Part shown: positions 1 through 64,000 of the stretch, piece after piece
Layout of the letters: the number at the start of each line of letters is the position of its first letter
How positions within the stretch are numbered: position 1 is the stretch's first letter
Assembly: GCA_017849585.1 (NCBI GenBank)
Contig: JAFIGT010000010.1
Coordinates: forward strand, 1-64,000
Source: Verrucomicrobium sp.
GTDB taxonomy: Bacteria > Verrucomicrobiota > Verrucomicrobiia > Methylacidiphilales > UBA1321
Direction: 5' to 3'
Length of the DNA stretch: 64,000 nucleotides
Notes under the pieces: generated by a model
What the model was told of the DNA's origin: nothing
Database searches by the model: none
The model's input: only the letters and a program-made list of their open reading frames with translations
Translations under genes and position numbers: made by a program

Positions 1-140
1 GGTGACGCCTTCCGTGGGCTGCGCGAGCTTCTTGAGGCCGGCGGTGATCACCTCCTTGTTGTTGGCGATCTGGTCCGGCTTCTCGTTGAACGCCTGCGAG
101 ACCTGCTGGACCATTGCGGATGTCATTGGCCAGGGTGCGT
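1..140. other. Sequence at window edge that does not match the PriA N-terminus
   Basis: These bases stay open in the priA frame but encode Cys/Trp/Leu-rich residues with no resemblance to the 3'-DNA-end-binding domain expected there. PriA-like sequence begins at about base 143 (PPTIIELAQWISLYYCAPLG). On the minus strand bases 114 to 1 read as an open 38-codon stretch of ordinary composition (MVQQVSQAFNEKPDQIANNK and onward), which looks more like real coding sequence than the plus-strand reading. The likeliest explanation is a misjoin at a contig end; a genuine rearrangement is the alternative. I do not recognise the minus-strand peptide. Confidence 0.4.
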
Positions 141-2131
141 TTGTCCCGCCGACAATTATCGAGCTCGCGCAATGGATCTCGCTCTACTACTGCGCCCCGC
201 TGGGGGCGGCATTACAAACCGTCCTGCCGCAGGCGGTGCGTGGCGGCCAGACGCGATTCAAGGAGCGGCTTTGGGTGGAACCGCTGCCGGTGAAGGAGCC
301 CGATTTCGGACGTGCGAAGTCGCAGAAGAACGCGTGGCTATTTCTGCAAGAGAACGGTGGTGGTTGGCTCCATGAGCTGTGCGTTGCGACGGCGACCACG
401 GCGGCGATCTGGCGCGGTCTCGAACAAAAAAATCTCGTTGCGATCAGTCACGAGCGACAGGAACGCGATCCGCACGCCGCCTTGGATGGGGAGATGAGCG
501 AACCGCTCGTGCTCAACGACGAACAGAAAGCGGCATACGAGGCGGCGCTGGAGGAAATGGCCAAGCCGAAACCGCAGCCGATTTTGCTGCATGGCGTCAC
601 GGGCAGCGGCAAGACGGAGGTCTACCTGCAAGCCATTGCGCGGGTCCTCGAAGCGGGAAAATCGGCACTTGTGCTGGTACCGGAAATCGCGCTGACGCCG
701 CAGACGGTGGATCGCTTTCGTCGCCGTTTCGCGGGACAGAAGGCGGGAGTGGCCGTGCTGCACAGTCATCTTTCGCAAGGCGAACGTCACGATCAATGGC
801 ATCAGATTCGCGAAGGTCGCGCCCGGATTGTCATCGGGGCGCGCTCGGCGGTTTTTGCGCCGCTCGTTCGGCTGGGCCTCATCGTGGTCGACGAGGAGCA
901 GGAGAATTCCTACAAGCAGGAAGAATCACCCCACTACCATGCACGCGATGTCGCGGTCATGCGCGGTCACATGGAAGGCGTCGCGGTCATGCTCGGTTCC
1001 GCCACGCCGTCGCTCGAGTCGTACCAAAACGCGCTGGATAAAAAATATCGTCTTTGCTCACTGACCCGCCGCGTGGAAGTGCAGAACATGCCGACAACGC
1101 ATGTTCTCGATCTCCGTCAGGAATTGAAGAACGTCAAGACGCCTACATTGCTCGCGCCGCGCTTGGTGGAAGCGGTAAACAAGCGCATCGCGGCGGGCGA
1201 GCAAACGATCATCTTTCTCAATCGCCGTGGCTACGCGACCTCGTTGCAATGTCCGCAGTGCGGTCACGTCGAGGAGTGCCCGCGCTGCAGCGTCTCGCTC
1301 ACTTACCATCGCAAGGCGAACAAGCTGTGCTGTCATCTTTGCGATTTCACCATCACCGCGCCGAATGTGTGTCCGAAGTGTGCTTTCGACCAATACAAGC
1401 AGCGCGGCATCGGCACGGAGAAAATTGAGGAATCAGTCGAACGCGCTTTCCCGAATGCGCGCATCCTGCGGATGGATTCCGACACGATGCGCGGCAAGCA
1501 CGCTTACGACGAGGCGTTGAGCAAATTTGCGGCGGGCGAGACCGATATTCTCGTCGGCACGCAGATGATTGCGAAGGGGCTTCATTTTCCGAAGGTGACC
1601 TGCGTGGGCGTGGTGCATGCCGATCTGGCGTTGCAACTGCCGGATTTCCGCGCGGCGGAGCGGGTGTTTCAACTCCTCATGCAGGTCTCCGGTCGTAGTG
1701 GTCGCGGCGATGTGCATGGCGAAGTCTATGTGCAGACGCGCACGCCGTTTCATCCGGCGATTCAATTCGCTCGTCATCACGATTACGACGGCTTCGCTGA
1801 GCAGGAACTGGAATTCCGCAAGGTGCTGAACTACCCGCCTTACCAGCGGGCGATTTTAATCACGTGGCGCGGACGCAGCGAGGAGAAGACCCTTTACGTC
1901 GCGGAGCAAACCGCGAAGAAAATTGCGGAACTCGCAGGCAAGGACGCGCTCATCACGGGGCCGGCTCCGGCGCCGATTGCGAAGATCAACGAGCAATACC
2001 GCTTTCATCTTTTCCTCCGCGCGGCAAAGTTGTTGCCCGTCACGCGGGCCTTGCGACCGCTCTTGCTTGAAGCGCAGTGGCCGGATGACATCAAGGTCAC
2101 CGTCGATGTCGATCCGATGAGTTTACTCTAG
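2..2131 (+). CDS. priA: Primosomal replication protein N' (PriA helicase), 5' end abnormal
   Basis: PriA is the superfamily 2 DNA helicase that reloads the replisome at stalled forks. Visible are Walker A (GVTGSGKTEVY, about residue 200), a Walker B box reading DEEQ (VVDEEQENSYKQ) where PriA normally has DEEH, eight zinc-binding cysteines in the CPQCG..CPRC..CCHLC..CPKC pattern around residues 418-464, and the C-terminal helicase motifs (GTQMIAKGLHFPKV, QVSGRSGRG). The first ~47 codons are not PriA-like, and the usual ~70-residue N-terminal DNA-binding domain is absent, so the true start is not in this sequence. It converges with purU with only 9 bases between the stop codons. Identity is certain; the 5' part is not. 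Confidence 0.93.
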   Translation: MTPSVGCASFLRPAVITSLLLAIWSGFSLNACETCWTIADVIGQGAFVPPTIIELAQWISLYYCAPLGAALQTVLPQAVRGGQTRFKERLWVEPLPVKEPDFGRAKSQKNAWLFLQENGGGWLHELCVATATTAAIWRGLEQKNLVAISHERQERDPHAALDGEMSEPLVLNDEQKAAYEAALEEMAKPKPQPILLHGVTGSGKTEVYLQAIARVLEAGKSALVLVPEIALTPQTVDRFRRRFAGQKAGVAVLHSHLSQGERHDQWHQIREGRARIVIGARSAVFAPLVRLGLIVVDEEQENSYKQEESPHYHARDVAVMRGHMEGVAVMLGSATPSLESYQNALDKKYRLCSLTRRVEVQNMPTTHVLDLRQELKNVKTPTLLAPRLVEAVNKRIAAGEQTIIFLNRRGYATSLQCPQCGHVEECPRCSVSLTYHRKANKLCCHLCDFTITAPNVCPKCAFDQYKQRGIGTEKIEESVERAFPNARILRMDSDTMRGKHAYDEALSKFAAGETDILVGTQMIAKGLHFPKVTCVGVVHADLALQLPDFRAAERVFQLLMQVSGRSGRGDVHGEVYVQTRTPFHPAIQFARHHDYDGFAEQELEFRKVLNYPPYQRAILITWRGRSEEKTLYVAEQTAKKIAELAGKDALITGPAPAPIAKINEQYRFHLFLRAAKLLPVTRALRPLLLEAQWPDDIKVTVDVDPMSLL

Positions 2132-2140
2132 CTGTGCGCG

Positions 2141-3007
2141 CTATTCGGGTTGGGGAAGATGCACTTTGCCCCAGTAGATATCGAAGCGGTGCTGGAGGAA
2201 GAGGCGCACGGCGGAGACGAGCACTTTCGTTTCGAGCTTTTGACCACGCGCGATGATTTCCGGCAGCGTCCAATGGGGCGCGCTGCGGAACGCAGCCTGG
2301 TCGAGGATCGGTCCCTGATCAAGATCCGGCGTCACGATGTGGGCGGTAACACCCACCACGCGCACGCCTTTTTCAAAGGCCTGACGATAGGCTGACGCAC
2401 CGGGGAAGGCGGGAAGCAGCGAGGGATGGATGTTGATAATTTTATTTTTCCATCGCCAGACGAAACTCGGGGAGAGAATGCGCATGAACCGGGCGAGTAC
2501 TATGAAATCCACTTCATGAGCTTCCAGCACCTTTTTAAGATCTTGAGCGGTTTGATGCACATCAGTCCACGGCAGATGCACGAATGGCAGTCCATGTTTT
2601 TTTGCCAGCGGCGCGAGGTCGGGCCGATTGCCCACCACGACGGCTGGCGTGCAGGGAAGCTTGGCCTTGAGCAAGCCCTCGAAACAGTGCGATTCGCGCG
2701 TGACAAAAATGGCGAGGCGCTGACGGCGGTTCGCGCTGAGCACACGCAGGGTCGTGTCCATTTTCAGGGCGGTGCTCAGATTGTGGATCTCCGCGCGAAC
2801 GCGCTTTTCGTTGAACGTCTTGCGCGTCCACGAAGCTTGCAACGTCATGCTGAATTGACCGCGACGCACTTCCTCGGCCAGAGCTTCAATATTTGCACCT
2901 TCTTGAAATAAAAGATTCGTAAAAGCTGCAATTACCCCTGTGCGATCACGTCCAATTACCGAGAGGGAGATGATCTTCTTTTCGAGTGACGTCTTAGGTT
3001 TGGCCAT
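2141..3007 (-). CDS. purU: Formyltetrahydrofolate deformylase
   Basis: The enzyme hydrolyses 10-formyl-tetrahydrofolate to formate and tetrahydrofolate, balancing one-carbon pools and feeding formate to PurT-type purine synthesis. The 288 residues fit the family. An N-terminal ACT domain (about residues 10-85, opening ISLSVIGRDRTGVIAAFTN) is followed by a formyltransferase domain containing INIHPSLLPAFPGA and the DLDQGPILDQ segment; the family's Asn-His-Asp catalytic set corresponds to N192, H194 and D230. The ATG start gives the ACT domain its normal N-terminus. It is transcribed toward priA and is followed by no obvious hairpin. Confidence 0.95.
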   Translation of the reverse strand: MAKPKTSLEKKIISLSVIGRDRTGVIAAFTNLLFQEGANIEALAEEVRRGQFSMTLQASWTRKTFNEKRVRAEIHNLSTALKMDTTLRVLSANRRQRLAIFVTRESHCFEGLLKAKLPCTPAVVVGNRPDLAPLAKKHGLPFVHLPWTDVHQTAQDLKKVLEAHEVDFIVLARFMRILSPSFVWRWKNKIINIHPSLLPAFPGASAYRQAFEKGVRVVGVTAHIVTPDLDQGPILDQAAFRSAPHWTLPEIIARGQKLETKVLVSAVRLFLQHRFDIYWGKVHLPQPE

Positions 3008-3177
3008 AATTAACCCTGCTACTATTTGAAGAGAAAATAAGAGGAAGCAAGCAATTCCGATTTCTGAAAACTTCAGTTTCTTTGAGCCGAGTCGATAAAG
3101 TACTTGCAGACAGGAATGGGCGCTCGGGAGTGAGTGCGGTGAGTGAATCGAAAAGACGCTTATAACGAACAGCTTAT

Positions 3178-3804
3178 ATGATCCGGGAAGGTTACCAAAA
3201 ACGAAATGGCGTGGTGCTCTACTTCGGAGAGCCGCTCGCCCATGCGTGCCCGGAAACTTTCCAGTCGATTCCGTGCCACTTTAAAATCCGCGATTATTAT
3301 GGTCGCGATCACGCCCATGTCTTCTACCGCGACGCGATGGTGAAGGGGGCGGATCCGGCGACATTCGAGATTATCTCGCAATGGTACGCCCGCGATTGCC
3401 AATCCGGATTCTTTGCCGGTAAGGCCGTGCCGAACAGCCACGGGCCCTGCTTTCAATCGGTCACCGATTACTATGCGCGCGACCATAAGCGCGTCTTCTT
3501 TCATGGCCGTTGGATGAAGACGGCCGATCCGATGCATTTCCAGGCGATCGGGATGAACTACTTCACGGATCGCCGCCACGTTTACTACGATGGCAAGGCG
3601 ATCAAGGATGCGGATGCCGCATCGTTCATGCTGATCGGCGGGGATCATCTCGCCACCGATAAATTTGGTGGTTACTGGCGCGGACGCCGTTGCCCGGCAG
3701 GTACGTTGCTCGATCACGAGGAAGTACAATTTTTCTTCATCCGCAACAAACACCTGACGGACTATTGGTTCTTCAAGGGCCGGGTGGACCGGAACATATT
3801 TTAG
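3178..3804 (+). CDS. DKNYY-repeat family protein
   Basis: This 208-residue protein consists of about four tandem units of the DKNYY type, each with a (Y/F)-Y-x-(R/K)-D-(H/R)-x-x-V-(F/Y) core and a following G-A-D-P-x-(T/S)-F or equivalent: DHAHVFYRD, DHKRVFFHG, DRRHVYYDG, with the associated GADPATF, TADPMHF and DADAASF segments. DKNYY proteins are widespread in bacteria and have no established biochemical role. No signal peptide or membrane segment is visible, so it is probably cytoplasmic. It stands alone between divergently and convergently oriented neighbours and ends in a strong terminator. The ATG start has only a weak ribosome-binding site. Confidence 0.75.
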   Translation: MIREGYQKRNGVVLYFGEPLAHACPETFQSIPCHFKIRDYYGRDHAHVFYRDAMVKGADPATFEIISQWYARDCQSGFFAGKAVPNSHGPCFQSVTDYYARDHKRVFFHGRWMKTADPMHFQAIGMNYFTDRRHVYYDGKAIKDADAASFMLIGGDHLATDKFGGYWRGRRCPAGTLLDHEEVQFFFIRNKHLTDYWFFKGRVDRNIF

Positions 3805-3830
3805 GCGACCAGTGAACAGACTGGACCCCG

Positions 3831-3857
3831 AAAGGCGGCGCTTAGGCGCCGCCTTTT
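3831..3857 (+). terminator. Rho-independent terminator of the DKNYY gene
   Basis: An 11-bp perfect stem, AAAGGCGGCGC and GCGCCGCCTTT, surrounds a TTAG loop and runs into a short T tract 27 bases after the stop codon. The flanking A and T runs mean it could act in both directions. Confidence 0.8.
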
Positions 3858-3868
3858 GCGTTAGGCAG

Positions 3869-3910
3869 CAAAAAAGCCAGAGATCCGGGGCTGCCCCCAA
3901 ATCTCTGGCT
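3869..3910 (-). terminator. Rho-independent terminator of fumC
   Basis: Read on the minus strand, a stem of AGCCAGAGAT with its complement, extended by GGGG/CCCC around a CTG-type loop (3875-3910), is followed by a run of six T (complement of 3870-3875). It starts about 32 bases after the fumC stop. Confidence 0.8.
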
Positions 3911-3941
3911 CTGAGCTAATCGCGATATGCGGTTCGCGGTC

Positions 3942-5354
3942 TTACGGACGCGTCATGCGTTCGGCGACGACGATCTGGTCGAACTCTTCCGCGGAGAGGA
4001 ATCCGAGAGCGAGCGTGGCTTCCTTGAGGCTCGACTTGTCGTGATGCGCCTTCTTGGCGATCTTCGCGGCCTTGTCGTAACCGATCTTCTGGTTGAGCGA
4101 GGTGACGAGCATCAAACAGTTCTTCACGTAGCTGTCGATCTTGTCCTGGTTCACTTCGATGCCGACGGCGCAATGTTCGATGAACATGTGGATCGAGTCC
4201 GTCATCAAACGCACGGAGTGCAGGAAGTTGTGGATCATGACCGGCTTGAAGACGTTCAATTCGAAGTTGCCCTGCGAACCGCCGAAGCCGATCGCGGCGT
4301 CGTTGCCCATGACCTGCACGGCCACCATCGTCATGGCTTCGGACTGGGTCGGGTTGACCTTGCCGGGCATGATCGAGGAGCCGGGTTCGTTCTCGGGGAT
4401 GTTCAATTCGCCGAGACCGCAGCGGGGACCGGAAGCGAGCCAGCGGACGTCGTTGGCGATCTTCATCAGCGAAGCCGCGAGGGTCTTGAGTGCGCCCGAG
4501 GCGAAGACGACTTCATCATGCGCGGAGAGGGCGGCGAACTTGTTCGGGTGCGAGGTGAAGGGCAGGCCGGTGAGTTCGGCGATTTTCTTCGCGGCGCGCT
4601 CGGCGAATTCCGGGTGGGCGTTCAAGCCCGTGCCGACCGCCGTGCCACCGATGGCGAGGGAGTACAAGCCGGGGAGCGTCTGCTCGATGCGCACATAGTC
4701 GCGGTCCAACAGGTTGACCCAGCCGGAGATTTCCTGGCCGAGGGTGATCGGCGTGGCGTCTTGCAGGTGGGTGCGGCCGATCTTGACGATGCCGGCGAAT
4801 TCCTTGGCCTTCTTGTCGAGGCACACGCTGAATTCCTTCACGGCGGGGAGGAGCTTGGTCTGCACTTCCGTCGCGGCGGCGATGTACATCGCGGCGGGGA
4901 AGGTGTCGTTTGAGGACTGCGACATGTTCACATCGTCATTCGGGTGAATGGGCTTCTTCGAGCCCATTTCGCCGCCGGCGATTTCGATCGCGCGGTTGGA
5001 GATGACTTCGTTCGCGTTCATGTTCGTCTGGGTGCCCGAACCGGTCTGCCAGATGCGCAGGGGGAAATGTTCGTCGAGCTTGCCTTCGATGACTTCGTCG
5101 GCGGCTTTACAGATGAGGTCGCACTTTTCCTTCGGCAGCTTGCCGAGGTCGCAATTCACGAGCGCGGCGGCTTTCTTGAGGATGCCGAAGGCGCGGATGA
5201 GTTCGCGGGGCATGACGTCGTGGCCGATGGCGAAGTGGATCAGGGAGCGGGCCGTCTGCGCGCCGTAGTAGCGGTCGCACGGCACTTCGATGGCGCCCAT
5301 GCTGTCGGTTTCGGAACGAGTCGGTCCGTTATGTTTCGGAGTGTGATGTGACAT
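3942..5354 (-). CDS. fumC: Fumarate hydratase class II
   Basis: Iron-independent fumarase interconverting fumarate and L-malate in the TCA cycle. The length of 470 residues is normal. Signatures include [11 protein letters not shown] near the N-terminus, the substrate-binding [14 protein letters not shown], a [13 protein letters not shown] segment, and the lyase signature [16 protein letters not shown], which carries the catalytic serine loop. The start at 5354 gives a short 17-residue extension before the conserved Met-Gly. It is monocistronic with its own terminator. The [10 protein letters not shown] block is shared with aspartase and argininosuccinate lyase, but the N-terminal and middle motifs are those of FumC. 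Confidence 0.95.
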
Positions 5355-5941
5355 AAGGTGTGGAGGATGGAGTTAGAGGTTCAAGCGTCGCACGGGCTGC
5401 CAGGCACCACGCGAAAATTCATTAGGGTAACTTATATAGAGTTGTAGGCAAGACGTCTACTCTTTATCGCGGGTGAAGGGAAAAATCGGGTGGCGGTGCG
5501 GGGCCGGAATTTTTTCGAGATCGAGCGCCCAAGCGCTCCAGACGTCTCCAGTTTTTCTAAGTGCCTGATACTGTGCAGTGCGTGGGAAAGCCGTGTGCAT
5601 GAGGAGCGGGGGTGAGAGGAAATTTCACATTTCAGATGTGAGATTTCAGAAGGGAGCCTGTGCATGTCTCCGATTTAAGCACAGATTTCGGAAAGCGGTT
5701 TGCGTTAGGTTGGCTACGTTGGTTAGGTGTGCGACATTTTTGCGGCAGGGGCGGCAAAAAGTGAGAGGTTCTAAGTTCTAGAGCAGATTCGATTTTGATC
5801 GTCGCAAGAAGTCAGGAACAGTGCGACGTCAGCGATCGCAAGAACTCCAGTGAAGATTGACACACCCTGGCGCGTGAGCGCCGGGGTGTGTGAAAAGAAA
5901 GCGACTACCTAAACCGAAAAGGGTCTAGGTATGAAGTAGGA
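5355..5941. other. Noncoding region upstream of fumC with one strong hairpin
   Basis: I see no convincing gene in these ~590 bases. A stable inverted repeat at 5860-5892 (ACACACCC-TGGCGC, loop GTGA, GCGCCG-GGGTGTGT) has no T tract on either side, so it is not a classic terminator. A smaller one (TCACAT-n5-ATGTGA) lies at about 5625-5641. The fumC promoter should lie at the low-coordinate end but I could not place it. Confidence 0.5.
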
Positions 5942-6070
5942 ATCCTCGTTGCCGAGAGACCCGGTCCGGGAGCAACCGCCCGCCGAAGCCACCGGCTTCG
6001 GCTACACCGGAGGTCCGGGGTAAAGAGTCCACCCGTGGCGAAGCGTAATGGGGTCCAGCGTCACTCTGGC
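5942..6070 (-). repeat. Dispersed intergenic repeat, long form, copy 1
   Basis: Read on the minus strand it begins directly after the transaldolase stop codon: a GCCAGAGTGACGCTGG palindrome (6070-6055), a tail ACCCCATTACGCTTCGCC (6054-6037), then a second palindromic block around 5983-6003 based on GAAGCC-n3-GGCTTC and a further conserved stretch to about 5942. The same modules recur in the same order at 13430-13557. Probably a REP-like 3' element. Confidence 0.7.
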
Positions 6071-6790
6071 CTAGAGTTTGTATCCGGCGGCGGCGGCGTC
6101 GTTGGCGAACATCTTCACGGTGTCGAGCGAGAGATCCGCGAGGTCCATGCCGCTCATCTTGAGCGCCTTGTTCAGGATGTCGTGCGGGACGGTGACGATA
6201 TGCGTGCCGGTCTGCGAGGCTTGGTAGATATTCAGGATCTCGCGAACGCTGGCCCAGAGGAGTTCTGCTTTGGGGAGATCTTTCAGGATCTGTAAACTTT
6301 CGCGCATGATCGGTGCGGGGTCGACGCCGGTGTCGGCGATGCGTCCGGCAAAGACCGAGACAACGGCGGGCACACTCGGGCTCAAGGCGGCGGCGGTGCC
6401 GCGCACTTGATCGAGGGTGAGGATCGCGGTGACGTTGAGCTTCACGCCTTCGGCGGCGAGTTCCTTCACGAGCGGGAGGGACGATTCGCGGCGGGTGTTG
6501 GTGATGGGGATTTTGACGTAGACGTTCTCCTGCCACGATTTGATTTTCAGCGCCTGCCGTTTCATCTCGGGGAATTCGTCGGAGAAGACTTCGAGCGAGA
6601 TGGGCTTGGTGCGGACTGTTTCGAGAATGTCGCGGGCGAAGGCTTCGTAATCGGCGATCCCGGCCTTGCGCATGAGTGTCGGGTTGGTGGTGAGTCCCTT
6701 GATCAGGGGATTGGCGTAGAGGTCGAGGATGCCTTTTTTGTCGGCACCATCGGCGTAGATGTGAACGGGGAGAGAGTGGAGTGGGGTCAT
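6071..6790 (-). CDS. Transaldolase / fructose-6-phosphate aldolase family protein
   Basis: This 239-residue protein is the short, single-domain transaldolase type. TTNPTLMRK (the family's TTNPS loop) and YVKIPIT, with the Schiff-base lysine, are clear, as are the C-terminal GTHIVTVPHDIL residues. The start at 6790 overlaps the stop of the isomerase gene in an ATGA junction, so the two are translationally coupled. Placed last in a heptose operon, it may adjust the supply of sedoheptulose 7-phosphate, the substrate of the isomerase encoded just upstream; this is inference. Without an assay, transaldolase and fructose-6-phosphate aldolase activity cannot be separated. Confidence 0.85.
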   Translation of the reverse strand: MTPLHSLPVHIYADGADKKGILDLYANPLIKGLTTNPTLMRKAGIADYEAFARDILETVRTKPISLEVFSDEFPEMKRQALKIKSWQENVYVKIPITNTRRESSLPLVKELAAEGVKLNVTAILTLDQVRGTAAALSPSVPAVVSVFAGRIADTGVDPAPIMRESLQILKDLPKAELLWASVREILNIYQASQTGTHIVTVPHDILNKALKMSGMDLADLSLDTVKMFANDAAAAGYKL

Positions 6791-7383
6791 TTGACAGATT
6801 CCCATTTGGTGGGGGCGGTTTTGAGTTTCGGGTGCGAGACAAAGAGATGCCAGATGACGGCTTGGAACGCTTCGGCGTGCGGGGTGGTGTTGGCGGCGCT
6901 GACGGTGGGGACGATGATGGCGACATCGGCGACCTGTGCGGTGTAGCCGCCGTCGCGGCCGACGATGCCGACGATGGCCGCGCCGACCGACTTGGCGAGT
7001 TGCAACGCGGAGACGAGGTTGGGGCTGACGTTCTTTTCGAGACTGCCGCCGCCGACGGAGAAGATGAGGAGTCCGTCCTTGGCGTTGATGCGGCTGCCCT
7101 GGAGCCACGCGGCGAAGACGCTGGCCCAGCCTTCGTCATTGGTGCGGGCGGTGAGTTCGGAGACGTTGTCGGTGGGGGCGTAGGCTTCGAAGGCGCAGAG
7201 CTTGCGGAAATCGTTCACGGCATGCGAGGCATTGGCCGCGCTGCCACCGACGCCGAGGATGAAAAGTCGGCCGCCGCGCTGGCGCACGTTGGCGAGGACG
7301 TCGACCGCGCGCTCGATTTCAGCGGCGGAAAGTTTGGAAATCACCTGCGCGGTTTCGTCGAGGTGTTGTTGGGAGTAGCTCAT
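6787..7383 (-). CDS. gmhA: Sedoheptulose-7-phosphate isomerase-like SIS protein
   Basis: A 198-residue single SIS-domain protein of the phosphoheptose isomerase type, converting sedoheptulose 7-phosphate to D-glycero-D-manno-heptose 7-phosphate, the first step to NDP-heptose. The phosphosugar-binding signature GVGGSAANASHAVNDFRK is at about residues 44-61, and a second ligand loop (FSVGGGSLEKNVSPN) follows at about 108-122. It overlaps its neighbours by 4 bases on both sides. The adjacent kinase and nucleotidyltransferase support a heptose rather than another sugar-phosphate substrate. Confidence 0.8.
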   Translation of the reverse strand: MSYSQQHLDETAQVISKLSAAEIERAVDVLANVRQRGGRLFILGVGGSAANASHAVNDFRKLCAFEAYAPTDNVSELTARTNDEGWASVFAAWLQGSRINAKDGLLIFSVGGGSLEKNVSPNLVSALQLAKSVGAAIVGIVGRDGGYTAQVADVAIIVPTVSAANTTPHAEAFQAVIWHLFVSHPKLKTAPTKWESVK

Positions 7384-8132
7384 GGGGTGTGATGGGTGGG
7401 ATTGGAATGTTTAAGGAATTCGTCGAGTTCGGCAAGCCCCGTGGTGGAGCCGATTTCGTAAAAGCGGGTGGGAGATTCGTAGGCGGCGAGTTGTTCGTGG
7501 GCGAGGAGGCGGCGGTAGACTTCCGCGAGGTCGAACGGGCCGGTGGTGGGAAAACCGTCAAACGCGCCACGGGTGAGAATGCCGAGACCGTAATCGATGT
7601 GGTGCATTCGGGTGTCGCGTTGCTTTTTGTCGTAGGCACGGATCTGGCCGTTCTCGAACCAGATATTGCTGGTGTCGTAGAGGCCCTCGTTGCGGTAGAC
7701 GGTCATCAGCCCGCGCTTGCCCGATTGGCGGAAGGCGGCTTCGACCGGGGCGAGGTCAATCGGTAGGTAGGAATCGCCATAGAGGACGAAGAATTCCTCG
7801 CCGAGTTGCGGGAGGGCGCGGCGTAGTGCGCCACCAGTGCCGAGGAGTTTGGGGCCGTCGTAAACGTAGGCAACGCTCAGGCCGAGCGTGGAACCGTCGC
7901 CGATCTCGTGCTCGATTTGTTCGCTGAGGTGGCCGAGGCAGAGGACAATGCGTTGCGCGCCGCGCTGGTGGAGGAGTTCGAGTTGACGGCGGATGAAGGG
8001 TTTCCCGGCGACGGGCAGCAATGCCTTTGGAATGGTGGTGGTGAGCGGTTGCATCCGCGTGGCCAGTCCTCCGGCAAGAATGGCAATGGGGAGCGCGGTG
8101 GAAGTCATGGCGGAAACAATTATTATCGGCAT
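7380..8132 (-). CDS. hddC: Sugar nucleotidyltransferase (heptose-1-phosphate guanylyl- or adenylyltransferase-like)
   Basis: GT-A-fold NDP-sugar pyrophosphorylase of 250 residues or fewer. The nucleotide-binding signature AILAGGLATRMQPLT..PKALLPV lies at the N-terminus, with LGTGGALRRAL and the metal-binding aspartate in LYGDSYLPID. It should join a nucleotide to heptose 1-phosphate made by the neighbouring kinase. Two starts are possible: ATG at 8132, with GGAG only two bases away, or ATG at 8108, which puts the signature closer to the usual N-terminus but has no clear ribosome-binding site. The 3' end overlaps gmhA in an ATGA junction. The base specificity cannot be read from the sequence. 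Confidence 0.75.
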   Translation of the reverse strand: MPIIIVSAMTSTALPIAILAGGLATRMQPLTTTIPKALLPVAGKPFIRRQLELLHQRGAQRIVLCLGHLSEQIEHEIGDGSTLGLSVAYVYDGPKLLGTGGALRRALPQLGEEFFVLYGDSYLPIDLAPVEAAFRQSGKRGLMTVYRNEGLYDTSNIWFENGQIRAYDKKQRDTRMHHIDYGLGILTRGAFDGFPTTGPFDLAEVYRRLLAHEQLAAYESPTRFYEIGSTTGLAELDEFLKHSNPTHHTP

Positions 8133-8171
8133 TTCTCCGCAAATTCTGCAGACAATTCCCTCTTTTTCGTT

Positions 8172-9149
8172 TTAGACCACGATCTTGGTGCCTTCGAAAT
8201 CGAAACGGAAGCGAACTTCGGTAAGGCCTTGCGTGTGCATGGCTTGGCGCAGCCGCATCTTGTCCTCGGCGTAGAACATGAGGAAGCCGCCGCCACCCGC
8301 GCCGATGAGCTTGCCGCCGAGTGCGCCGTTCTTCATGGCGAAGTCGTACCACTCATTGATTTTTGGATTGGACATGGAACCGGAGCGTTCTTTTTTGCGC
8401 TGCCAGTGGACGTCCATGAGTCGGGCGAATTCCTCGAGGTTGCCGGATTCGAGCGCGGTGCGGCTCTGGTAGCCGAGGTCCTTGACGAAGTGGAGATTCT
8501 CGGTCATCGCCTTGTCGGACTGTTTGCTCTTGTCGTTTTGTTCCTTGAGGATGCTGGAGGCGGAACGGGAGTAGCCGGTGAAGAAGAGGAGGAGGTTGTC
8601 CTCGAGATTGTAGTGGGTCTGCTCGGAGATTTTCAGCGGCCATGCTTCCACGCGGTCGTCCTTGCCGAAGCGGAAACAGGTGATGCCCCCGTAGGCGGCG
8701 ATGTATTGATCCTGCTTGCCGATGGGTTCACCGAGTTTGTCGATTTCGATTTCGCACGCCTCGCGGGCGAGGTCGGAGGGGTGGATGAGGTCGCGCTTGT
8801 AGGCGTGGAGCACCTTGAGCAGGGCGGTGGTGAAACTGCCGGAGGAGCCGAGACCGGTCCCAGCCGGGATGTCGGCCATGGAGGTGATTTCGAGATTGGT
8901 CTGGTCGGGGATGATCATCCGTAGCGCTTCGCGGATGATGGGATGCTCGATGTCCTCGAGGCGGGGGGCGCGTTCGAGCTTGGAATATTTGATGATGAGG
9001 TCGGTGACGAACGTCTCGTGCAGGGTGATGTAGACGTATTTGTCGATGGCCGCGGCGATGAGGAAGCCTTCGTGCTCGCGGTAGTAGGAGGGCAGGTCGG
9101 TGCCGCCGCCGCCGAGGGAGATGCGCAGGGGTGAACGGGCGATGATCAT
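8172..9149 (-). CDS. hddA: GHMP kinase, D-glycero-D-manno-heptose 7-phosphate kinase-like
   Basis: A 325-residue GHMP-superfamily kinase, expected to phosphorylate C1 of heptose 7-phosphate. It opens with the sugar-binding RSPLRISLGGGGTDLP motif and has the ATP-binding GHMP motif PAGTGLGSSGSFTTALL at about residues 97-113 and the C-terminal GAGGGGFLMF loop. The start at 9149 (MIIARSPLRIS) is the family's usual N-terminus; the frame stays open upstream but that part is low-complexity out-of-frame sequence. It lies 4 bases after the oxidoreductase stop. No GmhB-type phosphatase, needed next in the classical route, is present in the operon. Confidence 0.82.
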   Translation of the reverse strand: MIIARSPLRISLGGGGTDLPSYYREHEGFLIAAAIDKYVYITLHETFVTDLIIKYSKLERAPRLEDIEHPIIREALRMIIPDQTNLEITSMADIPAGTGLGSSGSFTTALLKVLHAYKRDLIHPSDLAREACEIEIDKLGEPIGKQDQYIAAYGGITCFRFGKDDRVEAWPLKISEQTHYNLEDNLLLFFTGYSRSASSILKEQNDKSKQSDKAMTENLHFVKDLGYQSRTALESGNLEEFARLMDVHWQRKKERSGSMSNPKINEWYDFAMKNGALGGKLIGAGGGGFLMFYAEDKMRLRQAMHTQGLTEVRFRFDFEGTKIVV

Positions 9150-9153
9150 AAAA

Positions 9154-10143
9154 TCAAGCGGTGGGTTTGGATTGCTTGTAGATGGCTTCGACGATGACGA
9201 GCGCGGCGCGGGCGGCGGCGAGTCCGGCATCGGGAGTGCGGCCTTGGGCGACGTCGTCGGCGAAGGCGGCGAGTTCGAGCTTCCACGATTGGTCGCCACG
9301 GGGGTACTCCCACGCGGTGGTTTCGGGTGGCCCCATCTCCGGCAACATTTTGTAGTAGGTGAGTTTTTCCACGCCGTAGCTGCCGCCGAGGCCGTCGATC
9401 TGCAGCTTGCCGGTGCGGCCGTAGATTTCCATGGAGAAGAGGTTCTTCCACTCGGAACAGCTCACGTGCAGCCACGCGGTTTGGTCCGCGGCGGTGCGGA
9501 GGGAGAGAAAGGCATTATCGTCGACCGGCATGTCCCAGTAGGACGTGGTGGCGTGACCTTGCACAACGGGGAATTCGCCGAGGAACCAGCGGCTGAGATC
9601 GATGAGGTGGACGCCCTGGTCGATGAGTTCGCCACCGCCGGAGAGCTTCGGATCGGCGCGCCATTCGCGGTCGTAACCGATGCGGCCGCCGTGACCGTAG
9701 CGAGCGCGGAGGAACATCAGCGGGCCGAGGTCGCCGCTGTCGATGAGTTCGCGGGCCTTGAGCAGCGCGGGATGATAGCGGTGGTTGAAGCCGACGCGGA
9801 CGACGACTTGTTTTTTGGCGGCAGCGGAAAGGAGCTGGTCGATTTCCGCGACGGAGATGGCGGCGGGTTTTTCGACGAGAACGTGTTTTCCGGCCAGAAT
9901 GGCGGAAAGGGCGATCGGGCCGAGGGCGCTGTTAATCGTGGCGACGATGACGGCGTTGATCTCGGGATTTTCCAGTACGGCGCGAAAATCGGTGACGGCA
10001 GTCGCACCGGGATGGGTGGCGGCGAGGCGCTGGGCCTGCGCGAGATTGAGATCGCACGCAGCGAGGAGCTGGCCGGGCCGCAAGGCCGCGGCGCGTTTCT
10101 GGCCGATGAGGCCACAACCGATGATGCCGAATTTCAATCCCAC
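9154..10143 (-). CDS. Gfo/Idh/MocA family sugar oxidoreductase
   Basis: NAD(P)-dependent dehydrogenase of 329 residues acting on a sugar or sugar nucleotide. The Rossmann motif KFGIIGCGLIGQKRA is at the N-terminus, the cofactor-binding and catalytic lysine block HVLVEKPAA at about residues 91-99, and the C-terminal domain starts with VGFNHRYHPAL and contains GGGELIDQGVHLIDLSRWF with the expected catalytic Asp/His. The GTG at 10143, preceded by GGGGG, is the best start; it overlaps the SDR gene by 10 bases. It probably acts on the operon's sugar product, but the substrate is unknown. Confidence 0.85.
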   Translation of the reverse strand: MGLKFGIIGCGLIGQKRAAALRPGQLLAACDLNLAQAQRLAATHPGATAVTDFRAVLENPEINAVIVATINSALGPIALSAILAGKHVLVEKPAAISVAEIDQLLSAAAKKQVVVRVGFNHRYHPALLKARELIDSGDLGPLMFLRARYGHGGRIGYDREWRADPKLSGGGELIDQGVHLIDLSRWFLGEFPVVQGHATTSYWDMPVDDNAFLSLRTAADQTAWLHVSCSEWKNLFSMEIYGRTGKLQIDGLGGSYGVEKLTYYKMLPEMGPPETTAWEYPRGDQSWKLELAAFADDVAQGRTPDAGLAAARAALVIVEAIYKQSKPTA

Positions 10144-11000
10144 TTTTTCCCCCGATCCTCCGGTACAATGCGGCGGAGTGTATAGATGTCGCTGGTGGCG
10201 AGTTCGTCGCGGCGCGTGTCGAGCGTTTTCCACGGGTCCCACTGGGCGCTGATGAGGCGGCCGGTGATGCCGTCGCTTTGGGCCGAGGCGAGAAAGACGC
10301 AGAGCGCGGCGGCGTTTTCGAGCGAAGCGCCGCCTGATTCCTGTTGCTTGAGCGCGCGGTCGTACTGGTTGCCGGCGTTTTCGCGACCGGCTTCGAGGAC
10401 GTCATTGAGCATGCGCGTGTTGAGCGCACCGGGCGCGATGGCGTTAATGTCGATGTGATGGTCCTTCAGCTCGTGTGCGAGGGTTTCGGTGAGGCGGACG
10501 ACGGCGGCTTTGGAAGCGGCGTAGGCGCTGATGCGGGGGAGCGGAGCGGTCGCGCCGCCACCAGAAAGGTTGATGATCTTGCCGCGGCCGTTTTTCTTGA
10601 AGTGCGGAATGACGCAACGGCAGAAGAAGGCGGGGCCGAGGAGATTGATTTCAACCGTGCGGACCCATTCGTTCCAGTCGACGTCCTCGAACGCGCCGAT
10701 GGGGCGTTGCACGCCGGCGTTGTTCACGAGGATATCGATGGAGCCGAGTTCGCGCAGGGCGGTATCGACGAGGGTGGTGACTTCAAGCGGGACGGCGACG
10801 TCGCAGATATCCCAGATGACTTTCTGGCCGGGGGCGGCTTGTTGCTGGAGGGCTTCGGCGGCGGCCTTGAGTTTGACACCGTCGCGGGCGCAGAGAACAA
10901 GATTGGCTCCGGCGGCGAGAAATGCCTGGGCGATCGCGAGGCCCAAACCCTGGTTGGCTCCCGTGATGATGGCGTTGCGGTTTTTCAGCAGGTCACTCAT
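10134..11000 (-). CDS. Short-chain dehydrogenase/reductase
   Basis: A classical SDR of 288 residues with the cofactor motif TGANQGLG (about residues 14-21), NNAG at about 93-96, the catalytic serine in NLSGGGATAPLP and the YAASK active site. A C-terminal extension of about 35 residues (WDPWKTLDTRRDELATSDIY onward) goes beyond most SDRs. It sits between the UDP-glucose-dehydrogenase-like gene (12-base gap) and the Gfo/Idh gene (10-base overlap), so it should oxidise, reduce or epimerise the same sugar intermediate. The exact reaction is unknown. Confidence 0.85.
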   Translation of the reverse strand: MSDLLKNRNAIITGANQGLGLAIAQAFLAAGANLVLCARDGVKLKAAAEALQQQAAPGQKVIWDICDVAVPLEVTTLVDTALRELGSIDILVNNAGVQRPIGAFEDVDWNEWVRTVEINLLGPAFFCRCVIPHFKKNGRGKIINLSGGGATAPLPRISAYAASKAAVVRLTETLAHELKDHHIDINAIAPGALNTRMLNDVLEAGRENAGNQYDRALKQQESGGASLENAAALCVFLASAQSDGITGRLISAQWDPWKTLDTRRDELATSDIYTLRRIVPEDRGKKWD

Positions 11001-11012
11001 GCAGTCCCTCTT

Positions 11013-12290
11013 TTATCCTGTGCCGACGGTAGCGTAGAGAATTCCGGAAAGGTTTTGAAGCTCTTTGACAAGAAATCGGTTGGCGTCGAGAATTCGCTTG
11101 CCGCGCAGGGAAGGGATCAACTCGCTCCACGGGAGGGTGCGGAATTCGGGCCATTCGGTGCAGATCACGACGGCGTCGGCGTCGCGCAAGGCATTCGCGG
11201 CGGAATCGCAATAGCCGAGAGCGGCGGCCAGCTCGGCGGGAATCGCGGGCGAGGCGGGGTCGAAACTTTTCACCTTCACGCCGGCCGCGTGCAACCGCTG
11301 GCAGAGTTCCACGGCGCTGCTGCGACGCAGGGTGTCGGTGCCGGGCTTGTAGGTCAGGCCGAGGACGGCGACGGTCTGACCGCGTAGATCGCCGAGGAGT
11401 TGCGCGAGTTTGTGGTCGGCCCAGAGCTTGTGCGCGTCGTTGCTGACTTTGATCGCGGGGATGAGTTTGAGATCGATGTGCTTGTGCTGGCCGACGGTGG
11501 TGAGCGTGGTGATGTCGCGTGCGAGGGTGCCTCCGGCAAAGGCACCGCCGGGGGAGAGGTACGCTTTCGGGCCGATGCGGCTTTCGCTTTTCAAGCCCTG
11601 CTCCACCTCGCGGGCGTCCGCGCCGGTTTGTTCGCAGAGGCGGGCGACTTCGTTCATGAAGGAGATGGAGAGCGCAAGAAAAGCGTTGATGCTGTGCTTG
11701 GTCATTTCCGCCGATTCGGGCCGCATCCAGATCACGTTTTCGCTGAAGGGACGCAGCAGCGTGGCAACCTGTTCGCGGTCGGCGGCGGTGCGGACCCCGG
11801 CGATGATGCGGTCGGGATTTTGGAAAATGGCGAGAGCCTTGCCGAGGCGGAGATTCTCCGGCAGGCAGGCGAAGCGGAGTCCGGCGGTGGCGGTCTCGCT
11901 TTCGAGTTGCGCGGCGGTGCCGACGGGCAACTGCGAGGAAAGAATCACGAGCGTGTCGCGGCGCAAATGCGGCACGCAACGGCGAAAGCGGTCGAGGACG
12001 TAGCCGGGATTGGGGATGTCATCGGCATCGACGGGCGTGTCGTAGGCGACCCAGAGGACGTCCGCTTGGGCGCACGCTTCGGCGGGATCGCTGGTGAAGC
12101 GGAGGCGCTGCGCGGCGAGTCCCTCGGCCAGCAAATCGTTGAGGCCCGGTTCGGAAATTGGGGCCTGACCGGCATTGAGCGGCGGGATGGCCTCGGGATC
12201 AAAATCGAGTCCGGTCACCACATGATGCCGGGCGCAGCATGCGGCGGTGACGCATCCGAGATGCCAGAGGCCGAGGACGGTAATGTTCAT
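11013..12290 (-). CDS. UDP-glucose/GDP-mannose dehydrogenase family protein without the catalytic cysteine
   Basis: A 425-residue nucleotide-sugar dehydrogenase-fold protein. The Rossmann motif VLGLWHLGCVTAACCA, the central helix KHSINAFLALSISFMNEVA with the conserved Lys and Asn, and a C-terminal GLTYKPGTDTLRRSSA are all present. In the active-site loop, where the family has GGxCxPKD, this protein has GGTLARD: Thr255 (codon at 11526-11528) replaces the nucleophilic cysteine and Arg replaces the following Lys. Two-step oxidation to a uronic acid through a thiohemiacetal is therefore unlikely; a single oxidation or a binding role is possible (inference). The start at 12290 overlaps the epimerase stop in an ATGA junction. 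Confidence 0.85.
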   Translation of the reverse strand: MNITVLGLWHLGCVTAACCARHHVVTGLDFDPEAIPPLNAGQAPISEPGLNDLLAEGLAAQRLRFTSDPAEACAQADVLWVAYDTPVDADDIPNPGYVLDRFRRCVPHLRRDTLVILSSQLPVGTAAQLESETATAGLRFACLPENLRLGKALAIFQNPDRIIAGVRTAADREQVATLLRPFSENVIWMRPESAEMTKHSINAFLALSISFMNEVARLCEQTGADAREVEQGLKSESRIGPKAYLSPGGAFAGGTLARDITTLTTVGQHKHIDLKLIPAIKVSNDAHKLWADHKLAQLLGDLRGQTVAVLGLTYKPGTDTLRRSSAVELCQRLHAAGVKVKSFDPASPAIPAELAAALGYCDSAANALRDADAVVICTEWPEFRTLPWSELIPSLRGKRILDANRFLVKELQNLSGILYATVGTG

Positions 12291-13255
12291 CGTTTGTCGT
12301 AGACCCACGCGTTTTGCTCAAGCCATTCGACGGTGCGGACGATGCCCTGTTCGATGGTGAGGCTCGGGGTCCAGCCGGTTTTGCGGATTTTGGCGGTGTC
12401 GAGGAAGATAAAGGGATTGTCGCCGACCCAGCCGCGCTCGCCGCCGGTGAAGTCGAGGTGCGGTTGCAGGCCGAGGCGGCCGGTGATCCAGCGCACGGAG
12501 TCGCGCACTTCGCAATATTCGGCGGTGCCGAGATTGTAGATTTCCACGTGATGTGGCGCGGCCTTGGCGGTTTCGAGTTCGACGATGTAACGGATCGCCG
12601 CGATGCAATCGGCGATGTGGAGGTACGACTTGCGCTGGTGGCCGTTGCCGAGGATGCGGAGCTTGGCGGGATTGTCGCGGAGCTGCTTGACGAAATCGAA
12701 GATGTGACCGTGCGTGTAGCGTTCGCCGAGAATGGAGACGAAGCGGAAGATGTAGCCTTCGAAGCCGAATCCTTCGCAATAGGCCTGGATCAGCGCTTCG
12801 CCTGCGACTTTCGACGCGGCATAGAGCGAGGTTTGGATCGGGAAGGGACAATTTTCCGGCGTGGGGATGATGGTGGCTTCGCCGTAAACGGAGCCGGTGG
12901 AGGAGAAGGCGATGGTCTTCACGCCGCCCGCGCGCATGGCTTCGAGGACGTTGAAGGTGGCCATTGTGTTCTGCTGGATGTCGCGTTCGGGATGGTTCAG
13001 GCCGAAGCGGACATCGGCGTTGGCCGCGAGGTGGAAAACGGCATCGCACCCTTTCATGGCCGTGGCGAGCGCGGGGAAGTCGAGCACGTCGCCGCGCACA
13101 AGGCGGAAATTCTTGTGCTGCAGCGCGGCAGTGAGGAAGGGCTCCTGTCCGGTGGAGAAATTGTCGTAGCCGACGACTTCGTGGTCGTCTTCAAGCAGGG
13201 AGTCGACCAAATTGCTGCCGATGAATCCAGCGGCGCCAGTAACAAAGTATTTCAT
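12287..13255 (-). CDS. NAD-dependent epimerase/dehydratase (extended SDR), first gene of the sugar operon
   Basis: A 322-residue extended SDR of the UDP-glucose 4-epimerase/dTDP-glucose dehydratase group. It has the NAD-binding TGAAGFIGSNLVDSLL, the GYDNFSTG ribose-binding region, the HLAANADV loop, the catalytic SSTGSVYGE serine and the YAASK motif. The C-terminal GGERGWVGDNPF segment binds the nucleotide-sugar. It heads the operon that runs to 6071, with eight genes and gaps or overlaps mostly under 15 bases. The noncoding 300 bases upstream contain two dispersed repeats and must hold the promoter. Substrate unknown. Confidence 0.85.
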   Translation of the reverse strand: MKYFVTGAAGFIGSNLVDSLLEDDHEVVGYDNFSTGQEPFLTAALQHKNFRLVRGDVLDFPALATAMKGCDAVFHLAANADVRFGLNHPERDIQQNTMATFNVLEAMRAGGVKTIAFSSTGSVYGEATIIPTPENCPFPIQTSLYAASKVAGEALIQAYCEGFGFEGYIFRFVSILGERYTHGHIFDFVKQLRDNPAKLRILGNGHQRKSYLHIADCIAAIRYIVELETAKAAPHHVEIYNLGTAEYCEVRDSVRWITGRLGLQPHLDFTGGERGWVGDNPFIFLDTAKIRKTGWTPSLTIEQGIVRTVEWLEQNAWVYDKR

Positions 13256-13323
13256 GCGTGGAAAGCCAGTGGCTTGCCCTCAGCAATAGCGAACAACTGA
13301 GGGAGGTCAAGGCAGCGTGACGG

Positions 13324-13357
13324 CAGGGCTGAGCTCTGCACCCTGTAACGCTTCGCC
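13324..13357 (+). repeat. Dispersed intergenic repeat, short form
   Basis: A CAGGGCTGAGCTCTG palindrome is followed by CACCCTGTAACGCTTCGCC, the same head-and-tail design as the copies at 6037-6070, 13521-13554 and 16955-16989. It lies between the reductase gene and the start of the sugar operon. Confidence 0.65.
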
Positions 13358-13429
13358 ATGGGTGGTGTTTTGGGGTGGCTGCGAATAGAAATTGATCGAG
13401 CGCTGCAAAAAAACATTGGCTACGGAAAC

Positions 13430-13557
13430 TCTCCTTTGCCGAAAACCCCTATCGGTGAGCAGGCCCCCGCCGAAGCCACCGGCTTCGGCTACATCCAAGA
13501 TCCATCGAGTAGTTGACCTGGGCGAAGCGTTACGGGGTCCAGTGTCACGCTGGCTGG
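13430..13557 (-). repeat. Dispersed intergenic repeat, long form, copy 2
   Basis: On the minus strand it starts 3 bases after the stop codon of the CysJ-like gene: palindrome GCCAGCGTGACACTGG (13554-13539), tail ACCCCGTAACGCTTCGCC (13538-13521), then the palindrome GCCGAAGCC-ACC-GGCTTCGGC near 13469-13490 and a conserved flank to about 13430. It matches copy 1 at 5942-6070 module by module. Confidence 0.7.
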
Positions 13558-14727
13558 TCAATATACGTCGCGAAGGTAGCGCTGCTCGGTCTTGGCGAGA
13601 GTGACCTCGATGTAGTCCTTCGCTGCTTCGGGAGAGAGACCGCCGTGCTGGATGGCGATGTCGAGGAGCGCTTGGTGCACATCCTTGGCCATGCGCTTGG
13701 CGTCGCCGCAGACGTAGAAATATGCGCCGTTCTGGAGCCATTTCCATAAGTCCGCGCCCTGCTCGCGCATGCGGTCCTGCACGTAGATTTTGTTCGCCTG
13801 ATCGCGCGAGAAGGCGGTATCGAGTCGTGAGAGGACGCCCTTTTTCTGGAAGGCGGTGAGTTCCTCCTCGTAGAGGAAATCGCTGGAGCGGTGCTGGTCG
13901 CCGAAGAAGAGCCAGTTATCGCCCTTCGCGCCGTCGAATTCGCGCTGCTCCAGAAACGCGCGGAATGGCGCGATGCCGGTGCCGGGGCCGACCATGATCA
14001 TGGGCGCGTCGCCGGTGGGGGGGAGATGGAAATGTTTCGATGGCTGGACGTAGACCGGCACGGTGGGGGTGTCGAGTTCCGCGCCGTGGCCGAGGAAGCC
14101 GGAGCAGAGGCCGAATTTTTCGCGGCCATGAGTCGTGTAGCGGACGACGGCCAGCGTGAGGTGCACTTCGCCGGGGTGCGCATCGAAAGACGAGGCGATG
14201 GAGTAGAGGCGCGGGTTCGCCTTGGCCTGCAAGGTGACGAGTTCCTCGGGGGTGATGATCGCGCCGGGATATTCGCGCAGCACGTCGACGCAGTCGCGGT
14301 CCCAGACGTACTGGTCGAAGAGCTCGTCCGTGGCGATGATGCCTTCGAGATCGGTCTTGGCTGTGCCGGCGGGGAGCTTGTCGTGGACGGCTTTGACGAA
14401 CTTTTTCGTCACGCGATTCAGGGCGATTTGGCTGGTGAGCACCGTGCGAAGCGTGGTCGCGCCGAGTTTGGAATCGGTCAGGGGGTACTCCGGATCGAGT
14501 TTCAATAGGGAAAGGAGTTCATTCACCACCGAAGCGGGGTTGCGTGGGAAAACACCGAGCGACGCGCCGACCTGATAGGAAAGCCCGCTGCCTTCGAGAT
14601 TGATCACGAGGTGGCGCGTGTCCTTGGTGGAGCCCGCCTGATTGAGCCGCACGTTTTGAGTGATGCGGGCCGGAAACGGATTCTTGATTGTATACAAACT
14701 CGTGTTGGCTACGGGGGCGATACTCAT
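13558..14727 (-). CDS. CysJ-like NADPH-dependent flavin reductase without a flavodoxin domain
   Basis: A 389-residue FAD/NADPH reductase matching the C-terminal half of sulfite reductase flavoprotein and cytochrome P450 reductase. The FAD motif RLYSIASS (about residues 185-192), the GLCSGFLGH region, the NADPH motif MVGPGTGIAPFRAFLEQR and the ending QRYLRDVY are characteristic. The N-terminal FMN (flavodoxin) domain of CysJ is missing, so a separate flavodoxin or another acceptor must receive the electrons. No sulfite reductase haemoprotein gene is adjacent. Assimilatory sulfite reduction is possible but unproven. A long-form repeat follows the stop codon. Confidence 0.82.
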   Translation of the reverse strand: MSIAPVANTSLYTIKNPFPARITQNVRLNQAGSTKDTRHLVINLEGSGLSYQVGASLGVFPRNPASVVNELLSLLKLDPEYPLTDSKLGATTLRTVLTSQIALNRVTKKFVKAVHDKLPAGTAKTDLEGIIATDELFDQYVWDRDCVDVLREYPGAIITPEELVTLQAKANPRLYSIASSFDAHPGEVHLTLAVVRYTTHGREKFGLCSGFLGHGAELDTPTVPVYVQPSKHFHLPPTGDAPMIMVGPGTGIAPFRAFLEQREFDGAKGDNWLFFGDQHRSSDFLYEEELTAFQKKGVLSRLDTAFSRDQANKIYVQDRMREQGADLWKWLQNGAYFYVCGDAKRMAKDVHQALLDIAIQHGGLSPEAAKDYIEVTLAKTEQRYLRDVY

Positions 14728-14812
14728 GCGCGCGTCACTATAGTGACCTCGCTCATTGGTTCAACCCAAATTGAACATTGTGAAACGAGGAAATAAAAAG
14801 GAACGACTCCCG

Positions 14813-14974
14813 TTAACTTTTAAGCGCCTTGGTTGGAACGGTATTAGCGCTTTCCAACAGAACGGGTGGGGGCGTTTTAACTTTGGATCCAGTTGAGGAT
14901 GCGGTGGTTTCCCGATGAATGAGAAATAAGGCGATGGCTACGGCAACCAGAAAGAGTAAGGGCCGATTACGCAT
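14813..14974 (-). CDS. Possible small membrane or exported peptide, 53 residues
   Basis: An ATG-started frame encodes a positively charged N-terminus (MRNRP), a hydrophobic stretch LLFLVAVAIALFLIH and a Thr/Pro-rich tail that ends at TAA (14813-14815). That is the pattern of a signal or anchor peptide. No Shine-Dalgarno sequence is evident and there is no homologue I recognise, so this is a candidate only. The rest of 14728-15228 shows nothing else I can name. Confidence 0.3.
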   Translation of the reverse strand: MRNRPLLFLVAVAIALFLIHRETTASSTGSKVKTPPPVLLESANTVPTKALKS

Positions 14975-15228
14975 ACTGTGATCATGGCATTAAGAATCCT
15001 TCATCGTCAATTCCATAGACGTATTATAAGATACGCTACATGAGAAGTGTATTTTCTAATTTCAATAGGGAAGTCAAATTAGAGGGGCTTTTGCATGATG
15101 ACTGAGCTTGTCGCAGGATCGGTTCGCAAGGATGGAGAGGCTGGAATCCGCTTTAGATTTGCGGTGCTATCGATCCGGGCTCAGCGAGGCCGGATACAAC
15201 GAAGGCCCAGTTCGGATGTAGCAATAGC

Positions 15229-15275
15229 GGCGGCACAGAGTGCCGCCAGCTACCGGGTGCAGGGCTCAGCCCTTA
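15229..15275. repeat. Two adjacent intergenic palindromes at a gene end
   Basis: GGCGGCAC-AGA-GTGCCGCC (15229-15247) is followed by CAGGGCTCAGCCCT (15260-15273), which overlaps the stop codon of the deoxyhypusine-synthase-like gene. Both palindromes resemble heads of the dispersed repeat found elsewhere in the window, but the GTAACGCTTCGCC tail is missing here. Confidence 0.55.
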
Positions 15276-16268
15276 CCAGCCGAGGAGATAGGCGAAGATC
15301 AACGGCGCGACGATGGTGGCATCGGACTCGACGATGAACTTCGGCGTATCGGCGCCGAGTTTGCCCCAGGTGATCTTTTCGTTCGGCACCGCGCCGGAGT
15401 AGGAACCGTAGCTGGTGGTCGAATCGCTGATCTGGCAGAAGTAACCCCAGAGCGGCACGTGTTCGCGCTGCAGATCCTGGTGGAGCATCGGCACGACGCA
15501 GATCGGGAAATCGCCGGCGATGCCGCCGCCGATCTGGAAGAAGCCGAGGGAGCTGTCCTTGGTGATGTTCGTGTACCATTCGGCGAGTTCCATCATGTAC
15601 TCGATGCCGGTGCGCACGGTGTGCACGTTCTTCACATCCTTGGTGATGCAGTGGCCGGCATACATGTTGCCGAGGGTGGCGTCTTCCCAGCCGGGGACGA
15701 AGATCGGGAGGTTCTTTTCCATCGCGGCGTAGAGCCAGGAATTCTTGATGTCGATCTGGTAGGAATCCTTGAGTGCGCCGGACTTCAGGATCTTGTACAT
15801 GAACTCGTGCGGGAAGAAGCGTTGGCCAGCTTGATCGGCGGCGACCCATTCCTTCAGCACGACGCTTTCGATGCGGCGCATCGCTTCCATTTCGGGGATG
15901 CAAGTATCGGTCACGCGGTTCATGTGACGGTCGAGGAGCTTCTGTTCGTCGGCGGGGGTCAGGTCGCGGTAGTGGGGCACGCGTTCGTAGAAATCGTGCG
16001 CGACGAGATTGAACACATCTTCTTCCAGATTCGCGCCGGTACAGCAGATGCCGTGGATCTTGTCCTGGCGGATCATCTCGGCGAGGGAGAGGCCGAGTTC
16101 GGCGGTGCTCATCGCGCCCGCGAGGGTGACAAACATTTTGCCGCCCTTTTTCAGGTGCGCTTCGTACCCCTTGGCGGCGTCAATGAGCGCGGCGGAGTTG
16201 AAGTGGCGATAATGATGCAGGATGAAATCGGAGACCGGGCTTTTGCTGGGAGTACTCATAGCGGGCAA
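15273..16268 (-). CDS. Deoxyhypusine synthase-like protein
   Basis: A 331-residue member (328 if translation starts at the ATG at 16259) of the deoxyhypusine synthase fold, an NAD-dependent aminobutyl transferase family. The fold's nucleotide-binding segments (TLAGAMSTAELG, CCTGANLEEDVFNLVAHD, QIGGGIAGDFPI) are present, as is the lysine that carries the aminobutyl intermediate, in ITWGKLGADT (K303 from the upstream start). Bacteria lack eIF5A, the eukaryotic acceptor; bacterial relatives are thought to work in polyamine metabolism, for example making homospermidine, though the role of this subgroup is not settled. It is a single gene; its stop codon lies inside a palindrome. Confidence 0.85.
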   Translation of the reverse strand: MPAMSTPSKSPVSDFILHHYRHFNSAALIDAAKGYEAHLKKGGKMFVTLAGAMSTAELGLSLAEMIRQDKIHGICCTGANLEEDVFNLVAHDFYERVPHYRDLTPADEQKLLDRHMNRVTDTCIPEMEAMRRIESVVLKEWVAADQAGQRFFPHEFMYKILKSGALKDSYQIDIKNSWLYAAMEKNLPIFVPGWEDATLGNMYAGHCITKDVKNVHTVRTGIEYMMELAEWYTNITKDSSLGFFQIGGGIAGDFPICVVPMLHQDLQREHVPLWGYFCQISDSTTSYGSYSGAVPNEKITWGKLGADTPKFIVESDATIVAPLIFAYLLGW

Positions 16269-16386
16269 ACGCTACAGGAATTTATCGCGAAATGCCAAAT
16301 GCTTTTCGTGCCGCCCCGGCGATGTCACAATGCGCGGGACGGCACGCGCTATTGACATTCGTCCACGGGTGCGGGAATAAAAGAGA

Positions 16387-16953
16387 GTGAGCGACGCACC
16401 CACCGCCAGCGGCAGAAATTTTGTCTACTTCGACCTCGAAACGCAGAAAAGCGCGGCCGAGGTGGGTGGGTGGCATAATAAACGCGCCATGCGGATGTCG
16501 ATCGGCGTCACCTTCAGCACGCACCGCAACAGCTACCGCATCTATCAGGAGTCCGAAGTGGGCGAACTGATCGAGGAATTGCAGAAGGCCGATTGTGTCG
16601 TAGGTTTTAATAATATCGGATTCGATTACGAGGTGCTCGCACCGTATTGCGTGTTCGACCTGAGCCAGGTGCCGACACTGGACATGTTGATCGACGTGGA
16701 AAAGGTGTTGGGCAAGCGCATCGGTCTGGATGCCATCGCATCGGAAACCATCGGCGCGGGTAAAACCGCTGTGGGCACGGATGCGTTGAAGTGGTGGAAG
16801 GAAGGCAAGCTGCTTCCGATCGCGGAGTATTGTTGTTACGATGTGAAAGCGACCATGCTGGTGCATCAGTATGGCGTGAAGCATGGCCAACTCTATTTTC
16901 TGAATGAGAAAACAAAGCGGCGCGAATCGATTGCGGTCAATTGGCCAGCGTGA
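16387..16953 (+). CDS. RNase H-fold (DEDD) exonuclease-like protein
   Basis: A 188-residue predicted 3'-5' exonuclease-fold protein. The DEDD acidic residues fit YFDLETQ (D and E, residues 15-17), GFNNIGFDYEVL (third acidic, about residue 82) and YCCYDVKAT (last Asp, about residue 157). The last motif has YxxxD, which indicates a DEDDy rather than DEDDh type. It starts at a GTG preceded by a purine-rich GGAATAAAAGAGA. It is monocistronic; whether it acts on DNA or RNA cannot be told. Confidence 0.7.
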   Translation: MSDAPTASGRNFVYFDLETQKSAAEVGGWHNKRAMRMSIGVTFSTHRNSYRIYQESEVGELIEELQKADCVVGFNNIGFDYEVLAPYCVFDLSQVPTLDMLIDVEKVLGKRIGLDAIASETIGAGKTAVGTDALKWWKEGKLLPIAEYCCYDVKATMLVHQYGVKHGQLYFLNEKTKRRESIAVNWPA

Positions 16954-16954
16954 G

Positions 16955-16989
16955 CAGGGCTGAGCCCTGCACCCAGTAACGCTTCGCCA
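16955..16989 (+). repeat. Dispersed intergenic repeat, short form
   Basis: One base after the stop codon of the exonuclease-like gene come CAGGGCTGAGCCCTG and the tail CACCCAGTAACGCTTCGCCA. Same orientation relative to its gene as the long copies at 6070 and 13557. Confidence 0.7.
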
Positions 16990-17185
16990 CATCTGAATGG
17001 TGGAGTGTGAAATCAAGCGAATCGCATAGGCGATTCGCATTCCTGTTTTGTGTCCGACCACGAAGGAACCCTGAATAAGGCAATTTACGTGGTTCCCCAT
17101 CGCAACTCCCCCCTAGGCAATAGCTTACAAAAAGCCAACACTGTAGAGTTGTAAGTTATTTCAAGCGAGCATGTTACATTATAAT

Positions 17186-17213
17186 TTGACACAAGATGCG
17201 AGATCGGTAGGAT
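17186..17213 (+). promoter_or_regulatory. Putative sigma-70-type promoter of rpsU
   Basis: TTGACA (17186-17191), a 16-base spacer and TAGGAT (17208-17213) lie about 65 bases before the rpsU start. The -35 box is perfect; the -10 box has two mismatches to TATAAT. Confidence 0.45.
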
Positions 17214-17220
17214 AGTTCCT

Positions 17221-17246
17221 CCCGAGGGCTATAACCCTCCCTCGGG
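17221..17246 (+). promoter_or_regulatory. Stem-loop in the rpsU leader
   Basis: CCCGAGGG and CCCTCGGG form a perfect 8-bp stem with a 10-base loop, just after the predicted transcription start and 31 bases ahead of the GTG codon. It could stabilise the message or be a feedback site for the ribosomal protein; neither is shown by sequence. Confidence 0.4.
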
Positions 17247-17277
17247 TTAAGAATAATAGGAACGAGGTGAATTTTTT

Positions 17278-17466
17278 GTGAGCGAAGTTCGTTTGAAAAA
17301 AGGTGAGTCTGTGGATAAAGCCCTGCGTCGCCTGAAGAAAAAGCTCGATCGTGAAGGTACTCTGCGCGAAGCGCGTCTGCGCCGCAATTACGAGAAGCCA
17401 AGCGAACGCAAGCGTCGTAAGGCGAAGGAACCCAAGTTGAATTACTGGGGAGCCTTCTCTCTGTAA
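17278..17466 (+). CDS. rpsU: 30S ribosomal protein bS21
   Basis: A 62-residue, very basic protein with the bS21 pattern: [20 protein letters not shown], then a long charged helix ([22 protein letters not shown]). It binds near the 3' end of 16S rRNA in the small subunit and aids initiation. Translation starts at GTG (17278), set by GAGGTGA seven bases upstream. It has its own promoter, a leader stem-loop and a strong terminator, so it is a single-gene unit here rather than the rpsU-dnaG-rpoD arrangement of enterobacteria. Confidence 0.93.
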
Positions 17467-17489
17467 GACGGTTTGCTACGAAGAACTGG

Positions 17490-17524
17490 AATCCGGTTCC
17501 ACCGCAAGGTGGGCCGGATTTTTT
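17490..17524 (+). terminator. Rho-independent terminator of rpsU
   Basis: AATCCGG-TT-CCACC, loop GCAA, GGTGG-G-CCGGATT, followed by TTTTTT. It lies 23 bases after the stop codon. Confidence 0.88.
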
Positions 17525-17604
17525 CTTGTCCGCGTCTCGTTGTGCGCGGATAGTGACGGAACAAACCAGTACTGGGTACCGAGAACCTAGAACGCCGTTT
17601 CTTC

Positions 17605-18543
17605 ATGCTGCCGCTCGCGCTTTCAACCTGTTGGAATTCCAGCCGCCACACGGACGGCGCGGAAATGCTGCGCGAGATCCGCGACTTGGGCTTCACCCGG
17701 GCGGAACTCGGCCACGGGGTGCGTTACAGTCTTTGGCCCGGCGTGCTGGATGCCATCGACGAGGGCGTGATCGAGATCAGCTCTCTCCACAACTTCTGTC
17801 CCGTCCCGATGGGGGTGATGAAGCCATCACCGAACTGCTTTGAACTGACCGATCCGCGGCCGATCCTGCGCCAGCAGGCGATCAATGCCACGATCGAGAC
17901 GATCCACAATGCCGCCAAGTTCGAAGTGCCGGTCGTGGTCATGCACTTGGGCCATGCCAATCCGTACGGGATCAACCGCGAATTGGAGAAACTGGCGGCG
18001 CGCGGCAAATTGTACAGCCGCGAATATGTCGCGGCGAAGCTGAAGGCGGTCGAGTTGCGCCGCAAGCTCTTCCCCGAAGTGTGGGAGCGGTTGCACGAGG
18101 GGCTACTCCCCATTGTGGAAGCGGCCGCGAAGGAGGGCATCAAGCTGGGCTTCGAGAACCGGGAGCGGTACGAGGAGTTTCCCAGCGAGGAGGAATTCCA
18201 GACCGTGCTCGACGCCTTCCCGGCGGAGACGGTCGGATACTGGCACGATTTCGGCCACGCCGCGCGCAAGGAATACCTCGGCTGGAGCGACCACCGGGCC
18301 TCGCTGGAACGATTCGCGCCGCGCCTGATCGGTTGCCACGTGCAGGATTGCCTCCCTCCGGACGAGGATCACCTCGGTCTCGGCAAGGGCGAAGTGCCCT
18401 TTGCGGAGCTCCTGCCGCTGGTGCAGGCGGAGGCCGTCCCTGTGCTGGAGCTTGCTCCCAGCGTGTCGCGGGAGGATGTTCTCGCCAGTCTCGAACTTTG
18501 GAAAGATCTGACATGCAAAATCTCCGCCGCCACGCCAACCTGA
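17605..18543 (+). CDS. Sugar phosphate isomerase/epimerase-like TIM-barrel protein
   Basis: A 312-residue protein of the xylose isomerase-like / AP endonuclease 2 superfamily. Metal-ligand-type residues occur in the expected order: ELGHGVRYS, VVVMHLGHANPYG, LGFENRERYEEFP, GYWHDFGHA, GCHVQDC and VLELAPSVS. Such proteins isomerise or epimerise sugars with a divalent metal; specific substrates vary widely and none can be named here. The DFGHA segment and absence of a signal peptide indicate a cytoplasmic enzyme. Its 3' end overlaps the next gene by 31 bases, so the two are probably co-transcribed. Confidence 0.7.
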   Translation: MLPLALSTCWNSSRHTDGAEMLREIRDLGFTRAELGHGVRYSLWPGVLDAIDEGVIEISSLHNFCPVPMGVMKPSPNCFELTDPRPILRQQAINATIETIHNAAKFEVPVVVMHLGHANPYGINRELEKLAARGKLYSREYVAAKLKAVELRRKLFPEVWERLHEGLLPIVEAAAKEGIKLGFENRERYEEFPSEEEFQTVLDAFPAETVGYWHDFGHAARKEYLGWSDHRASLERFAPRLIGCHVQDCLPPDEDHLGLGKGEVPFAELLPLVQAEAVPVLELAPSVSREDVLASLELWKDLTCKISAATPT

Positions 18544-19508
18544 TCGTCCGTATTCTGATTTCCGCCGCGATTCTGATTTATCTCGGAATCAAGGTCGACT
18601 GGAAGACGCTGATCCAACACGTCATCGGCATGGATCGACTCTGGCTCGCGGCGGCGTTCGCCTGCTTTGGGCCAATGCTCGGTCTGTGTGCGTGGCGCTG
18701 GCAAATCCTGCTGCGGGTGCAGGGGATCTTCATTCCGTGGTGGCAATCGCTGCAACTCGGACTCGTCGGTCATTTCTTTAACTCGTTCCTGCTCGGCATC
18801 ACCGGCGGCGACGTGGTGAAGATTTATTACGCCACGCTGGCCGCGCCGGAGAAGAAGGCGGCGGCGGGGCTGTCGGTCATCGTGGATCGGCTGTATGGAC
18901 TGGTCGTGCTGCTCGTCATCGCCACGATTTTGTGTATTGCGCAGTTTAAGTTTCTCACCGCCCGGGCCGACACCAGTGCGTCGGTCTATCTCACGCTCAC
19001 CATCGCGGCGGCGACCTTTGCCATCGGGGTCATCTCCTTTCGACTCGCCGCCATCAGCGATGCGGTGCGCAAGCGCGGGTGGTGGGAGAAAATGCCGATG
19101 CACAAGATGTTCGACCATCTCATCGAGGCTTACGAACGCTACGGCTCGGCGTGGAAAGAGAATGCGGCGGCATTTTGTATTTCTGTGTGCAATCACTCGT
19201 TCGGCATGTTGCTCGCCTACTGCATCGTGAAGGCGTTGCACCTCGACGTGCCGTTCTGGCAATTCGTCAGCATCCTGCCGATCTTGAATCTCCTGATCGC
19301 GCTTCCCATCAGCGTGGGCGGGCTCGGTGTGCGCGAAGGACTCTCGGTGATTTTGTTCAGCCTGATGGGCTTGAGCCCGGAACATGCCGTCACCTTTGCG
19401 CTCACATTCTTCACCGTCACCCTCGCGTGGAGCCTGGTCGGGTCGGTGTTCTACATGCGGTATCAAACGCCGGAAACGGAGGAGAAGAAGGAAGCGGTTA
19501 CCGTTTAG
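18513..19508 (+). CDS. UPF0104/LPG_synthase_TM family membrane protein (flippase-like)
   Basis: A 331-residue integral membrane protein with about eight hydrophobic segments, of the family that includes AglD-associated proteins and the flippase half of MprF. Characteristic pieces are ACFGPMLGLCAWRWQILL, LGLVGHFFNSFLLGITGGDVVKIYY (the family's FFNxxLPGxxGGDxxRxY block), DRLYGLVVLL and ALPISVGGLGVREG. Relatives move or modify lipid-linked substrates. The start at 18513 lies within the 3' end of the preceding gene, and upstream in-frame sequence is not membrane-like. It might flip a glycan-lipid made by the window's polysaccharide enzymes, but nothing links it directly. Confidence 0.8.
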   Translation: MQNLRRHANLIVRILISAAILIYLGIKVDWKTLIQHVIGMDRLWLAAAFACFGPMLGLCAWRWQILLRVQGIFIPWWQSLQLGLVGHFFNSFLLGITGGDVVKIYYATLAAPEKKAAAGLSVIVDRLYGLVVLLVIATILCIAQFKFLTARADTSASVYLTLTIAAATFAIGVISFRLAAISDAVRKRGWWEKMPMHKMFDHLIEAYERYGSAWKENAAAFCISVCNHSFGMLLAYCIVKALHLDVPFWQFVSILPILNLLIALPISVGGLGVREGLSVILFSLMGLSPEHAVTFALTFFTVTLAWSLVGSVFYMRYQTPETEEKKEAVTV

Positions 19509-19591
19509 GGTGATCCGTTTCCACGTCAGGGTCGACTCTGGCGCTTGTTAATTTTCGGGAGTATCGGTAAGGTGAGAAAATACCCTCTCTG

Positions 19592-20920
19592 ATGAAAGAC
19601 CAAGCGATCAGCGTTGTGCGCCAGCTGCAAAAGGCCGGCTACGAAACTTACTTTGCCGGCGGCAGTGTGCGCGATCAGCTCCTCGGGCTGGAGTCGAAGG
19701 ACATCGACATCGCCACGAGCGCGACACCCGAGCAGGTGCAAAAACTCTTCTCGCGCGTGACCGATCTGCAGGGCGCGTGCTTCGGCGTGGTGCGGGTTAT
19801 GGTCGACGAGTATGCTTTCGAAGTGGCCACGTTCCGCCGTGACGGTCCCTATCAGGATGGCCGCCGTCCCGAGTATGTGGAATACACCAGCGCGGAAGAG
19901 GATGCGCGCCGTCGCGACTTCACGATCAACGGTCTTTTCTACGATCCGATTGCGGACAAGCTCATCGACTTTGTGGGCGGCCAGGCCGATCTCGAAGCGC
20001 GATTGATTCGCGCGATTGGCGATCCGGTGGCGCGGTTCACCGAGGACAAGTTGCGCCTGCTGCGGGCGGTGCGTTTTGCGGCGAACCTGCCGCGCAAGGA
20101 TCGCAAGCCGTTCATCATCGAGACGAACACGTGGGCGGCGATGTGCCAGCTCGCGCCGGAAATCGCCTGCGTGGCGGTGGAGCGGGTGCGGGATGAGCTC
20201 GACAAGATTTGGGCTGGAGCGCGACCGGAGCATGGGCTCGATTTGCTCGACCAGAGCGGCTTGCTCAAAGTGGTGCTGCCGGATGTGGATCATCTCCACG
20301 GGGTCGAGCAGCCGCCGCAATTTCATCCCGAGGGGGACGTGTTTCAGCATGTGCGGATGATGCTCTCGAAGCTGCATCACTCGCCGCTGGTGCTGGGCCT
20401 CGCGGTGCTTTTTCACGACATCGGCAAACCCGCGACGTACCAGATGGACGAGACGGGGCGCATTCGCTTCAACGGACATGAGTCGGTCGGCGCGCGGATG
20501 ACGGAACGGATCATGGCCGACATGCGGTACAGCAACGAGATCATCCGGCAGGTGGTGGCGTTGGTGGAGAATCACATGACATTCAAGGATGTCATGCGGA
20601 TGAAGATGAGCACGCTCAAGCGGCTCATGGGTCGCGACACGTTCGAGCTGGAGCTGGAATTGCACCGGATCGATTGCCAATGCAGTCACGGCGACGTGGA
20701 GAATTATTTCTTCCTGAAACATCAGCGCGAAAACATGCCGGTGGATGAGATCAAGCCGACACCGCTGATCTCGGGTCACGACGTGCTGGCGCTCGGCGTG
20801 CCGCCGGGCAAGGCGATTGGCGCGATCTTGAACAAGGTCTACGAGGCGCAGCTCGAGGGGAGCATTCACACCCACAACGACGGCATCGCGCTGGCGCGCA
20901 AACTCGCGAACGATTTCTAA
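19592..20920 (+). CDS. cca: CCA-adding tRNA nucleotidyltransferase with HD domain
   Basis: A 442-residue class II nucleotidyltransferase. The N-terminal catalytic head has GGSVRDQLLG and the metal-binding DIDIATSA, then the RRDFTINGLFYDP motif typical of poly(A) polymerase/CCA enzymes, and GDPVARFTEDKLRLLRAVRFAANL. A C-terminal HD domain follows (VLFHDIGKPATY, GHESVGARM), as in bacterial CCA-adding enzymes with phosphohydrolase activity. It adds or repairs 3' CCA on tRNAs; the tRNA-Arg in this window lacks an encoded CCA, which fits. A poly(A) polymerase role is the alternative, but the HD domain favours CCA addition. Confidence 0.88.
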   Translation: MKDQAISVVRQLQKAGYETYFAGGSVRDQLLGLESKDIDIATSATPEQVQKLFSRVTDLQGACFGVVRVMVDEYAFEVATFRRDGPYQDGRRPEYVEYTSAEEDARRRDFTINGLFYDPIADKLIDFVGGQADLEARLIRAIGDPVARFTEDKLRLLRAVRFAANLPRKDRKPFIIETNTWAAMCQLAPEIACVAVERVRDELDKIWAGARPEHGLDLLDQSGLLKVVLPDVDHLHGVEQPPQFHPEGDVFQHVRMMLSKLHHSPLVLGLAVLFHDIGKPATYQMDETGRIRFNGHESVGARMTERIMADMRYSNEIIRQVVALVENHMTFKDVMRMKMSTLKRLMGRDTFELELELHRIDCQCSHGDVENYFFLKHQRENMPVDEIKPTPLISGHDVLALGVPPGKAIGAILNKVYEAQLEGSIHTHNDGIALARKLANDF

Positions 20921-20944
20921 ACTACTTCCGCCGCTTGCGTCGGG

Positions 20945-21345
20945 TTACTTTTTCGTCAGAAGTGGGAGCCCGGACAGGATTAGAATGCCGGTGCCGACGA
21001 TGGTGCCGGTGATGGGGAAGGGAACCCCGGCGGCGAGACCGCCGAAGAGGGCCTTGAACAAGGCGCGCTGCTGTGAGTCGTTCGATTCGCGGCGCTGAAT
21101 CCAATAGACGCCCGCAAAGGTGGTGATAAATGCGCCGACGGAGAATAGCGCCGTGAGCAGAAAACCGGTCGGCACATCGAGCCCGAAGGAAAGCCAGTCG
21201 ATCAGCAGGATGGTCAATCCGCTCAGCGGATGGAAGAAGGTAACGACTTTGGCGCGGGTTCGGATTTGGCGGGGGCCGGACTTTCGGAGACAATCTCCAC
21301 ATCAATTGCTTTCGGTTCGTCCTGTTTCCCGTTATAAGAAGTCAT
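20945..21345 (-). pseudogene. Small two-helix membrane protein gene with an apparent frameshift
   Basis: An ATG at 21345, preceded by AGGAGA eight bases upstream, starts 40 residues (MTSYNGKQDEPKAIDVEIVS, then a Pro/Ala/Lys-rich linker) ending at TGA 21223-21225. The adjacent frame is open through the same point and continues FFHPLSGLTILLIDWLSFGL and two hydrophobic helices to 20945. Joining the two near 21236-21250 by a one-base shift gives a sensible protein: acidic cytoplasmic N-terminus, Pro-rich linker, membrane domain. Either the gene is broken, or a base is missing in the assembly. Taken alone, the second half could only start at TTG (21217). Family not identified. Confidence 0.5.
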
Positions 21346-21347
21346 CT

Positions 21348-21941
21348 ATGGCGTCTCCTGAGGAACAACTTAGCATAACTCCGGGCACATTTCACTCTTT
21401 GGATCGTTTTTCCAATGCCTGGTACGATCGCGGTGCGCCGTGCTGGAAAGAAATCCTCTGGCGCGTGGTGAGCTATTTATGGTTCGAAGGCCGGATGCCA
21501 TTGCCGTCGGCATGGCGAGTGTTCTGGCTGCGGGTGTTTGGCGCGCGCGTGGGAGATCACGTGGTGATTCGCGCGAAGGTGACGATCACGATGCCGTGGC
21601 GGCTCACGCTCGGTGATCATGTCTGGATCGGCGAGGAAGTGTTTATTCTCAGTTTGGGTGAGGTGAGCATCGGCTCGCACTCGGTGATTTCGCAACGCGC
21701 GTTCCTGTGCTGCGGCAGTCACGATTACCGGTCGACTGATTTCAAATTGCTGCAACGCCCGATTCGTATTGGCCAGCAAGCGTGGATCGCGGCGCAGGCG
21801 TTCGTAGGCGAGGGCGTGCAGATCGGCGATGGAACGGTCGTCACGGCCGGAAGCGTGGTTACCCACGATATTCCCGCCGGGGTGATTGTCCGCGGCAACC
21901 CGGCCGTGGTGGTGAAGCCACGGCCGAGAGCAAACAGTTAA
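21348..21941 (+). CDS. WcaF-like left-handed beta-helix acetyltransferase
   Basis: A 197-residue hexapeptide-repeat acyltransferase of the colanic acid biosynthesis WcaF type. The N-terminal FSNAWYDRGAPCWKEILWR and FGARVGDHVVIRAKVTITMPWRLTLGDHVWIGEEVFI are typical, as are the SHDYRS segment and the repeats that end in a VTAGSVVTHDIPAGVIVRGNPA closing motif. It should O-acetylate a polysaccharide precursor with acetyl-CoA. Its start lies 2 bases from the start of the frameshifted minus-strand gene, so the two would share a very compact divergent control region, or translation starts at a later codon. Confidence 0.85.
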   Translation: MASPEEQLSITPGTFHSLDRFSNAWYDRGAPCWKEILWRVVSYLWFEGRMPLPSAWRVFWLRVFGARVGDHVVIRAKVTITMPWRLTLGDHVWIGEEVFILSLGEVSIGSHSVISQRAFLCCGSHDYRSTDFKLLQRPIRIGQQAWIAAQAFVGEGVQIGDGTVVTAGSVVTHDIPAGVIVRGNPAVVVKPRPRANS

Positions 21942-21956
21942 TTTCAGAGGTTCCTG

Positions 21957-24392
21957 CTACGGCGCAGGCAGGACGTTGGTTGAAAAGGCGTTGGTGAGGA
22001 TTTGCTGCCGGTCCGTGGGCGTGGCGCTCGGGGTGGAGGACGTGCGTGGGGTGGTCGCATCGATTTCCACGCTCCAGCCCTGCCATTCGCGGAAGGCGTG
22101 GTAAGTCCAATCCCAACCGAGGCTTTCCCAGAGATTCACGCAGTCGCCGAGGAAGGTGCCGCCGCCCGGTGCCCAGCGCAGCACGCTGAATTCGCCGACG
22201 TAGATCGATACTTGATACTTCGTCTGGAAGTCGACGGTTGCCTGCACATTGGCCCGCATCTTTGTGCTGTCCCAGGTGGTGCCTTCGATGGTGCCGGGGT
22301 AGGTGATCGGCGTGTAGGGTTGAGAGACGTCGACGCCCTGTGCGACGTAGCTCCACGGATTGTAATAGTGAATGGAGTAGACCACGTTCGTCGTGCGGAC
22401 CGGACGCAAGTCGGCCATGCGACCGGGTTCGGCGTTGTAGGGTTCAATGATGATCGCCTTGGTGGGATCGATTTCGCGAATGGCCAGCGCGACCTGCTCG
22501 GAGAGTTCATTGAGCGTCAGCAGATTCTCCGTCCACGCGTCGTCATGCGGTTCGTTGTTGATGTCGTAACCCCAGATCGCCGCGCTGTAGGAATTGGTGC
22601 CGCCGTTCTTGTAACGGGCTGCGAGTTGGCGCCAGACATCGATCAGCTTTTTCTGGTTCGTCGCGTTGTCGAACTGATGGGTGCTGAGCGAATGCAGGTC
22701 GAGCGTGACCGCCATACCGCGCGAGGAGAAGTTCGGCAGCAACGCATCGAGCTTGGCCAGTTCATTGGCCAGCGCCGTGCTGTGAGTCGCCGTGCTCAAT
22801 CCATTCGTATAGGTCGTGGCGCCCAATTGCCACCGCACGACGTTCGCTCTCCACGAAGCGAGGACGCTGAGATCGGTAGCGGTCATGCCGGGGGCGACCA
22901 TCGTGCCGCGCAGTCGCGGTGCCGTGTGACCTTTGTAGTTGGGAGTCGGGTTGACCCAGTAGGGCGAAAACGAATCGGTCTTGATCACGATATCGTCGAA
23001 GTCGACCGTGCCGGTCACCATCTCGAGACCGAGGGTGAGCGTGAGTGAGGTGATGTTGTCGGGAATCGTGATGAGTTGCTTGAACCGCGTCCAGTCAAAC
23101 GTCCCGGTGCCGATGGCCACTTGGGGATACGAATACGCGCCGTCCGGAGTGCGGTAGGTGAGGAGCATCTTGATCCCATTCCACGAATTCGGCTTGTCCG
23201 AGACGCCCGTGGCTTTGACCAATCCCTGTAGCGTGACCTGCCGTCCGCGCAATGCCGCATAGGGCAGCGTCATAACGAGGCGGTTGCTGCTGCCCGCAAC
23301 AGAATTGGTGACTTCCATCGCCTGACCCGTGCCATGTGTAATGAGCGAGTAGGTGCCGCCGCTCCAGCGTGAAGCGACGTTGCCGTCGTCGAAGGCTTCG
23401 CTCGCGAGCACGGGGTTGGTCTCGATCTTGATATTGTCGAATGCGACGGTGCCGGTGACTTTTTCCAACCCGAGAGTGAGTGTGATCGAGGTGACGTTCG
23501 TCGGCAGGACGACCACGGCATAGACATTGGTCCAGTCGAACGTGCCGACACCGATGTCGGCCTGCGGATAAAATTTCTGCCCGTCCGCCGTGGTGTAGGT
23601 GATCATCATCTTGATGCCGTTCCACGAATTCGGTTTGGTGGACACACCGGTCGCCTTGACCTGACCGGTGAGCAGGAGCCGGCGTCCGTTGTATTGCGCG
23701 GCGGGAAGGGTGGTCGCCACCACGGTGGACCCGGCGCCGTTGGTGCTGGTGAGTTGCAACGCACTGCCGGAATCATGGGCGACGGTGGTGAAGCTCGCTC
23801 CGCCCCAACGCGTGCCGATGGTCGCGGTGTCGGTGAAGGTTTCCTTGAACATCATCGGATCGGCTTCCACACGCAGTTCGTCGAACCACGCCGTGCCCGA
23901 GACCTGCTCAAGGCCGACCGAGATTTTGACCGCGGTGGCGTTCGAGGGCACCGTGATCGGGAAACAGAAGCTGGTCCAGTCGAACGTGCCGTCGCTCAAG
24001 GTGGCCTGATCGCCATAAACGGTGCTGCCATCGCTGAGAGTGAAAATGAGCGTCACCTTCACGCCGTTGTAGGGCAGGGGCCGGGTGGAAACGTTCGCGG
24101 CTTTGACTTGGCCGCGCACCATGACGCGGCGTCCCGCCACTTCGGAGGCGGTGAGCGACGCCTGTAGGACGGTATTTTTCACCACGCTGCCGTTGTCGAT
24201 TTTCAGCGCGAGACCCGAACCGTGGGTTTCGGTGACAATGGTCGTGCCGGACCAGCGCCCGGACAGTGAAGCGGCAACGTCGAAGGTTTCCGTGAAGAAT
24301 ACATCCGAGGCGGCCTGGACCGGGGAAGTCAACAGCATCGCAAACAGCACGAAGCCCGATAGAAGGAACATCAAGAAGGCTGATTTTTTCAT
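21957..24392 (-). CDS. Secreted GH5-type glycoside hydrolase with three tandem beta-sandwich modules
   Basis: An 811-residue exported protein: signal peptide (residues 1-27, cleavage after PVQA), three homologous ~145-residue modules (about 33-180, 183-328 and 332-473) and a GH5-like catalytic barrel (about 490-811). Each module ends in a V(S/T)GT(A/V)xFD(D/E/N) strand and contains a KATGVSTKPNSWNGIKM-like stretch; modules 2 and 3 are the most alike. They resemble family 4/9-type carbohydrate-binding modules. The catalytic acid fits E614 (INNEP) and the nucleophile E734 (YVGEF). It probably cleaves a beta-glucan or mannan outside the cytoplasm. There is no PEP-CTERM or other sorting tail. Confidence 0.85.
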   Translation of the reverse strand: MKKSAFLMFLLSGFVLFAMLLTSPVQAASDVFFTETFDVAASLSGRWSGTTIVTETHGSGLALKIDNGSVVKNTVLQASLTASEVAGRRVMVRGQVKAANVSTRPLPYNGVKVTLIFTLSDGSTVYGDQATLSDGTFDWTSFCFPITVPSNATAVKISVGLEQVSGTAWFDELRVEADPMMFKETFTDTATIGTRWGGASFTTVAHDSGSALQLTSTNGAGSTVVATTLPAAQYNGRRLLLTGQVKATGVSTKPNSWNGIKMMITYTTADGQKFYPQADIGVGTFDWTNVYAVVVLPTNVTSITLTLGLEKVTGTVAFDNIKIETNPVLASEAFDDGNVASRWSGGTYSLITHGTGQAMEVTNSVAGSSNRLVMTLPYAALRGRQVTLQGLVKATGVSDKPNSWNGIKMLLTYRTPDGAYSYPQVAIGTGTFDWTRFKQLITIPDNITSLTLTLGLEMVTGTVDFDDIVIKTDSFSPYWVNPTPNYKGHTAPRLRGTMVAPGMTATDLSVLASWRANVVRWQLGATTYTNGLSTATHSTALANELAKLDALLPNFSSRGMAVTLDLHSLSTHQFDNATNQKKLIDVWRQLAARYKNGGTNSYSAAIWGYDINNEPHDDAWTENLLTLNELSEQVALAIREIDPTKAIIIEPYNAEPGRMADLRPVRTTNVVYSIHYYNPWSYVAQGVDVSQPYTPITYPGTIEGTTWDSTKMRANVQATVDFQTKYQVSIYVGEFSVLRWAPGGGTFLGDCVNLWESLGWDWTYHAFREWQGWSVEIDATTPRTSSTPSATPTDRQQILTNAFSTNVLPAP

Positions 24393-24804
24393 GAATTATT
24401 CTGGTTGATGAACTATATTAACGACCACTTCCGACGATTTGGTTATTTAAATTGCAATTTATCTATTCTAAATTTAAGCGACGGTCAATCTTCTTGGATT
24501 TCATTACAGAATTTTGAGCAAATAATGTAATATTAAGATGTTATAATGAAAGTGGAGGTCGTTACGTAACACAGAATGGAGCCGACGAAACCCTTTTAGG
24601 AGCGAGTTTGAGGGTCGATCTAGGGTGAGGGGACGAGATTGTATCTTAATCTTTAAATTAAATTGATGACTACTTTGTGAGAGGTTTTGAGTCGGAAATC
24701 TTTTCGTCGTAGGCGTGCCGAACTCGCGGTGCTTCCCTCCCCATTTTTCTCGGTTGCCAGTCGACGTCCGAGCGGCCAAGAATAGCGCGACGAGGCGCGA
24801 GCTC
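24393..24804. other. AT-rich noncoding gap
   Basis: These ~410 bases separate two divergent genes. They contain AT-rich runs suited to promoters on both sides but no gene, hairpin or repeat that I can support. Confidence 0.5.
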
Positions 24805-25914
24805 ATGAATCTCCTCTTTCTCAATCAATACGGTCCCGGCGATCCCTCGCCCACCGCCCGCTTGTTGCGCGATCTGGAGACCGATCTCACGGCGCAGGGG
24901 CATCACGTGGTGGTCGCCAGCGCGTCGACGGATTATCGTCAACGACCTGCCCGCGGCTGGCGTCGCTGGGGCCGCGAGTTCCTCGGGCTGCTGCGCATTC
25001 TTCGCCGCGCGACATTCGCCTCACCGCGTCCCGATGTGGTCATTTCCTTCAGCTCGCCGCCGGGGCTGGTCGTGCTGGGTGCCCTCGTGGCGGCGTGGCA
25101 CGGCACCCGATCCATTCATTGGGCGCTCGATCTTTATCCCGATCTCGCTTTGACCCTCGGCGAACTTTCCCCCGGTCCCCTCGCGCAAGGTGTCGCGCAC
25201 GCAATGCGGTGGGCGTATCGGCGCACCGACCGGGTGATCACACTCGATACCGACATGCAGGCGCGGTTGCGGCAAAAGGGGGTGGAGTCGGAAATCATCG
25301 CGCCCTGGACGCCGATTGCAGAGCCGGTCACGGTCGATACCACGCCCGCCGCGACGCCGTTCTGGCTTTACTCCGGCAATCTTGGTCGGGCGCATGAGTG
25401 GGCGACGTTGCTGGAAATCCAGCAGCGCGTTGAAGCGCAGCATCCCACGCTCGAGTTGGTGATTCAGGGTGGCGGAGCGGCGTGGCGCGAGGCGCAGGCG
25501 TGGGCCGCGCGGCATGGATTGCAACGGTGCCGCTGGCGCGACTATTCCCGAGAAGAAACATTGCTCGCGGATTTGCTGAAGGCCCGTGTGCTCGTCGCGA
25601 CGCAACGGCCCGAGACACGGGGACTGCTTTGGCCCAGCAAACTGGCCTTACTACTGCAACTGCCGCGACCCATTTTGTGGATCGGTCCGACCGACAGTGC
25701 CGCCGCCCGCGTGGTGGCCGCGACGGCAGATTCGGCGGTCTTTCCCCCCGGTTCGGCGGAAGCGGCGAGCGCATGGCTTTTGAACGCCGTGGCGGCCGAA
25801 CCGCGGCATCATCCCGAAAACGGTCAGCTCTTTTTCCAGCCGGACCAAGCCGTCCCACTTGCGGCGTGGCGGAAGCTGGTGACATCGCTGGAGAAGTGCG
25901 AATGCAATAAGTAG
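24805..25914 (+). CDS. Glycosyltransferase family 4 protein
   Basis: A 369-residue GT-B-fold glycosyltransferase. The N-terminal domain begins MNLLFLNQYGPGDPSPTARLL, a common opening for WcaI-like exopolysaccharide transferases, and includes SFSSPPGLVVLGAL and HWALDLYPDLAL. The acceptor/donor linker carries WTPIAEP, and the second domain starts at FWLYSGNLGRAHEW. It transfers a sugar from an NDP donor during polysaccharide or lipid-linked glycan assembly on the cytoplasmic face. The ATG at 24805 gives the standard N-terminus. The next gene downstream encodes the lipid-linked initiating transferase. Confidence 0.82.
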   Translation: MNLLFLNQYGPGDPSPTARLLRDLETDLTAQGHHVVVASASTDYRQRPARGWRRWGREFLGLLRILRRATFASPRPDVVISFSSPPGLVVLGALVAAWHGTRSIHWALDLYPDLALTLGELSPGPLAQGVAHAMRWAYRRTDRVITLDTDMQARLRQKGVESEIIAPWTPIAEPVTVDTTPAATPFWLYSGNLGRAHEWATLLEIQQRVEAQHPTLELVIQGGGAAWREAQAWAARHGLQRCRWRDYSREETLLADLLKARVLVATQRPETRGLLWPSKLALLLQLPRPILWIGPTDSAAARVVAATADSAVFPPGSAEAASAWLLNAVAAEPRHHPENGQLFFQPDQAVPLAAWRKLVTSLEKCECNK

Positions 25915-26003
25915 GGATCATTGAAGCGGGAACAAAGATAATATTCCGCACGGGGCTCACCTCATGGTTGTAATAAGCGATATCGCTAGTTAGTATCGCT
26001 TAA

Positions 26004-27368
26004 ATGCTAGCCTCTGTACTCTTTCTCATCGTGGGCTGGGGGGTGGTATTGGTGTTGACGCCGTCGGTGATCCGGTTGGGACTGGGTCTGGATATCAAGG
26101 ACGAGTTTCGCAAGAAACACGACGGCAAGATCTCGCGACTGGGTGGCGTCACGCTTTTCGTTGCGTTCCTGATCACCTATCTGGGGCTGCACGTCTCGGG
26201 CAGCAAGCTGGGCACGGCGTGGGGAGCGCTGGGGATTTGCACGACCCTGATGTTTGGTCTGGGGCTGTGGGATGATCTCCGCCCGCTGGGGGCAAAGGTA
26301 AAGCTGGCGGGACAGATTCTGATAGCGGTGCTGGCCTACTTCATGGAGATCCGCATCGACACGCTGACCTATCCGGGTGGCAATTTTATCCTCACGCTCG
26401 GCTTCTGGAGTTTCCCCGCGACGGTTTTCTGGTTGATCGCGATTCCGAACATCATCAACCTGATTGACGGGTTCGATGGTCTCGCTGCGGGTATCGGTGT
26501 TTTTCTCAGCCTGACACTTGGAGTCGTGGCGCTCATCGCCCAGCAACAGGCTGTGGCCTGCTTGTGCTTCGCCCTCAGCGGCGCATTGCTCGCGTTTCTG
26601 GGGTTCAATTTTCCCCCTGCCAAAATTTACCTCGGCGATGGCGGAGCTTACATGATCGGCTTTCTCATTGCGACGCTCTCGCTGCAGAGTTCGAATAAAG
26701 GCTCCGTCGCCGCCGCATTGATCGTCACTGTGGTGGCGCTGGGCGTGCCGATTCTCGATACCACGCTCACCATCTTTCGCCGCGGCCTGCAGGGCTTCCC
26801 ACTTTTCCGTGCGGACCGGGGGCATCTGCATCACCGGCTGGAGGAGCTTGGCTTTTCCAAGCGGCGCATCGTGCTCAGTCTCTACGCGGTCTGCGTGGTG
26901 TTGAGTTTGATCGGTCTCAGCATTCTCTGGAGTCAGGGCCGCACCATGCCGATCGCGGCGGGCATGTTATTTCTGCTCGCGCTGTACGCGGTCTATTCCC
27001 TCGGTTACTTTCGCACCTGGTGGGAGTTGAAGCTTCTGGTTCAGCGGATGCTGATGCGCCGCCGCGATGTGCAGTATGGAATCCTGCAGGGCCGCGTGTT
27101 GCTCTACGAAGTGGATCGCTGCCGGACGGCAGAGGAATTCTGGACACTCTTTTTTCAAACTGCCGCCAAGATGGGATTGATGCGGCAGCCCCCGGAAGGC
27201 CCCGGGCGTTTGCTTGAGCTGCCGATCCAGCATCCCAACGGCATGCAACATCTTCTCTACGCCCGGCTCAACGAGCATGACGAGAATTACTGGCGGCTTT
27301 TGTCGGATTGCCTGGAGCAATCCTGCCATAAGGCGGATGAAAAGTGGCCGCCCAATCCGAATCTGTAA
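26004..27368 (+). CDS. WecA/MraY-family undecaprenyl-phosphate sugar-1-phosphate transferase
   Basis: A 454-residue polytopic membrane enzyme that attaches a sugar-phosphate to undecaprenyl phosphate and so starts glycan assembly. Family motifs are in order: GLWDDLRPLGAKVKL, NIINLIDGFDGLAAG, YLGDGGAYMIGF, and HLHHRLEELGFSKRR, the His-rich loop of the WecA/TagO subgroup rather than MraY. About ten to eleven membrane helices occupy residues 1-345. An unusual ~105-residue soluble C-terminal tail follows (YGILQGRVLLYEVDRCRTAE onward). It is followed 21 bases later by the ligase-like gene, so they form one unit. Confidence 0.88.
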   Translation: MLASVLFLIVGWGVVLVLTPSVIRLGLGLDIKDEFRKKHDGKISRLGGVTLFVAFLITYLGLHVSGSKLGTAWGALGICTTLMFGLGLWDDLRPLGAKVKLAGQILIAVLAYFMEIRIDTLTYPGGNFILTLGFWSFPATVFWLIAIPNIINLIDGFDGLAAGIGVFLSLTLGVVALIAQQQAVACLCFALSGALLAFLGFNFPPAKIYLGDGGAYMIGFLIATLSLQSSNKGSVAAALIVTVVALGVPILDTTLTIFRRGLQGFPLFRADRGHLHHRLEELGFSKRRIVLSLYAVCVVLSLIGLSILWSQGRTMPIAAGMLFLLALYAVYSLGYFRTWWELKLLVQRMLMRRRDVQYGILQGRVLLYEVDRCRTAEEFWTLFFQTAAKMGLMRQPPEGPGRLLELPIQHPNGMQHLLYARLNEHDENYWRLLSDCLEQSCHKADEKWPPNPNL

Positions 27369-27389
27369 TGTCCCTCTTCGAGAACCGCC

Positions 27390-29726
27390 GTGTGGTCTGA
27401 TCGCAGCTCAACTCCCACCCGACCGAAGGTCATTGCCGGGCTTCTAGGCGTCAGTTGGCTCGCGCCTTTTCTCGGCGGCAGCACGGAACCTTGGGCGTGG
27501 GGAGTGATGAGCCTGCTTGTTGGCCTAGGCTTTCTCCTGTTGCCGCCGCGTCATCGGCTGCCAGCCTTTGTCTATCTGCCCGCCGTGCTGCTGGTGCTCT
27601 GGCCATTGACGGCATTTTTGCCGGCGGCGTGGTTTGCCATGCCGGCTTGGCGGCAGATTCTTACGCGCGATCTCGGGCTTTCACTGCCGGGCACGATCGC
27701 GCCGCAGCCATGGTTGACGATCGAGAGCTGGCTGTTGCTCGCCCTTGGACTCAGCTGGCTCGTCTACGCCACGTCGTTGCTGATGACGAGTCGTACACGG
27801 TGGAATCTCGCACGGTTTTACGTCACGGGCGCAGGGTTGCTCGCCGGTTTGGCGATTCTCTGCGCGCTGGCCAAACAACCGCTGCCGTTCTGGCATGCGG
27901 CGCAGCATTTTGGTTTCTTTCCGAACCGCAACCAAATGGGCGACTGGCTGGCACTGGCTGCGCTGTTGATCCCCGCCTTACTTTATGAGGATTGGGGGCG
28001 TCACCGGTTGCTCACCATGTGGTGGCTTCTGGTGCTGGGTGTGATCGGCACGGCGTTGGTGATGAATTATTCCCGCGCCGGCATCCTGCTTTTCTTTGTG
28101 GGCAGCACGCTCTTTCTTCTCTGGATCTCACTCATGCGGCGCTGGACGGGACGGCTTATGATCGGCTTGGCTATCGCGATTTCGATGGTCACCTTGTTCC
28201 TGCTGTTTGGGGGCGAAACGCGCGACCGGTTGCAGCGCATGGCGCAGCCCTCGGACGAGCCGCGTTACAGTCGTCTGGCGATTCAAAGGGATGCGCTCGC
28301 ACTGAAACAGGCCTCTCCTTGGACCGGAGTTGGCTTGGGCAATTTTAACGCTGTCTTCCCCTTTGCCCGCGACATGAGTCGCAGCGAGGCGCGCATTTTG
28401 CATCCGGAGAGCGACTGGGTGTGGCTGATTGCTGAGGCGGGCTGGGGTGCCTGGGTTGTTGCTGTGATTGGCTGCGCCTTGGTGTTGGGGCTTCACTTTC
28501 CCATGGAGCATGGCACGGCCCGCACTGTGCGGCTGGCTGCCGGAATCGCCGTGTTGGGCTTTGCGGCGCATGGACTGGTTGACGTTTCGGCGCACCGATT
28601 GGGCACGTTTCTGCCGGTTTGTCTCTTTGTTCTGCTTTTGATTCACCCGCGCTATCTCGAACCGGCTTCGAGCGGATTGCGATTCGGCTTCCGGTGGCTG
28701 GGATTGGTCTGGTGTCTCGTTGGGGTCTTCTTCATCTGGTCCTGGTATTCGCCGCAACTGTTACCCGCCAGCGCGGGAGTCATCCGCGCGAAGCAATCGG
28801 CCGATGCAGCTCTGGCCAAGGGAGATTCCTCCACAGCCCTGAGCGTGCTCAATCAGGCTCTGGACTGGGCGCCGCTCGACTGGGAGTTGTACTATCGGCG
28901 CGCGACGGCGCAATTGGTTTCCAATCCCACCAATGCGCGGCTCGATTTTTGGCGCGCACGCACGTTGGAGCCCGACTCCTCGCTGCTGCCCAAGCAGGAA
29001 GGCTTGTTGTGGTTGAATCTCTCTCCGATCGCGACGCTGACAGCCTGGAACGAGGCGTTGCGCCGGGATCGTCACAATGTGACCGAGCTGTATTCAGAGT
29101 TGCTGCAACACGGCGGCAATGTGCCGACGGTTCGTGAGGGGCTCAAGAATATCGCGTTGAACCGTCCCGACTTCTTCCTCGTTTTCACGTCGGGACTCGC
29201 GCCCGGGGAATTCCGCGAAATGCGGATGCGGATGCTGGCCCGTGATCCCCAGCTCGCCACTTTCAGCGTGGCCCAGCAGCAACAATTCTTCCGATCATGG
29301 AGCGATAAAGAGGGGCTTGCCTCTTTTGTGGAAGTGGTCCAATCCGTTTCCGCGTGGAGGAAGGCTGCCGCACCCTATCTGGCTCGTCGTCTCGCCGAGC
29401 AAGGGGCCTATGCCCAGGCCTATGCCCTGCTACACGCCACGCGGTCGGATCCGGTTTACCCGCAGCTCAATACCGGTGGCTCGTTGGAAGCTTTGCAGGC
29501 GCGCGCGTTGCAGCGCCCGGATGATTTTGCCAACGCCTATATACTGGCGCGCATGCACCTCGCGGCGTCCCATTACACGGCAGCGTTGGAGGTGATTCGC
29601 TCCACCACGCAGCAAAAGGGATGTCCCGTCTACTTTTTTCATCTGCAGGCAGAAATCGCCGCCCGCTTGGGGTTGTGGGAAGAAGCGTGGAAATCGTTGC
29701 TTCGGGAGGAGGCGGGACACAGGTAG
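27390..29726 (+). CDS. O-antigen ligase-like membrane protein with a long TPR-like C-terminus
   Basis: A 778-residue protein starting at GTG. The N-terminal ~450 residues hold about twelve hydrophobic segments with the Wzy_C/O-antigen ligase pattern: GFFPNRNQMGDWLALAALL, a large loop with TGVGLGNF and the HPESDWVWLIAEAGWGAW segment that precedes the last helices. The C-terminal ~300 residues are soluble and helical with TPR-like repeats (ALAKGDSSTALSVLNQALDW, ALQRPDDFANAYILARMHLA). It could polymerise or ligate a lipid-linked glycan at the periplasmic face, with the repeats as a protein-binding arm. Polymerase and ligase cannot be told apart by sequence. Confidence 0.75.
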   Translation: MWSDRSSTPTRPKVIAGLLGVSWLAPFLGGSTEPWAWGVMSLLVGLGFLLLPPRHRLPAFVYLPAVLLVLWPLTAFLPAAWFAMPAWRQILTRDLGLSLPGTIAPQPWLTIESWLLLALGLSWLVYATSLLMTSRTRWNLARFYVTGAGLLAGLAILCALAKQPLPFWHAAQHFGFFPNRNQMGDWLALAALLIPALLYEDWGRHRLLTMWWLLVLGVIGTALVMNYSRAGILLFFVGSTLFLLWISLMRRWTGRLMIGLAIAISMVTLFLLFGGETRDRLQRMAQPSDEPRYSRLAIQRDALALKQASPWTGVGLGNFNAVFPFARDMSRSEARILHPESDWVWLIAEAGWGAWVVAVIGCALVLGLHFPMEHGTARTVRLAAGIAVLGFAAHGLVDVSAHRLGTFLPVCLFVLLLIHPRYLEPASSGLRFGFRWLGLVWCLVGVFFIWSWYSPQLLPASAGVIRAKQSADAALAKGDSSTALSVLNQALDWAPLDWELYYRRATAQLVSNPTNARLDFWRARTLEPDSSLLPKQEGLLWLNLSPIATLTAWNEALRRDRHNVTELYSELLQHGGNVPTVREGLKNIALNRPDFFLVFTSGLAPGEFREMRMRMLARDPQLATFSVAQQQQFFRSWSDKEGLASFVEVVQSVSAWRKAAAPYLARRLAEQGAYAQAYALLHATRSDPVYPQLNTGGSLEALQARALQRPDDFANAYILARMHLAASHYTAALEVIRSTTQQKGCPVYFFHLQAEIAARLGLWEEAWKSLLREEAGHR

Positions 29727-29787
29727 GAGGGCTTTTCGCTCCAAGCCAGGTCTTGGCTAATCCGAAAAAAAGTTTTAGATTATACTT

Positions 29788-30288
29788 ATGAGTTGGAAAG
29801 GTCGCACGCTGGTGGTGCTTGGTGCCATGGCTCTGATCGTGGTGGGAGTGCCGAGGCTTTCTGAGCTTCTTGCCTTTCTGCTTTTTGCGCTTTGCGTGAT
29901 CGTCATGTCGATTGCGCTCGCGCCCGTTCTTTCGCGTTTCACCGCCACCGCGTTGATTGACTTCATCTACTCCGCGCACGGCACCACGGCCGAGACGGAC
30001 ATCAACGATCCCGAGATTTACGCCCAATCGCAAAACGTCTTTTCGCTGTTGCGTACCGTGTGTTTCCTCGCGCTCGCGGCGGCACTCTACGGATTTTACT
30101 GGTCGGTGCCGATCCTGAGGCAATGGCCGCCGATTCAGGATCTCACGGAAATTCCGCGGCACATGGTGGGGGCCTGCGTGGTGGCGGTCTTGTCCACCGT
30201 GGCGTGGGTCTTTTACCTCAGCGTCTACTTCATTCCCACGGTGTGGAATAATCTCTACGAACGCTGGGTCAACTGGCGTTTCCGCTAA
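29788..30288 (+). CDS. Small integral membrane protein of unknown function
   Basis: A 166-residue protein with about four hydrophobic segments (residues 7-25, 26-46, 86-105 and 126-150). The segment between helices 2 and 3 carries a conserved-looking ALIDFIYSAHGTTAETDI stretch and would lie on one side of the membrane. I do not recognise the family. It follows the ligase-like gene after 61 bases and precedes a large inverted repeat, so it may be the last gene of the glycan assembly unit, though it could be independent. Confidence 0.6.
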   Translation: MSWKGRTLVVLGAMALIVVGVPRLSELLAFLLFALCVIVMSIALAPVLSRFTATALIDFIYSAHGTTAETDINDPEIYAQSQNVFSLLRTVCFLALAAALYGFYWSVPILRQWPPIQDLTEIPRHMVGACVVAVLSTVAWVFYLSVYFIPTVWNNLYERWVNWRFR

Positions 30289-30290
30289 AC

Positions 30291-30331
30291 AGCGGGAGAG
30301 AGTGAAGGAGCCAGTCCTCCACTCTCCCGCT
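30291..30331 (+). terminator. Large inverted repeat after the small membrane protein gene
   Basis: AGCGGGAGAG pairs perfectly with CTCTCCCGCT, with an inner TGAAGGA/TCCTCCA stem. It begins 3 bases after the stop codon. Only a weak T run follows (AGTTTG), so termination may be inefficient or the hairpin may protect the transcript end. Confidence 0.55.
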
Positions 30332-30368
30332 AGTTTGAGGAGCGTGGCTCCCCAAAAAACAAAACCGA

Positions 30369-30983
30369 TCAGGCCTTCGGCAACAGCGCGTTGACGGCGG
30401 TCCAGTCGACGTGGTTCAGAAACTCGTCGATGTATCCGGCGCGGGCGGTGTAGAAGTCGGCGTAGTACGCGTGTTCGTATACGTCGAGCCCGAGGATCGG
30501 GGTGACGCCCCAGATCGGGTAGGTGTTCTGCGCATCGCCAATGTAGTTAAACAACTTGCCGGTCTGCGCGTCGATGCCGGTCCATGCCCAACCGCGGGCG
30601 GCGATACCGGTGGCTTTCAGATCCTTCTTGTAGTTCTCGAACGAACCGAAATCCCGGTCGATCAATTCTGCCACCTTGCCGGAGACCTTGCCGTCGCCGC
30701 CGAGGATGGAGAAATAGAGTTCGTGATTCTTCAAACCGCCGAGAGCGAAGGTCAGGTCGACCTTGTAATTGCGAACGGTGGAGTAGATCTGGTTGGCCAC
30801 GGCGGCGTCCGCCGGATCGGGAGTGCCGAGCTTCTCGATGAGTTCGAGGATCGCATTCGATTTGTTGACGTACCCGGTGTAGAGCTTGAGATGCTCTTCG
30901 TGGGTTTTGTCCGAGATTTTGCCCGTCTTGCCTTTGACCTTTGCCAAGAGAGCTTCCTGATTGTTCGCGTACTTGTAAGCCAT
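30369..30983 (-). CDS. Superoxide dismutase, Fe/Mn family
   Basis: A 204-residue cytoplasmic enzyme that dismutates superoxide. The four metal ligands fit H31 (HEEHLKLYTGYVN), H87 (LKNHELYFSIL), D167 and H171 (LGLDVYEHAYYADF). The last motif has Tyr in place of the Trp of the common DVWEHAYY signature, as in a known subfamily of bacterial enzymes. No signal peptide is present. The start codon is preceded by GAAAGGAAA. It is transcribed alone, toward the glycan cluster. Fe or Mn preference cannot be assigned from sequence alone. Confidence 0.9.
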   Translation of the reverse strand: MAYKYANNQEALLAKVKGKTGKISDKTHEEHLKLYTGYVNKSNAILELIEKLGTPDPADAAVANQIYSTVRNYKVDLTFALGGLKNHELYFSILGGDGKVSGKVAELIDRDFGSFENYKKDLKATGIAARGWAWTGIDAQTGKLFNYIGDAQNTYPIWGVTPILGLDVYEHAYYADFYTARAGYIDEFLNHVDWTAVNALLPKA

Positions 30984-31232
30984 GATCGTTTCCTTTCTAA
31001 GAATTGATGAGGTTATCTGAGTTAAGAAATAGCCTATTCGCTATCAACGAGTTGTCAATCGAGGATAAAACCAGTCTTATTTAGGTATTAGCCGGTCTAA
31101 ACTTGAATTCCGAGGGAAGGCTCTCCTTCCAAGGGAACCTAGAAGTTACACTTACATCGAAATCCGAAGCCCCTGCGGAGAAATAGTGAGATTAAATCCA
31201 CCGACCTGATCGGGGTTATCGGAGAAGGCCCG

Positions 31233-32093
31233 CTATTGCACTTCGATGACAAAGCGGAAGGGGCTGGTATCGACACCCAAAACGAGCGTGTTTTCGCCCG
31301 GAGTCAAATCGGCGGTCAGGCAGTTTTGGCCCGCGCCGAGGGAAATGCCGTTCACGATCGTGCCGACCATGCTGCCGCGGTCGCGGACGAAGAGGTGATC
31401 GCCTTCGCACTCGATGGAGCAGTGATTGCGCGAGACCTGGTAGGGTTGTTCATCCTTCAGGACGTAATCATTCGTCGAGAAAACACTCGGAACGCTGCGA
31501 TGTTCCTCGCGTCCGATGCGGAAGGGAAATTTCGTGACCTCGATGGCGGCCGGTTCTCCCTGCCGGGTGGGGACCTGCGGATTGTTCAATTTCAGCAGCA
31601 CTCGTCGCGATGTGGCGACGGGCGCCACGGCGGGAGTGGGTTGGTCGCGGCGCGGCCGCGCGACAGAGGAGGTGGCACCAGCGGGGACGGGCATGCGGGC
31701 GCGCTCAAGGTGGGAGGAAGTCTGTCGGGTCGCATCGTTGTGACGCAGCTCGACACGGAGCCGGTTATTGGCCGTCCGCAACCGCTCGAAGAACGAGGCG
31801 AGGTATGGGGTCAGGGTGGCCGGGTCCTGAATGATGCAGGCGTTAAAGTCTTCGGGCGTCATCACTTCCACTTCCGCGTCAACCAAGGCCATGGCCGTGG
31901 CGGAGCGGGGATGCTCGTCGATCATCGCCATTTCGCCGAAGATATCGCCGGGCGCGAGTTGGGCCAGTACGACCTTTCGACCGTCCACGGCGATGCTGAT
32001 TTCGACGCTACCGGAGAGCAACCGGTAGGCTTCATTGGAGAGGTCGCCCTCTTTGAAGATGAGTTCATTCGGCACCAGCGTTTTAGTTTCCAT
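31233..32093 (-). CDS. Cyclic nucleotide-binding domain plus FHA domain protein
   Basis: A 286-residue two-domain signalling protein. Residues 5-120 form a cNMP-binding (Crp-type) beta-roll: GDLSNEAYRLLSGSVEISI and the phosphate-binding-cassette-like GDIFGEMAMIDEHPRSATAMA. A Pro/Ala/Thr-rich linker (about 125-165) leads to an FHA phosphothreonine-binding domain (about 178-286) with FRIGREEH, QVSRNHCSIE and RGSMVGTIVNG. There is no helix-turn-helix, so it is not a classical Crp regulator; it may tether a phosphoprotein in response to a nucleotide. The divergent 358-base gap upstream contains a structured element. The ligand is unknown. Confidence 0.85.
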   Translation of the reverse strand: METKTLVPNELIFKEGDLSNEAYRLLSGSVEISIAVDGRKVVLAQLAPGDIFGEMAMIDEHPRSATAMALVDAEVEVMTPEDFNACIIQDPATLTPYLASFFERLRTANNRLRVELRHNDATRQTSSHLERARMPVPAGATSSVARPRRDQPTPAVAPVATSRRVLLKLNNPQVPTRQGEPAAIEVTKFPFRIGREEHRSVPSVFSTNDYVLKDEQPYQVSRNHCSIECEGDHLFVRDRGSMVGTIVNGISLGAGQNCLTADLTPGENTLVLGVDTSPFRFVIEVQ

Positions 32094-32259
32094 GGCGTCT
32101 TCTCCTTGATTTCCCGACCGGCAAAATTAACTGTGCGAGGGATGGCTTCCCTGGAGGGGGCGCACCTCACGCAGACTAATACTATCGTGCCGGAACGGGA
32201 AAAATTTTGCGCTAAAAAAATCCTTTATCGAATCGCTTTTCCTTCCGATGACCTTTGTA

Positions 32260-32357
32260 GAAAGTCGACTATCGAGCAAATAAAATAAGCAACCGAATCA
32301 CACAAGCGATTGAATCGACTTTCCGACGGCGCGCCTCCTGGCGCGCCTCGCTTTTTT
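32260..32357 (+). promoter_or_regulatory. Structured leader or small RNA ending in a terminator-like hairpin
   Basis: GAAAGTCGA (32260-32268) pairs with TCGACTTTC (32315-32323), enclosing a smaller AATC/GATT stem. Directly after comes GGCGCGCC-TCCT-GGCGCGCC (32328-32347) and then TTTTTT (32352-32357). No gene ends upstream on this strand, so the terminator must stop a leader transcript of the glycosyltransferase gene (attenuation) or end a small RNA. I cannot match it to a known riboswitch class. Confidence 0.45.
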
Positions 32358-32450
32358 AGGGCCGCTCGACGCTCTTTCCGAAATCACCGGTCAGGTTGCG
32401 CTTTACAGGTCGCCCCTTTCACCGCCACCATCGGGCAAACCACGGCTGGC

Positions 32451-33590
32451 ATGAAACTCCTGCACACCATTCGTTCCCTGGACCCGCGCGAGGGCGGCAT
32501 CGTCGGCATGGTGCGTCATCTCGTCCGCGCGGGACAACGACGTGGTCACGACGCCGTCGTGTGTACGCTCGATGTGCCGGAAGCTCCGTGGTTGCGCGAA
32601 TGGCCGGGGCCGGTCCACGCGCTTGGTCCGGCTCGCGGCACTTACGGGTTTACCCCGCGTTTGAAACCGTGGTTGCGGGTCCATTCCGAATTTTATGACG
32701 CGGTGGTGATGCACGGCCTCTGGCAATACACCAGCTGGGGCGCGTGGCGGGGGCTGGCCTATGGATCGACGCCGCACGCGATTTTTCCCCACGGGATGCT
32801 CGATGCCTGGTTCAAGGATCAGGAGCCGGTGAAGTATCTGAAGAAGGCCGCGTATTGGCCGCTGGAACATCTCGTCTGCCAGAGCGCGGCGGCCGTCTGT
32901 TTTACGGCCGAGGAAGAACGTCGCAATAGTCATCAGACGTTTCGACCCTACAACGTCCGCGAGGTGGTGGTGGGCGCTGGAATCGAATCGCCGCCGGACC
33001 GGGCGACCGCGCAACTCGCCGCGTTTCAAGACAGATTTCCGCAGTTGGTGGGGCAACCTTTCATTCTCTATTTCGGTCGCATTCACCTGAAGAAAGGATG
33101 CGATCTCCTCGCGCAGGCCTTTGCCCAATTCGGTGCGGAGGTGGAGGGCGTTTCACTCGTCTTTGCCGGTCCCGATACGGATCAACTCGAACCCGGGCTG
33201 CGCGATCTGATGCCCGATGACTTGCAATCGCGGGTGCACTTCACCGGCATGCTTGAGGGGGAGGTCAAGTGGGGGGCGCTTCGCGCGGCGGAGGCGTTTA
33301 TCATCCCCTCGCATCAGGAGAATTTTTGCCTCGCCGCGGCGGAAGCGCTTGCGTGCGGGACGCCCGCGTTGGTCTCGGACAAGGTGAATATCTGGCGCGA
33401 GATCGCGGAGGGCGGAGCGGGCTTCGTGCAAGCGGATTCCGTCGCGGGGACGTTGGCCTTGTTGCGCCAGTGGTTTCGGATTTCGACGGCAGAGCGTGAC
33501 GTGATGCGCTTGCGGGCGCGCGAATGTTTCGCTAGACACTTTTCCATTGATCGCGTGTATGACAATCTCGTGAGCGTTTTTGTTCCATGA
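32451..33590 (+). CDS. Glycosyltransferase family 4 protein
   Basis: A 379-residue GT-B glycosyltransferase. The N-terminal domain begins MKLLHTIRSLDPREGGIVGMVRHL and has VVMHGLWQYTSWGAWRGL and a HGMLDAWFK loop, as in WbcN/WcaC-like transferases. The donor-binding domain starts at FILYFGRIHLKKGCDLL and carries the EX7E motif in PSHQENFCLAAAEALACGTP. It adds a sugar during polysaccharide synthesis in the cytoplasm. The start at 32451 fits the family; the upstream leader holds a terminator-like hairpin. Its stop overlaps the next gene in an ATGA junction. Confidence 0.85.
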   Translation: MKLLHTIRSLDPREGGIVGMVRHLVRAGQRRGHDAVVCTLDVPEAPWLREWPGPVHALGPARGTYGFTPRLKPWLRVHSEFYDAVVMHGLWQYTSWGAWRGLAYGSTPHAIFPHGMLDAWFKDQEPVKYLKKAAYWPLEHLVCQSAAAVCFTAEEERRNSHQTFRPYNVREVVVGAGIESPPDRATAQLAAFQDRFPQLVGQPFILYFGRIHLKKGCDLLAQAFAQFGAEVEGVSLVFAGPDTDQLEPGLRDLMPDDLQSRVHFTGMLEGEVKWGALRAAEAFIIPSHQENFCLAAAEALACGTPALVSDKVNIWREIAEGGAGFVQADSVAGTLALLRQWFRISTAERDVMRLRARECFARHFSIDRVYDNLVSVFVP

Positions 33591-34315
33591 ACCCACTCCA
33601 ATCCACCGCCCGACTGTCAGTCATCATTCCCGTTTACAACGAGGAGAAAACCATCCGCCTGATTGTCGAGCGTGTCCTGCGCACTCCCAGTCCGCTGGAA
33701 ATCGTTATCGTCGATGACTGTTCCACCGATCTCACTCCCAATGTGCTGCGCGACCTTGCCGCGCAACATCCCGGCGTCGTGCGCGTGCTGCGTCACGAGA
33801 CCAATCAGGGCAAGGGCGCGGGCATCCGCACGGCCTTGGCGGCAGTAACCGGGGAGTTTGTGATCATACAGGATGCCGACCTGGAGTATCACCCGGAAGA
33901 CTATCCCGTGGCGTTGCGCTTGCTGGAAAACGGTTGGACCGATGCGGTCTACGGCTCGCGTTTTCTCGGCCCGCACCGGGTGTTTCTCTACTGGCATTAC
34001 CTCGCCAACAAGCTGCTCACTTTCCTCGTGAATGTGCTGACCGACTCGATCCTCACCGACATGGAGACTGGGTTCAAAATGATCCGCACCGACGTGCTGC
34101 GCCAGCTTGATATCCAATCGTTCAAATTCGATTTCGAAGTGGAGGTAACGATGAAGCTTTTTCATCGCCGCCATCGCGTCTGTGAAATTCCCATCACCTA
34201 CACGGGCCGCGATTATAACGAAGGCAAGAAAATCACGTGGCGCGACGGCGTCCACGCGCTTTGGGCCATTTTCTACTGGGGCATCCTCAACCGCACGACG
34301 CGGCCGAAGGCGTGA
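33587..34315 (+). CDS. Glycosyltransferase family 2 (dolichyl-phosphate mannosyltransferase-like)
   Basis: A 242-residue GT-A-fold transferase: SVIIPVYNEEKTIRLIVERV, VIVDDCSTD, NQGKGAGIRTAL and the DAD motif in IIQDADLEYHPED. GSRFLGPHR and the GFKMIRTDVL segment match the DPM1/polyprenyl-phosphate sugar synthase branch. No C-terminal membrane segments are present, so it is the short soluble form that transfers a sugar from an NDP donor to polyprenyl phosphate or an acceptor glycan. It is translationally coupled to the GT4 gene by a 4-base overlap. Confidence 0.87.
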   Translation: MNPLQSTARLSVIIPVYNEEKTIRLIVERVLRTPSPLEIVIVDDCSTDLTPNVLRDLAAQHPGVVRVLRHETNQGKGAGIRTALAAVTGEFVIIQDADLEYHPEDYPVALRLLENGWTDAVYGSRFLGPHRVFLYWHYLANKLLTFLVNVLTDSILTDMETGFKMIRTDVLRQLDIQSFKFDFEVEVTMKLFHRRHRVCEIPITYTGRDYNEGKKITWRDGVHALWAIFYWGILNRTTRPKA

Positions 34316-36200
34316 TCTCTGGGGCCGGATTCCTCTCTCTGACCATCGTCTCGTAAGCGGATTCCATCGCGTGGGCAAAACTCGCGGGATGGCGCAGGTC
34401 GGATGCCTCGATGCGGGCGCGCAGCGACGCGCGCAAGGTTTCCAGCGCGTCCAAATCCGCGGCGAGCGTGCACGCTTTTTCCACGAATTCGCTTTCTGAC
34501 GAAGCGATGCATTCGCGATCCAGCCCGGCCGCGTGGAGAAAGGAAGCGCTCATGCGCGACATCGAATTGGGTCCGGTCAAGGTCACCACCGGCACTCCCA
34601 TCCAGAGCGATTCCATCGTCGTCGTGCTGCCACTGAACGGATGCGTATCGAGTGAGATATCGACCCCATGAAATTGGCGCAAGTGAACCGCGACCGGTTG
34701 ATTATTTTCCGCAAACTCGACCCGCTGGGCGTCAATTCCATGTCCCGCCAAGCGGGCGAGAAACTGCGCGCGAAAAGCCGGGTCCGCGAACGGAGTCGCC
34801 TTGAGGAGGAGATGCGAACCAGTGCAGCGGCGCAGGACCGCACCCCACCGCGCCAGTGTCGGTTCATTCACCTTGTCGAGACGGTTCAAGCTGCCGAATG
34901 TCAGGCGCCCAAGGAGCTTGGCCGGTAGGGGCGAGACCTCCGGAGCGGCTTCGGGCGGTTGATAGCAGAGCAGGCTGCGCGGCAATCGAATGAGCGTTTC
35001 GTTATGGAGCGATTCGGTGCCCGGAGGTTCCGCCGCTGCGTCGGTGATTCGGTAATCGATCTCCGGCAATCCCGTCGTGTGCGAATAGCCGAGATAGGTG
35101 GCCAACACCGGAGCGGGCTTAAACGCCAGCAGTCGCAGCCGATTGCCGGCGGTGTGACCGGCCAGATCGACAAACACGTCGAGCTCATCGCGACGAATCA
35201 ACGCCGCTGCCTCGCGATCTGGAAGCCCATCGAGACAGCGCCATGTATCGCCATAGGCTTGAAGCCGCGCCGTCACTTCATCGGATTGTCGTGTGTAGGC
35301 GTAACAAAAGAATTCGAAGTGAGAACGGTCGTGGGCTTTCAGCAGCGGCTCAAAAAGGTAGGAGACCGCGTGCCGTCGAAAATCGGGCGAACCATAGCCA
35401 ATGCGCAGTTTGCGGTGGCCATCCCACCGAGAAAGAGGGCAAGAGGAGCGTTCACATGCCATACGTCGGCTGATTTCCTGGCCCCACGCACGATGCGCCT
35501 CCACGACGGCCTCGGCGGAGAGTTCGGCGGAGTAGGTCATCAGGTTCAGGCGGTTACTTTCCACCTCCGGCCATTCCGGTTGGCGTTGCAACGCTTCCTC
35601 ATAACACGCGAGCGCTTCCTCCACGCGACCCTGATCCTTGAGGCATTGCGCAAGATTGCACAACGTGGCATTCGTCAGCGCAGGATCGGATAAAGATTGT
35701 CGCAGGAGTGCTTCGCTCTCCGTTACCAAACCGCGTCGCAGCAAAAGCGACCCCAGCGAATACGCCACATCGGCCCGCACCGGTTCCAACAGCCGTGCGG
35801 CGCGTAAATGCGTTTCCGCTTCCTCGGACCGTCCACATTCCGCCAGCAAATTGCCGAGGTTCACCCGCGCCTGCCAATGTTCGGGCACGAGCTGAATGGC
35901 TTCCCGCAGCGATTGAGCCGCCCCCGTGTAATCCGCTTGTTGACGCTGCAGGGTGGACAAATTGACTAAAATTCCAGCCAGATTTTGCGCAAAGACCGCA
36001 GTGCCCGGTTGTGCGGTCAAAGCTTGTCGGATAAGGGCCGCACCCGCCGCACAGTCGCCGCGTTGGGCCGTCAATACGCCGAGCAAATGAAGGACGTCGG
36101 GATGCTGTGGATCACTCCGCAATCCCTCTCGATAAAGAAGTTCCGCCTGGGTCAGCTCGCCGCGCTGATGATGTCCCATCGCCTGGGCCAACCAATCCAT
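34287..36200 (-). CDS. TPR protein with O-GlcNAc transferase-like (GT41) domain
   Basis: A 637-residue protein with about six N-terminal tetratricopeptide repeats (residues 5-240; for example WQARVNLGNLLAECGRSEEA and LCNLAQCLKDQGRVEEALAC) and a C-terminal SPINDLY/OGT-type catalytic domain. The latter begins KLRIGYGSPDFRRHAVSYL and includes DVFVDLAGHTAGNRL, the GYSHTTGLPEIDYRITD region, FGSLNRLDKVNE and LDTHPFSGSTTTMESLWMGVPVVTL. Such bacterial enzymes transfer a sugar from UDP-GlcNAc or a related donor to proteins. It is convergent with the GT2 gene, overlapping its 3' end by 29 bases. The start at 36200 is chosen by homology; it lacks a clear ribosome-binding site. Confidence 0.85.
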   Translation of the reverse strand: MDWLAQAMGHHQRGELTQAELLYREGLRSDPQHPDVLHLLGVLTAQRGDCAAGAALIRQALTAQPGTAVFAQNLAGILVNLSTLQRQQADYTGAAQSLREAIQLVPEHWQARVNLGNLLAECGRSEEAETHLRAARLLEPVRADVAYSLGSLLLRRGLVTESEALLRQSLSDPALTNATLCNLAQCLKDQGRVEEALACYEEALQRQPEWPEVESNRLNLMTYSAELSAEAVVEAHRAWGQEISRRMACERSSCPLSRWDGHRKLRIGYGSPDFRRHAVSYLFEPLLKAHDRSHFEFFCYAYTRQSDEVTARLQAYGDTWRCLDGLPDREAAALIRRDELDVFVDLAGHTAGNRLRLLAFKPAPVLATYLGYSHTTGLPEIDYRITDAAAEPPGTESLHNETLIRLPRSLLCYQPPEAAPEVSPLPAKLLGRLTFGSLNRLDKVNEPTLARWGAVLRRCTGSHLLLKATPFADPAFRAQFLARLAGHGIDAQRVEFAENNQPVAVHLRQFHGVDISLDTHPFSGSTTTMESLWMGVPVVTLTGPNSMSRMSASFLHAAGLDRECIASSESEFVEKACTLAADLDALETLRASLRARIEASDLRHPASFAHAMESAYETMVRERNPAPEITPSAASCG

Positions 36201-36247
36201 GCGAAAGGAGATCGGCAAGAAATGCCGGAGGCTAAAGCCCAAATGAA

Positions 36248-36988
36248 TTAGCGTAGCATGACGCGACGGGCGCAGACGGCTGCTTTTTTCAAAAGTGAGT
36301 TTCGGCTGTTGGGAGATTTTTGCACGACGACCAAGGCATTGGGGCACTGCGGGTCTGTGACAAGATTAGGCACAATGCGGATGACGTCGGGGCATTGGCT
36401 GATGGAGATATGGTCCAAAGGCACGAACTCGGAGTATAGGCTAAAGTAGTCCCGCCATTCGCGATCCTTCATCTGGGTATTTGCAATGGACTTGTAATAT
36501 TCCGCTTCACGTTCCGAGAAAGCATGTAATTCGGAATGCACTACAAACTTGCGAGCAATGCGCAAGGCATTGGGAATGACCTGTTCCCGAACCTCTTTGC
36601 CAGGGACATGCATGAGGACGGCATAGGTAAAAACGACGTCATGTGACTTGGAGGGATACTCGTTCAGATTCAGCATGGAGCGATTGCGGAATTTGGCGCG
36701 GACGCCGCATTCCCGAAACTTGGCCTTACCGTAATTTAAGGCAGATTCGTTGACGTCAATTCCACTAAGGCGGATACAAGGATTGATCTTGTGAATAGCC
36801 ATGAGATTGGCGCCCACATTACAACCCAATTCGAGAACAGAGCTTACGCCGGGTAAGGCACAAATTTTCTCAGCCACAAACTGGCGCTGCGGTGTTTGCT
36901 TCCAGTAGCTATCGTGAAATCCCGGTGTCTGTAGATGTTTATTGGCCCAGAAATCCTGTAATTTTCGCGCGTTCCCTTGAAACATCAT
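36248..36988 (-). CDS. Class I SAM-dependent methyltransferase
   Basis: A 246-residue methyltransferase. The SAM-binding motif I is VLELGCNVGANLMAIHK (residues 51-67), with the acidic residue of motif II in LSGIDVNESALNYGKAKF and motif III-IV in DVVFTYAVLMHVPGKEV. It resembles methyltransferases found in glycan or sugar biosynthesis clusters and lies 47 bases upstream of the TPR-GT41 gene on the same strand, so the two may act on the same protein or glycan. The target is unknown. AAAGGGAATAGAG precedes the start codon. Confidence 0.78.
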   Translation of the reverse strand: MMFQGNARKLQDFWANKHLQTPGFHDSYWKQTPQRQFVAEKICALPGVSSVLELGCNVGANLMAIHKINPCIRLSGIDVNESALNYGKAKFRECGVRAKFRNRSMLNLNEYPSKSHDVVFTYAVLMHVPGKEVREQVIPNALRIARKFVVHSELHAFSEREAEYYKSIANTQMKDREWRDYFSLYSEFVPLDHISISQCPDVIRIVPNLVTDPQCPNALVVVQKSPNSRNSLLKKAAVCARRVMLR

Positions 36989-37081
36989 AACTCTATTCCC
37001 TTTATTGAAGTGCTGTCAAAACCACGACTGCCAAATGCTAGGGTGCGGAATTGGAGAGAGCAAGGGGGGAGATATGAAAAG

Positions 37082-37155
37082 TGGGCCCTAAAGGATTCGA
37101 ACCTTTGGCCTTCTGATCCGTAGTCAGACGCTCTAATCCGCTGAGCTAAGGGCCC
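37082..37155 (-). tRNA. tRNA-Arg (anticodon ACG)
   Basis: The minus strand folds as a 74-base cloverleaf: acceptor GGGCCCT/AGGGCCC, D arm GCTC/GAGC, anticodon stem TCTGA/TCAGA with loop CTACGGA, and T arm AAAGG-TTCGAAT-CCTTT. The anticodon ACG reads CGN arginine codons after A-to-I editing. The 3' end continues A-C-T, so CCA is not encoded and must be added enzymatically. Confidence 0.95.
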
Positions 37156-37494
37156 TTTTCAGTGATTGACGACGCGTCCTGCAGCGCAGAGCCGGTGTCA
37201 ATCGAGAGGTGCGAGTTTCTCTAATTCCATGCCAGAGTCAAGGGGAAAACGGAGATTCTTGCGGACCGAGAAAAACTCTTTAGGCGGCGGTAATGTGAGT
37301 ATTCCTATCCTGCAGCGGAGGAGAGACGGCCCCAACCTTTGCATGGAATGCATTTTGCGCGATCCGGATCGCGACGTATTTGGAGATGTATCCGATAAGA
37401 ATTCCAGTGAAATAATCGCCCGATTTTTAGAGGTTATCATAACGCCTCCATTCCGGTCTTGGCTACTGGACTTCGCCAAAAAAGAGGGCGAATG

Positions 37495-37521
37495 TGTCCC
37501 GGATTGACTGGTCCATTCGTC
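37495..37521 (+). promoter_or_regulatory. Putative ECF-sigma promoter, site 1
   Basis: TGTC (37495-37498), 19 bases, CGTC (37518-37521), with CATTCGTCTTACT at the downstream end. It lies about 70 bases before the SRPBCC gene at 37592 and matches site 2 at 38142-38168 in both boxes and in spacing. The rest of the 37156-37591 gap shows nothing I can support. Confidence 0.6.
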
Positions 37522-37591
37522 TTACTATGGACCGGACGATCCGGTTCATTCCGTGCTCAAAAATACGAACCCCATTCCCAGGAAGAATCTC

Positions 37592-38131
37592 ATGCTCATT
37601 AAAATCCTCATCGGTCTTGTTGTCCTCCTCGTCATTCTTGTGATCGTGATTGTCTCGCGGCCGGATGAATTCCGCGTCAGTCGCACGGCGACAATTCCCG
37701 CCACCGCGCCGATTGTTTTCGAACAGGTGAATAATCTGGCGAATTGGAATTCGTGGTCGCCGTGGGCGAAGCTGGACCCGAACGCTAAGTACGCTTTCGA
37801 GGGGCCGATTTCCGGTGTGGGTGCCATTCTGCGTTGGGCGGGAAATAATCAGGTCGGCGAGGGGGCGATGACGATCACGGAAAGCCGGCCGAACGAACTC
37901 GTGGTGTTCAAACTCGAATTCCTCAAGCCATTCCAAGGGACCAACACGGTGGAATTCACTTTCAAGCCCGAGGGGGATCAAACCGTGGTCTCGTGGACCA
38001 TGTACGGGAAAAACAATTTCATGAGCAAGGCCATGGGTCTCGTCATGAACTGCGAGAAGATGTGCGGGGACCAGTTCGAGCAGGGTTTCGCCAATTTGAA
38101 AATCGTCTCCGCCGCGGCAGCTCGAAAATAA
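37592..38131 (+). CDS. Membrane-anchored SRPBCC family protein
   Basis: A 179-residue protein with one N-terminal hydrophobic helix (residues 1-21) and a START-like (SRPBCC) hydrophobic-ligand-binding domain: SRTATIPATAPIVFEQVNNL, NWNSWSPWAKLDP, FEGPISGVGAILRWAGN and a long C-terminal helix. These domains bind lipids or metabolites; the ligand is unknown. AGGAAG sets the start at 37592 rather than the in-frame ATG at 37553. It has its own ECF-type promoter and belongs to the regulon of the sigma factor encoded 2.3 kb downstream (inference). Confidence 0.78.
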   Translation: MLIKILIGLVVLLVILVIVIVSRPDEFRVSRTATIPATAPIVFEQVNNLANWNSWSPWAKLDPNAKYAFEGPISGVGAILRWAGNNQVGEGAMTITESRPNELVVFKLEFLKPFQGTNTVEFTFKPEGDQTVVSWTMYGKNNFMSKAMGLVMNCEKMCGDQFEQGFANLKIVSAAAARK

Positions 38132-38141
38132 CCGAAAGACT

Positions 38142-38168
38142 TGTCCTGAGAAATAGCGGTCATTCGTC
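38142..38168 (+). promoter_or_regulatory. Putative ECF-sigma promoter, site 2
   Basis: TGTC (38142-38145), 19 bases, CGTC (38165-38168), again within CATTCGTCTTACT. It lies 47 bases before the first DGPF gene and would drive the five-gene operon ending with the sigma factor. TGTC/CGTC agrees with the motif I recall for ECF42 sigma factors. Confidence 0.6.
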
Positions 38169-38214
38169 TTACTTCAGAACGACGACATCAACCTGAACCA
38201 AAAAAGGAAAAACC

Positions 38215-38619
38215 ATGACGACGCAAAACAACAAATCCGAATACATGCTCATCTTTCGTGGCAACGACTGGTGCAAGGAACTTTCCCCGGAGGAAATGCA
38301 GACCGTGGCGAATCAATGGATGGCCTGGTTCAATCGCCTCTCCGAGCAGGGCAAGGCGCTTGCGGGAAATCCCCTCGAACCCGAAGGCCGCGTCGTCACG
38401 GGCAAGCGGGACGGTGTGGTGGCGGATGGACCGTTCGCGGAATCAAAGGAAGCCATCGGCGGTTACTTCCTGCTGTCGGTGAAAAATTTCGACGAAGCCG
38501 TCGCCATCGCGAAGGAATGTCCGGGATTGAAATATGGCGCGAAGGTAGAAGTGCGGCAGGTGGCCGAAATGTGTCCCATGGCCAAGGCGGCGGAAGAGCA
38601 ACTTGCCGGGAAGCACTAA
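38215..38619 (+). CDS. YCII/DGPF domain protein, paralogue 1
   Basis: A 134-residue dimeric alpha/beta-barrel (YCII-related) protein with the namesake DGPF in VVADGPFAESKEAIGGYFLL, and EYMLIFRGNDW at the N-terminus. DGPF proteins are regularly encoded beside ECF42 sigma factors; no enzymatic role is established. It shares the DGPFAESKE-(A/L)-IGG core with the product of 39546-39959 in the same operon, so the pair arose by duplication. An AAAAAAGGAAAAACC leader supplies the ribosome-binding site. Confidence 0.85.
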   Translation: MTTQNNKSEYMLIFRGNDWCKELSPEEMQTVANQWMAWFNRLSEQGKALAGNPLEPEGRVVTGKRDGVVADGPFAESKEAIGGYFLLSVKNFDEAVAIAKECPGLKYGAKVEVRQVAEMCPMAKAAEEQLAGKH

Positions 38620-38629
38620 GGAGAATCTT

Positions 38630-38989
38630 ATGGCGCACTATGTCGATGGCTTTGTCGTGCCGGTACCAAAGCGCAACCTCGATGCGTATCGGCGCATGGC
38701 GAAAAAGGCGAGCCAGATCTGGCGCGAGTACGGGGCCTTGGACTACCGCGAATGTGTGGCGGATGACCTCGATGTGAAAATGGGATTGCCCTTCCCGCGT
38801 GGGATCAAGCTCAAGGCGGGCGAGACGGTGGTCTTTTCGTGGATCACCTACAAATCGCGCGCGCATCGGGATCGCGCCAACGCGAAGATCATGAAGGACC
38901 CGCGGATCGCCGCGATGTGTGGCAAGTCAATGCCCTTCGACTGCAAACGCATGCTCTATGGCGGGTTCAAGGTCATCGTCGAAATCTGA
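38630..38989 (+). CDS. DUF1428 family protein
   Basis: A 119-residue protein of the DUF1428 family, which also has a dimeric alpha/beta-barrel fold. Typical segments are YVDGFVVPVPKRNLDAYRRMA, WREYGALDYRECVADDL, VVFSWITYKSRAHRDRAN and the ending MLYGGFKVIVE. Function is unknown. GGAG eight bases upstream defines the ATG at 38630, 10 bases after the DGPF gene. It is part of the sigma-factor operon. Confidence 0.85.
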   Translation: MAHYVDGFVVPVPKRNLDAYRRMAKKASQIWREYGALDYRECVADDLDVKMGLPFPRGIKLKAGETVVFSWITYKSRAHRDRANAKIMKDPRIAAMCGKSMPFDCKRMLYGGFKVIVEI

Positions 38990-39018
38990 TCGAAACCTCC
39001 ATTGAGAAAGCAAAACTC

Positions 39019-39549
39019 ATGAATTCCGTATTGGAAAAATCAACGCAAAAACCCTTCATCATTTCGCGCGTGTTCGAGGCGCCGCCGGAGACGGTTTTCC
39101 GCATGTGGACGGAATCCAGGCATATGGAATGGTGGGGTCCGGCAGGTGTCACCATCTCCCATCACGAATTGGATCTGCGTCCCGGTGGCCGGTTTCACTA
39201 CTGCATGGAGACCGCCGATGGAAAGAAGATGTGGGGCAAGTGGACCATTCTGGAAGTGGAGAAACCGCGGCGGCTCGTCTTCATCAGTTCGTTTTCGGAT
39301 GAAGCGGGCGGAATAACTCGTCATCCGCTGAGTGATTCGTGGCCTCTGGAAATGCACTCCACAATCACCTTCACCCCGCAAGGAGACAAGACGCTGCTGA
39401 CCATCGAATGGATTCCCGTGAATGCCAGCGAAGAAGAGTGCCGGACCTTTGCCGAAGGATTCGATTCCATGCGGCAGGGCTGGACCGGTTGCTTGGACAA
39501 GCTTACCGAATATCTCGAACAATACAAAACCAGAAAGGAAATGAAATGA
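39019..39549 (+). CDS. AHSA1-like SRPBCC domain protein
   Basis: A 176-residue START-superfamily protein: FIISRVFEAPPETVFRMWTE, HMEWWGPAGVTISHHELDLRPGG and FHYCMETADGKKMWGKW fit the activator-of-Hsp90-homologue-1-like group common in ECF-linked operons. No membrane segment is present, unlike the related protein at 37592. It starts 29 bases after the DUF1428 gene and overlaps the next gene in an ATGA junction. It probably binds a small hydrophobic ligand; nothing more can be said. Confidence 0.83.
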   Translation: MNSVLEKSTQKPFIISRVFEAPPETVFRMWTESRHMEWWGPAGVTISHHELDLRPGGRFHYCMETADGKKMWGKWTILEVEKPRRLVFISSFSDEAGGITRHPLSDSWPLEMHSTITFTPQGDKTLLTIEWIPVNASEEECRTFAEGFDSMRQGWTGCLDKLTEYLEQYKTRKEMK

Positions 39550-39959
39550 GCACTCTCACACAAAATGAGTATCTGATGATCTTTCGCAGCGACGAATGGT
39601 ACAACCGTTTGTCCGCGTCGGAACTTCAAGCCGTCTGGAACCAATGCAATGCGTGGTACGAGCAGCTCGCCGCGCAGGAGAAGGTGGTCAGTGGTCGTCC
39701 GCTGGCGCGTTCGGGAGCGGTGGTTGCGAGCCAGAAAGAACCCGTCATGATGGACGGCCCGTTCGCGGAGTCGAAGGAACTCATAGGCGGCTTCATGATC
39801 CTCAAGGCCGGCAGCCTCGAAGAGGCGATCCAGATCGCGCGCACCAGTCCGAACCTGCGCTATGGCGTGACGATTGAAGTGCGCCCTCTCGCGGAGGAAT
39901 GTCCGATGGCGAACTTGGTCCGCGAGGCTGCGCGGGAAGAACAACTCGCCAGCGCGTGA
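39546..39959 (+). CDS. YCII/DGPF domain protein, paralogue 2
   Basis: A 137-residue DGPF protein: NEYLMIFRSDEWYNRLSASE, VMMDGPFAESKELIGGFMIL and an acidic C-terminal helix. It is the second DGPF copy of the operon, related to the product of 38215-38619 but clearly diverged. It is coupled by 4-base overlaps to both neighbours, including the sigma factor gene. Its close coupling suggests that its amount is matched to that of the sigma factor, and it may modulate it (inference; no anti-sigma factor is present). Confidence 0.85.
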   Translation: MSTLTQNEYLMIFRSDEWYNRLSASELQAVWNQCNAWYEQLAAQEKVVSGRPLARSGAVVASQKEPVMMDGPFAESKELIGGFMILKAGSLEEAIQIARTSPNLRYGVTIEVRPLAEECPMANLVREAAREEQLASA

Positions 39960-41278
39960 GTCTGCCGGAAGTCAAAACGCCCGTCGCACCGTCGGGAGAG
40001 GTCTCCCGGGCGGTCGAGCATCTTTTCCGTCACGAGTCGGGAAAGATGATCGCCATTCTCACGCGCATCTTCGGCATCGAACATCTCACGCTGGTCGAGG
40101 ATGTGGTGCAGGAGGCACTGATTCGCGCACTTAAGACGTGGCCGTTCTATGGCATTCCGGATAATCCCTCCGCGTGGATTTTGCGCGCGTCGCGCAATCT
40201 CGCGCTCGACGTGGTGCGCCGCGAGAAGAATTTCCGCGACAAGGAACCGGAAATCATCCGGTTGATGGAACAGCCCGGCACGACGCCCGATGCGGGCGTC
40301 TCGCTCGAGCAGGAGATCAGCGACGACCGTCTGCGCTTGATGTTCGTCTGCTGTCATCCCCTGATCCCGGCGGAGTCGCAAGTGGCGCTCGCGCTGAAAA
40401 CGCTTTGCGGTTTTAATGTGACGGAAATCAGCCGCGCGTTCCTCACCACCGAGGCCAGCATCGCGAAGCGTCTGACCCGCGCGAAGCAGAAAATCCGCGA
40501 CGCGGGGATTCCCTTCGAGATCCCAACTGGCGCGGAATTGTCGCGACGGCTGGATGTCGTGCTGCAGGCGCTCTACCTGCTTTTCAACGAGGGCTACAAA
40601 GCTTCGAGCGGCGAACGGTTGGTGCGGGAGGAAATTTGTTTCGAGGCGATCCGGTTGACTTTCTTACTGGCTGAGCACGCGGCGGGCAATCAGCCCAAGA
40701 CCCACGCGCTGCTCGCCTTGATGCTCCTGAACGCAGCGCGTTTTCCCAGCCGCGTCGATGACGACGGCAATCTGCTGCGCTTGCAGGAACAGGACCGCAC
40801 GCAATGGGATCGCGCTCGTATCGCGCGCGGCCTGTTTCATCTCGCCAAGTCGGCCGCCGGGGAGGAGATGACGACTTACCATCTCCAGTCCGGCATCGCC
40901 GCCTGTCATACCATGGCGACGGATTACGAATCGACCGACTGGCCGCGCATCCTGTCGCTGTATGACCGGCTGGTGGGATCGGACCCGTCGCCCGTCGTGG
41001 CGTTGAACCGCGCCATTGTGATTTCGCATGTGCAGGGACCGCAAGCCGGACTCGACGCGGTGGCGGCCATTCGCGATCTCGACAAGCTGGAGTCGTACTA
41101 CTTGCTGCACGCCGTGCTCGGGGAGCTCGAATCGCGCCTGCACCATTTCGGCGTGGCGGCGGATCATTACCGAAAATCACTTGAGCTGGCGGAAATCAAA
41201 TCCGAGCGCGCGTTTCTGGCGCGACGCTTGCAGGACTGCGCTTCGCGGTCGGCGGTGGAGGAAAAGTTGCAGGGATGA
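39956..41278 (+). CDS. ECF42-type RNA polymerase sigma factor
   Basis: A 440-residue ECF sigma factor with a large C-terminal extension. Region 2 spans about residues 15-90 (ILTRIFGIEHLTLVEDVVQEALIRALKTW, WILRASRNLALDVVRRE) and region 4 about 115-180 (QVALALKTLCGFNVTEISRAF, AKRLTRAKQKIR). The remaining ~250 residues are helical and TPR-like (DUF6596), the hallmark of the ECF42 group. These factors lack a classical anti-sigma partner; the extension is needed for activity in studied members. Translation begins at a GTG overlapping the DGPF stop (GTGA). The two TGTC-N19-CGTC sites upstream suggest autoregulation. Confidence 0.9.
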   Translation: MSLPEVKTPVAPSGEVSRAVEHLFRHESGKMIAILTRIFGIEHLTLVEDVVQEALIRALKTWPFYGIPDNPSAWILRASRNLALDVVRREKNFRDKEPEIIRLMEQPGTTPDAGVSLEQEISDDRLRLMFVCCHPLIPAESQVALALKTLCGFNVTEISRAFLTTEASIAKRLTRAKQKIRDAGIPFEIPTGAELSRRLDVVLQALYLLFNEGYKASSGERLVREEICFEAIRLTFLLAEHAAGNQPKTHALLALMLLNAARFPSRVDDDGNLLRLQEQDRTQWDRARIARGLFHLAKSAAGEEMTTYHLQSGIAACHTMATDYESTDWPRILSLYDRLVGSDPSPVVALNRAIVISHVQGPQAGLDAVAAIRDLDKLESYYLLHAVLGELESRLHHFGVAADHYRKSLELAEIKSERAFLARRLQDCASRSAVEEKLQG

Positions 41279-41314
41279 TTAAAATGTTTTTTGGTTTGGA
41301 GAGTCAGCACCTTC

Positions 41315-41346
41315 GGTGAAGCGTTGCGGCGGCTCACCGAGCCGCC
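41315..41346 (-). repeat. Dispersed intergenic repeat, short form with a different palindrome
   Basis: On the minus strand GGCGGCTC-GGT-GAGCCGCC (41346-41328) is followed by GCAACGCTTCACC (41327-41315), a variant of the GTAACGCTTCGCC tail. It lies in the 161-base gap between the convergent sigma factor and sialidase genes. Confidence 0.55.
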
Positions 41347-41439
41347 TACAGAGGAATGTGCAGCATGCTTTAAAATGCACGATAATCTATTTGTAAAAGC
41401 TCTAGGCAGACCTTGCCACTCGTGGGAAAAGCAAGTGGC

Positions 41440-42621
41440 TCAGACGGCGAGCGACTCAAGCGGTATGATCGACAGGGCGCAGTCTTCCTTGCCCTGCGAG
41501 TAGACAACGTACAGATGGCCATTGTGCTCCACAGCCTTGGGGTAGGACCACTCGGTGAATGTGCCCACGTAGCTTTCCGCGCCGTAGCCTTCGAAGAGCC
41601 TTCTTGCGGGCCAATCCTGGTGGCGCACTTTGAAGATGCGGCGGAAGAGCCCGCCTTCCGGGCTCGTGACGGCCAGGCTCAACAGGCTTCGTCCCTCTTC
41701 GGTCGCGAGGCTGTTGGTCAGTAGATAATTCTGCCCGGTGCTCAACCGGCCGGAGAAGGGCATGCTAGCCGTCAATGGGAAATTGCACAAGCCCAGTGGT
41801 GTCCATGTGCGTCCGTTGTCGCGGCTCTCGGACATGGGAGCCGTGAACATTTCTTCGTCCGGAGGGTACACGAGGTGCGGGGCCTCCCGGTTGAACTTCG
41901 CATTCGGGCGGCAAATCGCGAGAATGCGGTCTGGCTGACTCACGAGAGCCGTCTCTGGGTACAGGATCTTGAGTGCTTCCGGGCGAGGTATCGTCACCAG
42001 ATCCCACCGGGTGAGATCGGAGCCCTGACTGATGATCACAGCCGATTCGTACCAACCATATTCTCCGCCGATGATCCAGTTTCCGTCATTCATGAGCTGC
42101 GGCGTGCAGAAAGGGAGGAATCCGGGGATGTCGCAATTGGGCTGGTATTGCCATGCCCCGGTGCGGTCATCATGGAGGAACACTTGAGTGGTCGGTTTAC
42201 CGTCATGCCAGGCGACGAAGAAGCCATACAAGGTGTCGCTTTGGGAAAAGATGAGCGGGTGGTTGAACGACGAAGCTCCGTTCTGTGGGGCTTGCACCCA
42301 AACCGACGGTTCGCTCCAGCGCAATCCGTCCGCGGAGGTTTTTCCGCGGATGATTTCATTGCGGTTGTTGTCCTCAAGATGCGGGTGATTGGCCCAACCG
42401 ACATGGAACTGGCCTCGATGCCACGCGATGGTCGACTCGTGCAAATAGTGGTAAACACCGTGTTGCCCACGCTCCACGGAGACCTGGGTTATAATGCCGG
42501 GTTCCTCCATGTGCTTCGGTGACGGAAAGGGCACGGTCGGATCCCAGACGGGAATGAGGGAGGTGTCGGCGGCAAGCTCGGTTGAAGAGGGTATTGCAGA
42601 GATGACTTTTCTTTCTGTCAT
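41440..42621 (-). CDS. Sialidase-like (BNR-repeat) protein, apparently not secreted
   Basis: A 393-residue six-bladed-propeller sialidase-family protein. Asp-box-like elements appear (SADGLRWSEP, SRDNGRTWTPL), as do HESTIAWHRGQFHVGWANH and YPETALVSQPDRILAICR, with an arginine-rich active-site candidate. It could hydrolyse sialic acid or another sugar from glycans, although many BNR proteins have other substrates. There is no signal peptide, so it is predicted cytoplasmic, which is odd for an exo-sialidase. The start at 42621 is set by AAAGG; the gene follows the aldolase gene on the same strand. Confidence 0.65.
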   Translation of the reverse strand: MTERKVISAIPSSTELAADTSLIPVWDPTVPFPSPKHMEEPGIITQVSVERGQHGVYHYLHESTIAWHRGQFHVGWANHPHLEDNNRNEIIRGKTSADGLRWSEPSVWVQAPQNGASSFNHPLIFSQSDTLYGFFVAWHDGKPTTQVFLHDDRTGAWQYQPNCDIPGFLPFCTPQLMNDGNWIIGGEYGWYESAVIISQGSDLTRWDLVTIPRPEALKILYPETALVSQPDRILAICRPNAKFNREAPHLVYPPDEEMFTAPMSESRDNGRTWTPLGLCNFPLTASMPFSGRLSTGQNYLLTNSLATEEGRSLLSLAVTSPEGGLFRRIFKVRHQDWPARRLFEGYGAESYVGTFTEWSYPKAVEHNGHLYVVYSQGKEDCALSIIPLESLAV

Positions 42622-42707
42622 ATTAAGGCCTTTTCGCGGCTCGCCGAGGAGTGAATTCACCGGGGCGTATGGCGGGATTCGTTGCTTTATATAGCTATAG
42701 AATTTGA

Positions 42708-42767
42708 AATTTCCCGCCCTTGCGGACGGGAAATTATCGAATGCCAGGGCGGATGCGTCCGCCCTGG
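42708..42767. terminator. Two consecutive hairpins between aldolase and sialidase-like genes
   Basis: AATTTCCCG/CGGGAAATT (42708-42735) and CCAGGGCGGA-TGCG-TCCGCCCTGG (42744-42767). They lie between two genes of the same orientation. Without a T tract they are more likely mRNA-processing or stability elements, or partial terminators that lower expression of the second gene. Confidence 0.5.
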
Positions 42768-42801
42768 TGAGAGTGTTCACACTCCAGAGTTGTCAGGCGA
42801 T

Positions 42802-43725
42802 TTAGATGTGTCCGTATTCCTTCAGGGACTTCTTGAGTTTGGCCATCACATCATCGGGCAGGCGCATCACCGGCTTGCGCGCGACACCGGCGTTGATGCC
42901 GCGCAGTTTGAGACCTTCCTTGATTACCGAGAGCCACGGGCAGGGAAGCCCCTTGTCAGTGCTTTCGGTAAACAGCGGGAGGTATGGGCGGATCTTCTCG
43001 AAATGATACTTCTGGGCCTCTTCGATCTTGCGGCTCTTGGCCAGATCGAAAACGGTTTTGTTTTCACGCGGGAACAGATTGCCCGTGCCGCAGACCCAAC
43101 CGTCTGCCCACATGGACACGCTCTCGACCGGACAGATGTCGTATCCGTAGAAGATGCCGAATCCGTCATTGGTTAACGCGCGCAGATTCTGTTGACGGTA
43201 AACGTCGGCCTGGCGTTCCTTTACGGCGTCGATCAGGCCGTCGTTATAGAGCTTCGCCATGAACTTGTCCGTCATCAGGCAGGTGGAATAGTAGGGGTTA
43301 TGATAGACCATGATCGGGATGGAGATGGCTTTGCGGACGGCTTTGAAGTGCTCATAAAGCTCGTCTTCGTTGGGGGCCATGTACCATGGAGTGATGATCA
43401 TGACGCCATCGGCTCCAGCCGCCTCGGCGCTCTTCGACATGTCGATCGTATCGGTGGTGCGGTAAGCGCCGGTAGAGCAGAATACCTTCACCCGACCCGC
43501 CGCGTATTCGCATACCGAGGCATTCACCCTTTTCTGCTCATCGGTGGACATGGCGACGAATTCACCCGTACTGCCGGACGGAATAATGCCGTCCACGCCA
43601 TTCTTGATCAAAAATTCGGTGACTTCCTTTAATCCCGAAAAATCAATGGATTCGTCCGACTCCTTGAATGGCGTGATCATCGGGATGAAAATACCTTCCG
43701 GCTTTTTCTTTGCTGTGCTTGGCAT
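42802..43725 (-). CDS. Dihydrodipicolinate synthase / N-acetylneuraminate lyase family aldolase
   Basis: A 307-residue TIM-barrel class I aldolase. It has the carboxylate-binding GSTGEFVAMSTDEQKRV, the catalytic tyrosine in MVYHNPYYST and the Schiff-base lysine in LIDAVKERQAD. The enzyme releases or condenses pyruvate with a sugar-derived aldehyde. The lysine motif differs from the GxK(D/N)xSG of true DapA, and its place between an AraC regulator and a sialidase-like gene suggests catabolism of a sugar acid such as a sialic acid rather than lysine biosynthesis (inference). Expression is probably controlled by the operator at 43958-43989. Confidence 0.82.
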   Translation of the reverse strand: MPSTAKKKPEGIFIPMITPFKESDESIDFSGLKEVTEFLIKNGVDGIIPSGSTGEFVAMSTDEQKRVNASVCEYAAGRVKVFCSTGAYRTTDTIDMSKSAEAAGADGVMIITPWYMAPNEDELYEHFKAVRKAISIPIMVYHNPYYSTCLMTDKFMAKLYNDGLIDAVKERQADVYRQQNLRALTNDGFGIFYGYDICPVESVSMWADGWVCGTGNLFPRENKTVFDLAKSRKIEEAQKYHFEKIRPYLPLFTESTDKGLPCPWLSVIKEGLKLRGINAGVARKPVMRLPDDVMAKLKKSLKEYGHI

Positions 43726-43926
43726 GCGTTCCTTATCTTGAATCCGTGAAGGGATGACTAGATCCCTTCACGCTGTAATTATTGGGTTGTTTGTTTTTCG
43801 AATTCCTGGATCAAGAAAGTAAATTCTCTAGGAAAATCTTCAGATCCATGGGCGGATCACGTCTAGGATAAATAGACTTTCTACATTTAATCGTTCACTC
43901 GGTTTATGTAGTGATTCCACGATTCT

Positions 43927-43989
43927 GTTATAGATATTTTATATATTTTCCTCAACGGGAACTATGTGATAACACGAGGAATTTTGTGA
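43927..43989 (-). promoter_or_regulatory. AraC-type direct-repeat operator and promoter of the aldolase gene, site 1
   Basis: On the minus strand TCACAAAATTCC (43989-43978) and TCACATAGTTCC (43969-43958) are direct repeats with a 20-base period. They are followed by TTGAGG (43955-43950), 17 bases and TATAAC (43932-43927), a good -35/-10 pair. The -35 box lies just beside the second repeat, as in class II AraC activation. The leader to the aldolase start would be about 195 bases. The remainder of 43726-44067 shows nothing else. Confidence 0.65.
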
Positions 43990-44067
43990 CTGATGCGCCC
44001 GCGGGGGCGAGTCGTGAACGAGGAAAATACGCGAGACTGGAGAGTCTCCGTGACGAATGGCGAACAG

Positions 44068-44877
44068 CTAAGACTTGGCCCGCTTGTGGTTCATTCCCGT
44101 ATACTTCTTAATGACCTTGGTGAAATAATTCGGATCATTGAATCCGGAGCGAGCGGCAATTTCCTTGATCATATGCGGGGAATTCGCCAGTTGCTGCAGC
44201 CCATATTGAATCCGGCGGTTGATCAAGTATTTTGCGGGAGTGACGCCGAAAACAGCATGGAATTTTCGACTCAACTGCGAGCGATTGACGCCGAGCCGGT
44301 CTGCAATGCTGCCGACATTTAAATTGGGATTGCGATACTGCGTGTCGATCACCCGTTGCGCCTGTTGGATGTAATCGTGGGATGGCAAAATGGCTGGCAG
44401 GTGACTGGCCGCCAGCATCAGGATGCGAAACGCCGTGGCACTGGCCAGACGAAGGCCGTCTGGTGTATAATTCAGGATTTCTTCCTCAAGCTGCACAAAC
44501 AATTCTTCCGGGCAGCGTCCCACCTGTCGGGGCGTCTGGGGTAGCTGAAGCCCCCGCCAGATTTCCATTACCGCCGGACCTTCGAACGTGACCCAGCGGC
44601 TGTGGAAAAAATTCCCGCCACACGATACCTGGTGGACGTCGCCGCAGACATAAAAGCAGACTTCGCCCGGGCGAAGGGGGTAGCTGCGATTATTGATAAT
44701 CAGCCGTCCCTCTCCTCCCAGACACCAGAACAGCTCGACGAAATCCCGGCGCAAAGGCGGCGCATGATAACTGGATTCCAGCATGAAATGACCGCAGGAA
44801 CGTGCCCGGAAGGGAATGTCTGGATATTTGGCGGTTACACAATAGTGGGTTATTTTCTGGAAGAATTTCTTCGCCAT
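44068..44877 (-). CDS. AraC/XylS family transcriptional regulator
   Basis: A 269-residue regulator. The N-terminal half is a cupin-type effector-binding domain (VELFWCLGGEGRLIINNRSY, LRPGEVCFYVCGDVHQV), and the C-terminal ~100 residues hold two helix-turn-helix motifs (NVGSIADRLGVNRSQLSRKF and MIKEIAARSGFNDPNYFTKV) with the AraC signature. It lies between the aldolase/sialidase-like genes and the PEP-CTERM gene, both of which carry a matching pair of direct repeats upstream. It is therefore the obvious candidate to activate both in response to a sugar (inference). Confidence 0.9.
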   Translation of the reverse strand: MAKKFFQKITHYCVTAKYPDIPFRARSCGHFMLESSYHAPPLRRDFVELFWCLGGEGRLIINNRSYPLRPGEVCFYVCGDVHQVSCGGNFFHSRWVTFEGPAVMEIWRGLQLPQTPRQVGRCPEELFVQLEEEILNYTPDGLRLASATAFRILMLAASHLPAILPSHDYIQQAQRVIDTQYRNPNLNVGSIADRLGVNRSQLSRKFHAVFGVTPAKYLINRRIQYGLQQLANSPHMIKEIAARSGFNDPNYFTKVIKKYTGMNHKRAKS

Positions 44878-45074
44878 AACATTCCGTGTCTTCTAGATCG
44901 CTTGCTCGCTCGTTTCAGTGGAATAGACTGAACGCAGGTATGGTAAGCTAAATTTCAAAAAGACAAAAGGCAAAGGTACAATTCAAGCTCCGAAATGTCC
45001 TGCTGTACCCGATTAGGCGGGATGTAGAATGGACTTTGGTGAGAGATCCCCTCTCTACTGCAGGCTGCGAAATG

Positions 45075-46001
45075 CTAGACGCTTAATCGACGGAACTTGA
45101 GGGCGATCAACATCGCGCAGAAACCGGAAACGGCCAATGCCATCGCATGCGGTTCCGGCACGGATGTGACATCGAGCAAGGTGGTGCCGTACTTGATTTC
45201 ATCCAGCGCCCGGTCATCGACCGTCGCGCCGCCTGGGAGGAACTGTAGATAGTCGCTATCGTTCAAAACCGAGCTTCCCGAACCCGACGTGGTAAGGGAG
45301 ATCAGGGCGTTACTATTGAGGAATGACTCGGTGATCACTCCGCCGCTCGCGTCATATTGTGCCGAAGTCAATATCCAGAGCGTACCCGTACCGCTGCCCG
45401 AGCTGACGCCTGTCCACTTGGTAATCGCCATATAGGTCACTCCGGCGGAGAGCGTAGACGAAAGGGCGGCTGAAGTGGACATCGCGCTGCTGGCATCGTA
45501 CTTCAGCGACATCTTCGCCGAGGAGTTCACCACCGCCGCATTCAAATAGGAGGCAGCCGTCCCGGAATTGCTCGCCGTGTTAAAGCGTACTTCCATGCGC
45601 GTCCCGCCGTTCGGGCCGTAAGTGGAGCCTAGCTTGAACAGATAACTTCCATAAAGCGTTTCGGAAACCGTTCCGGTATTCAAACCAATCGAAAGGGTCG
45701 AAAGATCCCCGCTCGGATTCCATAGGGAACCGCCGCTGGTCGCATAGGTTGTCGCTCCGCTGCCGAATACCAATCCGCTCGACGTTACAGCCGTGTACTG
45801 TCCGGTGCCAGATTGGACATAGGTGCCCGATAGGCCGATCGCGTTGCTGTTGACAGTCTGACCCGCAAGCGTTCCTGTCGTATAGCCGTTAAAACCTTCA
45901 TACACCAATAAGCTGGCGGTGGCATCGGCCATGCTTCCCATGCCGAAGGCTGCTGCAAGAACGACTCTGAGACAATTGCGCTTGAACTGAATTTTAGTCA
46001 T
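45075..46001 (-). CDS. PEP-CTERM sorting domain protein
   Basis: A 308-residue exported protein. A Sec signal peptide (about residues 1-30, TKIQFKRNCLRVVLAAAFGM onward) precedes a Ser/Gly/Thr-rich beta-sandwich-like body that starts LLVYEGFNGYTTGTLAGQ. The C-terminus has the exosortase signal: VPEP (residue ~282), a hydrophobic helix and the basic tail KFRRL. After sorting by an exosortase (not in this window) it would sit at the cell surface or in extracellular polymer. Body resemblance to lectin/concanavalin-like domains is weak. An operator like that of the aldolase gene lies upstream. Confidence 0.88.
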   Translation of the reverse strand: MTKIQFKRNCLRVVLAAAFGMGSMADATASLLVYEGFNGYTTGTLAGQTVNSNAIGLSGTYVQSGTGQYTAVTSSGLVFGSGATTYATSGGSLWNPSGDLSTLSIGLNTGTVSETLYGSYLFKLGSTYGPNGGTRMEVRFNTASNSGTAASYLNAAVVNSSAKMSLKYDASSAMSTSAALSSTLSAGVTYMAITKWTGVSSGSGTGTLWILTSAQYDASGGVITESFLNSNALISLTTSGSGSSVLNDSDYLQFLPGGATVDDRALDEIKYGTTLLDVTSVPEPHAMALAVSGFCAMLIALKFRRLSV

Positions 46002-46099
46002 ACAGTGCTGTCCTATTCCGTTGGATTTTTATATGGCGGCGATCGCGCGTCATCCATTAATTCTCTATATATTTATATATAGTATATATCGCATCAACT

Positions 46100-46131
46100 G
46101 GAATTATGTGATTTAGCAGGGAATTTTGTGA
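46100..46131 (-). promoter_or_regulatory. AraC-type direct-repeat operator upstream of the PEP-CTERM gene, site 2
   Basis: On the minus strand TCACAAAATTCC (46131-46120) and TCACATAATTCC (46111-46100) repeat with the same 20-base period as site 1, followed by AGTTGATG and a TATATA-rich region. Apart from one base in the second repeat, both half-sites are identical to site 1. The rest of 46002-46380 contains no gene I can support. Confidence 0.65.
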
Positions 46132-46380
46132 CCGGGAATCGGCGAGTAATTACCTGCAGGGCAGAGGGAACGGCGGCAGTCTGTGGCTTTTCGGGAGCGT
46201 TAGATCGCAAACGGGCTCAACGCGGCAGTGAACCGATCTTTTCGGCAAGGATTCAGCAGTTCGAGTGACATTATTGAGCGCTCTTCGGCTTGTCGTCCCA
46301 TCTCATACATTGTAACGGAGTTAGAATAGTAATTCAGAGAGATCGCAACTTTCGCCGCGAATTTGAGTCTGGCTTGGTAT

Positions 46381-46731
46381 ATGAGTGATCTATCTACTAC
46401 CTATCCCAAATGGCCGGGAATCGTGGCCATCGTGGCGGTGAGTCTGGCTGCTGCCGTGATTGTTTTTCTCACCGGGTTTGCCGCCGGTCGATGCGGCGCG
46501 CGTCCGCACCTGATGACACCGCCTCCGGCCATGACCATGCTTGGCGGCGGCGCACCCGGACAATGCGGTCCGCCAATGGGACATCATCCCGGCGCAGCCT
46601 TTGGTGACAAGGGGCCGCAATTCGGACCGCAACGTGGCGAAGGCCCGATGCCGGCCGGGCGCGGTCTCGAGAAGAAAATCGATGCCACTCCGGCGGAACC
46701 GGCGACACCCCCGGCGGCCATCAAGAAGTAA
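46381..46731 (+). CDS. Small single-pass membrane protein with a Gly/Pro-rich tail
   Basis: A 116-residue protein: a short N-terminus (MSDLSTTYPKWPG), one hydrophobic helix at about residues 13-38 (IVAIVAVSLAAAVIVFLTGF) and a Gly/Pro/Met-rich tail with MTMLGGGAPGQCGPPMGHH and QFGPQRGEGPMPAGRG. The ending is Pro/Ala-rich. It is not a known family to me; the composition suggests a disordered periplasmic or cytoplasmic tail. No ribosome-binding site stands out, but the ATG at 46381 gives a sensible topology. Confidence 0.5.
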   Translation: MSDLSTTYPKWPGIVAIVAVSLAAAVIVFLTGFAAGRCGARPHLMTPPPAMTMLGGGAPGQCGPPMGHHPGAAFGDKGPQFGPQRGEGPMPAGRGLEKKIDATPAEPATPPAAIKK

Positions 46732-46832
46732 CCGGGTGCGGCAGGCCCGCGAGCGAGGGGGGGCTCCCTCGCCACGCGGCCGTCCATGCTGGCTGATTGA
46801 CCGAACGGTAAACCGCTGCTACTTGTGATGGG

Positions 46833-47633
46833 ATGCAGCATAGCCCCGGTTTTCTCAAACTAGTCCAAGACACTCTCACCCGCGTTCGCGAAACGACCGT
46901 GGATGACGCCGCATTCCGCATGCGGCAGCCGAACACTTTCCTGATTGACGTCCGTGAAGAAAGCGAATGGAACGCTGGTCACGCCGACGGTGCCATTCAC
47001 CTCGGCAAGGGCATCATCGAGCGCGACATCGAAACGCGCATTCCCGACCGTGACGCCACGCTCCTCTGCTATTGCGGCGGCGGGTATCGCTCCGCCCTCG
47101 TGGCCGACAATCTCCAGAAGATGGGCTATCGCAACGTGATCTCCGTCTCGGGCGGCTACAAGGCGTGGGTCTCCGGTCGTTACCCCACCACCACCCGGCC
47201 CGAAGTCGTGCCCCGCAGTCCGCACGACAAACTCGGCGGCATTTGTCACTTGCCGCGCCTCATCGACAAGGTGCGCCTGTACCCGCAGGGCAAGCTTCCC
47301 GGCTACAATTACCTCAACGTCGGTTTTGACAAATTCCTGCTCGAATTCCTCTGCGTGGAACCCTCCGCGTTCGAGAAAGCGGTGCAGAATGCGCCCGACG
47401 ATCAGGCCGTGCTCGACTGGCTCAAGGGCAAGCTTGGTCCCGCCTTCCCCGGCGACCACGCGATCACCGATTTCAACAACCGCCTCAGCCGCCGCCGTCC
47501 TGACAACGCTGAGAAGCAAGCGAAGTTCGACGAGACCGTGGCCAAGTTTCCGCCGACGCGCCGCCGTCCCGAAACCTATTTTGATTTGATTGATCTCGAT
47601 GAAGGCCATCTCGAACGGCTGAATAACGTCTAA
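46833..47633 (+). CDS. Rhodanese domain fused to DUF5069
   Basis: A 266-residue fusion. Residues 15-120 form a rhodanese domain with the active-site loop CGGGYR, whose cysteine is C81 (CxxGxR), after FLIDVREESEWNAGHADGAIHL. Residues ~130-266 are a DUF5069 domain (SPHDKLGGICHLPRLIDKVR, LPGYNYLNVGFDKFLLEFL). Rhodaneses carry persulfide sulfur to acceptors; the role of DUF5069 is unknown, but the fusion implies that it handles or uses the sulfur. It is followed after a short repeat-like palindrome by an unrelated small gene. Confidence 0.85.
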   Translation: MQHSPGFLKLVQDTLTRVRETTVDDAAFRMRQPNTFLIDVREESEWNAGHADGAIHLGKGIIERDIETRIPDRDATLLCYCGGGYRSALVADNLQKMGYRNVISVSGGYKAWVSGRYPTTTRPEVVPRSPHDKLGGICHLPRLIDKVRLYPQGKLPGYNYLNVGFDKFLLEFLCVEPSAFEKAVQNAPDDQAVLDWLKGKLGPAFPGDHAITDFNNRLSRRRPDNAEKQAKFDETVAKFPPTRRRPETYFDLIDLDEGHLERLNNV

Positions 47634-47645
47634 GCCGCAAGTCGC

Positions 47646-47672
47646 GGCGGCTCACCGGGCCGCCCTGCAGGG
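47646..47672. repeat. Intergenic palindrome after the rhodanese gene
   Basis: GGCGGC-TCACCGG-GCCGCC (47646-47664), overlapping CCCTGCAGGG. The core is nearly the same as the palindrome at 41328-41346, and it starts 13 bases after a stop codon, but no GTAACGCTTCGCC tail follows. Confidence 0.5.
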
Positions 47673-47742
47673 CGACGACGCGGACAGGAGTCCGGATCGG
47701 TCTGTGTCGTGTGATTTTGAACCAAACCAAAAGGGGAGAATC

Positions 47743-48078
47743 ATGGCAGAAAAAGTGACGGTGGAAGAAATCAACGGAACCCTCGCGCTCGAACGGATGA
47801 AGCATCGCGAGAAGCTCTTGAGAACCATCAAGGGCGGCCCCCACGAAATGATTCCCAGTTTACTGCTGGGAGTGCTGGCGATTTTGGCCGTCTGGTTTCA
47901 CGCTTTGGAAACTTCGGCGTCGCTGATCCTTGTTTTTGTCGCCATGTTCATTCTGGCTGGAGCACGCGACCGCCGCTTTAATGCGCTGGTGGAATTACTG
48001 GACTTGGATCACTTCTCCCTTCCCCAACGAAACAAAGAAATCACCTCCACCACAACCCCCAAAGATTCCAAACCATGA
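47743..48078 (+). CDS. Small two-helix membrane protein
   Basis: A 111-residue protein with a charged N-terminus (residues 1-35, ending REKLLRTIKGG), two hydrophobic helices (about 40-57 and 62-80) and a C-terminal soluble tail containing DRRFNALVELLDLDH. GGGGAG sets the ATG at 47743. It overlaps the nitroreductase gene in an ATGA junction, so the two are expressed together; a membrane partner for the nitroreductase is possible but unproven. Family unknown. Confidence 0.6.
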   Translation: MAEKVTVEEINGTLALERMKHREKLLRTIKGGPHEMIPSLLLGVLAILAVWFHALETSASLILVFVAMFILAGARDRRFNALVELLDLDHFSLPQRNKEITSTTTPKDSKP

Positions 48079-48719
48079 GCACTACTCCCGAACTCACCGT
48101 CGCCCAATCCATTCTCCAACGCCGCTCCTGCAAGCGCTTCAAACCCGATGCGATACCGGCGGATGTACTCGAGCGCGTGATTGACCTGACGCTGCACGCT
48201 CCAAGTAGCTTCAACATGCAGCCATGGCGGTTGATCGTCATTGACGACGCGGCGCAAAAAGAAGCGCTCGCCAAAGTCGCGTGGAATCAACCGCAAATCA
48301 CCACCGCTCCCGTCGTGCTCGTGTTCGCCGTCAGCTTGCGCGGTTGGGAACAGACGTTTGAAAGCGTCATCAAGATCGCCAGCGAACTCGGTGCCTGGCC
48401 GGAAAAATTTGTCACCATGGCGCGTGGCGCGGTCCCCGGTTTTCAGAACGCACTCGGCGCGAAAGAGCGCGAGTACGCGGTGAAGGACGCCCTCATCGCC
48501 GCCACGCATACCGCGCTCGCGGCGGAAAGTCTCGGCCTCAGCTCCTGCTTCATGAACGGCTGGGATGAAAGCGGTGTGAAGGAGATCATCGGCGCGAAGG
48601 ACAATCCCGATATCGCCATCGCGCTCGTCATGCCGATTGGTTATGGTCTCGATTTGCCGAAATTCGCCGGTCGACTTCCTCGCGAGGTGACGGTGTTCAA
48701 GGGCACGCTGTCGAAATAA
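48075..48719 (+). CDS. Nitroreductase family protein
   Basis: A 214-residue FMN-dependent oxidoreductase. The N-terminal ILQRRSCKRFKPDAIP with the phosphate-binding arginines, the APSSFNMQPWRLIVI segment, and GLSSCFMNGWDESGVKEIIG are typical, as is the C-terminal GYGLDLP. Such dimers reduce nitroaromatics, quinones or flavins with NAD(P)H; the natural substrate is unknown. It is coupled to the upstream small membrane protein by a 4-base overlap and is followed 15 bases later by comEC. Confidence 0.87.
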   Translation: MSTTPELTVAQSILQRRSCKRFKPDAIPADVLERVIDLTLHAPSSFNMQPWRLIVIDDAAQKEALAKVAWNQPQITTAPVVLVFAVSLRGWEQTFESVIKIASELGAWPEKFVTMARGAVPGFQNALGAKEREYAVKDALIAATHTALAAESLGLSSCFMNGWDESGVKEIIGAKDNPDIAIALVMPIGYGLDLPKFAGRLPREVTVFKGTLSK

Positions 48720-48734
48720 GCCGGCGAGTGATTC

Positions 48735-51116
48735 ATGCATAGATTGCGACCGGCTCCGCTCTTGCTGGTCGCGCTCGCCTTCGGGCTGGGATCGTATCTG
48801 GGACTGACACGAGGGCTTGATTCCTTCGCGTGGCTGACGGTCTGCGGGCTCGTCACTGCATTGTGGTTGGTAGCGATCTCGCTGGCTCGCGCCACCGTCT
48901 GGTTGCGCGGGGCCTATGGACTCCTCCTCCTGCTCACTGTCACGGTCGGCGGCTATCACGGCTCCTGGCGCGAGGATGTTCCAGCGGCGGACGATCTCCG
49001 TGCGCTGCCCGACGAGAAAGCCAATCCCCGCACCCAATGGCGCGGCGAGGTGACAGGTGATCCGCGCTTTCGTCCACGCAAGGATCAGGAAAATAGCGGC
49101 CGCACAACGCTCGTGCTGCGCGTGACCGGCTGGCGTCGCGCGGGCTCCGGAGAGGATGTCCCCTGGCAACCGGCGAGCGGTCTCCTGCAGGTGCGCGTGG
49201 ATCTGACCGCCCCCGAACTCTATCGCTACGGCGACACGTTGCAGGTCATTGGCGGATTGGAAACGCCGGAGCCGCCGGTTAATCCCGGCCAGTTCGATGT
49301 GGCGACCTATCTCTGGCAGCGAGACATCTACTATCAGACTTCGGCCACGGCCAACGCTGTGACAGTGATCTTCCGCGACGGTGGCGATGTGATCACCCGG
49401 CTCGCGTGGCGCGCCCGCGATTGGTCGCTCGCGCAATTGCGCTTGGGCTTGGAGGAGGACCCCGCCATCAGCAGTTTGCTCGCGGGCATGTTGATCGGCT
49501 ATGTGGATCAGGTTCCGCCGGAAATCGAGACCGCCTTTCGCAACACGGGCACGTATCATATTTTTGCTGTCAGTGGGCAAAACGTTGCGGTGATTTGCGG
49601 TGTGGGTTTGGTTGCGCTCCAGATGCTGGGACTCGTCCGCTGGCGCTGGGGTTGGGTGCTCGTGCCGCTGCTGGTCTTTTATTGTCTCATCACGGGAGGT
49701 CAACCAAGCGCCGTGCGCGCGCTGTTGATGGCCGTGCTCGTGCTGATCGCGTGGTCGCTGGAACGGCCCATCTCTGTGCTGAATCTCTGGTCGCTTGCGC
49801 TCTTGCTGGTGCTCGCGTACGACCCAAAGCTGGTGTTGAATTTGAGCTTTCAACTTTCGTTCGCCGTGGTCGGTGCGTTGATCGTGCTCACGCCGCCGTT
49901 CTATAATCGCCTGGCGCATTGGTGCGGTTTGCTGGATGAAGAGAAATCCGACGACGATGCGAATGCCATGCCGCCCGTGCAGCACGGACCGTGGGTACAG
50001 CGGGTACGCCAATGGGGTCGCGCGCTGGTTTTGCTCGTGGCTTCGTCTTTGGCGGCATGGATTGGATCGCTCCCGCTCATGGCGTGGTATTTTCATCAGG
50101 TAACGCTCGTCGGCTTGGTGGCGAATCTCGTTGTCGTTCCTCTAGCGGGTCTGATTGTCATCGTCGGCGCACTTGCTCTCGCCGTGGCGCCGCTGAGCGC
50201 GGCGTTGACGACGGTGATCAATAATGCGAACTGGCTGCTCGCGAAAGGGCTGGTCTGGATGGTGACAGCCTTCGCGCAAATTCCGGGCGGATATTTTTAC
50301 GTGCCGGATCTTTCGGTGGCGTGGCGTCCTGCGGAACCGGAATTCGTCTGCACCGCTTCGGGCGGTACGAGTGCACTCTTGATTCGCTATGGCGATAAAG
50401 CGTGGTTGATAAATACCGGCACGGAAAGTCAGTTTCGGTACGTGACCAATCCCCTGCGGAAATTCTACGGCGTGAATCGATTCGAGGAAGTCGTCCTGAG
50501 CGAACTCGGGGCCTTGCATGCAGGCGGGGCGCTTCTGCTGGCCAGCGAAGCGATCACGTCGGACTGGGTGACGCCGCCGCAACAGAAAATCACCCGCACG
50601 CTGCAACCGTGGTTGGACCTGATTCAACAACAGGGCGCGACTCCCCGCATCTGGTCGCGTGGTCAGGAGGAAACCCTCGCGCCAGGATTCACCGTCAGCG
50701 TCCTCTCGCCCGCCGATGACAATCGCGCCTCGCGCATGGAAGATCGCGGACTCGTTTTGCTTTTCCGCTATCGTCCACCCCAAGGAACGGAACGCACGCT
50801 GCTCTATGCGGGACGTATTGGTCGTCAGACGGAAACGGAAATTCTCGCGCAATCGGGAGTACCGATGGCCGAGGTGCTGATTCAGGGACGGCACGGCACG
50901 CAACCGAATCTGGATCTTGCCTGGCTCGAGGCGGTGCAACCGCAGCAGGTGATCTTATCCGCACTGACGGCGTACACGCCCGAACGTATGAACTCGGTGG
51001 AACTCCTGTCCGAGGCGCAACGTCCCTGCGTCTGGCGGCAGGAGGACTGCGGAGCCGTCACCGTGCGGATGAAATCAAGCGGGATCGAAGTGGTGCCATT
51101 TCTCCGGGCGCGGTAG
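48735..51116 (+). CDS. comEC: ComEC/Rec2 DNA uptake channel with a degenerate metallo-beta-lactamase-like domain
   Basis: A 793-residue polytopic inner-membrane protein that carries single-stranded DNA into the cytoplasm during transformation. After a DUF4131-like N-terminal part (about residues 1-210) comes the competence domain, with SSLLAGMLIGYVDQVPPEIE, FAVSGQNVAVICGVGLV and a long set of helices to ~530. The C-terminal ~260 residues resemble the metallo-beta-lactamase domain, but the metal motif (normally LTHxHxDHxGG) reads LSELGALHAGG at about residue 587, so metal binding is unlikely. Other competence genes are not in the window. Confidence 0.9.
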   Translation: MHRLRPAPLLLVALAFGLGSYLGLTRGLDSFAWLTVCGLVTALWLVAISLARATVWLRGAYGLLLLLTVTVGGYHGSWREDVPAADDLRALPDEKANPRTQWRGEVTGDPRFRPRKDQENSGRTTLVLRVTGWRRAGSGEDVPWQPASGLLQVRVDLTAPELYRYGDTLQVIGGLETPEPPVNPGQFDVATYLWQRDIYYQTSATANAVTVIFRDGGDVITRLAWRARDWSLAQLRLGLEEDPAISSLLAGMLIGYVDQVPPEIETAFRNTGTYHIFAVSGQNVAVICGVGLVALQMLGLVRWRWGWVLVPLLVFYCLITGGQPSAVRALLMAVLVLIAWSLERPISVLNLWSLALLLVLAYDPKLVLNLSFQLSFAVVGALIVLTPPFYNRLAHWCGLLDEEKSDDDANAMPPVQHGPWVQRVRQWGRALVLLVASSLAAWIGSLPLMAWYFHQVTLVGLVANLVVVPLAGLIVIVGALALAVAPLSAALTTVINNANWLLAKGLVWMVTAFAQIPGGYFYVPDLSVAWRPAEPEFVCTASGGTSALLIRYGDKAWLINTGTESQFRYVTNPLRKFYGVNRFEEVVLSELGALHAGGALLLASEAITSDWVTPPQQKITRTLQPWLDLIQQQGATPRIWSRGQEETLAPGFTVSVLSPADDNRASRMEDRGLVLLFRYRPPQGTERTLLYAGRIGRQTETEILAQSGVPMAEVLIQGRHGTQPNLDLAWLEAVQPQQVILSALTAYTPERMNSVELLSEAQRPCVWRQEDCGAVTVRMKSSGIEVVPFLRAR

Positions 51117-51132
51117 AGCTGATGGAGAAAAC

Positions 51133-52482
51133 CTAAAACTGCCGTACGTCGATTTTCAACTTGTCGATGCGGTGCTGCAAAATACGTGGCGTGACATTCA
51201 GCAATCGCGCCGCGTTCTTGATCACGCCATTGCTTTGCTGCAATGCGCTCACGATCATCTGCCTGTGCAACTGGTCGGTCGCCTGATGGAACGAGATCGC
51301 CATCGGATCGATGGTGGGAAGCAAGTCGCCGCTGATTTCCTTCGGCAGGAAGGCGGTGCGCAGCACATCGTCGTCTCCGTGCAGGAAGAGAATGCGCTCG
51401 ATCACGTTGCGCAATTCGCGGACATTGCCGGGCCACGGGTACGCCTGCAGCTTTTGCATCGCCTCGGGTTCCACGCTACTGACCCGCGCATTCAGGCTCG
51501 TGCGCAATTGACCGATGTAGTGCATGGTCAGAATGGGGATGTCCTCGGGGCGTTCGCGCAGGGGAGGAATTGTGATCAGGTGATCGGAGCAACAGGCAGC
51601 CAGTTCCGGCAGTAGCCCGTCGTGATCGGGCGCGCACGCGAGAAAGAAGCGGGCCACATGGGGAATGGCCTGTGGTACGCCGGTGTGAGGTGATCCGGGC
51701 CGAGTGAACTCCCGTTGACGGATGGCGGAGGCAATCCGCTGCTGCGTATCGGCGGGGAAGTTCTGCACATCGTTGAGATAGATCGATCCCTGGCCGATCA
51801 GGTCAATCATGCCCGCGTTGATTTTCGATCCGGTGATGTCCGTGACGCTGCCGAAGAGTTCGGCGTTGAGGCCATCGGTATCGCGACCGCCCCGATCCAG
51901 TTTCACAAAGGGCTCAGCGTGACGCCGGCTCCACGAGTGAATTTGCCGCGCGAGATGCTCGCGGCCCACCCCGGCCTCGGCGATGATCAACACGCTCGCA
52001 TCGGTGTGCGAAGCCGCCTTCGCCGCGTCCATTACCTGCCGGATTGAGGCCGATTCTCCGATCACGTTGACGGGGAACTTGCGGGAAATTTCCTGCTGCA
52101 GGAGCCGCTGCTGCCGTGTGGAATCGGCTGCCTGCAGGGTCTGCGCCGTTAGATTGCGAATTTCGTGAATATCGAAGGGCTTGCAAATAAAGCCGACAGC
52201 ATGCAACTGGCGCGCTTCTTCGATGGATTGGTTGTTGAACGATGCGCTGATCATGATCACCGGGATGTCGGGGAAGATGTCGCGGGCCGTGCGCAGGAAA
52301 GCCATGCCGTCCATTCCCGGCATAATGACGTCGAGCAGAATCAGGTCGATGTGGGTGCGCGAAATCAATTCGAGAGCCTTGGGCGCGCTCTCGGCCACGA
52401 GAACTTCATACAGGCCAGAAAAAATGGCCCGGATGGACTCGCGCGCGCCGAGTTCGTCGTCAATGACAAGCAGACGTTTCAT
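51133..52482 (-). CDS. NtrC-like response regulator with a degraded AAA+ domain
   Basis: A 449-residue regulator: receiver domain (residues 1-120, phospho-acceptor D51 in LILLDVIMPGMDG), AAA+ domain (about 140-370) and a Fis-type helix-turn-helix (about 405-449, VIKNAARLLNVTPRILQHRI). Key AAA+ elements are altered: Walker A is GEAGVGREHLAR with Arg for Lys, Walker B is GSIYLNDVQNF with Asn-Asp for Asp-Glu, and the sigma-54-contacting GAFTGA is absent. It therefore probably cannot drive sigma-54 transcription and may act as a plain DNA-binding regulator. It overlaps the kinase gene in an ATGA junction. Confidence 0.87.
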   Translation of the reverse strand: MKRLLVIDDELGARESIRAIFSGLYEVLVAESAPKALELISRTHIDLILLDVIMPGMDGMAFLRTARDIFPDIPVIMISASFNNQSIEEARQLHAVGFICKPFDIHEIRNLTAQTLQAADSTRQQRLLQQEISRKFPVNVIGESASIRQVMDAAKAASHTDASVLIIAEAGVGREHLARQIHSWSRRHAEPFVKLDRGGRDTDGLNAELFGSVTDITGSKINAGMIDLIGQGSIYLNDVQNFPADTQQRIASAIRQREFTRPGSPHTGVPQAIPHVARFFLACAPDHDGLLPELAACCSDHLITIPPLRERPEDIPILTMHYIGQLRTSLNARVSSVEPEAMQKLQAYPWPGNVRELRNVIERILFLHGDDDVLRTAFLPKEISGDLLPTIDPMAISFHQATDQLHRQMIVSALQQSNGVIKNAARLLNVTPRILQHRIDKLKIDVRQF

Positions 52483-54935
52483 GCCGGAATAGATTCGTGA
52501 TAAAGCGGAAGTTTTATTTGCACGCACGTACCCCGGTCAGGACGGGGTTTCAGTTCGATGGTGCCACCATGTTCTGTAATAATGCCATAAACAATCGATA
52601 ATCCAAGCCCTGTTCCCGTTTCTTTCGTGGTGAAGAACGGGTCGAATGCTTTTTGCAGGATTTCGGGGGAGAGCCCCGAACCACTGTCATGCATTTCGAA
52701 GATGAACTCGCGCGGTGCCGCCAGAGTCTTTAGTAGCAGGGTGCCGCCTTGCGGCATGGCTTCCTGGGCGTTGAGCACGAGGTTGAGGATCACCTGTTCG
52801 ATTTTTTGCTGATCGGCCCAGACGAGATCATGGGGCGCCTCAAATTCCTGCGCGCATTGGATGCGGTTTCGATTCAGGTCATGGCGCATCAACCGCAGTG
52901 TATTGTCCAGCACCTCATGGATTCTCACTTTCTGGAAACGCGGTGTGCTGACTCGGGCAAAGGAGAGCAACTGGTTCACGATGTTATCGATGCGGTTTAC
53001 CTCGCCGCCAATGAGTTCCGTGAAGTGATTCAGAAAGGCGAGATCTTGCTGCCGCTCCGGCAAAAGCTGGACAAAGGTTTTGATGGCGACCAGCGGATTC
53101 TTGATCTCGTGCGCCACGCTGGCCGAGAGGGTGCCGAGGCTCGTGAGACGGTCCGAGCGGCGCAGTTGCGCCTCGATCTTATGGCGCTGGGTCAGGTCAT
53201 CGATAATCAGGAAGGTGCCGCGCGATTGCAATTCCTCGCGGCCAAACGTGCGGCAGCCCAAGCGAATCGGCATGGGTTGGGCATGGATGCCCTCCAGGCT
53301 GATCGATTGATCTCGCTGGGGTTGTCCGGTTTTCTGGGTGATCAGGATTGCCTGGCGCAGGCTCAAGGGCAGACACTGGATATCACGGCCCAGCGGGCTG
53401 TGCTCGAACCGCAGTATCCGCATGGCCTCGCGATTGCAGACGGTGATGTGCTGATGTTCGTCCACCACGAGAACGCCGCTCAGCAGCTGATCCACGAGCG
53501 TCTCGAGGTTGAGCTTGTTTTCCTGAATCCGCGTGTAGAGCGACGCATTTTCCAGTGCGATCGCCAGACGATTCACCATCACCTGCAGCGTGGCCTGTTG
53601 ATCCTCATCATAGACACGGCCCGAGAGTTTTTCCCCCAGGAAGACCACTCCCAGGAGTTTTTCCTGATCGTAAATGCCGATGGCCAGGCATGCGCCGCGC
53701 ATCTTCACTTCCTCATGGGCGGCGGCGATTTCCTGGCGGGGTTGGTGATAGGGGATGCTGTCCACATAACAGGGATGACATTGCCGTGTGAGGTATTGTG
53801 CCAGGGGACTGGTCAGGGATAGCGCGGCGGGCATCTCTGGTTGCGAGCGCCAGTCCGGTTGGAAATCCGTTTCATGCCGCAGATAGATCGACACGCGGTC
53901 CGTCCCGGTGACGCGCTGGCAGAGACGCCCGAATTTGCGGAGTACGACGGGCGTGGTCGTCACGGCGCGCAAGGCGGCGTCCGTCTCCGGAAAAATGCGC
54001 GTGGGATCAATGTCGTGCCAGTTTCCCACCAGTTGCGAGACGAAGCGCTGCAGCACATTGCGGGACGGGCTCATCGCCAGCGCGATCGCCAGGGTGGCCG
54101 CGACATTGGGCAGGAGCGGATGATGCCAGTCGATTTGATGCAGAGCCAGGTCCATCCCGGTCCAAACCCCGATATAAAGCGATGAGAGAAAAACGCAAAG
54201 TAGCGCGTAGGCGATAGCCCGGCGCACAAACGTCCCGACATCGAGCATTTGCCTCGTGGCAATTCCATACGCGACCAGAGCCTGCAAGCCCACGGAGCAT
54301 AAGGGAACTAGCCGGGTCGATTTGGAATCGCCACGAATCAGCGGCACCACGATGACCAGCAATGCCCCCAAGATGAGGGTGCAGAGCAAGCCCCCCAGCA
54401 CGCATTGCAGGTCGGTGCGGCAACGGCCCCGGGTTTGCGGGATGTTGCGGATATAAAGTGAGGTGACCCAAATCGTGCTCACGAGGAAATACCCGCCCCA
54501 CAGGGGAAAGCCCGGGCCGTAAATCGGTTCCGGTATCGAGAAAAGCGAATGGTCATTGGGCAGGATCACCCCCTTCAAATACAACGGCGTATAGGCCAGC
54601 GCGGAAACGATCCCCGCTGCGATCAACCAGAAACGGTTGCGCCAGATGATCTGACTCAGCGGCAATTCCGGATGGACGATGGCTAGTCGCAGTTGATTGT
54701 AGCCCGCCGGGAAGAAGGTTCCCAGTACCGTGCAGAATCGGATGAGGTGGGCGACCTGATCTGCTTGCGTGTGATGAAAACCAATCTGCAGCCCGAGCAT
54801 CCACGAGCCGGTGCACAACGAGAGCAGGCAAAAACACTGGTTTACCCCACGCCGAGGATTGGCCGCCAAAACACTGATCCCCAACAGGTACTCCACACCG
54901 ATGAGGACAATGGTCGCCAAATCGAAGCCGTTCAT
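52479..54935 (-). CDS. Sensor histidine kinase with 7TM, GAF and PAS domains
   Basis: An 818-residue membrane sensor. About seven N-terminal hydrophobic segments (to ~residue 280) precede a GAF domain (about 320-470), a PAS-like domain (ENKLNLETLVDQLLSGVLVV onward), the HisKA helix with the phospho-acceptor in SVAHEIKNPLVAIKTFVQ, and an HATPase domain (N box ILNLVLNAQEAMP, DSGSGLSPE, TGTGLGLSIVYGIITEHGG). It is the partner of the downstream regulator. The start is placed at ATG 54935; a GTG at 54974 would add 13 residues. The signal is unknown. Confidence 0.88.
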   Translation of the reverse strand: MNGFDLATIVLIGVEYLLGISVLAANPRRGVNQCFCLLSLCTGSWMLGLQIGFHHTQADQVAHLIRFCTVLGTFFPAGYNQLRLAIVHPELPLSQIIWRNRFWLIAAGIVSALAYTPLYLKGVILPNDHSLFSIPEPIYGPGFPLWGGYFLVSTIWVTSLYIRNIPQTRGRCRTDLQCVLGGLLCTLILGALLVIVVPLIRGDSKSTRLVPLCSVGLQALVAYGIATRQMLDVGTFVRRAIAYALLCVFLSSLYIGVWTGMDLALHQIDWHHPLLPNVAATLAIALAMSPSRNVLQRFVSQLVGNWHDIDPTRIFPETDAALRAVTTTPVVLRKFGRLCQRVTGTDRVSIYLRHETDFQPDWRSQPEMPAALSLTSPLAQYLTRQCHPCYVDSIPYHQPRQEIAAAHEEVKMRGACLAIGIYDQEKLLGVVFLGEKLSGRVYDEDQQATLQVMVNRLAIALENASLYTRIQENKLNLETLVDQLLSGVLVVDEHQHITVCNREAMRILRFEHSPLGRDIQCLPLSLRQAILITQKTGQPQRDQSISLEGIHAQPMPIRLGCRTFGREELQSRGTFLIIDDLTQRHKIEAQLRRSDRLTSLGTLSASVAHEIKNPLVAIKTFVQLLPERQQDLAFLNHFTELIGGEVNRIDNIVNQLLSFARVSTPRFQKVRIHEVLDNTLRLMRHDLNRNRIQCAQEFEAPHDLVWADQQKIEQVILNLVLNAQEAMPQGGTLLLKTLAAPREFIFEMHDSGSGLSPEILQKAFDPFFTTKETGTGLGLSIVYGIITEHGGTIELKPRPDRGTCVQIKLPLYHESIPA

Positions 54936-55083
54936 GGATGGAAATAAGTCGCGTGGGACCGACTGAATTCCCACTCCGGGAACGACTTGTCAGCGAGGCT
55001 GGAGGGAGGAAAGGGCGGTCTGACGGTGCGACGTTTATGCGCGTTTGAGGCGACTTAGTCGAGTTCTACCATTTGAGGGCCCC

Positions 55084-55114
55084 GCTCGGGCTGTCCTTCC
55101 AGACCAGCCCGAGC
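55084..55114. other. Isolated inverted repeat
   Basis: GCTCGGGCT (55084-55092) and AGCCCGAGC (55106-55114) form a perfect 9-bp stem with a 13-base loop. It lies 67 bases beyond the stop of the small minus-strand gene at 55181 and could end its transcript, although no T tract follows. Confidence 0.4.
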
Positions 55115-55180
55115 ACCCCTACGCCCTCCTGTGGAAGTCACCCTTTGACCCTCTCCCACAAAAAGGAAATTATTTCGTCG

Positions 55181-55381
55181 CTAATGGCGCATCAGGCCGC
55201 GCGAAGCTTGATAAGCCTGATGTGCTAAAAAATACTGAGTAATCGCTACCCGAACAAAATCTGAAGAGCTCAAACCGCAACGACGGGCATGCGATTTTAA
55301 GATCTTCTTTTCCGTGGCCTGTAGTTTTACTACGACAACCTGTTCTGCATTCCCCCGCTTCCCCGTATTAGGTGATTTCAG
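55181..55381 (-). CDS. Small ribbon-helix-helix (CopG/MobC-like) protein with an apparent CTG start
   Basis: A frame of 66 codons encodes a Lys-rich N-terminus, the strand VVVVKLQ, a helix around TEKKILKSHARRCG, the SSSDFVR turn and a second helix (VAITQYFLAHQAYQ), the layout of a ribbon-helix-helix DNA-binding domain. There is no ATG, GTG or TTG at the 5' end. A perfect GGAGG (complement of 55388-55392) lies six bases before a CTG at 55379-55381, making CTG the likely start. It may be a small repressor or an antitoxin, but no toxin gene adjoins it. Confidence 0.55.
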   Translation of the reverse strand: MKSPNTGKRGNAEQVVVVKLQATEKKILKSHARRCGLSSSDFVRVAITQYFLAHQAYQASRGLMRH

Positions 55382-55588
55382 AAACTTCCTCCAAATTTTT
55401 AAGAGATATTAATTTGTTACACTTTTGTAATCAAGATACATTTTTGTAAATTCAGCAAGTTTTACAGTTGACGCCATTTCTTCATTTTCACGATATTCGC
55501 TTCGATTCCGGTCGACGAATCGCGGTTAAGTATTCTAATGTAGTGGTTTATTCGCTTAACGACCTGCTGAAAATCGAGGATTTTATTC

Positions 55589-57007
55589 ATGATTGCACTC
55601 CCTTGGCTCCGTTGTCGCCGCACTTTTTTATTTATTCCGATTGGCCTACTCAGCGTTGGCCTCTCAGTAGGTGTACTCGCGGCCCCGCCCGCCGCACCGG
55701 CCGTCAATCAGGACGTTGCCCGTGAAACGCTCACTCCAGCGAACACCTCTGTCTACACTCTGGAGGTCGTAGCGGACCGGCCCGAAGGTCTTTACAAGAG
55801 TGGTGAAACGGCGACGTTCAAGATTCGGCTGTTGGGCGATGGCAAACCCGTTGTGGGCGAGACCGTGAGCTATCTTTTGCAGGGCGAAAAGTTCTTCCGC
55901 TCCAGCGGCACTCTCTCCAGTGCCGTAGAACCGGCGACCATTCCGGTCAAGCTGGACGGCCCCGGTTTTGTTCTCTGCGAAGTGTCTTTCCGGCCCAAGG
56001 GCGATGGCAAAACTGAAGTCCGAGGCGCGGCTGGTGTGGGAGCCGACCCGCTTGCCCTGCGTGCTGCCACGCCCGAACCCGCCGATTTCGATGCCTTCTG
56101 GATGGCGCAAAAAGCCGAGCTCGCGAAAGTGCCGCTCAAGGAACTCGAACGCGTGGAGGTTCCGATTGCTGACGCCGCCAAATCGGCGCTCGTCGTGCAG
56201 TATGATGTGAAGGTCGACTGCGCCGGTGGCGCACCGGTCTCGGGCTATCTCACCATGCCGCGCAACGCGAAACCGAAAAGTCTCCCCATCATCCTCAGCT
56301 ATCACGGCGCGGGCGTCAGCAGTTCCCGCCCGCAGGTCGATCGCGCGGGAAAGGGTTTTCTCTGCATGGATGTGAACGCTCACGGTATCGTCAACGGCAA
56401 GCCGCAGGAATTTTACGACACCCTGCGCGCTGGCGGTCTCCGCGAATATTACATGTGGGGCAACAAGAGCCGCGACACCGCCTATTTCCGCGGCATGTTT
56501 CTGCGCGTCCTCCGCTCACTCGAATACATGAAGTCGCTGCCAGAATGGGACGGCAAGAACGTCATTGTCAGCGGCGGCAGCCAAGGCGGCGCTCAGGCGC
56601 TGGTCGCGGCGGGACTCGATCCCCAAGTGACCTATTGCTCCGCCGCCGCGCCATGGCTGTGCAATTTCAACGGCGTCACCGAAGGCAGCGTGCCGCCCTC
56701 GTGGCCCGGCTTCATCAAAATGAACGGCCAGCAAGTGGCCACTCCCGACGAAGCCAAGGCGCTCGCCTATTTCGATCCCGCCCTCATGGCCAAGCGAATC
56801 AAGGCCGAGTGCGGTGTGTCCGTGGGCTATCAGGACCGCGCGTGTCCGCCAGCCTCGGTCTACGTCGCGTACAACAATATCCCCGGCAAAAAACAAATCT
56901 ACGATTGCCCGCTCGACACGCATAAAGGCCCGTCCATCTACCAAAAGTGCAACGAAGCCCTCTCGAAATACCTCGAGCAATTGAAAGCCGCGACGGCTGC
57001 GAATTAG
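55589..57007 (+). CDS. Exported acetylxylan esterase-like alpha/beta hydrolase (AXE1/Cah family)
   Basis: A 472-residue exported esterase. A signal peptide (about residues 1-32, ending GVLAAPPAA) is followed by a small beta-rich domain (about 55-150) and an AXE1-type alpha/beta hydrolase domain (about 160-470). The nucleophile is S331 in VSGGSQGGAQAL; the acid and base fit D in GYQDRACPP and H in LDTHKGPS. It should remove acetyl groups from xylan or other sugars in the periplasm or outside, which suits the nearby glycan-degrading capacity. It stands alone after the small ribbon-helix-helix gene. Confidence 0.87.
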   Translation: MIALPWLRCRRTFLFIPIGLLSVGLSVGVLAAPPAAPAVNQDVARETLTPANTSVYTLEVVADRPEGLYKSGETATFKIRLLGDGKPVVGETVSYLLQGEKFFRSSGTLSSAVEPATIPVKLDGPGFVLCEVSFRPKGDGKTEVRGAAGVGADPLALRAATPEPADFDAFWMAQKAELAKVPLKELERVEVPIADAAKSALVVQYDVKVDCAGGAPVSGYLTMPRNAKPKSLPIILSYHGAGVSSSRPQVDRAGKGFLCMDVNAHGIVNGKPQEFYDTLRAGGLREYYMWGNKSRDTAYFRGMFLRVLRSLEYMKSLPEWDGKNVIVSGGSQGGAQALVAAGLDPQVTYCSAAAPWLCNFNGVTEGSVPPSWPGFIKMNGQQVATPDEAKALAYFDPALMAKRIKAECGVSVGYQDRACPPASVYVAYNNIPGKKQIYDCPLDTHKGPSIYQKCNEALSKYLEQLKAATAAN

Positions 57008-57104
57008 AGCCGTTGAAGAATGACTCGGACTGTCGATAGCGACGGTTTTCTGTAGCGCGGTTCGGGGAGCCGCCGATTGGCAGCGTATCTGCCATTTGGA
57101 ATTT

Positions 57105-57143
57105 GCCTGCAGAAGCAGGCTCGCCGGGAGCTAGGCTCCCGGC
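57105..57143. terminator. Two adjacent hairpins at the 3' end of the decarboxylase gene
   Basis: GCCTGC-AGAA-GCAGGC (57105-57120) and GCCGGGAGC-TAG-GCTCCCGGC (57123-57143). They lie between two convergent genes and are placed 18 bases after the minus-strand stop, so they probably serve that gene. Confidence 0.55.
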
Positions 57144-57160
57144 TATTTGAGGCACAAGTC

Positions 57161-58096
57161 CTAAACGCGCGTCTTGAAATAATCGATCGTCAGCTTCAGA
57201 CCCGTCTCGAGATCGACCTTCGGTTCCCAGCCGAGCAACTTCTTCGCGCGGGAAATGTCGGGGCGACGCTGTTTCGGATCATCGATCGGCAGCGCCTCAT
57301 AGGTCAGCTGGCTCGGCGAACCGGTCAGGCGAATGATGCGTTCCGCGAATTCCTTGATCGTCAATTCCGTCGGATTGCCGATATTCACCGGCTCATGGAA
57401 ATCCGAGAGCGACAGCTTGAAAATGCCGTCGATCAAATCCGAACAATAGCAGAAGCTGCGCGTCTGTTTGCCCTCGCCGAAAACCGTGATCGGCTGGCCC
57501 TTTAGTGCCTGCCCGATAAAGGCTGGCACCACGCGACCATCGCGCAAACGCATGCGCGGTCCGTAGGTATTAAAGATACGCACGATGTGCGTATCCAGCT
57601 TGTGATAGCGATGGTAAGCCATCGTGATCGCCTCGGCAAAACGCTTCGCCTCGTCGTAGCAACCGCGCGGCCCGATCGGATTCACATTGCCCCAATACTC
57701 TTCCGTCTGCGGATGCACCAGCGGATCGCCGTAGCACTCCGAAGTGGAGGCGATCAGGAAACGGGCCTTCTTCGCGCGGGCCAAGCCCAGCGTATTATGC
57801 GTCCCCAACGAACCCACCTTTAGCGTCTGGATCGGAATTTCCAAATAATCAATCGGGCTCGCCGGCGACGCGAAATGGAAGATCACATCCACATCACCCG
57901 GCACATTCAAATACTTCGTCACATCCTGCTCGATGAACTCGAAACGCGCATCGGTCGTCAGATGCTCGATATTGGCCCGACTGCCGGTAATGAAATTATC
58001 AATCGAAATGACCCGGTAACCCTCGGCCAAAAGCCGGTCGGTCAGGTGACTCCCCAAAAACCCGGCGCCGCCGGTGACAACCGCTGTTTTACTCAT
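57161..58096 (-). CDS. UDP-glucuronate decarboxylase (UDP-xylose synthase)
   Basis: A 311-residue extended SDR converting UDP-glucuronate to UDP-xylose. It has [18 protein letters not shown], the [16 protein letters not shown] ribose-binding region, [22 protein letters not shown] (a strong UXS signature), the catalytic [18 protein letters not shown] with the Tyr-Lys pair, and the [17 protein letters not shown]-terminal motif. The length is standard for the bacterial and plant soluble form. It provides xylose units for polysaccharides. It is a single gene. Confidence 0.93.
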
Positions 58097-58571
58097 GGAG
58101 GTAAATCATTAGCGGTGATTCGCTCCCTTCGCAAGAAAGAAGGAGGGAAGCTTCACGACCACACCCGGTCACTCCATCGCGGTCATCTCGTAGGGGTTAA
58201 AATGGTTAGCTCCTTCATGAAAAAATAGTTTTTGGATGAAAATATCACACACGTAGCTCACCTAACAAACCTAAGGCTAACGCCTCGCCTCGATTCCATG
58301 CTTGAATAGGCGCATGAAATGGGTCTGCCTTGCTTCTTTTTTGGACCTCAAACGGGTAGCCGCGTTGTGCGGCAGCGCCACTGGCCTCACCTGGGGAGGG
58401 AAGACTCCCTGTAGACGTTGGGAGCGGTTCGGAGCGCGAGTCGCGAAAATTCCCGCCCTGCGGTTCCCACCTCTGCAAATAAAGGCTTGCCATGGCGCGA
58501 ATGATCCCCACTATGAGAGTTTTCGCTCCGTGCTGCGGTGCGGAGATTTAACCCTCAGTAGAACTATTAAT
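58097..58571. other. Noncoding region upstream of rpoZ
   Basis: About 475 bases between divergent genes. I find no gene or repeat. The promoters for the decarboxylase gene and for rpoZ must lie here, but no pair of boxes is good enough to report. Confidence 0.45.
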
Positions 58572-58808
58572 ATGACGAACGCTCTTGTGCAGGACGCGCT
58601 GAAAAAAGTAGGCTCGCCGGAAATTCTCGTGAACATCGTTTCCAAACGGGTTCGCCAATTGGGCCAGGGCTTCCGCCCGCTCTTGGAAGTGCAGCCCCGC
58701 TGGTCCTTCATGGAAATCGCCTTGCGCGAAGTTTCCGAAGGCAAGCTCACCTTTGAAGCGATCGAAGACGAAGCGGCTCCCAAGCGGGCCAAGAAAATCG
58801 CGGCTTAG
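58572..58808 (+). CDS. rpoZ: RNA polymerase omega subunit
   Basis: A 78-residue protein with the omega core: NIVSKRVRQLGQGFRPLL (conserved AKRARQL region) and MEIALREVSEGKL (the VALREIAEGK element), followed by a short acidic-basic tail. Omega assists assembly of the beta' subunit. The start at 58572 suits the family size. It is directly followed by a tail-only copy of the dispersed repeat (CCGTAACGCTTCG, 58810-58822) and a hairpin, then smpB after 88 bases. Confidence 0.85.
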   Translation: MTNALVQDALKKVGSPEILVNIVSKRVRQLGQGFRPLLEVQPRWSFMEIALREVSEGKLTFEAIEDEAAPKRAKKIAA

Positions 58809-58837
58809 TCCGTAACGCTTCGTTTCCTGTCGGGTTT

Positions 58838-58857
58838 GACGCCGGATCTCCGGCGTC
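58838..58857 (+). terminator. Perfect palindrome between rpoZ and smpB
   Basis: GACGCCGGA-TC-TCCGGCGTC is a 9-bp perfect stem, followed after eight bases by TTTTC. It may attenuate or process the transcript between the two genes. Confidence 0.5.
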
Positions 58858-58896
58858 GGCTCGTCTTTTCAGGCGCATAGACCGGATTTTTTCCCC

Positions 58897-59349
58897 ATGA
58901 GCGCGGATCTCATCACCAATCGCAAAGCCCCGCGCGACTACAATATCCTCGAGACCTACGAGGCGGGCGTCGTCCTGCGCGGCACCGAGGTCAAATCCCT
59001 GCGCGCTGGTAAAGGCAATCTCAGCGACGCCTTTGCCCGCATCGAGAACCAGCAAGCCTGGCTCTATAATCTCGACATCCAGCCCTACGAACAGGCCAAC
59101 CGGTTTAACCACGAACCGAAAGCGGTCCGTCGGCTCCTGCTCCACAAAAACGAGATCCGCAAGATCTTCGGCACGGTCGCCGTGGCGGGCCGCACCCTCG
59201 TCGCCCTCAAGATGTATTGGAAGGCCAACAAGATCAAAGTGCTCCTCGGTGTCGGCGTGGGTAAAAACCAGCGCGACAAACGCGAAGACCTCAAGAAGGC
59301 CGCGATGAAGCGCGATGTGGATCAGGCGCTGAAAGATCGTCGCCGCTAA
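58897..59349 (+). CDS. smpB: SsrA-binding protein
   Basis: A 150-residue protein needed, with tmRNA, to rescue stalled ribosomes. Signatures are NRKAPRDYNILETYEAGVVLRGTEVKSLRAG, NLSDAFARIENQQAWLYN and the basic C-terminal tail KREDLKKAAMKRDVDQAL. The length and start are standard. The ssrA tmRNA gene is not visible in the flanking sequence. The 500 bases downstream (59350-59853) hold a small CCCCC-TTT-GGGGG hairpin (59551-59563) and a short reading frame, described separately. Confidence 0.95.
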   Translation: MSADLITNRKAPRDYNILETYEAGVVLRGTEVKSLRAGKGNLSDAFARIENQQAWLYNLDIQPYEQANRFNHEPKAVRRLLLHKNEIRKIFGTVAVAGRTLVALKMYWKANKIKVLLGVGVGKNQRDKREDLKKAAMKRDVDQALKDRRR

Positions 59350-59776
59350 GAATCTTCCCACAAGATCGTGGTGCCAAATCGACGCCACGTTGCGTCGTCT
59401 CCGTCGTTTGAAAACGATGGCTTCAACAGTTCTTCTCAGGTTCCGCTCGAGCCTAAATGTAGAGATGTATCGGCGTAAAACGTCCGCATCTTAAGCGCAA
59501 TTAATACGGCAGATTCCTGCGGCCGGATTTGGAATCTTTTTTTGCAGATGTCCCCCTTTGGGGGTGACCGTTATTCTCGTCTCAAACCGGGATAGGCAAA
59601 GTCATTTTTCACCCTCGGAAAGAGGTGTCGCTCATTTAGATCTTAAATAATTCCGCGTATTGCCGAATGAGTTATCCGAATCCTCGAACGGACTTTGAGG
59701 ATTCAAGACAATTCGTTTTGCAGTCGATACAGCCCTGTATGGATTCGGAACGAATATAAAGGGGAAAGGCACATCG

Positions 59777-59842
59777 ATGGATACAAGTGTTGTAAATGAT
59801 TTAGCGCGACAGATTTTTCAATCTGCCCGGAATGATCGCTGA
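59777..59842 (+). CDS. Possible 21-residue peptide upstream of the chemosensory cluster
   Basis: An ATG at 59777, with GGGGAAAGG seven bases upstream, starts a 21-codon frame (MDTSVVNDLARQIFQSARND then Arg) ending at TGA 59840-59842, 11 bases before the first start codon of the coiled-coil protein. Good spacing and codon use support translation. It could couple translation of the next gene or be a small protein; I do not know its role. Confidence 0.35.
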   Translation: MDTSVVNDLARQIFQSARNDR

Positions 59843-59853
59843 TTGCTCTTTGA

Positions 59854-61968
59854 ATGGTCTGTCGAGACCGATTCATGGATAGCCGTATGAGCCGTCATTC
59901 TGAATTACCCGTTGCTGTGCCCTCTCCGGAATCCGGAGGGCCTGCCGAAAGCGCAGGATGGATGGGGCAGGTGCGCCATGTCTTGCATTGCCTGCATCTA
60001 TTGGCTCCCCATACGGCTGAGCCTAATCGAGTTGAAGAGGGTGAGTCAGTTCCGGGCGAACGTTTCACGGTTATATTTCAGCAACTGGCCCAAGACAAGA
60101 CGGTGCTGGATCAGACGGCGCGGGAAATTGAAGAACGCTTTTTGTCGATGGGTTCCTGCGTGCAGGAACTCTCCGCGCTGAGTACGCATCTCCTTTCCCA
60201 AAGCGAACGGCTGGCGGTCTCGACCGGGACGGAATTCAAAACGATTCTGCAAGGTGCATTTGAAGTCATCGAGAAACAATTGGAATTCGTGGCGCAATAT
60301 CAGGAGATCAATACGCGCCTGGTCAACCAACTGGCCGATTATTTGGAAAAGTTTCAGAAATTAAGTAACTGCCAGGAAGATTTGGATCGAATTCTCACAC
60401 CGATGCGCACGATCTGCGTGCTGTTTAAAATTCACTCCGTCTCACTGGAGAATGAAGAGCGTAGTTTCTTTGAGTCACTCACCACGGAAATCGCGGCACT
60501 GCAATTGCAGGCCAGTGCGAAGTTTGGTGAGCAGATGACCGGTTTGTTGAAGACGGGGGAGGCGCTCAGCGCGAACATCCCCCATCTGCGCGAGCAATCG
60601 CGCGAGCAGGGGGAGAAGGTCCGCCAAAAAAAGGCATCGATCGAGGCATCGATGAACACCCTGCAGCAGCAGTTCGAGCAGATGCAGACCAGCCATGAGC
60701 GGCTGTCCCAAGTGGGTAAAGAATTGAAGACTGCGAGCGGCGGAGCAGTGCTGGGGCTGCAATATCAGGACATCACGAGGCAGAAGTGGGAGCATGTGGC
60801 GGAGGCGATTCAGGAAATGAGCCTGAAAGTCGGCGCGACTGTCCCTTCGCACGAGATCTTGATTTTCCTGCGGGACGTGAGCCGGATTCAAATCCGGCAG
60901 GTGACGGCCATTCAGGACGATCTATCCCAAGCCCAGTCCACGGTGGGAACAAGTGTTCGCGACATGTTGGAAAAGTTGCGGGCCATGGACGAGGAATGTC
61001 AGCGCACGTGTGGAAAAAGCGAAGGTTCCGCCGCTGTCGAATCCATGGTGAAGGAATTGCTGGAGGCGCTCTCCGAAGCGCGCGTGTGGGTGGGGGAATT
61101 GTCTTCCATGGCGCAGACAACCAGCAATGCGGTCAGTTCCTTTGATAAAACAGCCTCTGATGTCTCGGGAACACTGCGGCGGCTTTCCGCAAGTATTGGC
61201 ATGGTCGCCCTCAACGCCCAGGTGCAGGTGGCGCGCATCGGTCATGAAAACGGTCTTGATGTGCTTTCCGAATTTATCTGCGTTTCCTCGACCGCCATCA
61301 AGAGTTTTAGCGAGACGGTGGGTGCGGAGCTGGATGGGTTGGTGGGCGAATTGCACGAAACGATTGTCGAATGTCGCAACGTGGAGGAAAAGACGCGGGA
61401 GGAGCAACGTTGGCTGGAGGAACAAGGGCGCCAGCAGGAAGAGCAATTACATGTCTGCCGCGATGCAACGGTTGGCGTGCAACTTGAAGTGGCTGAGTCC
61501 CTCACGAAGATTCATGAGCAGGCTGCCTCCGTGCTGAACCACTCGGATTTTCAGAAGACATCGCATGAGGGCTTCAAGCGCTTGCAGGAAACACTGCAGC
61601 AATGCGCGGATTTGGCCGATCAATCACTTGGCACCTCTGTCTCGACAGAGGTTGCCCATCATGTTCACCACCTTAAGAAAAGTTACACAATGGAGTCGGA
61701 GCGCGAAGTTTTCGAGGCCGCAGTGGCGGAATCGCGAATCGCAGCTCCTGTCGCCAAGGGACAGGATCGATCTTCCCGCAAAGAGGAGAAAATCGTTTCG
61801 CCAACGGAGCGTTCACGTCCGGTGGTGGTGCCAGTTGAGCCGGCTCCGGAGCGTGATCGGGCGGTGGCCCCACGCGGGGTGGAGCCCGTGCCGGTGGTGA
61901 CTACCACCGAGGCAAAGCCGGTCACGGAAAGTAAACCCGAGCTCGGAGATAACGTAGAACTTTTTTAA
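59854..61968 (+). CDS. Soluble coiled-coil protein with a degenerate chemoreceptor signalling tip
   Basis: A 704-residue mostly helical cytoplasmic protein without membrane segments. Long coiled coils span about residues 60-300; a GLQYQDITRQKWEHVAEAIQ segment (~300) recalls helices in receptor and CheZ-related proteins. Near residue 450, MVALNAQVQVARIGHENGLD aligns with the hairpin tip of methyl-accepting chemotaxis proteins (usually [20 protein letters not shown]), with several altered contact residues. The last ~80 residues are a disordered Pro/Glu/Val-rich tail. It heads a STAS-cheY-cheA cluster, so it is probably the receptor or scaffold. Start could be 59854, 59875 or 59887. Confidence 0.7.
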   Translation: MVCRDRFMDSRMSRHSELPVAVPSPESGGPAESAGWMGQVRHVLHCLHLLAPHTAEPNRVEEGESVPGERFTVIFQQLAQDKTVLDQTAREIEERFLSMGSCVQELSALSTHLLSQSERLAVSTGTEFKTILQGAFEVIEKQLEFVAQYQEINTRLVNQLADYLEKFQKLSNCQEDLDRILTPMRTICVLFKIHSVSLENEERSFFESLTTEIAALQLQASAKFGEQMTGLLKTGEALSANIPHLREQSREQGEKVRQKKASIEASMNTLQQQFEQMQTSHERLSQVGKELKTASGGAVLGLQYQDITRQKWEHVAEAIQEMSLKVGATVPSHEILIFLRDVSRIQIRQVTAIQDDLSQAQSTVGTSVRDMLEKLRAMDEECQRTCGKSEGSAAVESMVKELLEALSEARVWVGELSSMAQTTSNAVSSFDKTASDVSGTLRRLSASIGMVALNAQVQVARIGHENGLDVLSEFICVSSTAIKSFSETVGAELDGLVGELHETIVECRNVEEKTREEQRWLEEQGRQQEEQLHVCRDATVGVQLEVAESLTKIHEQAASVLNHSDFQKTSHEGFKRLQETLQQCADLADQSLGTSVSTEVAHHVHHLKKSYTMESEREVFEAAVAESRIAAPVAKGQDRSSRKEEKIVSPTERSRPVVVPVEPAPERDRAVAPRGVEPVPVVTTTEAKPVTESKPELGDNVELF

Positions 61969-61979
61969 CCAAGACTATT

Positions 61980-62279
61980 ATGAGCACCACGGAATGCGCC
62001 ACATGGAGACTCGAAGGAGCTTTGACTCTCTACACGGTTGAGACGTTGCGCCCGCAAATGATGGATCGATTGTCGCACCGGGACGGCTTCGAATGGGATC
62101 TCGCGCGCGTCGATTCATGCGATTGCGCGGGACTACAGTTGCTTTGCTCTGCTCGCAAGAGCGCCGTGGCGGCCGAAATTTCCCTGAAAATCATCAATCC
62201 CTCTCCAGCCATTGTGACCGCTGCAGAAGGCCTTGGGCTGGATCTCGCTGAAATCACCAACCCCCTAACACCCGTATGA
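61980..62279 (+). CDS. STAS domain protein
   Basis: A 99-residue STAS (anti-sigma-factor antagonist fold) protein: TWRLEGALTLYTVETLRPQM, FEWDLARVDSCDCAGLQLLC and IINPSPAIVTAAEGLGLD. The serine or threonine usually phosphorylated in these proteins (DSSG or DTAG) is replaced by Cys in DCAG, so it may be regulated by partner binding rather than phosphorylation. STAS proteins of this type are often found in chemosensory clusters. It overlaps cheY in an ATGA junction and lies 11 bases after the coiled-coil gene. Confidence 0.83.
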   Translation: MSTTECATWRLEGALTLYTVETLRPQMMDRLSHRDGFEWDLARVDSCDCAGLQLLCSARKSAVAAEISLKIINPSPAIVTAAEGLGLDLAEITNPLTPV

Positions 62280-62641
62280 GTAAAAAAATTATGACTGCTG
62301 ACGATTCTGCCAGTATGAGGCAGATGATTAGCTTCACACTGAAGCAGGCGGGGTACGACGTTGTCGAAGCGGAGCATGGAAAGGACGCCTTGGGAAAACT
62401 AGGCAGCAGTCCAGTGGACATGCTGATTACCGATTTGAATATGCCGGTGATGGATGGGTTGGAATTGATCCGGCAGGTGCGGACCTTGCCGCAGGGAAAG
62501 TACATTCCCATCGTCATGCTGACTACGGAATCACAGGCAGGGAAAAAGCAGGAGGGCAAATCGGCCGGGGCCACGGGCTGGATTGTCAAACCGTTTACGC
62601 CGGAGCAATTGGTCGCGGTGGTTAAGAAAGTTCTACCCTAA
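62276..62641 (+). CDS. cheY: Single-domain response regulator, CheY-like
   Basis: A 121-residue receiver protein. The acidic pocket (D9, D10), phospho-acceptor D53 in LITDLNMPVMDG, the conserved Thr in IVMLTTES and K105 in IVKPFTPEQ are all present. CheA phosphorylates it to relay the signal to a motor or another output. It is 11 bases upstream of cheA. The absence of an effector domain makes it a chemotaxis-type regulator. Confidence 0.93.
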   Translation: MSKKIMTADDSASMRQMISFTLKQAGYDVVEAEHGKDALGKLGSSPVDMLITDLNMPVMDGLELIRQVRTLPQGKYIPIVMLTTESQAGKKQEGKSAGATGWIVKPFTPEQLVAVVKKVLP

Positions 62642-62652
62642 GGAATCCGGAT

Positions 62653-64000
62653 ATGAGCAACACCAACCAGTTTGCCGCCACATTCCTACAGGAGGCTGCC
62701 GAGCAGTTGGCCCTCATCGAGGAAATCATCCTGGAGGTGGAAGAGAACCCTCATGACAGTGAGAGCATCAACCGACTATTCCGGGTTTTTCACACGATCA
62801 AGGGATCTGGTTCGATGTTTGGTTTCGACAAGGTGGCGGAGTTCACGCACCACGTGGAAACAATTCTCGACAAGGTGCGCAATGGATTGATCCCTATCTC
62901 GAAAGAGTTGGTGAATGTGATTCTTGCGGCAAAGGATCAAATTTCCCAGATGCTGAAAGGCGATGACGCTTGTGTGGGCCTACTGGATGGCCGCGCTGAC
63001 CTGATCGCGCGACTCAATGCACTGCAAGCGGCGAATGGTGAGAGCGCCAGCGCGGCAGTTCCAGAGATAGCAAAAGCCACGGAAGGTGCCAAGTCGGCAT
63101 CGGTCACGACCTATCAGATTCACTTTCGTCCGGAAGCGGGAATTTTGACGCGCGGGCTGGATCCCTCCGTGCTGTTGCAGGATTTGCGCGTATTGGGGCC
63201 GTGTCAGATCACGGCTAAGACTGAGGCGGTTCCGCTGTTGGACCAGTGTAAGCCGGAATTCTGTGGATTTTGCTGGGACATTCAACTGACGACCGATTGC
63301 GGTATCGCAGCGATCAAGGATGTATTTATTTTTGTGGAGGATGATAGCGAGATTATCATTAACGCGTTGCCTGCCGTCGAAACCGTGACGGCCCCTTCAG
63401 CGTCTTCGATCGCTCCTGTCATCGAGAAACAAGTCAAGTCAGAGACCGTAGTCAAAGTGGCGCCAACTGCCAAAAATACGTCGAATGCCAAAGCGGGGGC
63501 TGCCAATGGCAAATCGGCAAACTCGCATAAGAATGGGGGAGCGGATGGCTCGGTGCGGGTGCCTTCGGAGCGGTTGGATCGACTGGTAAATTTACTGGGT
63601 GAACTGGTGATCAACCAATCTCGTTTGACTCAGGTGGCGAGTCGGTTTGACTGCCCGGAATTGTCAGCGCCGACGGAAGACCTGGAGCGGCTCGTGGCGG
63701 AATTTCGCGATATTGTTTTGGGCATTCGCATGATGCCGATTGGCACGACCTTCAGCCGGTTCAAGCGCTTGGTGCATGATTTATCGGACGAACTGGGGAA
63801 GGAAATTGATTTGGTCACCGAGGGCGCGGAGACCGAGCTCGACAAGACGGTCATTGATCAATTGGGAGATCCGCTGGTGCACTTGATCCGCAATTCGATT
63901 GACCATGGCATTGCCAAACCAGACGAACGGGAACGGCTCGGGAAGCCACGCCGTGGCGCGATTCGGTTGGCGGCTTGCCACGAAGGTGCACATGTAGCGA
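62653..64000 (+). CDS. cheA: Chemotaxis histidine kinase CheA, 3' end outside the window
   Basis: The first ~449 residues of CheA. An HPt domain (phospho-acceptor H47 in VFHTIKGSGSMFGF) is followed by a middle region with TYQIHFRPEAGILTRGLDPS (about residues 155-175), a Lys/Ala/Ser-rich linker (about 260-300), the dimerisation helix VPSERLDRLVNLLGELVINQ and the start of the ATPase domain (N box DPLVHLIRNSIDHGIAKPDE). The C-terminal ATP lid, G boxes and CheW-like domain lie beyond base 64000. It phosphorylates the CheY encoded just upstream. Confidence 0.95.
   Translation, partial: MSNTNQFAATFLQEAAEQLALIEEIILEVEENPHDSESINRLFRVFHTIKGSGSMFGFDKVAEFTHHVETILDKVRNGLIPISKELVNVILAAKDQISQMLKGDDACVGLLDGRADLIARLNALQAANGESASAAVPEIAKATEGAKSASVTTYQIHFRPEAGILTRGLDPSVLLQDLRVLGPCQITAKTEAVPLLDQCKPEFCGFCWDIQLTTDCGIAAIKDVFIFVEDDSEIIINALPAVETVTAPSASSIAPVIEKQVKSETVVKVAPTAKNTSNAKAGAANGKSANSHKNGGADGSVRVPSERLDRLVNLLGELVINQSRLTQVASRFDCPELSAPTEDLERLVAEFRDIVLGIRMMPIGTTFSRFKRLVHDLSDELGKEIDLVTEGAETELDKTVIDQLGDPLVHLIRNSIDHGIAKPDERERLGKPRRGAIRLAACHEGAHVA

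What the first reader, a model, noticed from the sequence alone, without database searches (positions are those of the whole stretch)
37495..41278. Two matching ECF-type promoters define an autoregulated DGPF/SRPBCC sigma regulon
TGTC-N19-CGTC, with an identical CATTCGTCTTACT block at the -10 end, occurs at 37495-37521 and 38142-38168, ahead of the membrane-anchored SRPBCC gene and of the operon that ends with the ECF42-type sigma factor. The spacing is identical. TGTC/CG(A/T)C is what I recall for ECF42 promoters in actinobacteria, so the same recognition may hold here. The operon has two DGPF paralogues and two SRPBCC proteins but no anti-sigma factor.
Basis: partly seen in the sequence, partly recalled or inferred. 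Interest (0 to 1): 0.55.

Follow-up and report, generated by a model that had tools for sequence, protein, structure and literature searches.

The report
Self-controlled sigma factor's promoter set
Two matching DNA switches in this bacterium sit in front of small-protein genes and of the gene for the regulator that most likely reads them, and comparison across bacteria suggests that one amino acid of such regulators goes with one letter of the switch.

Summary
The two sites are real. TGTC-N19-CGTC, both ending CATTCGTCTTACT, lies at 37495-37521 and 38142-38168. The bare pattern is at chance level; comparison makes it convincing. Upstream of ECF42 sigma genes (sets of 65 and 80 loci) TGTC...CG(T/A)C peaks sharply at spacer 19, as in published Sinorhizobium RpoE10 promoters. 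The sigma factor is ECF42: sigma2, sigma4, DUF6596, TPR-fold C-terminus. The operon is DGPF/YCII, DUF1428, AHSA1-type SRPBCC, DGPF/YCII, sigma; a separate membrane-anchored SRPBCC gene precedes it. A third genomic site fronts an AHSA1-DoxX pair. In 16 relatives with an ECF42 sigma, 23 of 50 extended-motif sites front glyoxalase, SRPBCC, YCII, DUF899 and similar genes; in six genomes without, 0 of 13. New here: the fifth -35 base is nearly always C when sigma residue 171 is Lys and G when it is Gln, also in a test fixed beforehand (8 of 8 C; 15 of 16 G, the other T). Few independent contrasts exist, so cause is unproven. Autoregulation is likely but untested. Verdict: a known kind of system with a -35 variant and a testable one-residue specificity switch.

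The parts
37495..37521 (+). ECF42-type promoter 1: -35 TGTCC (37495-37499), spacer 19, -10 CGTC (37518-37521); predicted start of transcription G at 37530
   Evidence: +9 start by analogy with the mapped SMc01149 start and the frequent G at that place in relatives
37592..38131 (+). membrane-anchored SRPBCC (Polyketide_cyc2) protein, 179 aa
   Evidence: hydrophobic N-terminus read from the translation
38142..38168 (+). ECF42-type promoter 2: -35 TGTCC (38142-38146), spacer 19, -10 CGTC (38165-38168); predicted start G at 38177
38215..38619 (+). DGPF/YCII protein 1, 134 aa
38630..38989 (+). DUF1428 protein, 119 aa
39019..39549 (+). SRPBCC (AHSA1-type) protein, 176 aa
39546..39959 (+). DGPF/YCII protein 2, 137 aa
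39956..41278 (+). ECF42 sigma factor, likely GTG start overlapping the previous stop (GTGA); sigma2, sigma4, DUF6596, TPR-fold C-terminus
40466..40468 (+). codon of Lys171 (GTG Met = 1) in the sigma4 recognition helix, which goes with C at the fifth -35 base

Best explanation
The sites are two promoters of an ECF42 sigma regulon. RNA polymerase carrying the sigma factor of 39956-41278 reads TGTCC with sigma4 and TTCGTC with sigma2, 19 bases lying between TGTC and CGTC, and starts about 9 bases after CGTC. It makes the membrane-anchored SRPBCC mRNA from promoter 1 and the DGPF-DUF1428-AHSA1-DGPF-sigma mRNA from promoter 2, so the sigma factor probably amplifies its own supply. No anti-sigma gene is in the operon; activity is probably set through the TPR-fold C-terminal extension, perhaps by a partner such as a DGPF protein. 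Shown: sequence, domains, TPR fold (model), conserved spacing, motif-associated gene families. Inferred: sigma dependence, start sites, autoregulation, partner. Further inference: Lys171 sets the fifth -35 base.
For: Spacer-19 peak: 29 matches of TGTC...CG(T/A)C in 65 loci (22 CGTC + 7 CGAC) and 31 in 80 loci (22 + 9), against at most 8 at any other spacer tested (12-26 and 14-24). Published RpoE10 (ECF42) table of S. meliloti lists three sequences, all TGTC-N19-CGTC (PMC6180224, Table 1); two of the three genes rose on overexpression. Third site in the genome 33 bases before AHSA1-DoxX; the block is kept in the sister genome, where the AHSA1 gene is missing and DoxX follows. Extended motif fronts regulon-type genes at 23 of 50 sites of 16 ECF42-bearing genomes and 0 of 13 in six without (Fisher p 0.002; 16 of 42 away from the sigma loci, p 0.011). 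No sigma70-like promoter at either site. Lys171/Gln171 against C/G.
Against: No expression data. The bare motif is at chance level. 81 of 144 distinct sigmas have no exact N19 site within 2000 bases upstream. The third site alone could be chance (P about 0.13), and in the sister genome its -35 is TGTCT. S. meliloti RpoE10 did not raise its own upstream gene. Sites in the six ECF42-free genomes also exceed the backward control (13 against 4), so counts alone prove little. The ECF41 promoter in the same table (before SMb20029) also reads TGTC-N19-CGTC, so the core motif is not unique to ECF42.
Confidence: 0.85

Rival explanations
1. The promoters are read by another ECF sigma factor of the cell, for example an ECF41 one; the ECF42 sigma is only a target.
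For: The published ECF41 promoter before SMb20029 has the same TGTC-N19-CGTC core. The genome has a second, weak sigma match (G000:C24). Whether G000 has an ECF41 gene was not searched.
Against: The motif tracks ECF42 loci across phyla at exact spacing. The fifth base tracks a residue of the ECF42 sigma next to it. G000 has one DUF6596 sigma.
Confidence: 0.09
2. Only promoter 1 is used in practice; the operon is made by read-through from it, and promoter 2 is weak or used by another factor.
For: The gap between the SRPBCC stop and the DGPF start is 83 bases, and the scan lists no terminator-like site on the + strand there.
Against: In many relatives with a site it lies a few hundred bases before sigma, where the DGPF-sigma operon begins; promoter 2 matches the motif fully.
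Confidence: 0.1
3. Chance resemblance, or a repeat copied by local duplication.
For: TGTC-N19-CGTC is near chance level in window and genome.
Against: The spacers of the two sites differ and only the promoter elements agree; relatives with other spacers keep the same elements.
Confidence: 0.02
4. The Lys171/Gln171 link to C/G is only shared descent, and another residue reads the base.
For: The tree has only 3 K/Q changes and 2 usable independent contrasts, one resting on a small clade of L306 and L487; other residues also separate the clades.
Against: Both contrasts agree. L306 and L487 combine K171 with V174 and have C, though the L487 site is poorly placed; L480 combines Q171 with T174 and has G. 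The L306 genome also has TGTCC before a RibD_C frame, but it holds a second ECF42 gene too.
Confidence: 0.35

Closest known systems
Sinorhizobium meliloti RpoE10 (ECF42) regulon, PMC6180224 (passages, Table 1 and section 12 seen)
   Same: TGTC-N19-CGTC promoters, YCII gene upstream of sigma, a target with a hydrophobic-ligand domain and glyoxalase-like targets, no anti-sigma gene identified, mapped start 9 bases after CGTC at SMc01149
   Different: -35 is TGTCGG there, TGTCCC/TGTCCT here; RpoE10 did not raise its own upstream gene; its residue 171 was not checked
Streptomyces venezuelae ECF42 sigmas (Liu et al. 2018, Wu et al. 2019; papers not held, known from reviews and recall)
   Same: TPR C-terminal extension, neighbouring DGPF genes
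   Different: recalled -35 TGTCGA and -10 CGA/TC; the actinobacterial sigmas in my sample carry Gln171
Pseudomonas putida ECF-10 (ECF42; seen only as cited in PMC8999054 and PMC6180224)
   Same: ECF42 group, similar gene context
   Different: promoter not examined here; linked to stress and biofilm traits

Membership tests
ECF42 sigma factors | sigma2 and sigma4 of ECF type | tested here: met
   Sigma70_r2 2.7e-09; Sigma70_r4_2 4.6e-05, just under its cut-off; TIGR02937 2.6e-13, over its cut-off
ECF42 sigma factors | long C-terminal extension with TPR domain | tested here: met
   DUF6596 2.2e-36; AlphaFold mean pLDDT 90.9; residues about 302-438 match TPR domains, for example CHIP, Z 13, rmsd 2.2-2.4 over about 127 residues. 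No TPR Pfam hit in the sequence itself, though two homologues have one. Z near 13 is also reached by helical repeats in general, so the fold match is good, not absolute
ECF42 sigma factors | DGPF/YCII gene next to the sigma gene | tested here: met
   YCII genes at 38215-38619 and 39546-39959
ECF42 sigma factors | no anti-sigma gene beside the sigma gene | tested here: met
   none among the six proteins by Pfam and NCBIfam
ECF42 sigma factors | target promoters TGTC...CG(T/A)C | tested here: met
   sequence only, no transcription test; ECF41 shares this core
TGTCG-type (Gln171) ECF42 promoters | G at the fifth base of the -35 element | tested here: not met
   both window sites and the third site have C, with Lys171 in the sigma factor; so this is the TGTCC type
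Autoregulated sigma operon | sigma factor raises transcription of its own operon | not testable with these tools
   promoter 2 is in place; needs expression data

The most novel reading that the evidence does not exclude
ECF42 sigma factors carry a one-residue -35 specificity switch: Lys171 in the sigma4 recognition helix selects TGTCC and Gln171 selects TGTCG. It splits Verrucomicrobiota and Bacteroidota regulons from those of the other phyla sampled, and it arose again in a small lineage seen in Gemmatimonadota and Chloroflexota.
Probability: 0.55. Interest if true: 0.55.

Novelty: new variant of a known kind. Interest (0 to 1): 0.42.

Why it matters
ECF42 is a widespread sigma group whose signal and regulon are poorly known. 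The motif found here gives a working definition of the regulon in relatives of this bacterium (glyoxalase, SRPBCC, DGPF, DUF899, SnoaL, RibD and DoxX genes). It also gives a concrete one-residue, one-base prediction that a reporter assay can test and that could be used to make orthogonal sigma-promoter pairs.

Tried and rejected
Bare motif as evidence: rejected, near chance. Inverted repeat GGTCCAT...ATGGACC around the -10 of promoter 1, seen by eye: not kept in the sister genome (its sequence), dropped. Other near-motif sites of the own genome: TGTCC-N16-TTCGTC also occurs at C12:28471, inside a long frame. Of the four one-mismatch sites, the three read by that list plus C9:36585 all lie under or at frames; G000:C3:4965 fronts a NodT-like lipoprotein frame, but the like site in G002 is altered and the start codon would lie only 4 bases after the predicted start; left open. 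The 2-mismatch sites were not gone through one by one. G000:C2:189360 and its like in G002 lie inside a long frame, rejected. T174 as the reader of the base: disfavoured, since L480 (Q171, T174) has TGTCG and L306 and L487 (K171, V174) have C. The L487 site lies several hundred bases before the likely YCII start and is weak. Residue 61 against the -10 T/A: 12 of 15 CGAC loci have Gln61, but only 2 to 4 independent contrasts exist; not claimed. Foldseek's own best PDB hits were TPR proteins with low overall TM-scores. Papers not held: Liu 2018, Casas-Pastor 2021, Lane and Darst 2006. Whether the TGTCC form or the Lys171 link is in print was looked for only, in an open-licence library that lacks the main ECF42 papers; the ECF reclassification may list subgroup motifs.
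Full report
Observation. TGTCCCGGATTGACTGGTCCATTCGTC (37495-37521) and TGTCCTGAGAAATAGCGGTCATTCGTC (38142-38168) are present as described, with the shared 13-mer. The bare pattern is near chance level in window and genome. The spacers differ between the two sites, so this is not a copied repeat. Predicted starts of transcription are 37530 and 38177, giving leaders of 62 and 38 bases before the ATG codons at 37592 and 38215. No sigma70-like promoter overlaps either site.

Genes. Pfam gives Polyketide_cyc2 (SRPBCC, with an N-terminal hydrophobic segment seen in the sequence), YCII, DUF1428, AHSA1, YCII and a sigma factor with DUF6596. No anti-sigma family appears. The sigma gene probably starts at GTG 39956, overlapping the stop of the previous gene. 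The AlphaFold model has mean pLDDT 90.9. Its C-terminal part (about 302-438) aligns with TPR domains at Z about 13 and rmsd 2.2-2.9 over roughly 120-130 residues, which fits the ECF42 description in PMC8999054 (section 15 read).

Published yardstick. Table 1 of PMC6180224 (passages with the table notes, and section 12, seen) lists RpoE10 sequences for SMb20475, SMc01149 and SMc01151. All three read TGTC-N19-CGTC, and the last ends CCATTCGTC as here. The SMc01149 start, found by both methods of the paper, is the ninth base after CGTC. SMb20475 and SMc01149 rose on overexpression; SMc01151, the YCII gene before rpoE10, did not, and its motif overlaps its mapped start, so autoregulation is not universal. 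The ECF41 promoter before SMb20029 in the same table has the same core (counted by eye), so the core alone does not name the sigma group.

Comparative footprint. In 1500 bases upstream of 65 ECF42 genes (the window's own site lies further up and is not counted) the pair TGTC...CGTC / CGAC occurs 22 + 7 times at spacer 19, and at most 8 times in all at any other spacer from 12 to 26; control words give 0-3. In 80 further loci from genomes of many phyla (the best 80 of 589) the numbers are 22 + 9, other spacers from 14 to 24 at most 8 in all, control words 0-5. The two sets overlap by one locus or more; 144 distinct sigmas remain, and 63 of them have an exact N19 site within 2000 bases. Around 34 sites of Lys171 loci the profile is TGTCCT(G/T)...CCGTTCGTC(A/G)T...TGAA, with G at the ninth base after CGTC in 23 of 34, the place of the mapped start (L061, L067 and L312 were left out of the two profiles, and TT before CGTC was favoured where a locus had several sites).

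Regulon. In the own genome the extended motif matches exactly three times; without the last two bases TGTCC-N16-TTCGTC matches four times, one of them inside a long frame. The third site, G000:C25:69979-70008, lies 33 bases before an AHSA1 gene followed by DoxX_2. In sister genome G002 the same block, with TGTCT for TGTCC, stands before DoxX, and the AHSA1 gene is absent; G002 is a near relative, so its agreement at the window sites adds little. In 16 genomes with an ECF42 sigma, TGTCC-N16-TTCGTC occurs 50 times (backward control 15); in 6 without (no DUF6596 match; G013), 13 times (control 4). Taking by rule the longest frame that starts 8-250 bases downstream, 49 of 50 and 9 of 13 sites have one. 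By Pfam 23 of the 49 belong to: glyoxalase/3-dmu 7, YCII 5, SRPBCC 4, DUF899 2, and DUF1428, SnoaL_3, RibD_C, DUF1579 and ECF42 sigma 1 each. The other 26 do not; many look like chance sites. None of the 9 control frames does. Fisher p is 0.002 on sites and 0.008 on frames. Eight of the 50 sites lie in the sigma neighbourhoods themselves; without them 16 of 42 remain (p 0.011). I grouped the families after seeing them, and the control set is small. G127 and G010, whose fetched ECF42 sigmas are Gln171 type, have no such site.

Specificity variant. Among 63 loci with a chosen N19 site the fifth base is C 35, G 25, T 2, A 1; Lys171 stands in 34 of the 35 C loci and Gln171 in 24 of the 25 G loci. 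The exceptions, L067 and L312, have sites far from the sigma gene, and L067 has a better placed TGTCC...TTCGTT site. Counting every N19 site in 2000 bases: Lys, C 36, G 2, T 1; Gln, G 24, C 1, T 1, A 1; for sites 350-1000 bases upstream: Lys, C 26 of 26; Gln, G 22 of 23 and T 1; control spacers show no link. In the 30 loci returned from the phylum of the Gemmatimonadota genome G483: Gln, G 16 of 16, 13 of 29 Gln loci without a TGTC-N19 site; the single Lys locus (L394, the same as L306) has GGTCC. I then wrote the prediction down and tested 57 new loci, the best of two searches: Lys, C 8 of 8; Gln, G 15 of 16 and T 1 in the zone; 34 of the 57 had no site, and three of the eight Lys sites are nearly identical. 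On a tree of 230 sigmas built without the recognition-helix and sigma2 trait columns, K/Q changes at least 3 times. Rows with one base, C or G, 300-1000 bases upstream (86 of 230; rows with other or mixed bases dropped, window and L306 added by hand) give C 35 of 35 for Lys and G 51 of 51 for Gln. Only two independent contrasts exist, both concordant, so a sign test cannot be significant. L306 (K171, V174) has its GGTCC...CATTCGTC site before a DoxX_2 gene, and its genome has one TGTC-N17-TTCGTC(A/G)T site, with TGTCC, before a frame-broken RibD_C gene; but that genome also holds a second ECF42 gene. By alignment with a solved ECF sigma, Lys171 stands in the sigma4 helix-turn-helix; that it lies in the recognition helix and that the equivalent residue touches DNA in E. 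coli sigmaE is recalled, not checked.

Verdict. Wider sampling shows that the -35 is the TGTCC branch, that the regulon probably extends beyond the locus, and that a single residue is a good candidate for the branch point. Sigma dependence, autoregulation and the signal remain untested.

Noticed in passing
L085 about 3100-3272 (G000:C25:70099-70271, minus strand): A tRNA-Cys gene beside the third promoter is split near its D-arm by an insert of about 170 bases with inverted-repeat ends; the sister genome has the uninterrupted gene. A 78% copy lies elsewhere on C25, and another tRNA-Cys is called on C35.
   Followed up: partly
L079, L080, L090, L247, L293, L321 upstream of the sigma gene: Six of 63 chosen ECF42 sites read TGTCG-N18-CGACA, which is two-fold symmetric at the right spacing and could fire in both directions.
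   Followed up: no
L254 (record titled Deltaproteobacteria): Its ECF42 sigma nests among Verrucomicrobiota sigmas (SH-aLRT 98): gene transfer or a misbinned contig.
   Followed up: no
window 41440-43725, minus strand: A BNR_2 (sialidase-like) protein gene beside a dihydrodipicolinate synthase family gene, a family that includes sialic-acid lyases.
   Followed up: partly
L172 12-1460; L137 from 1501: One motif site in G123 fronts a MatE efflux pump gene; a near-motif site in G000:C3 fronts a NodT-like lipoprotein frame, named from its translation only.
   Followed up: partly
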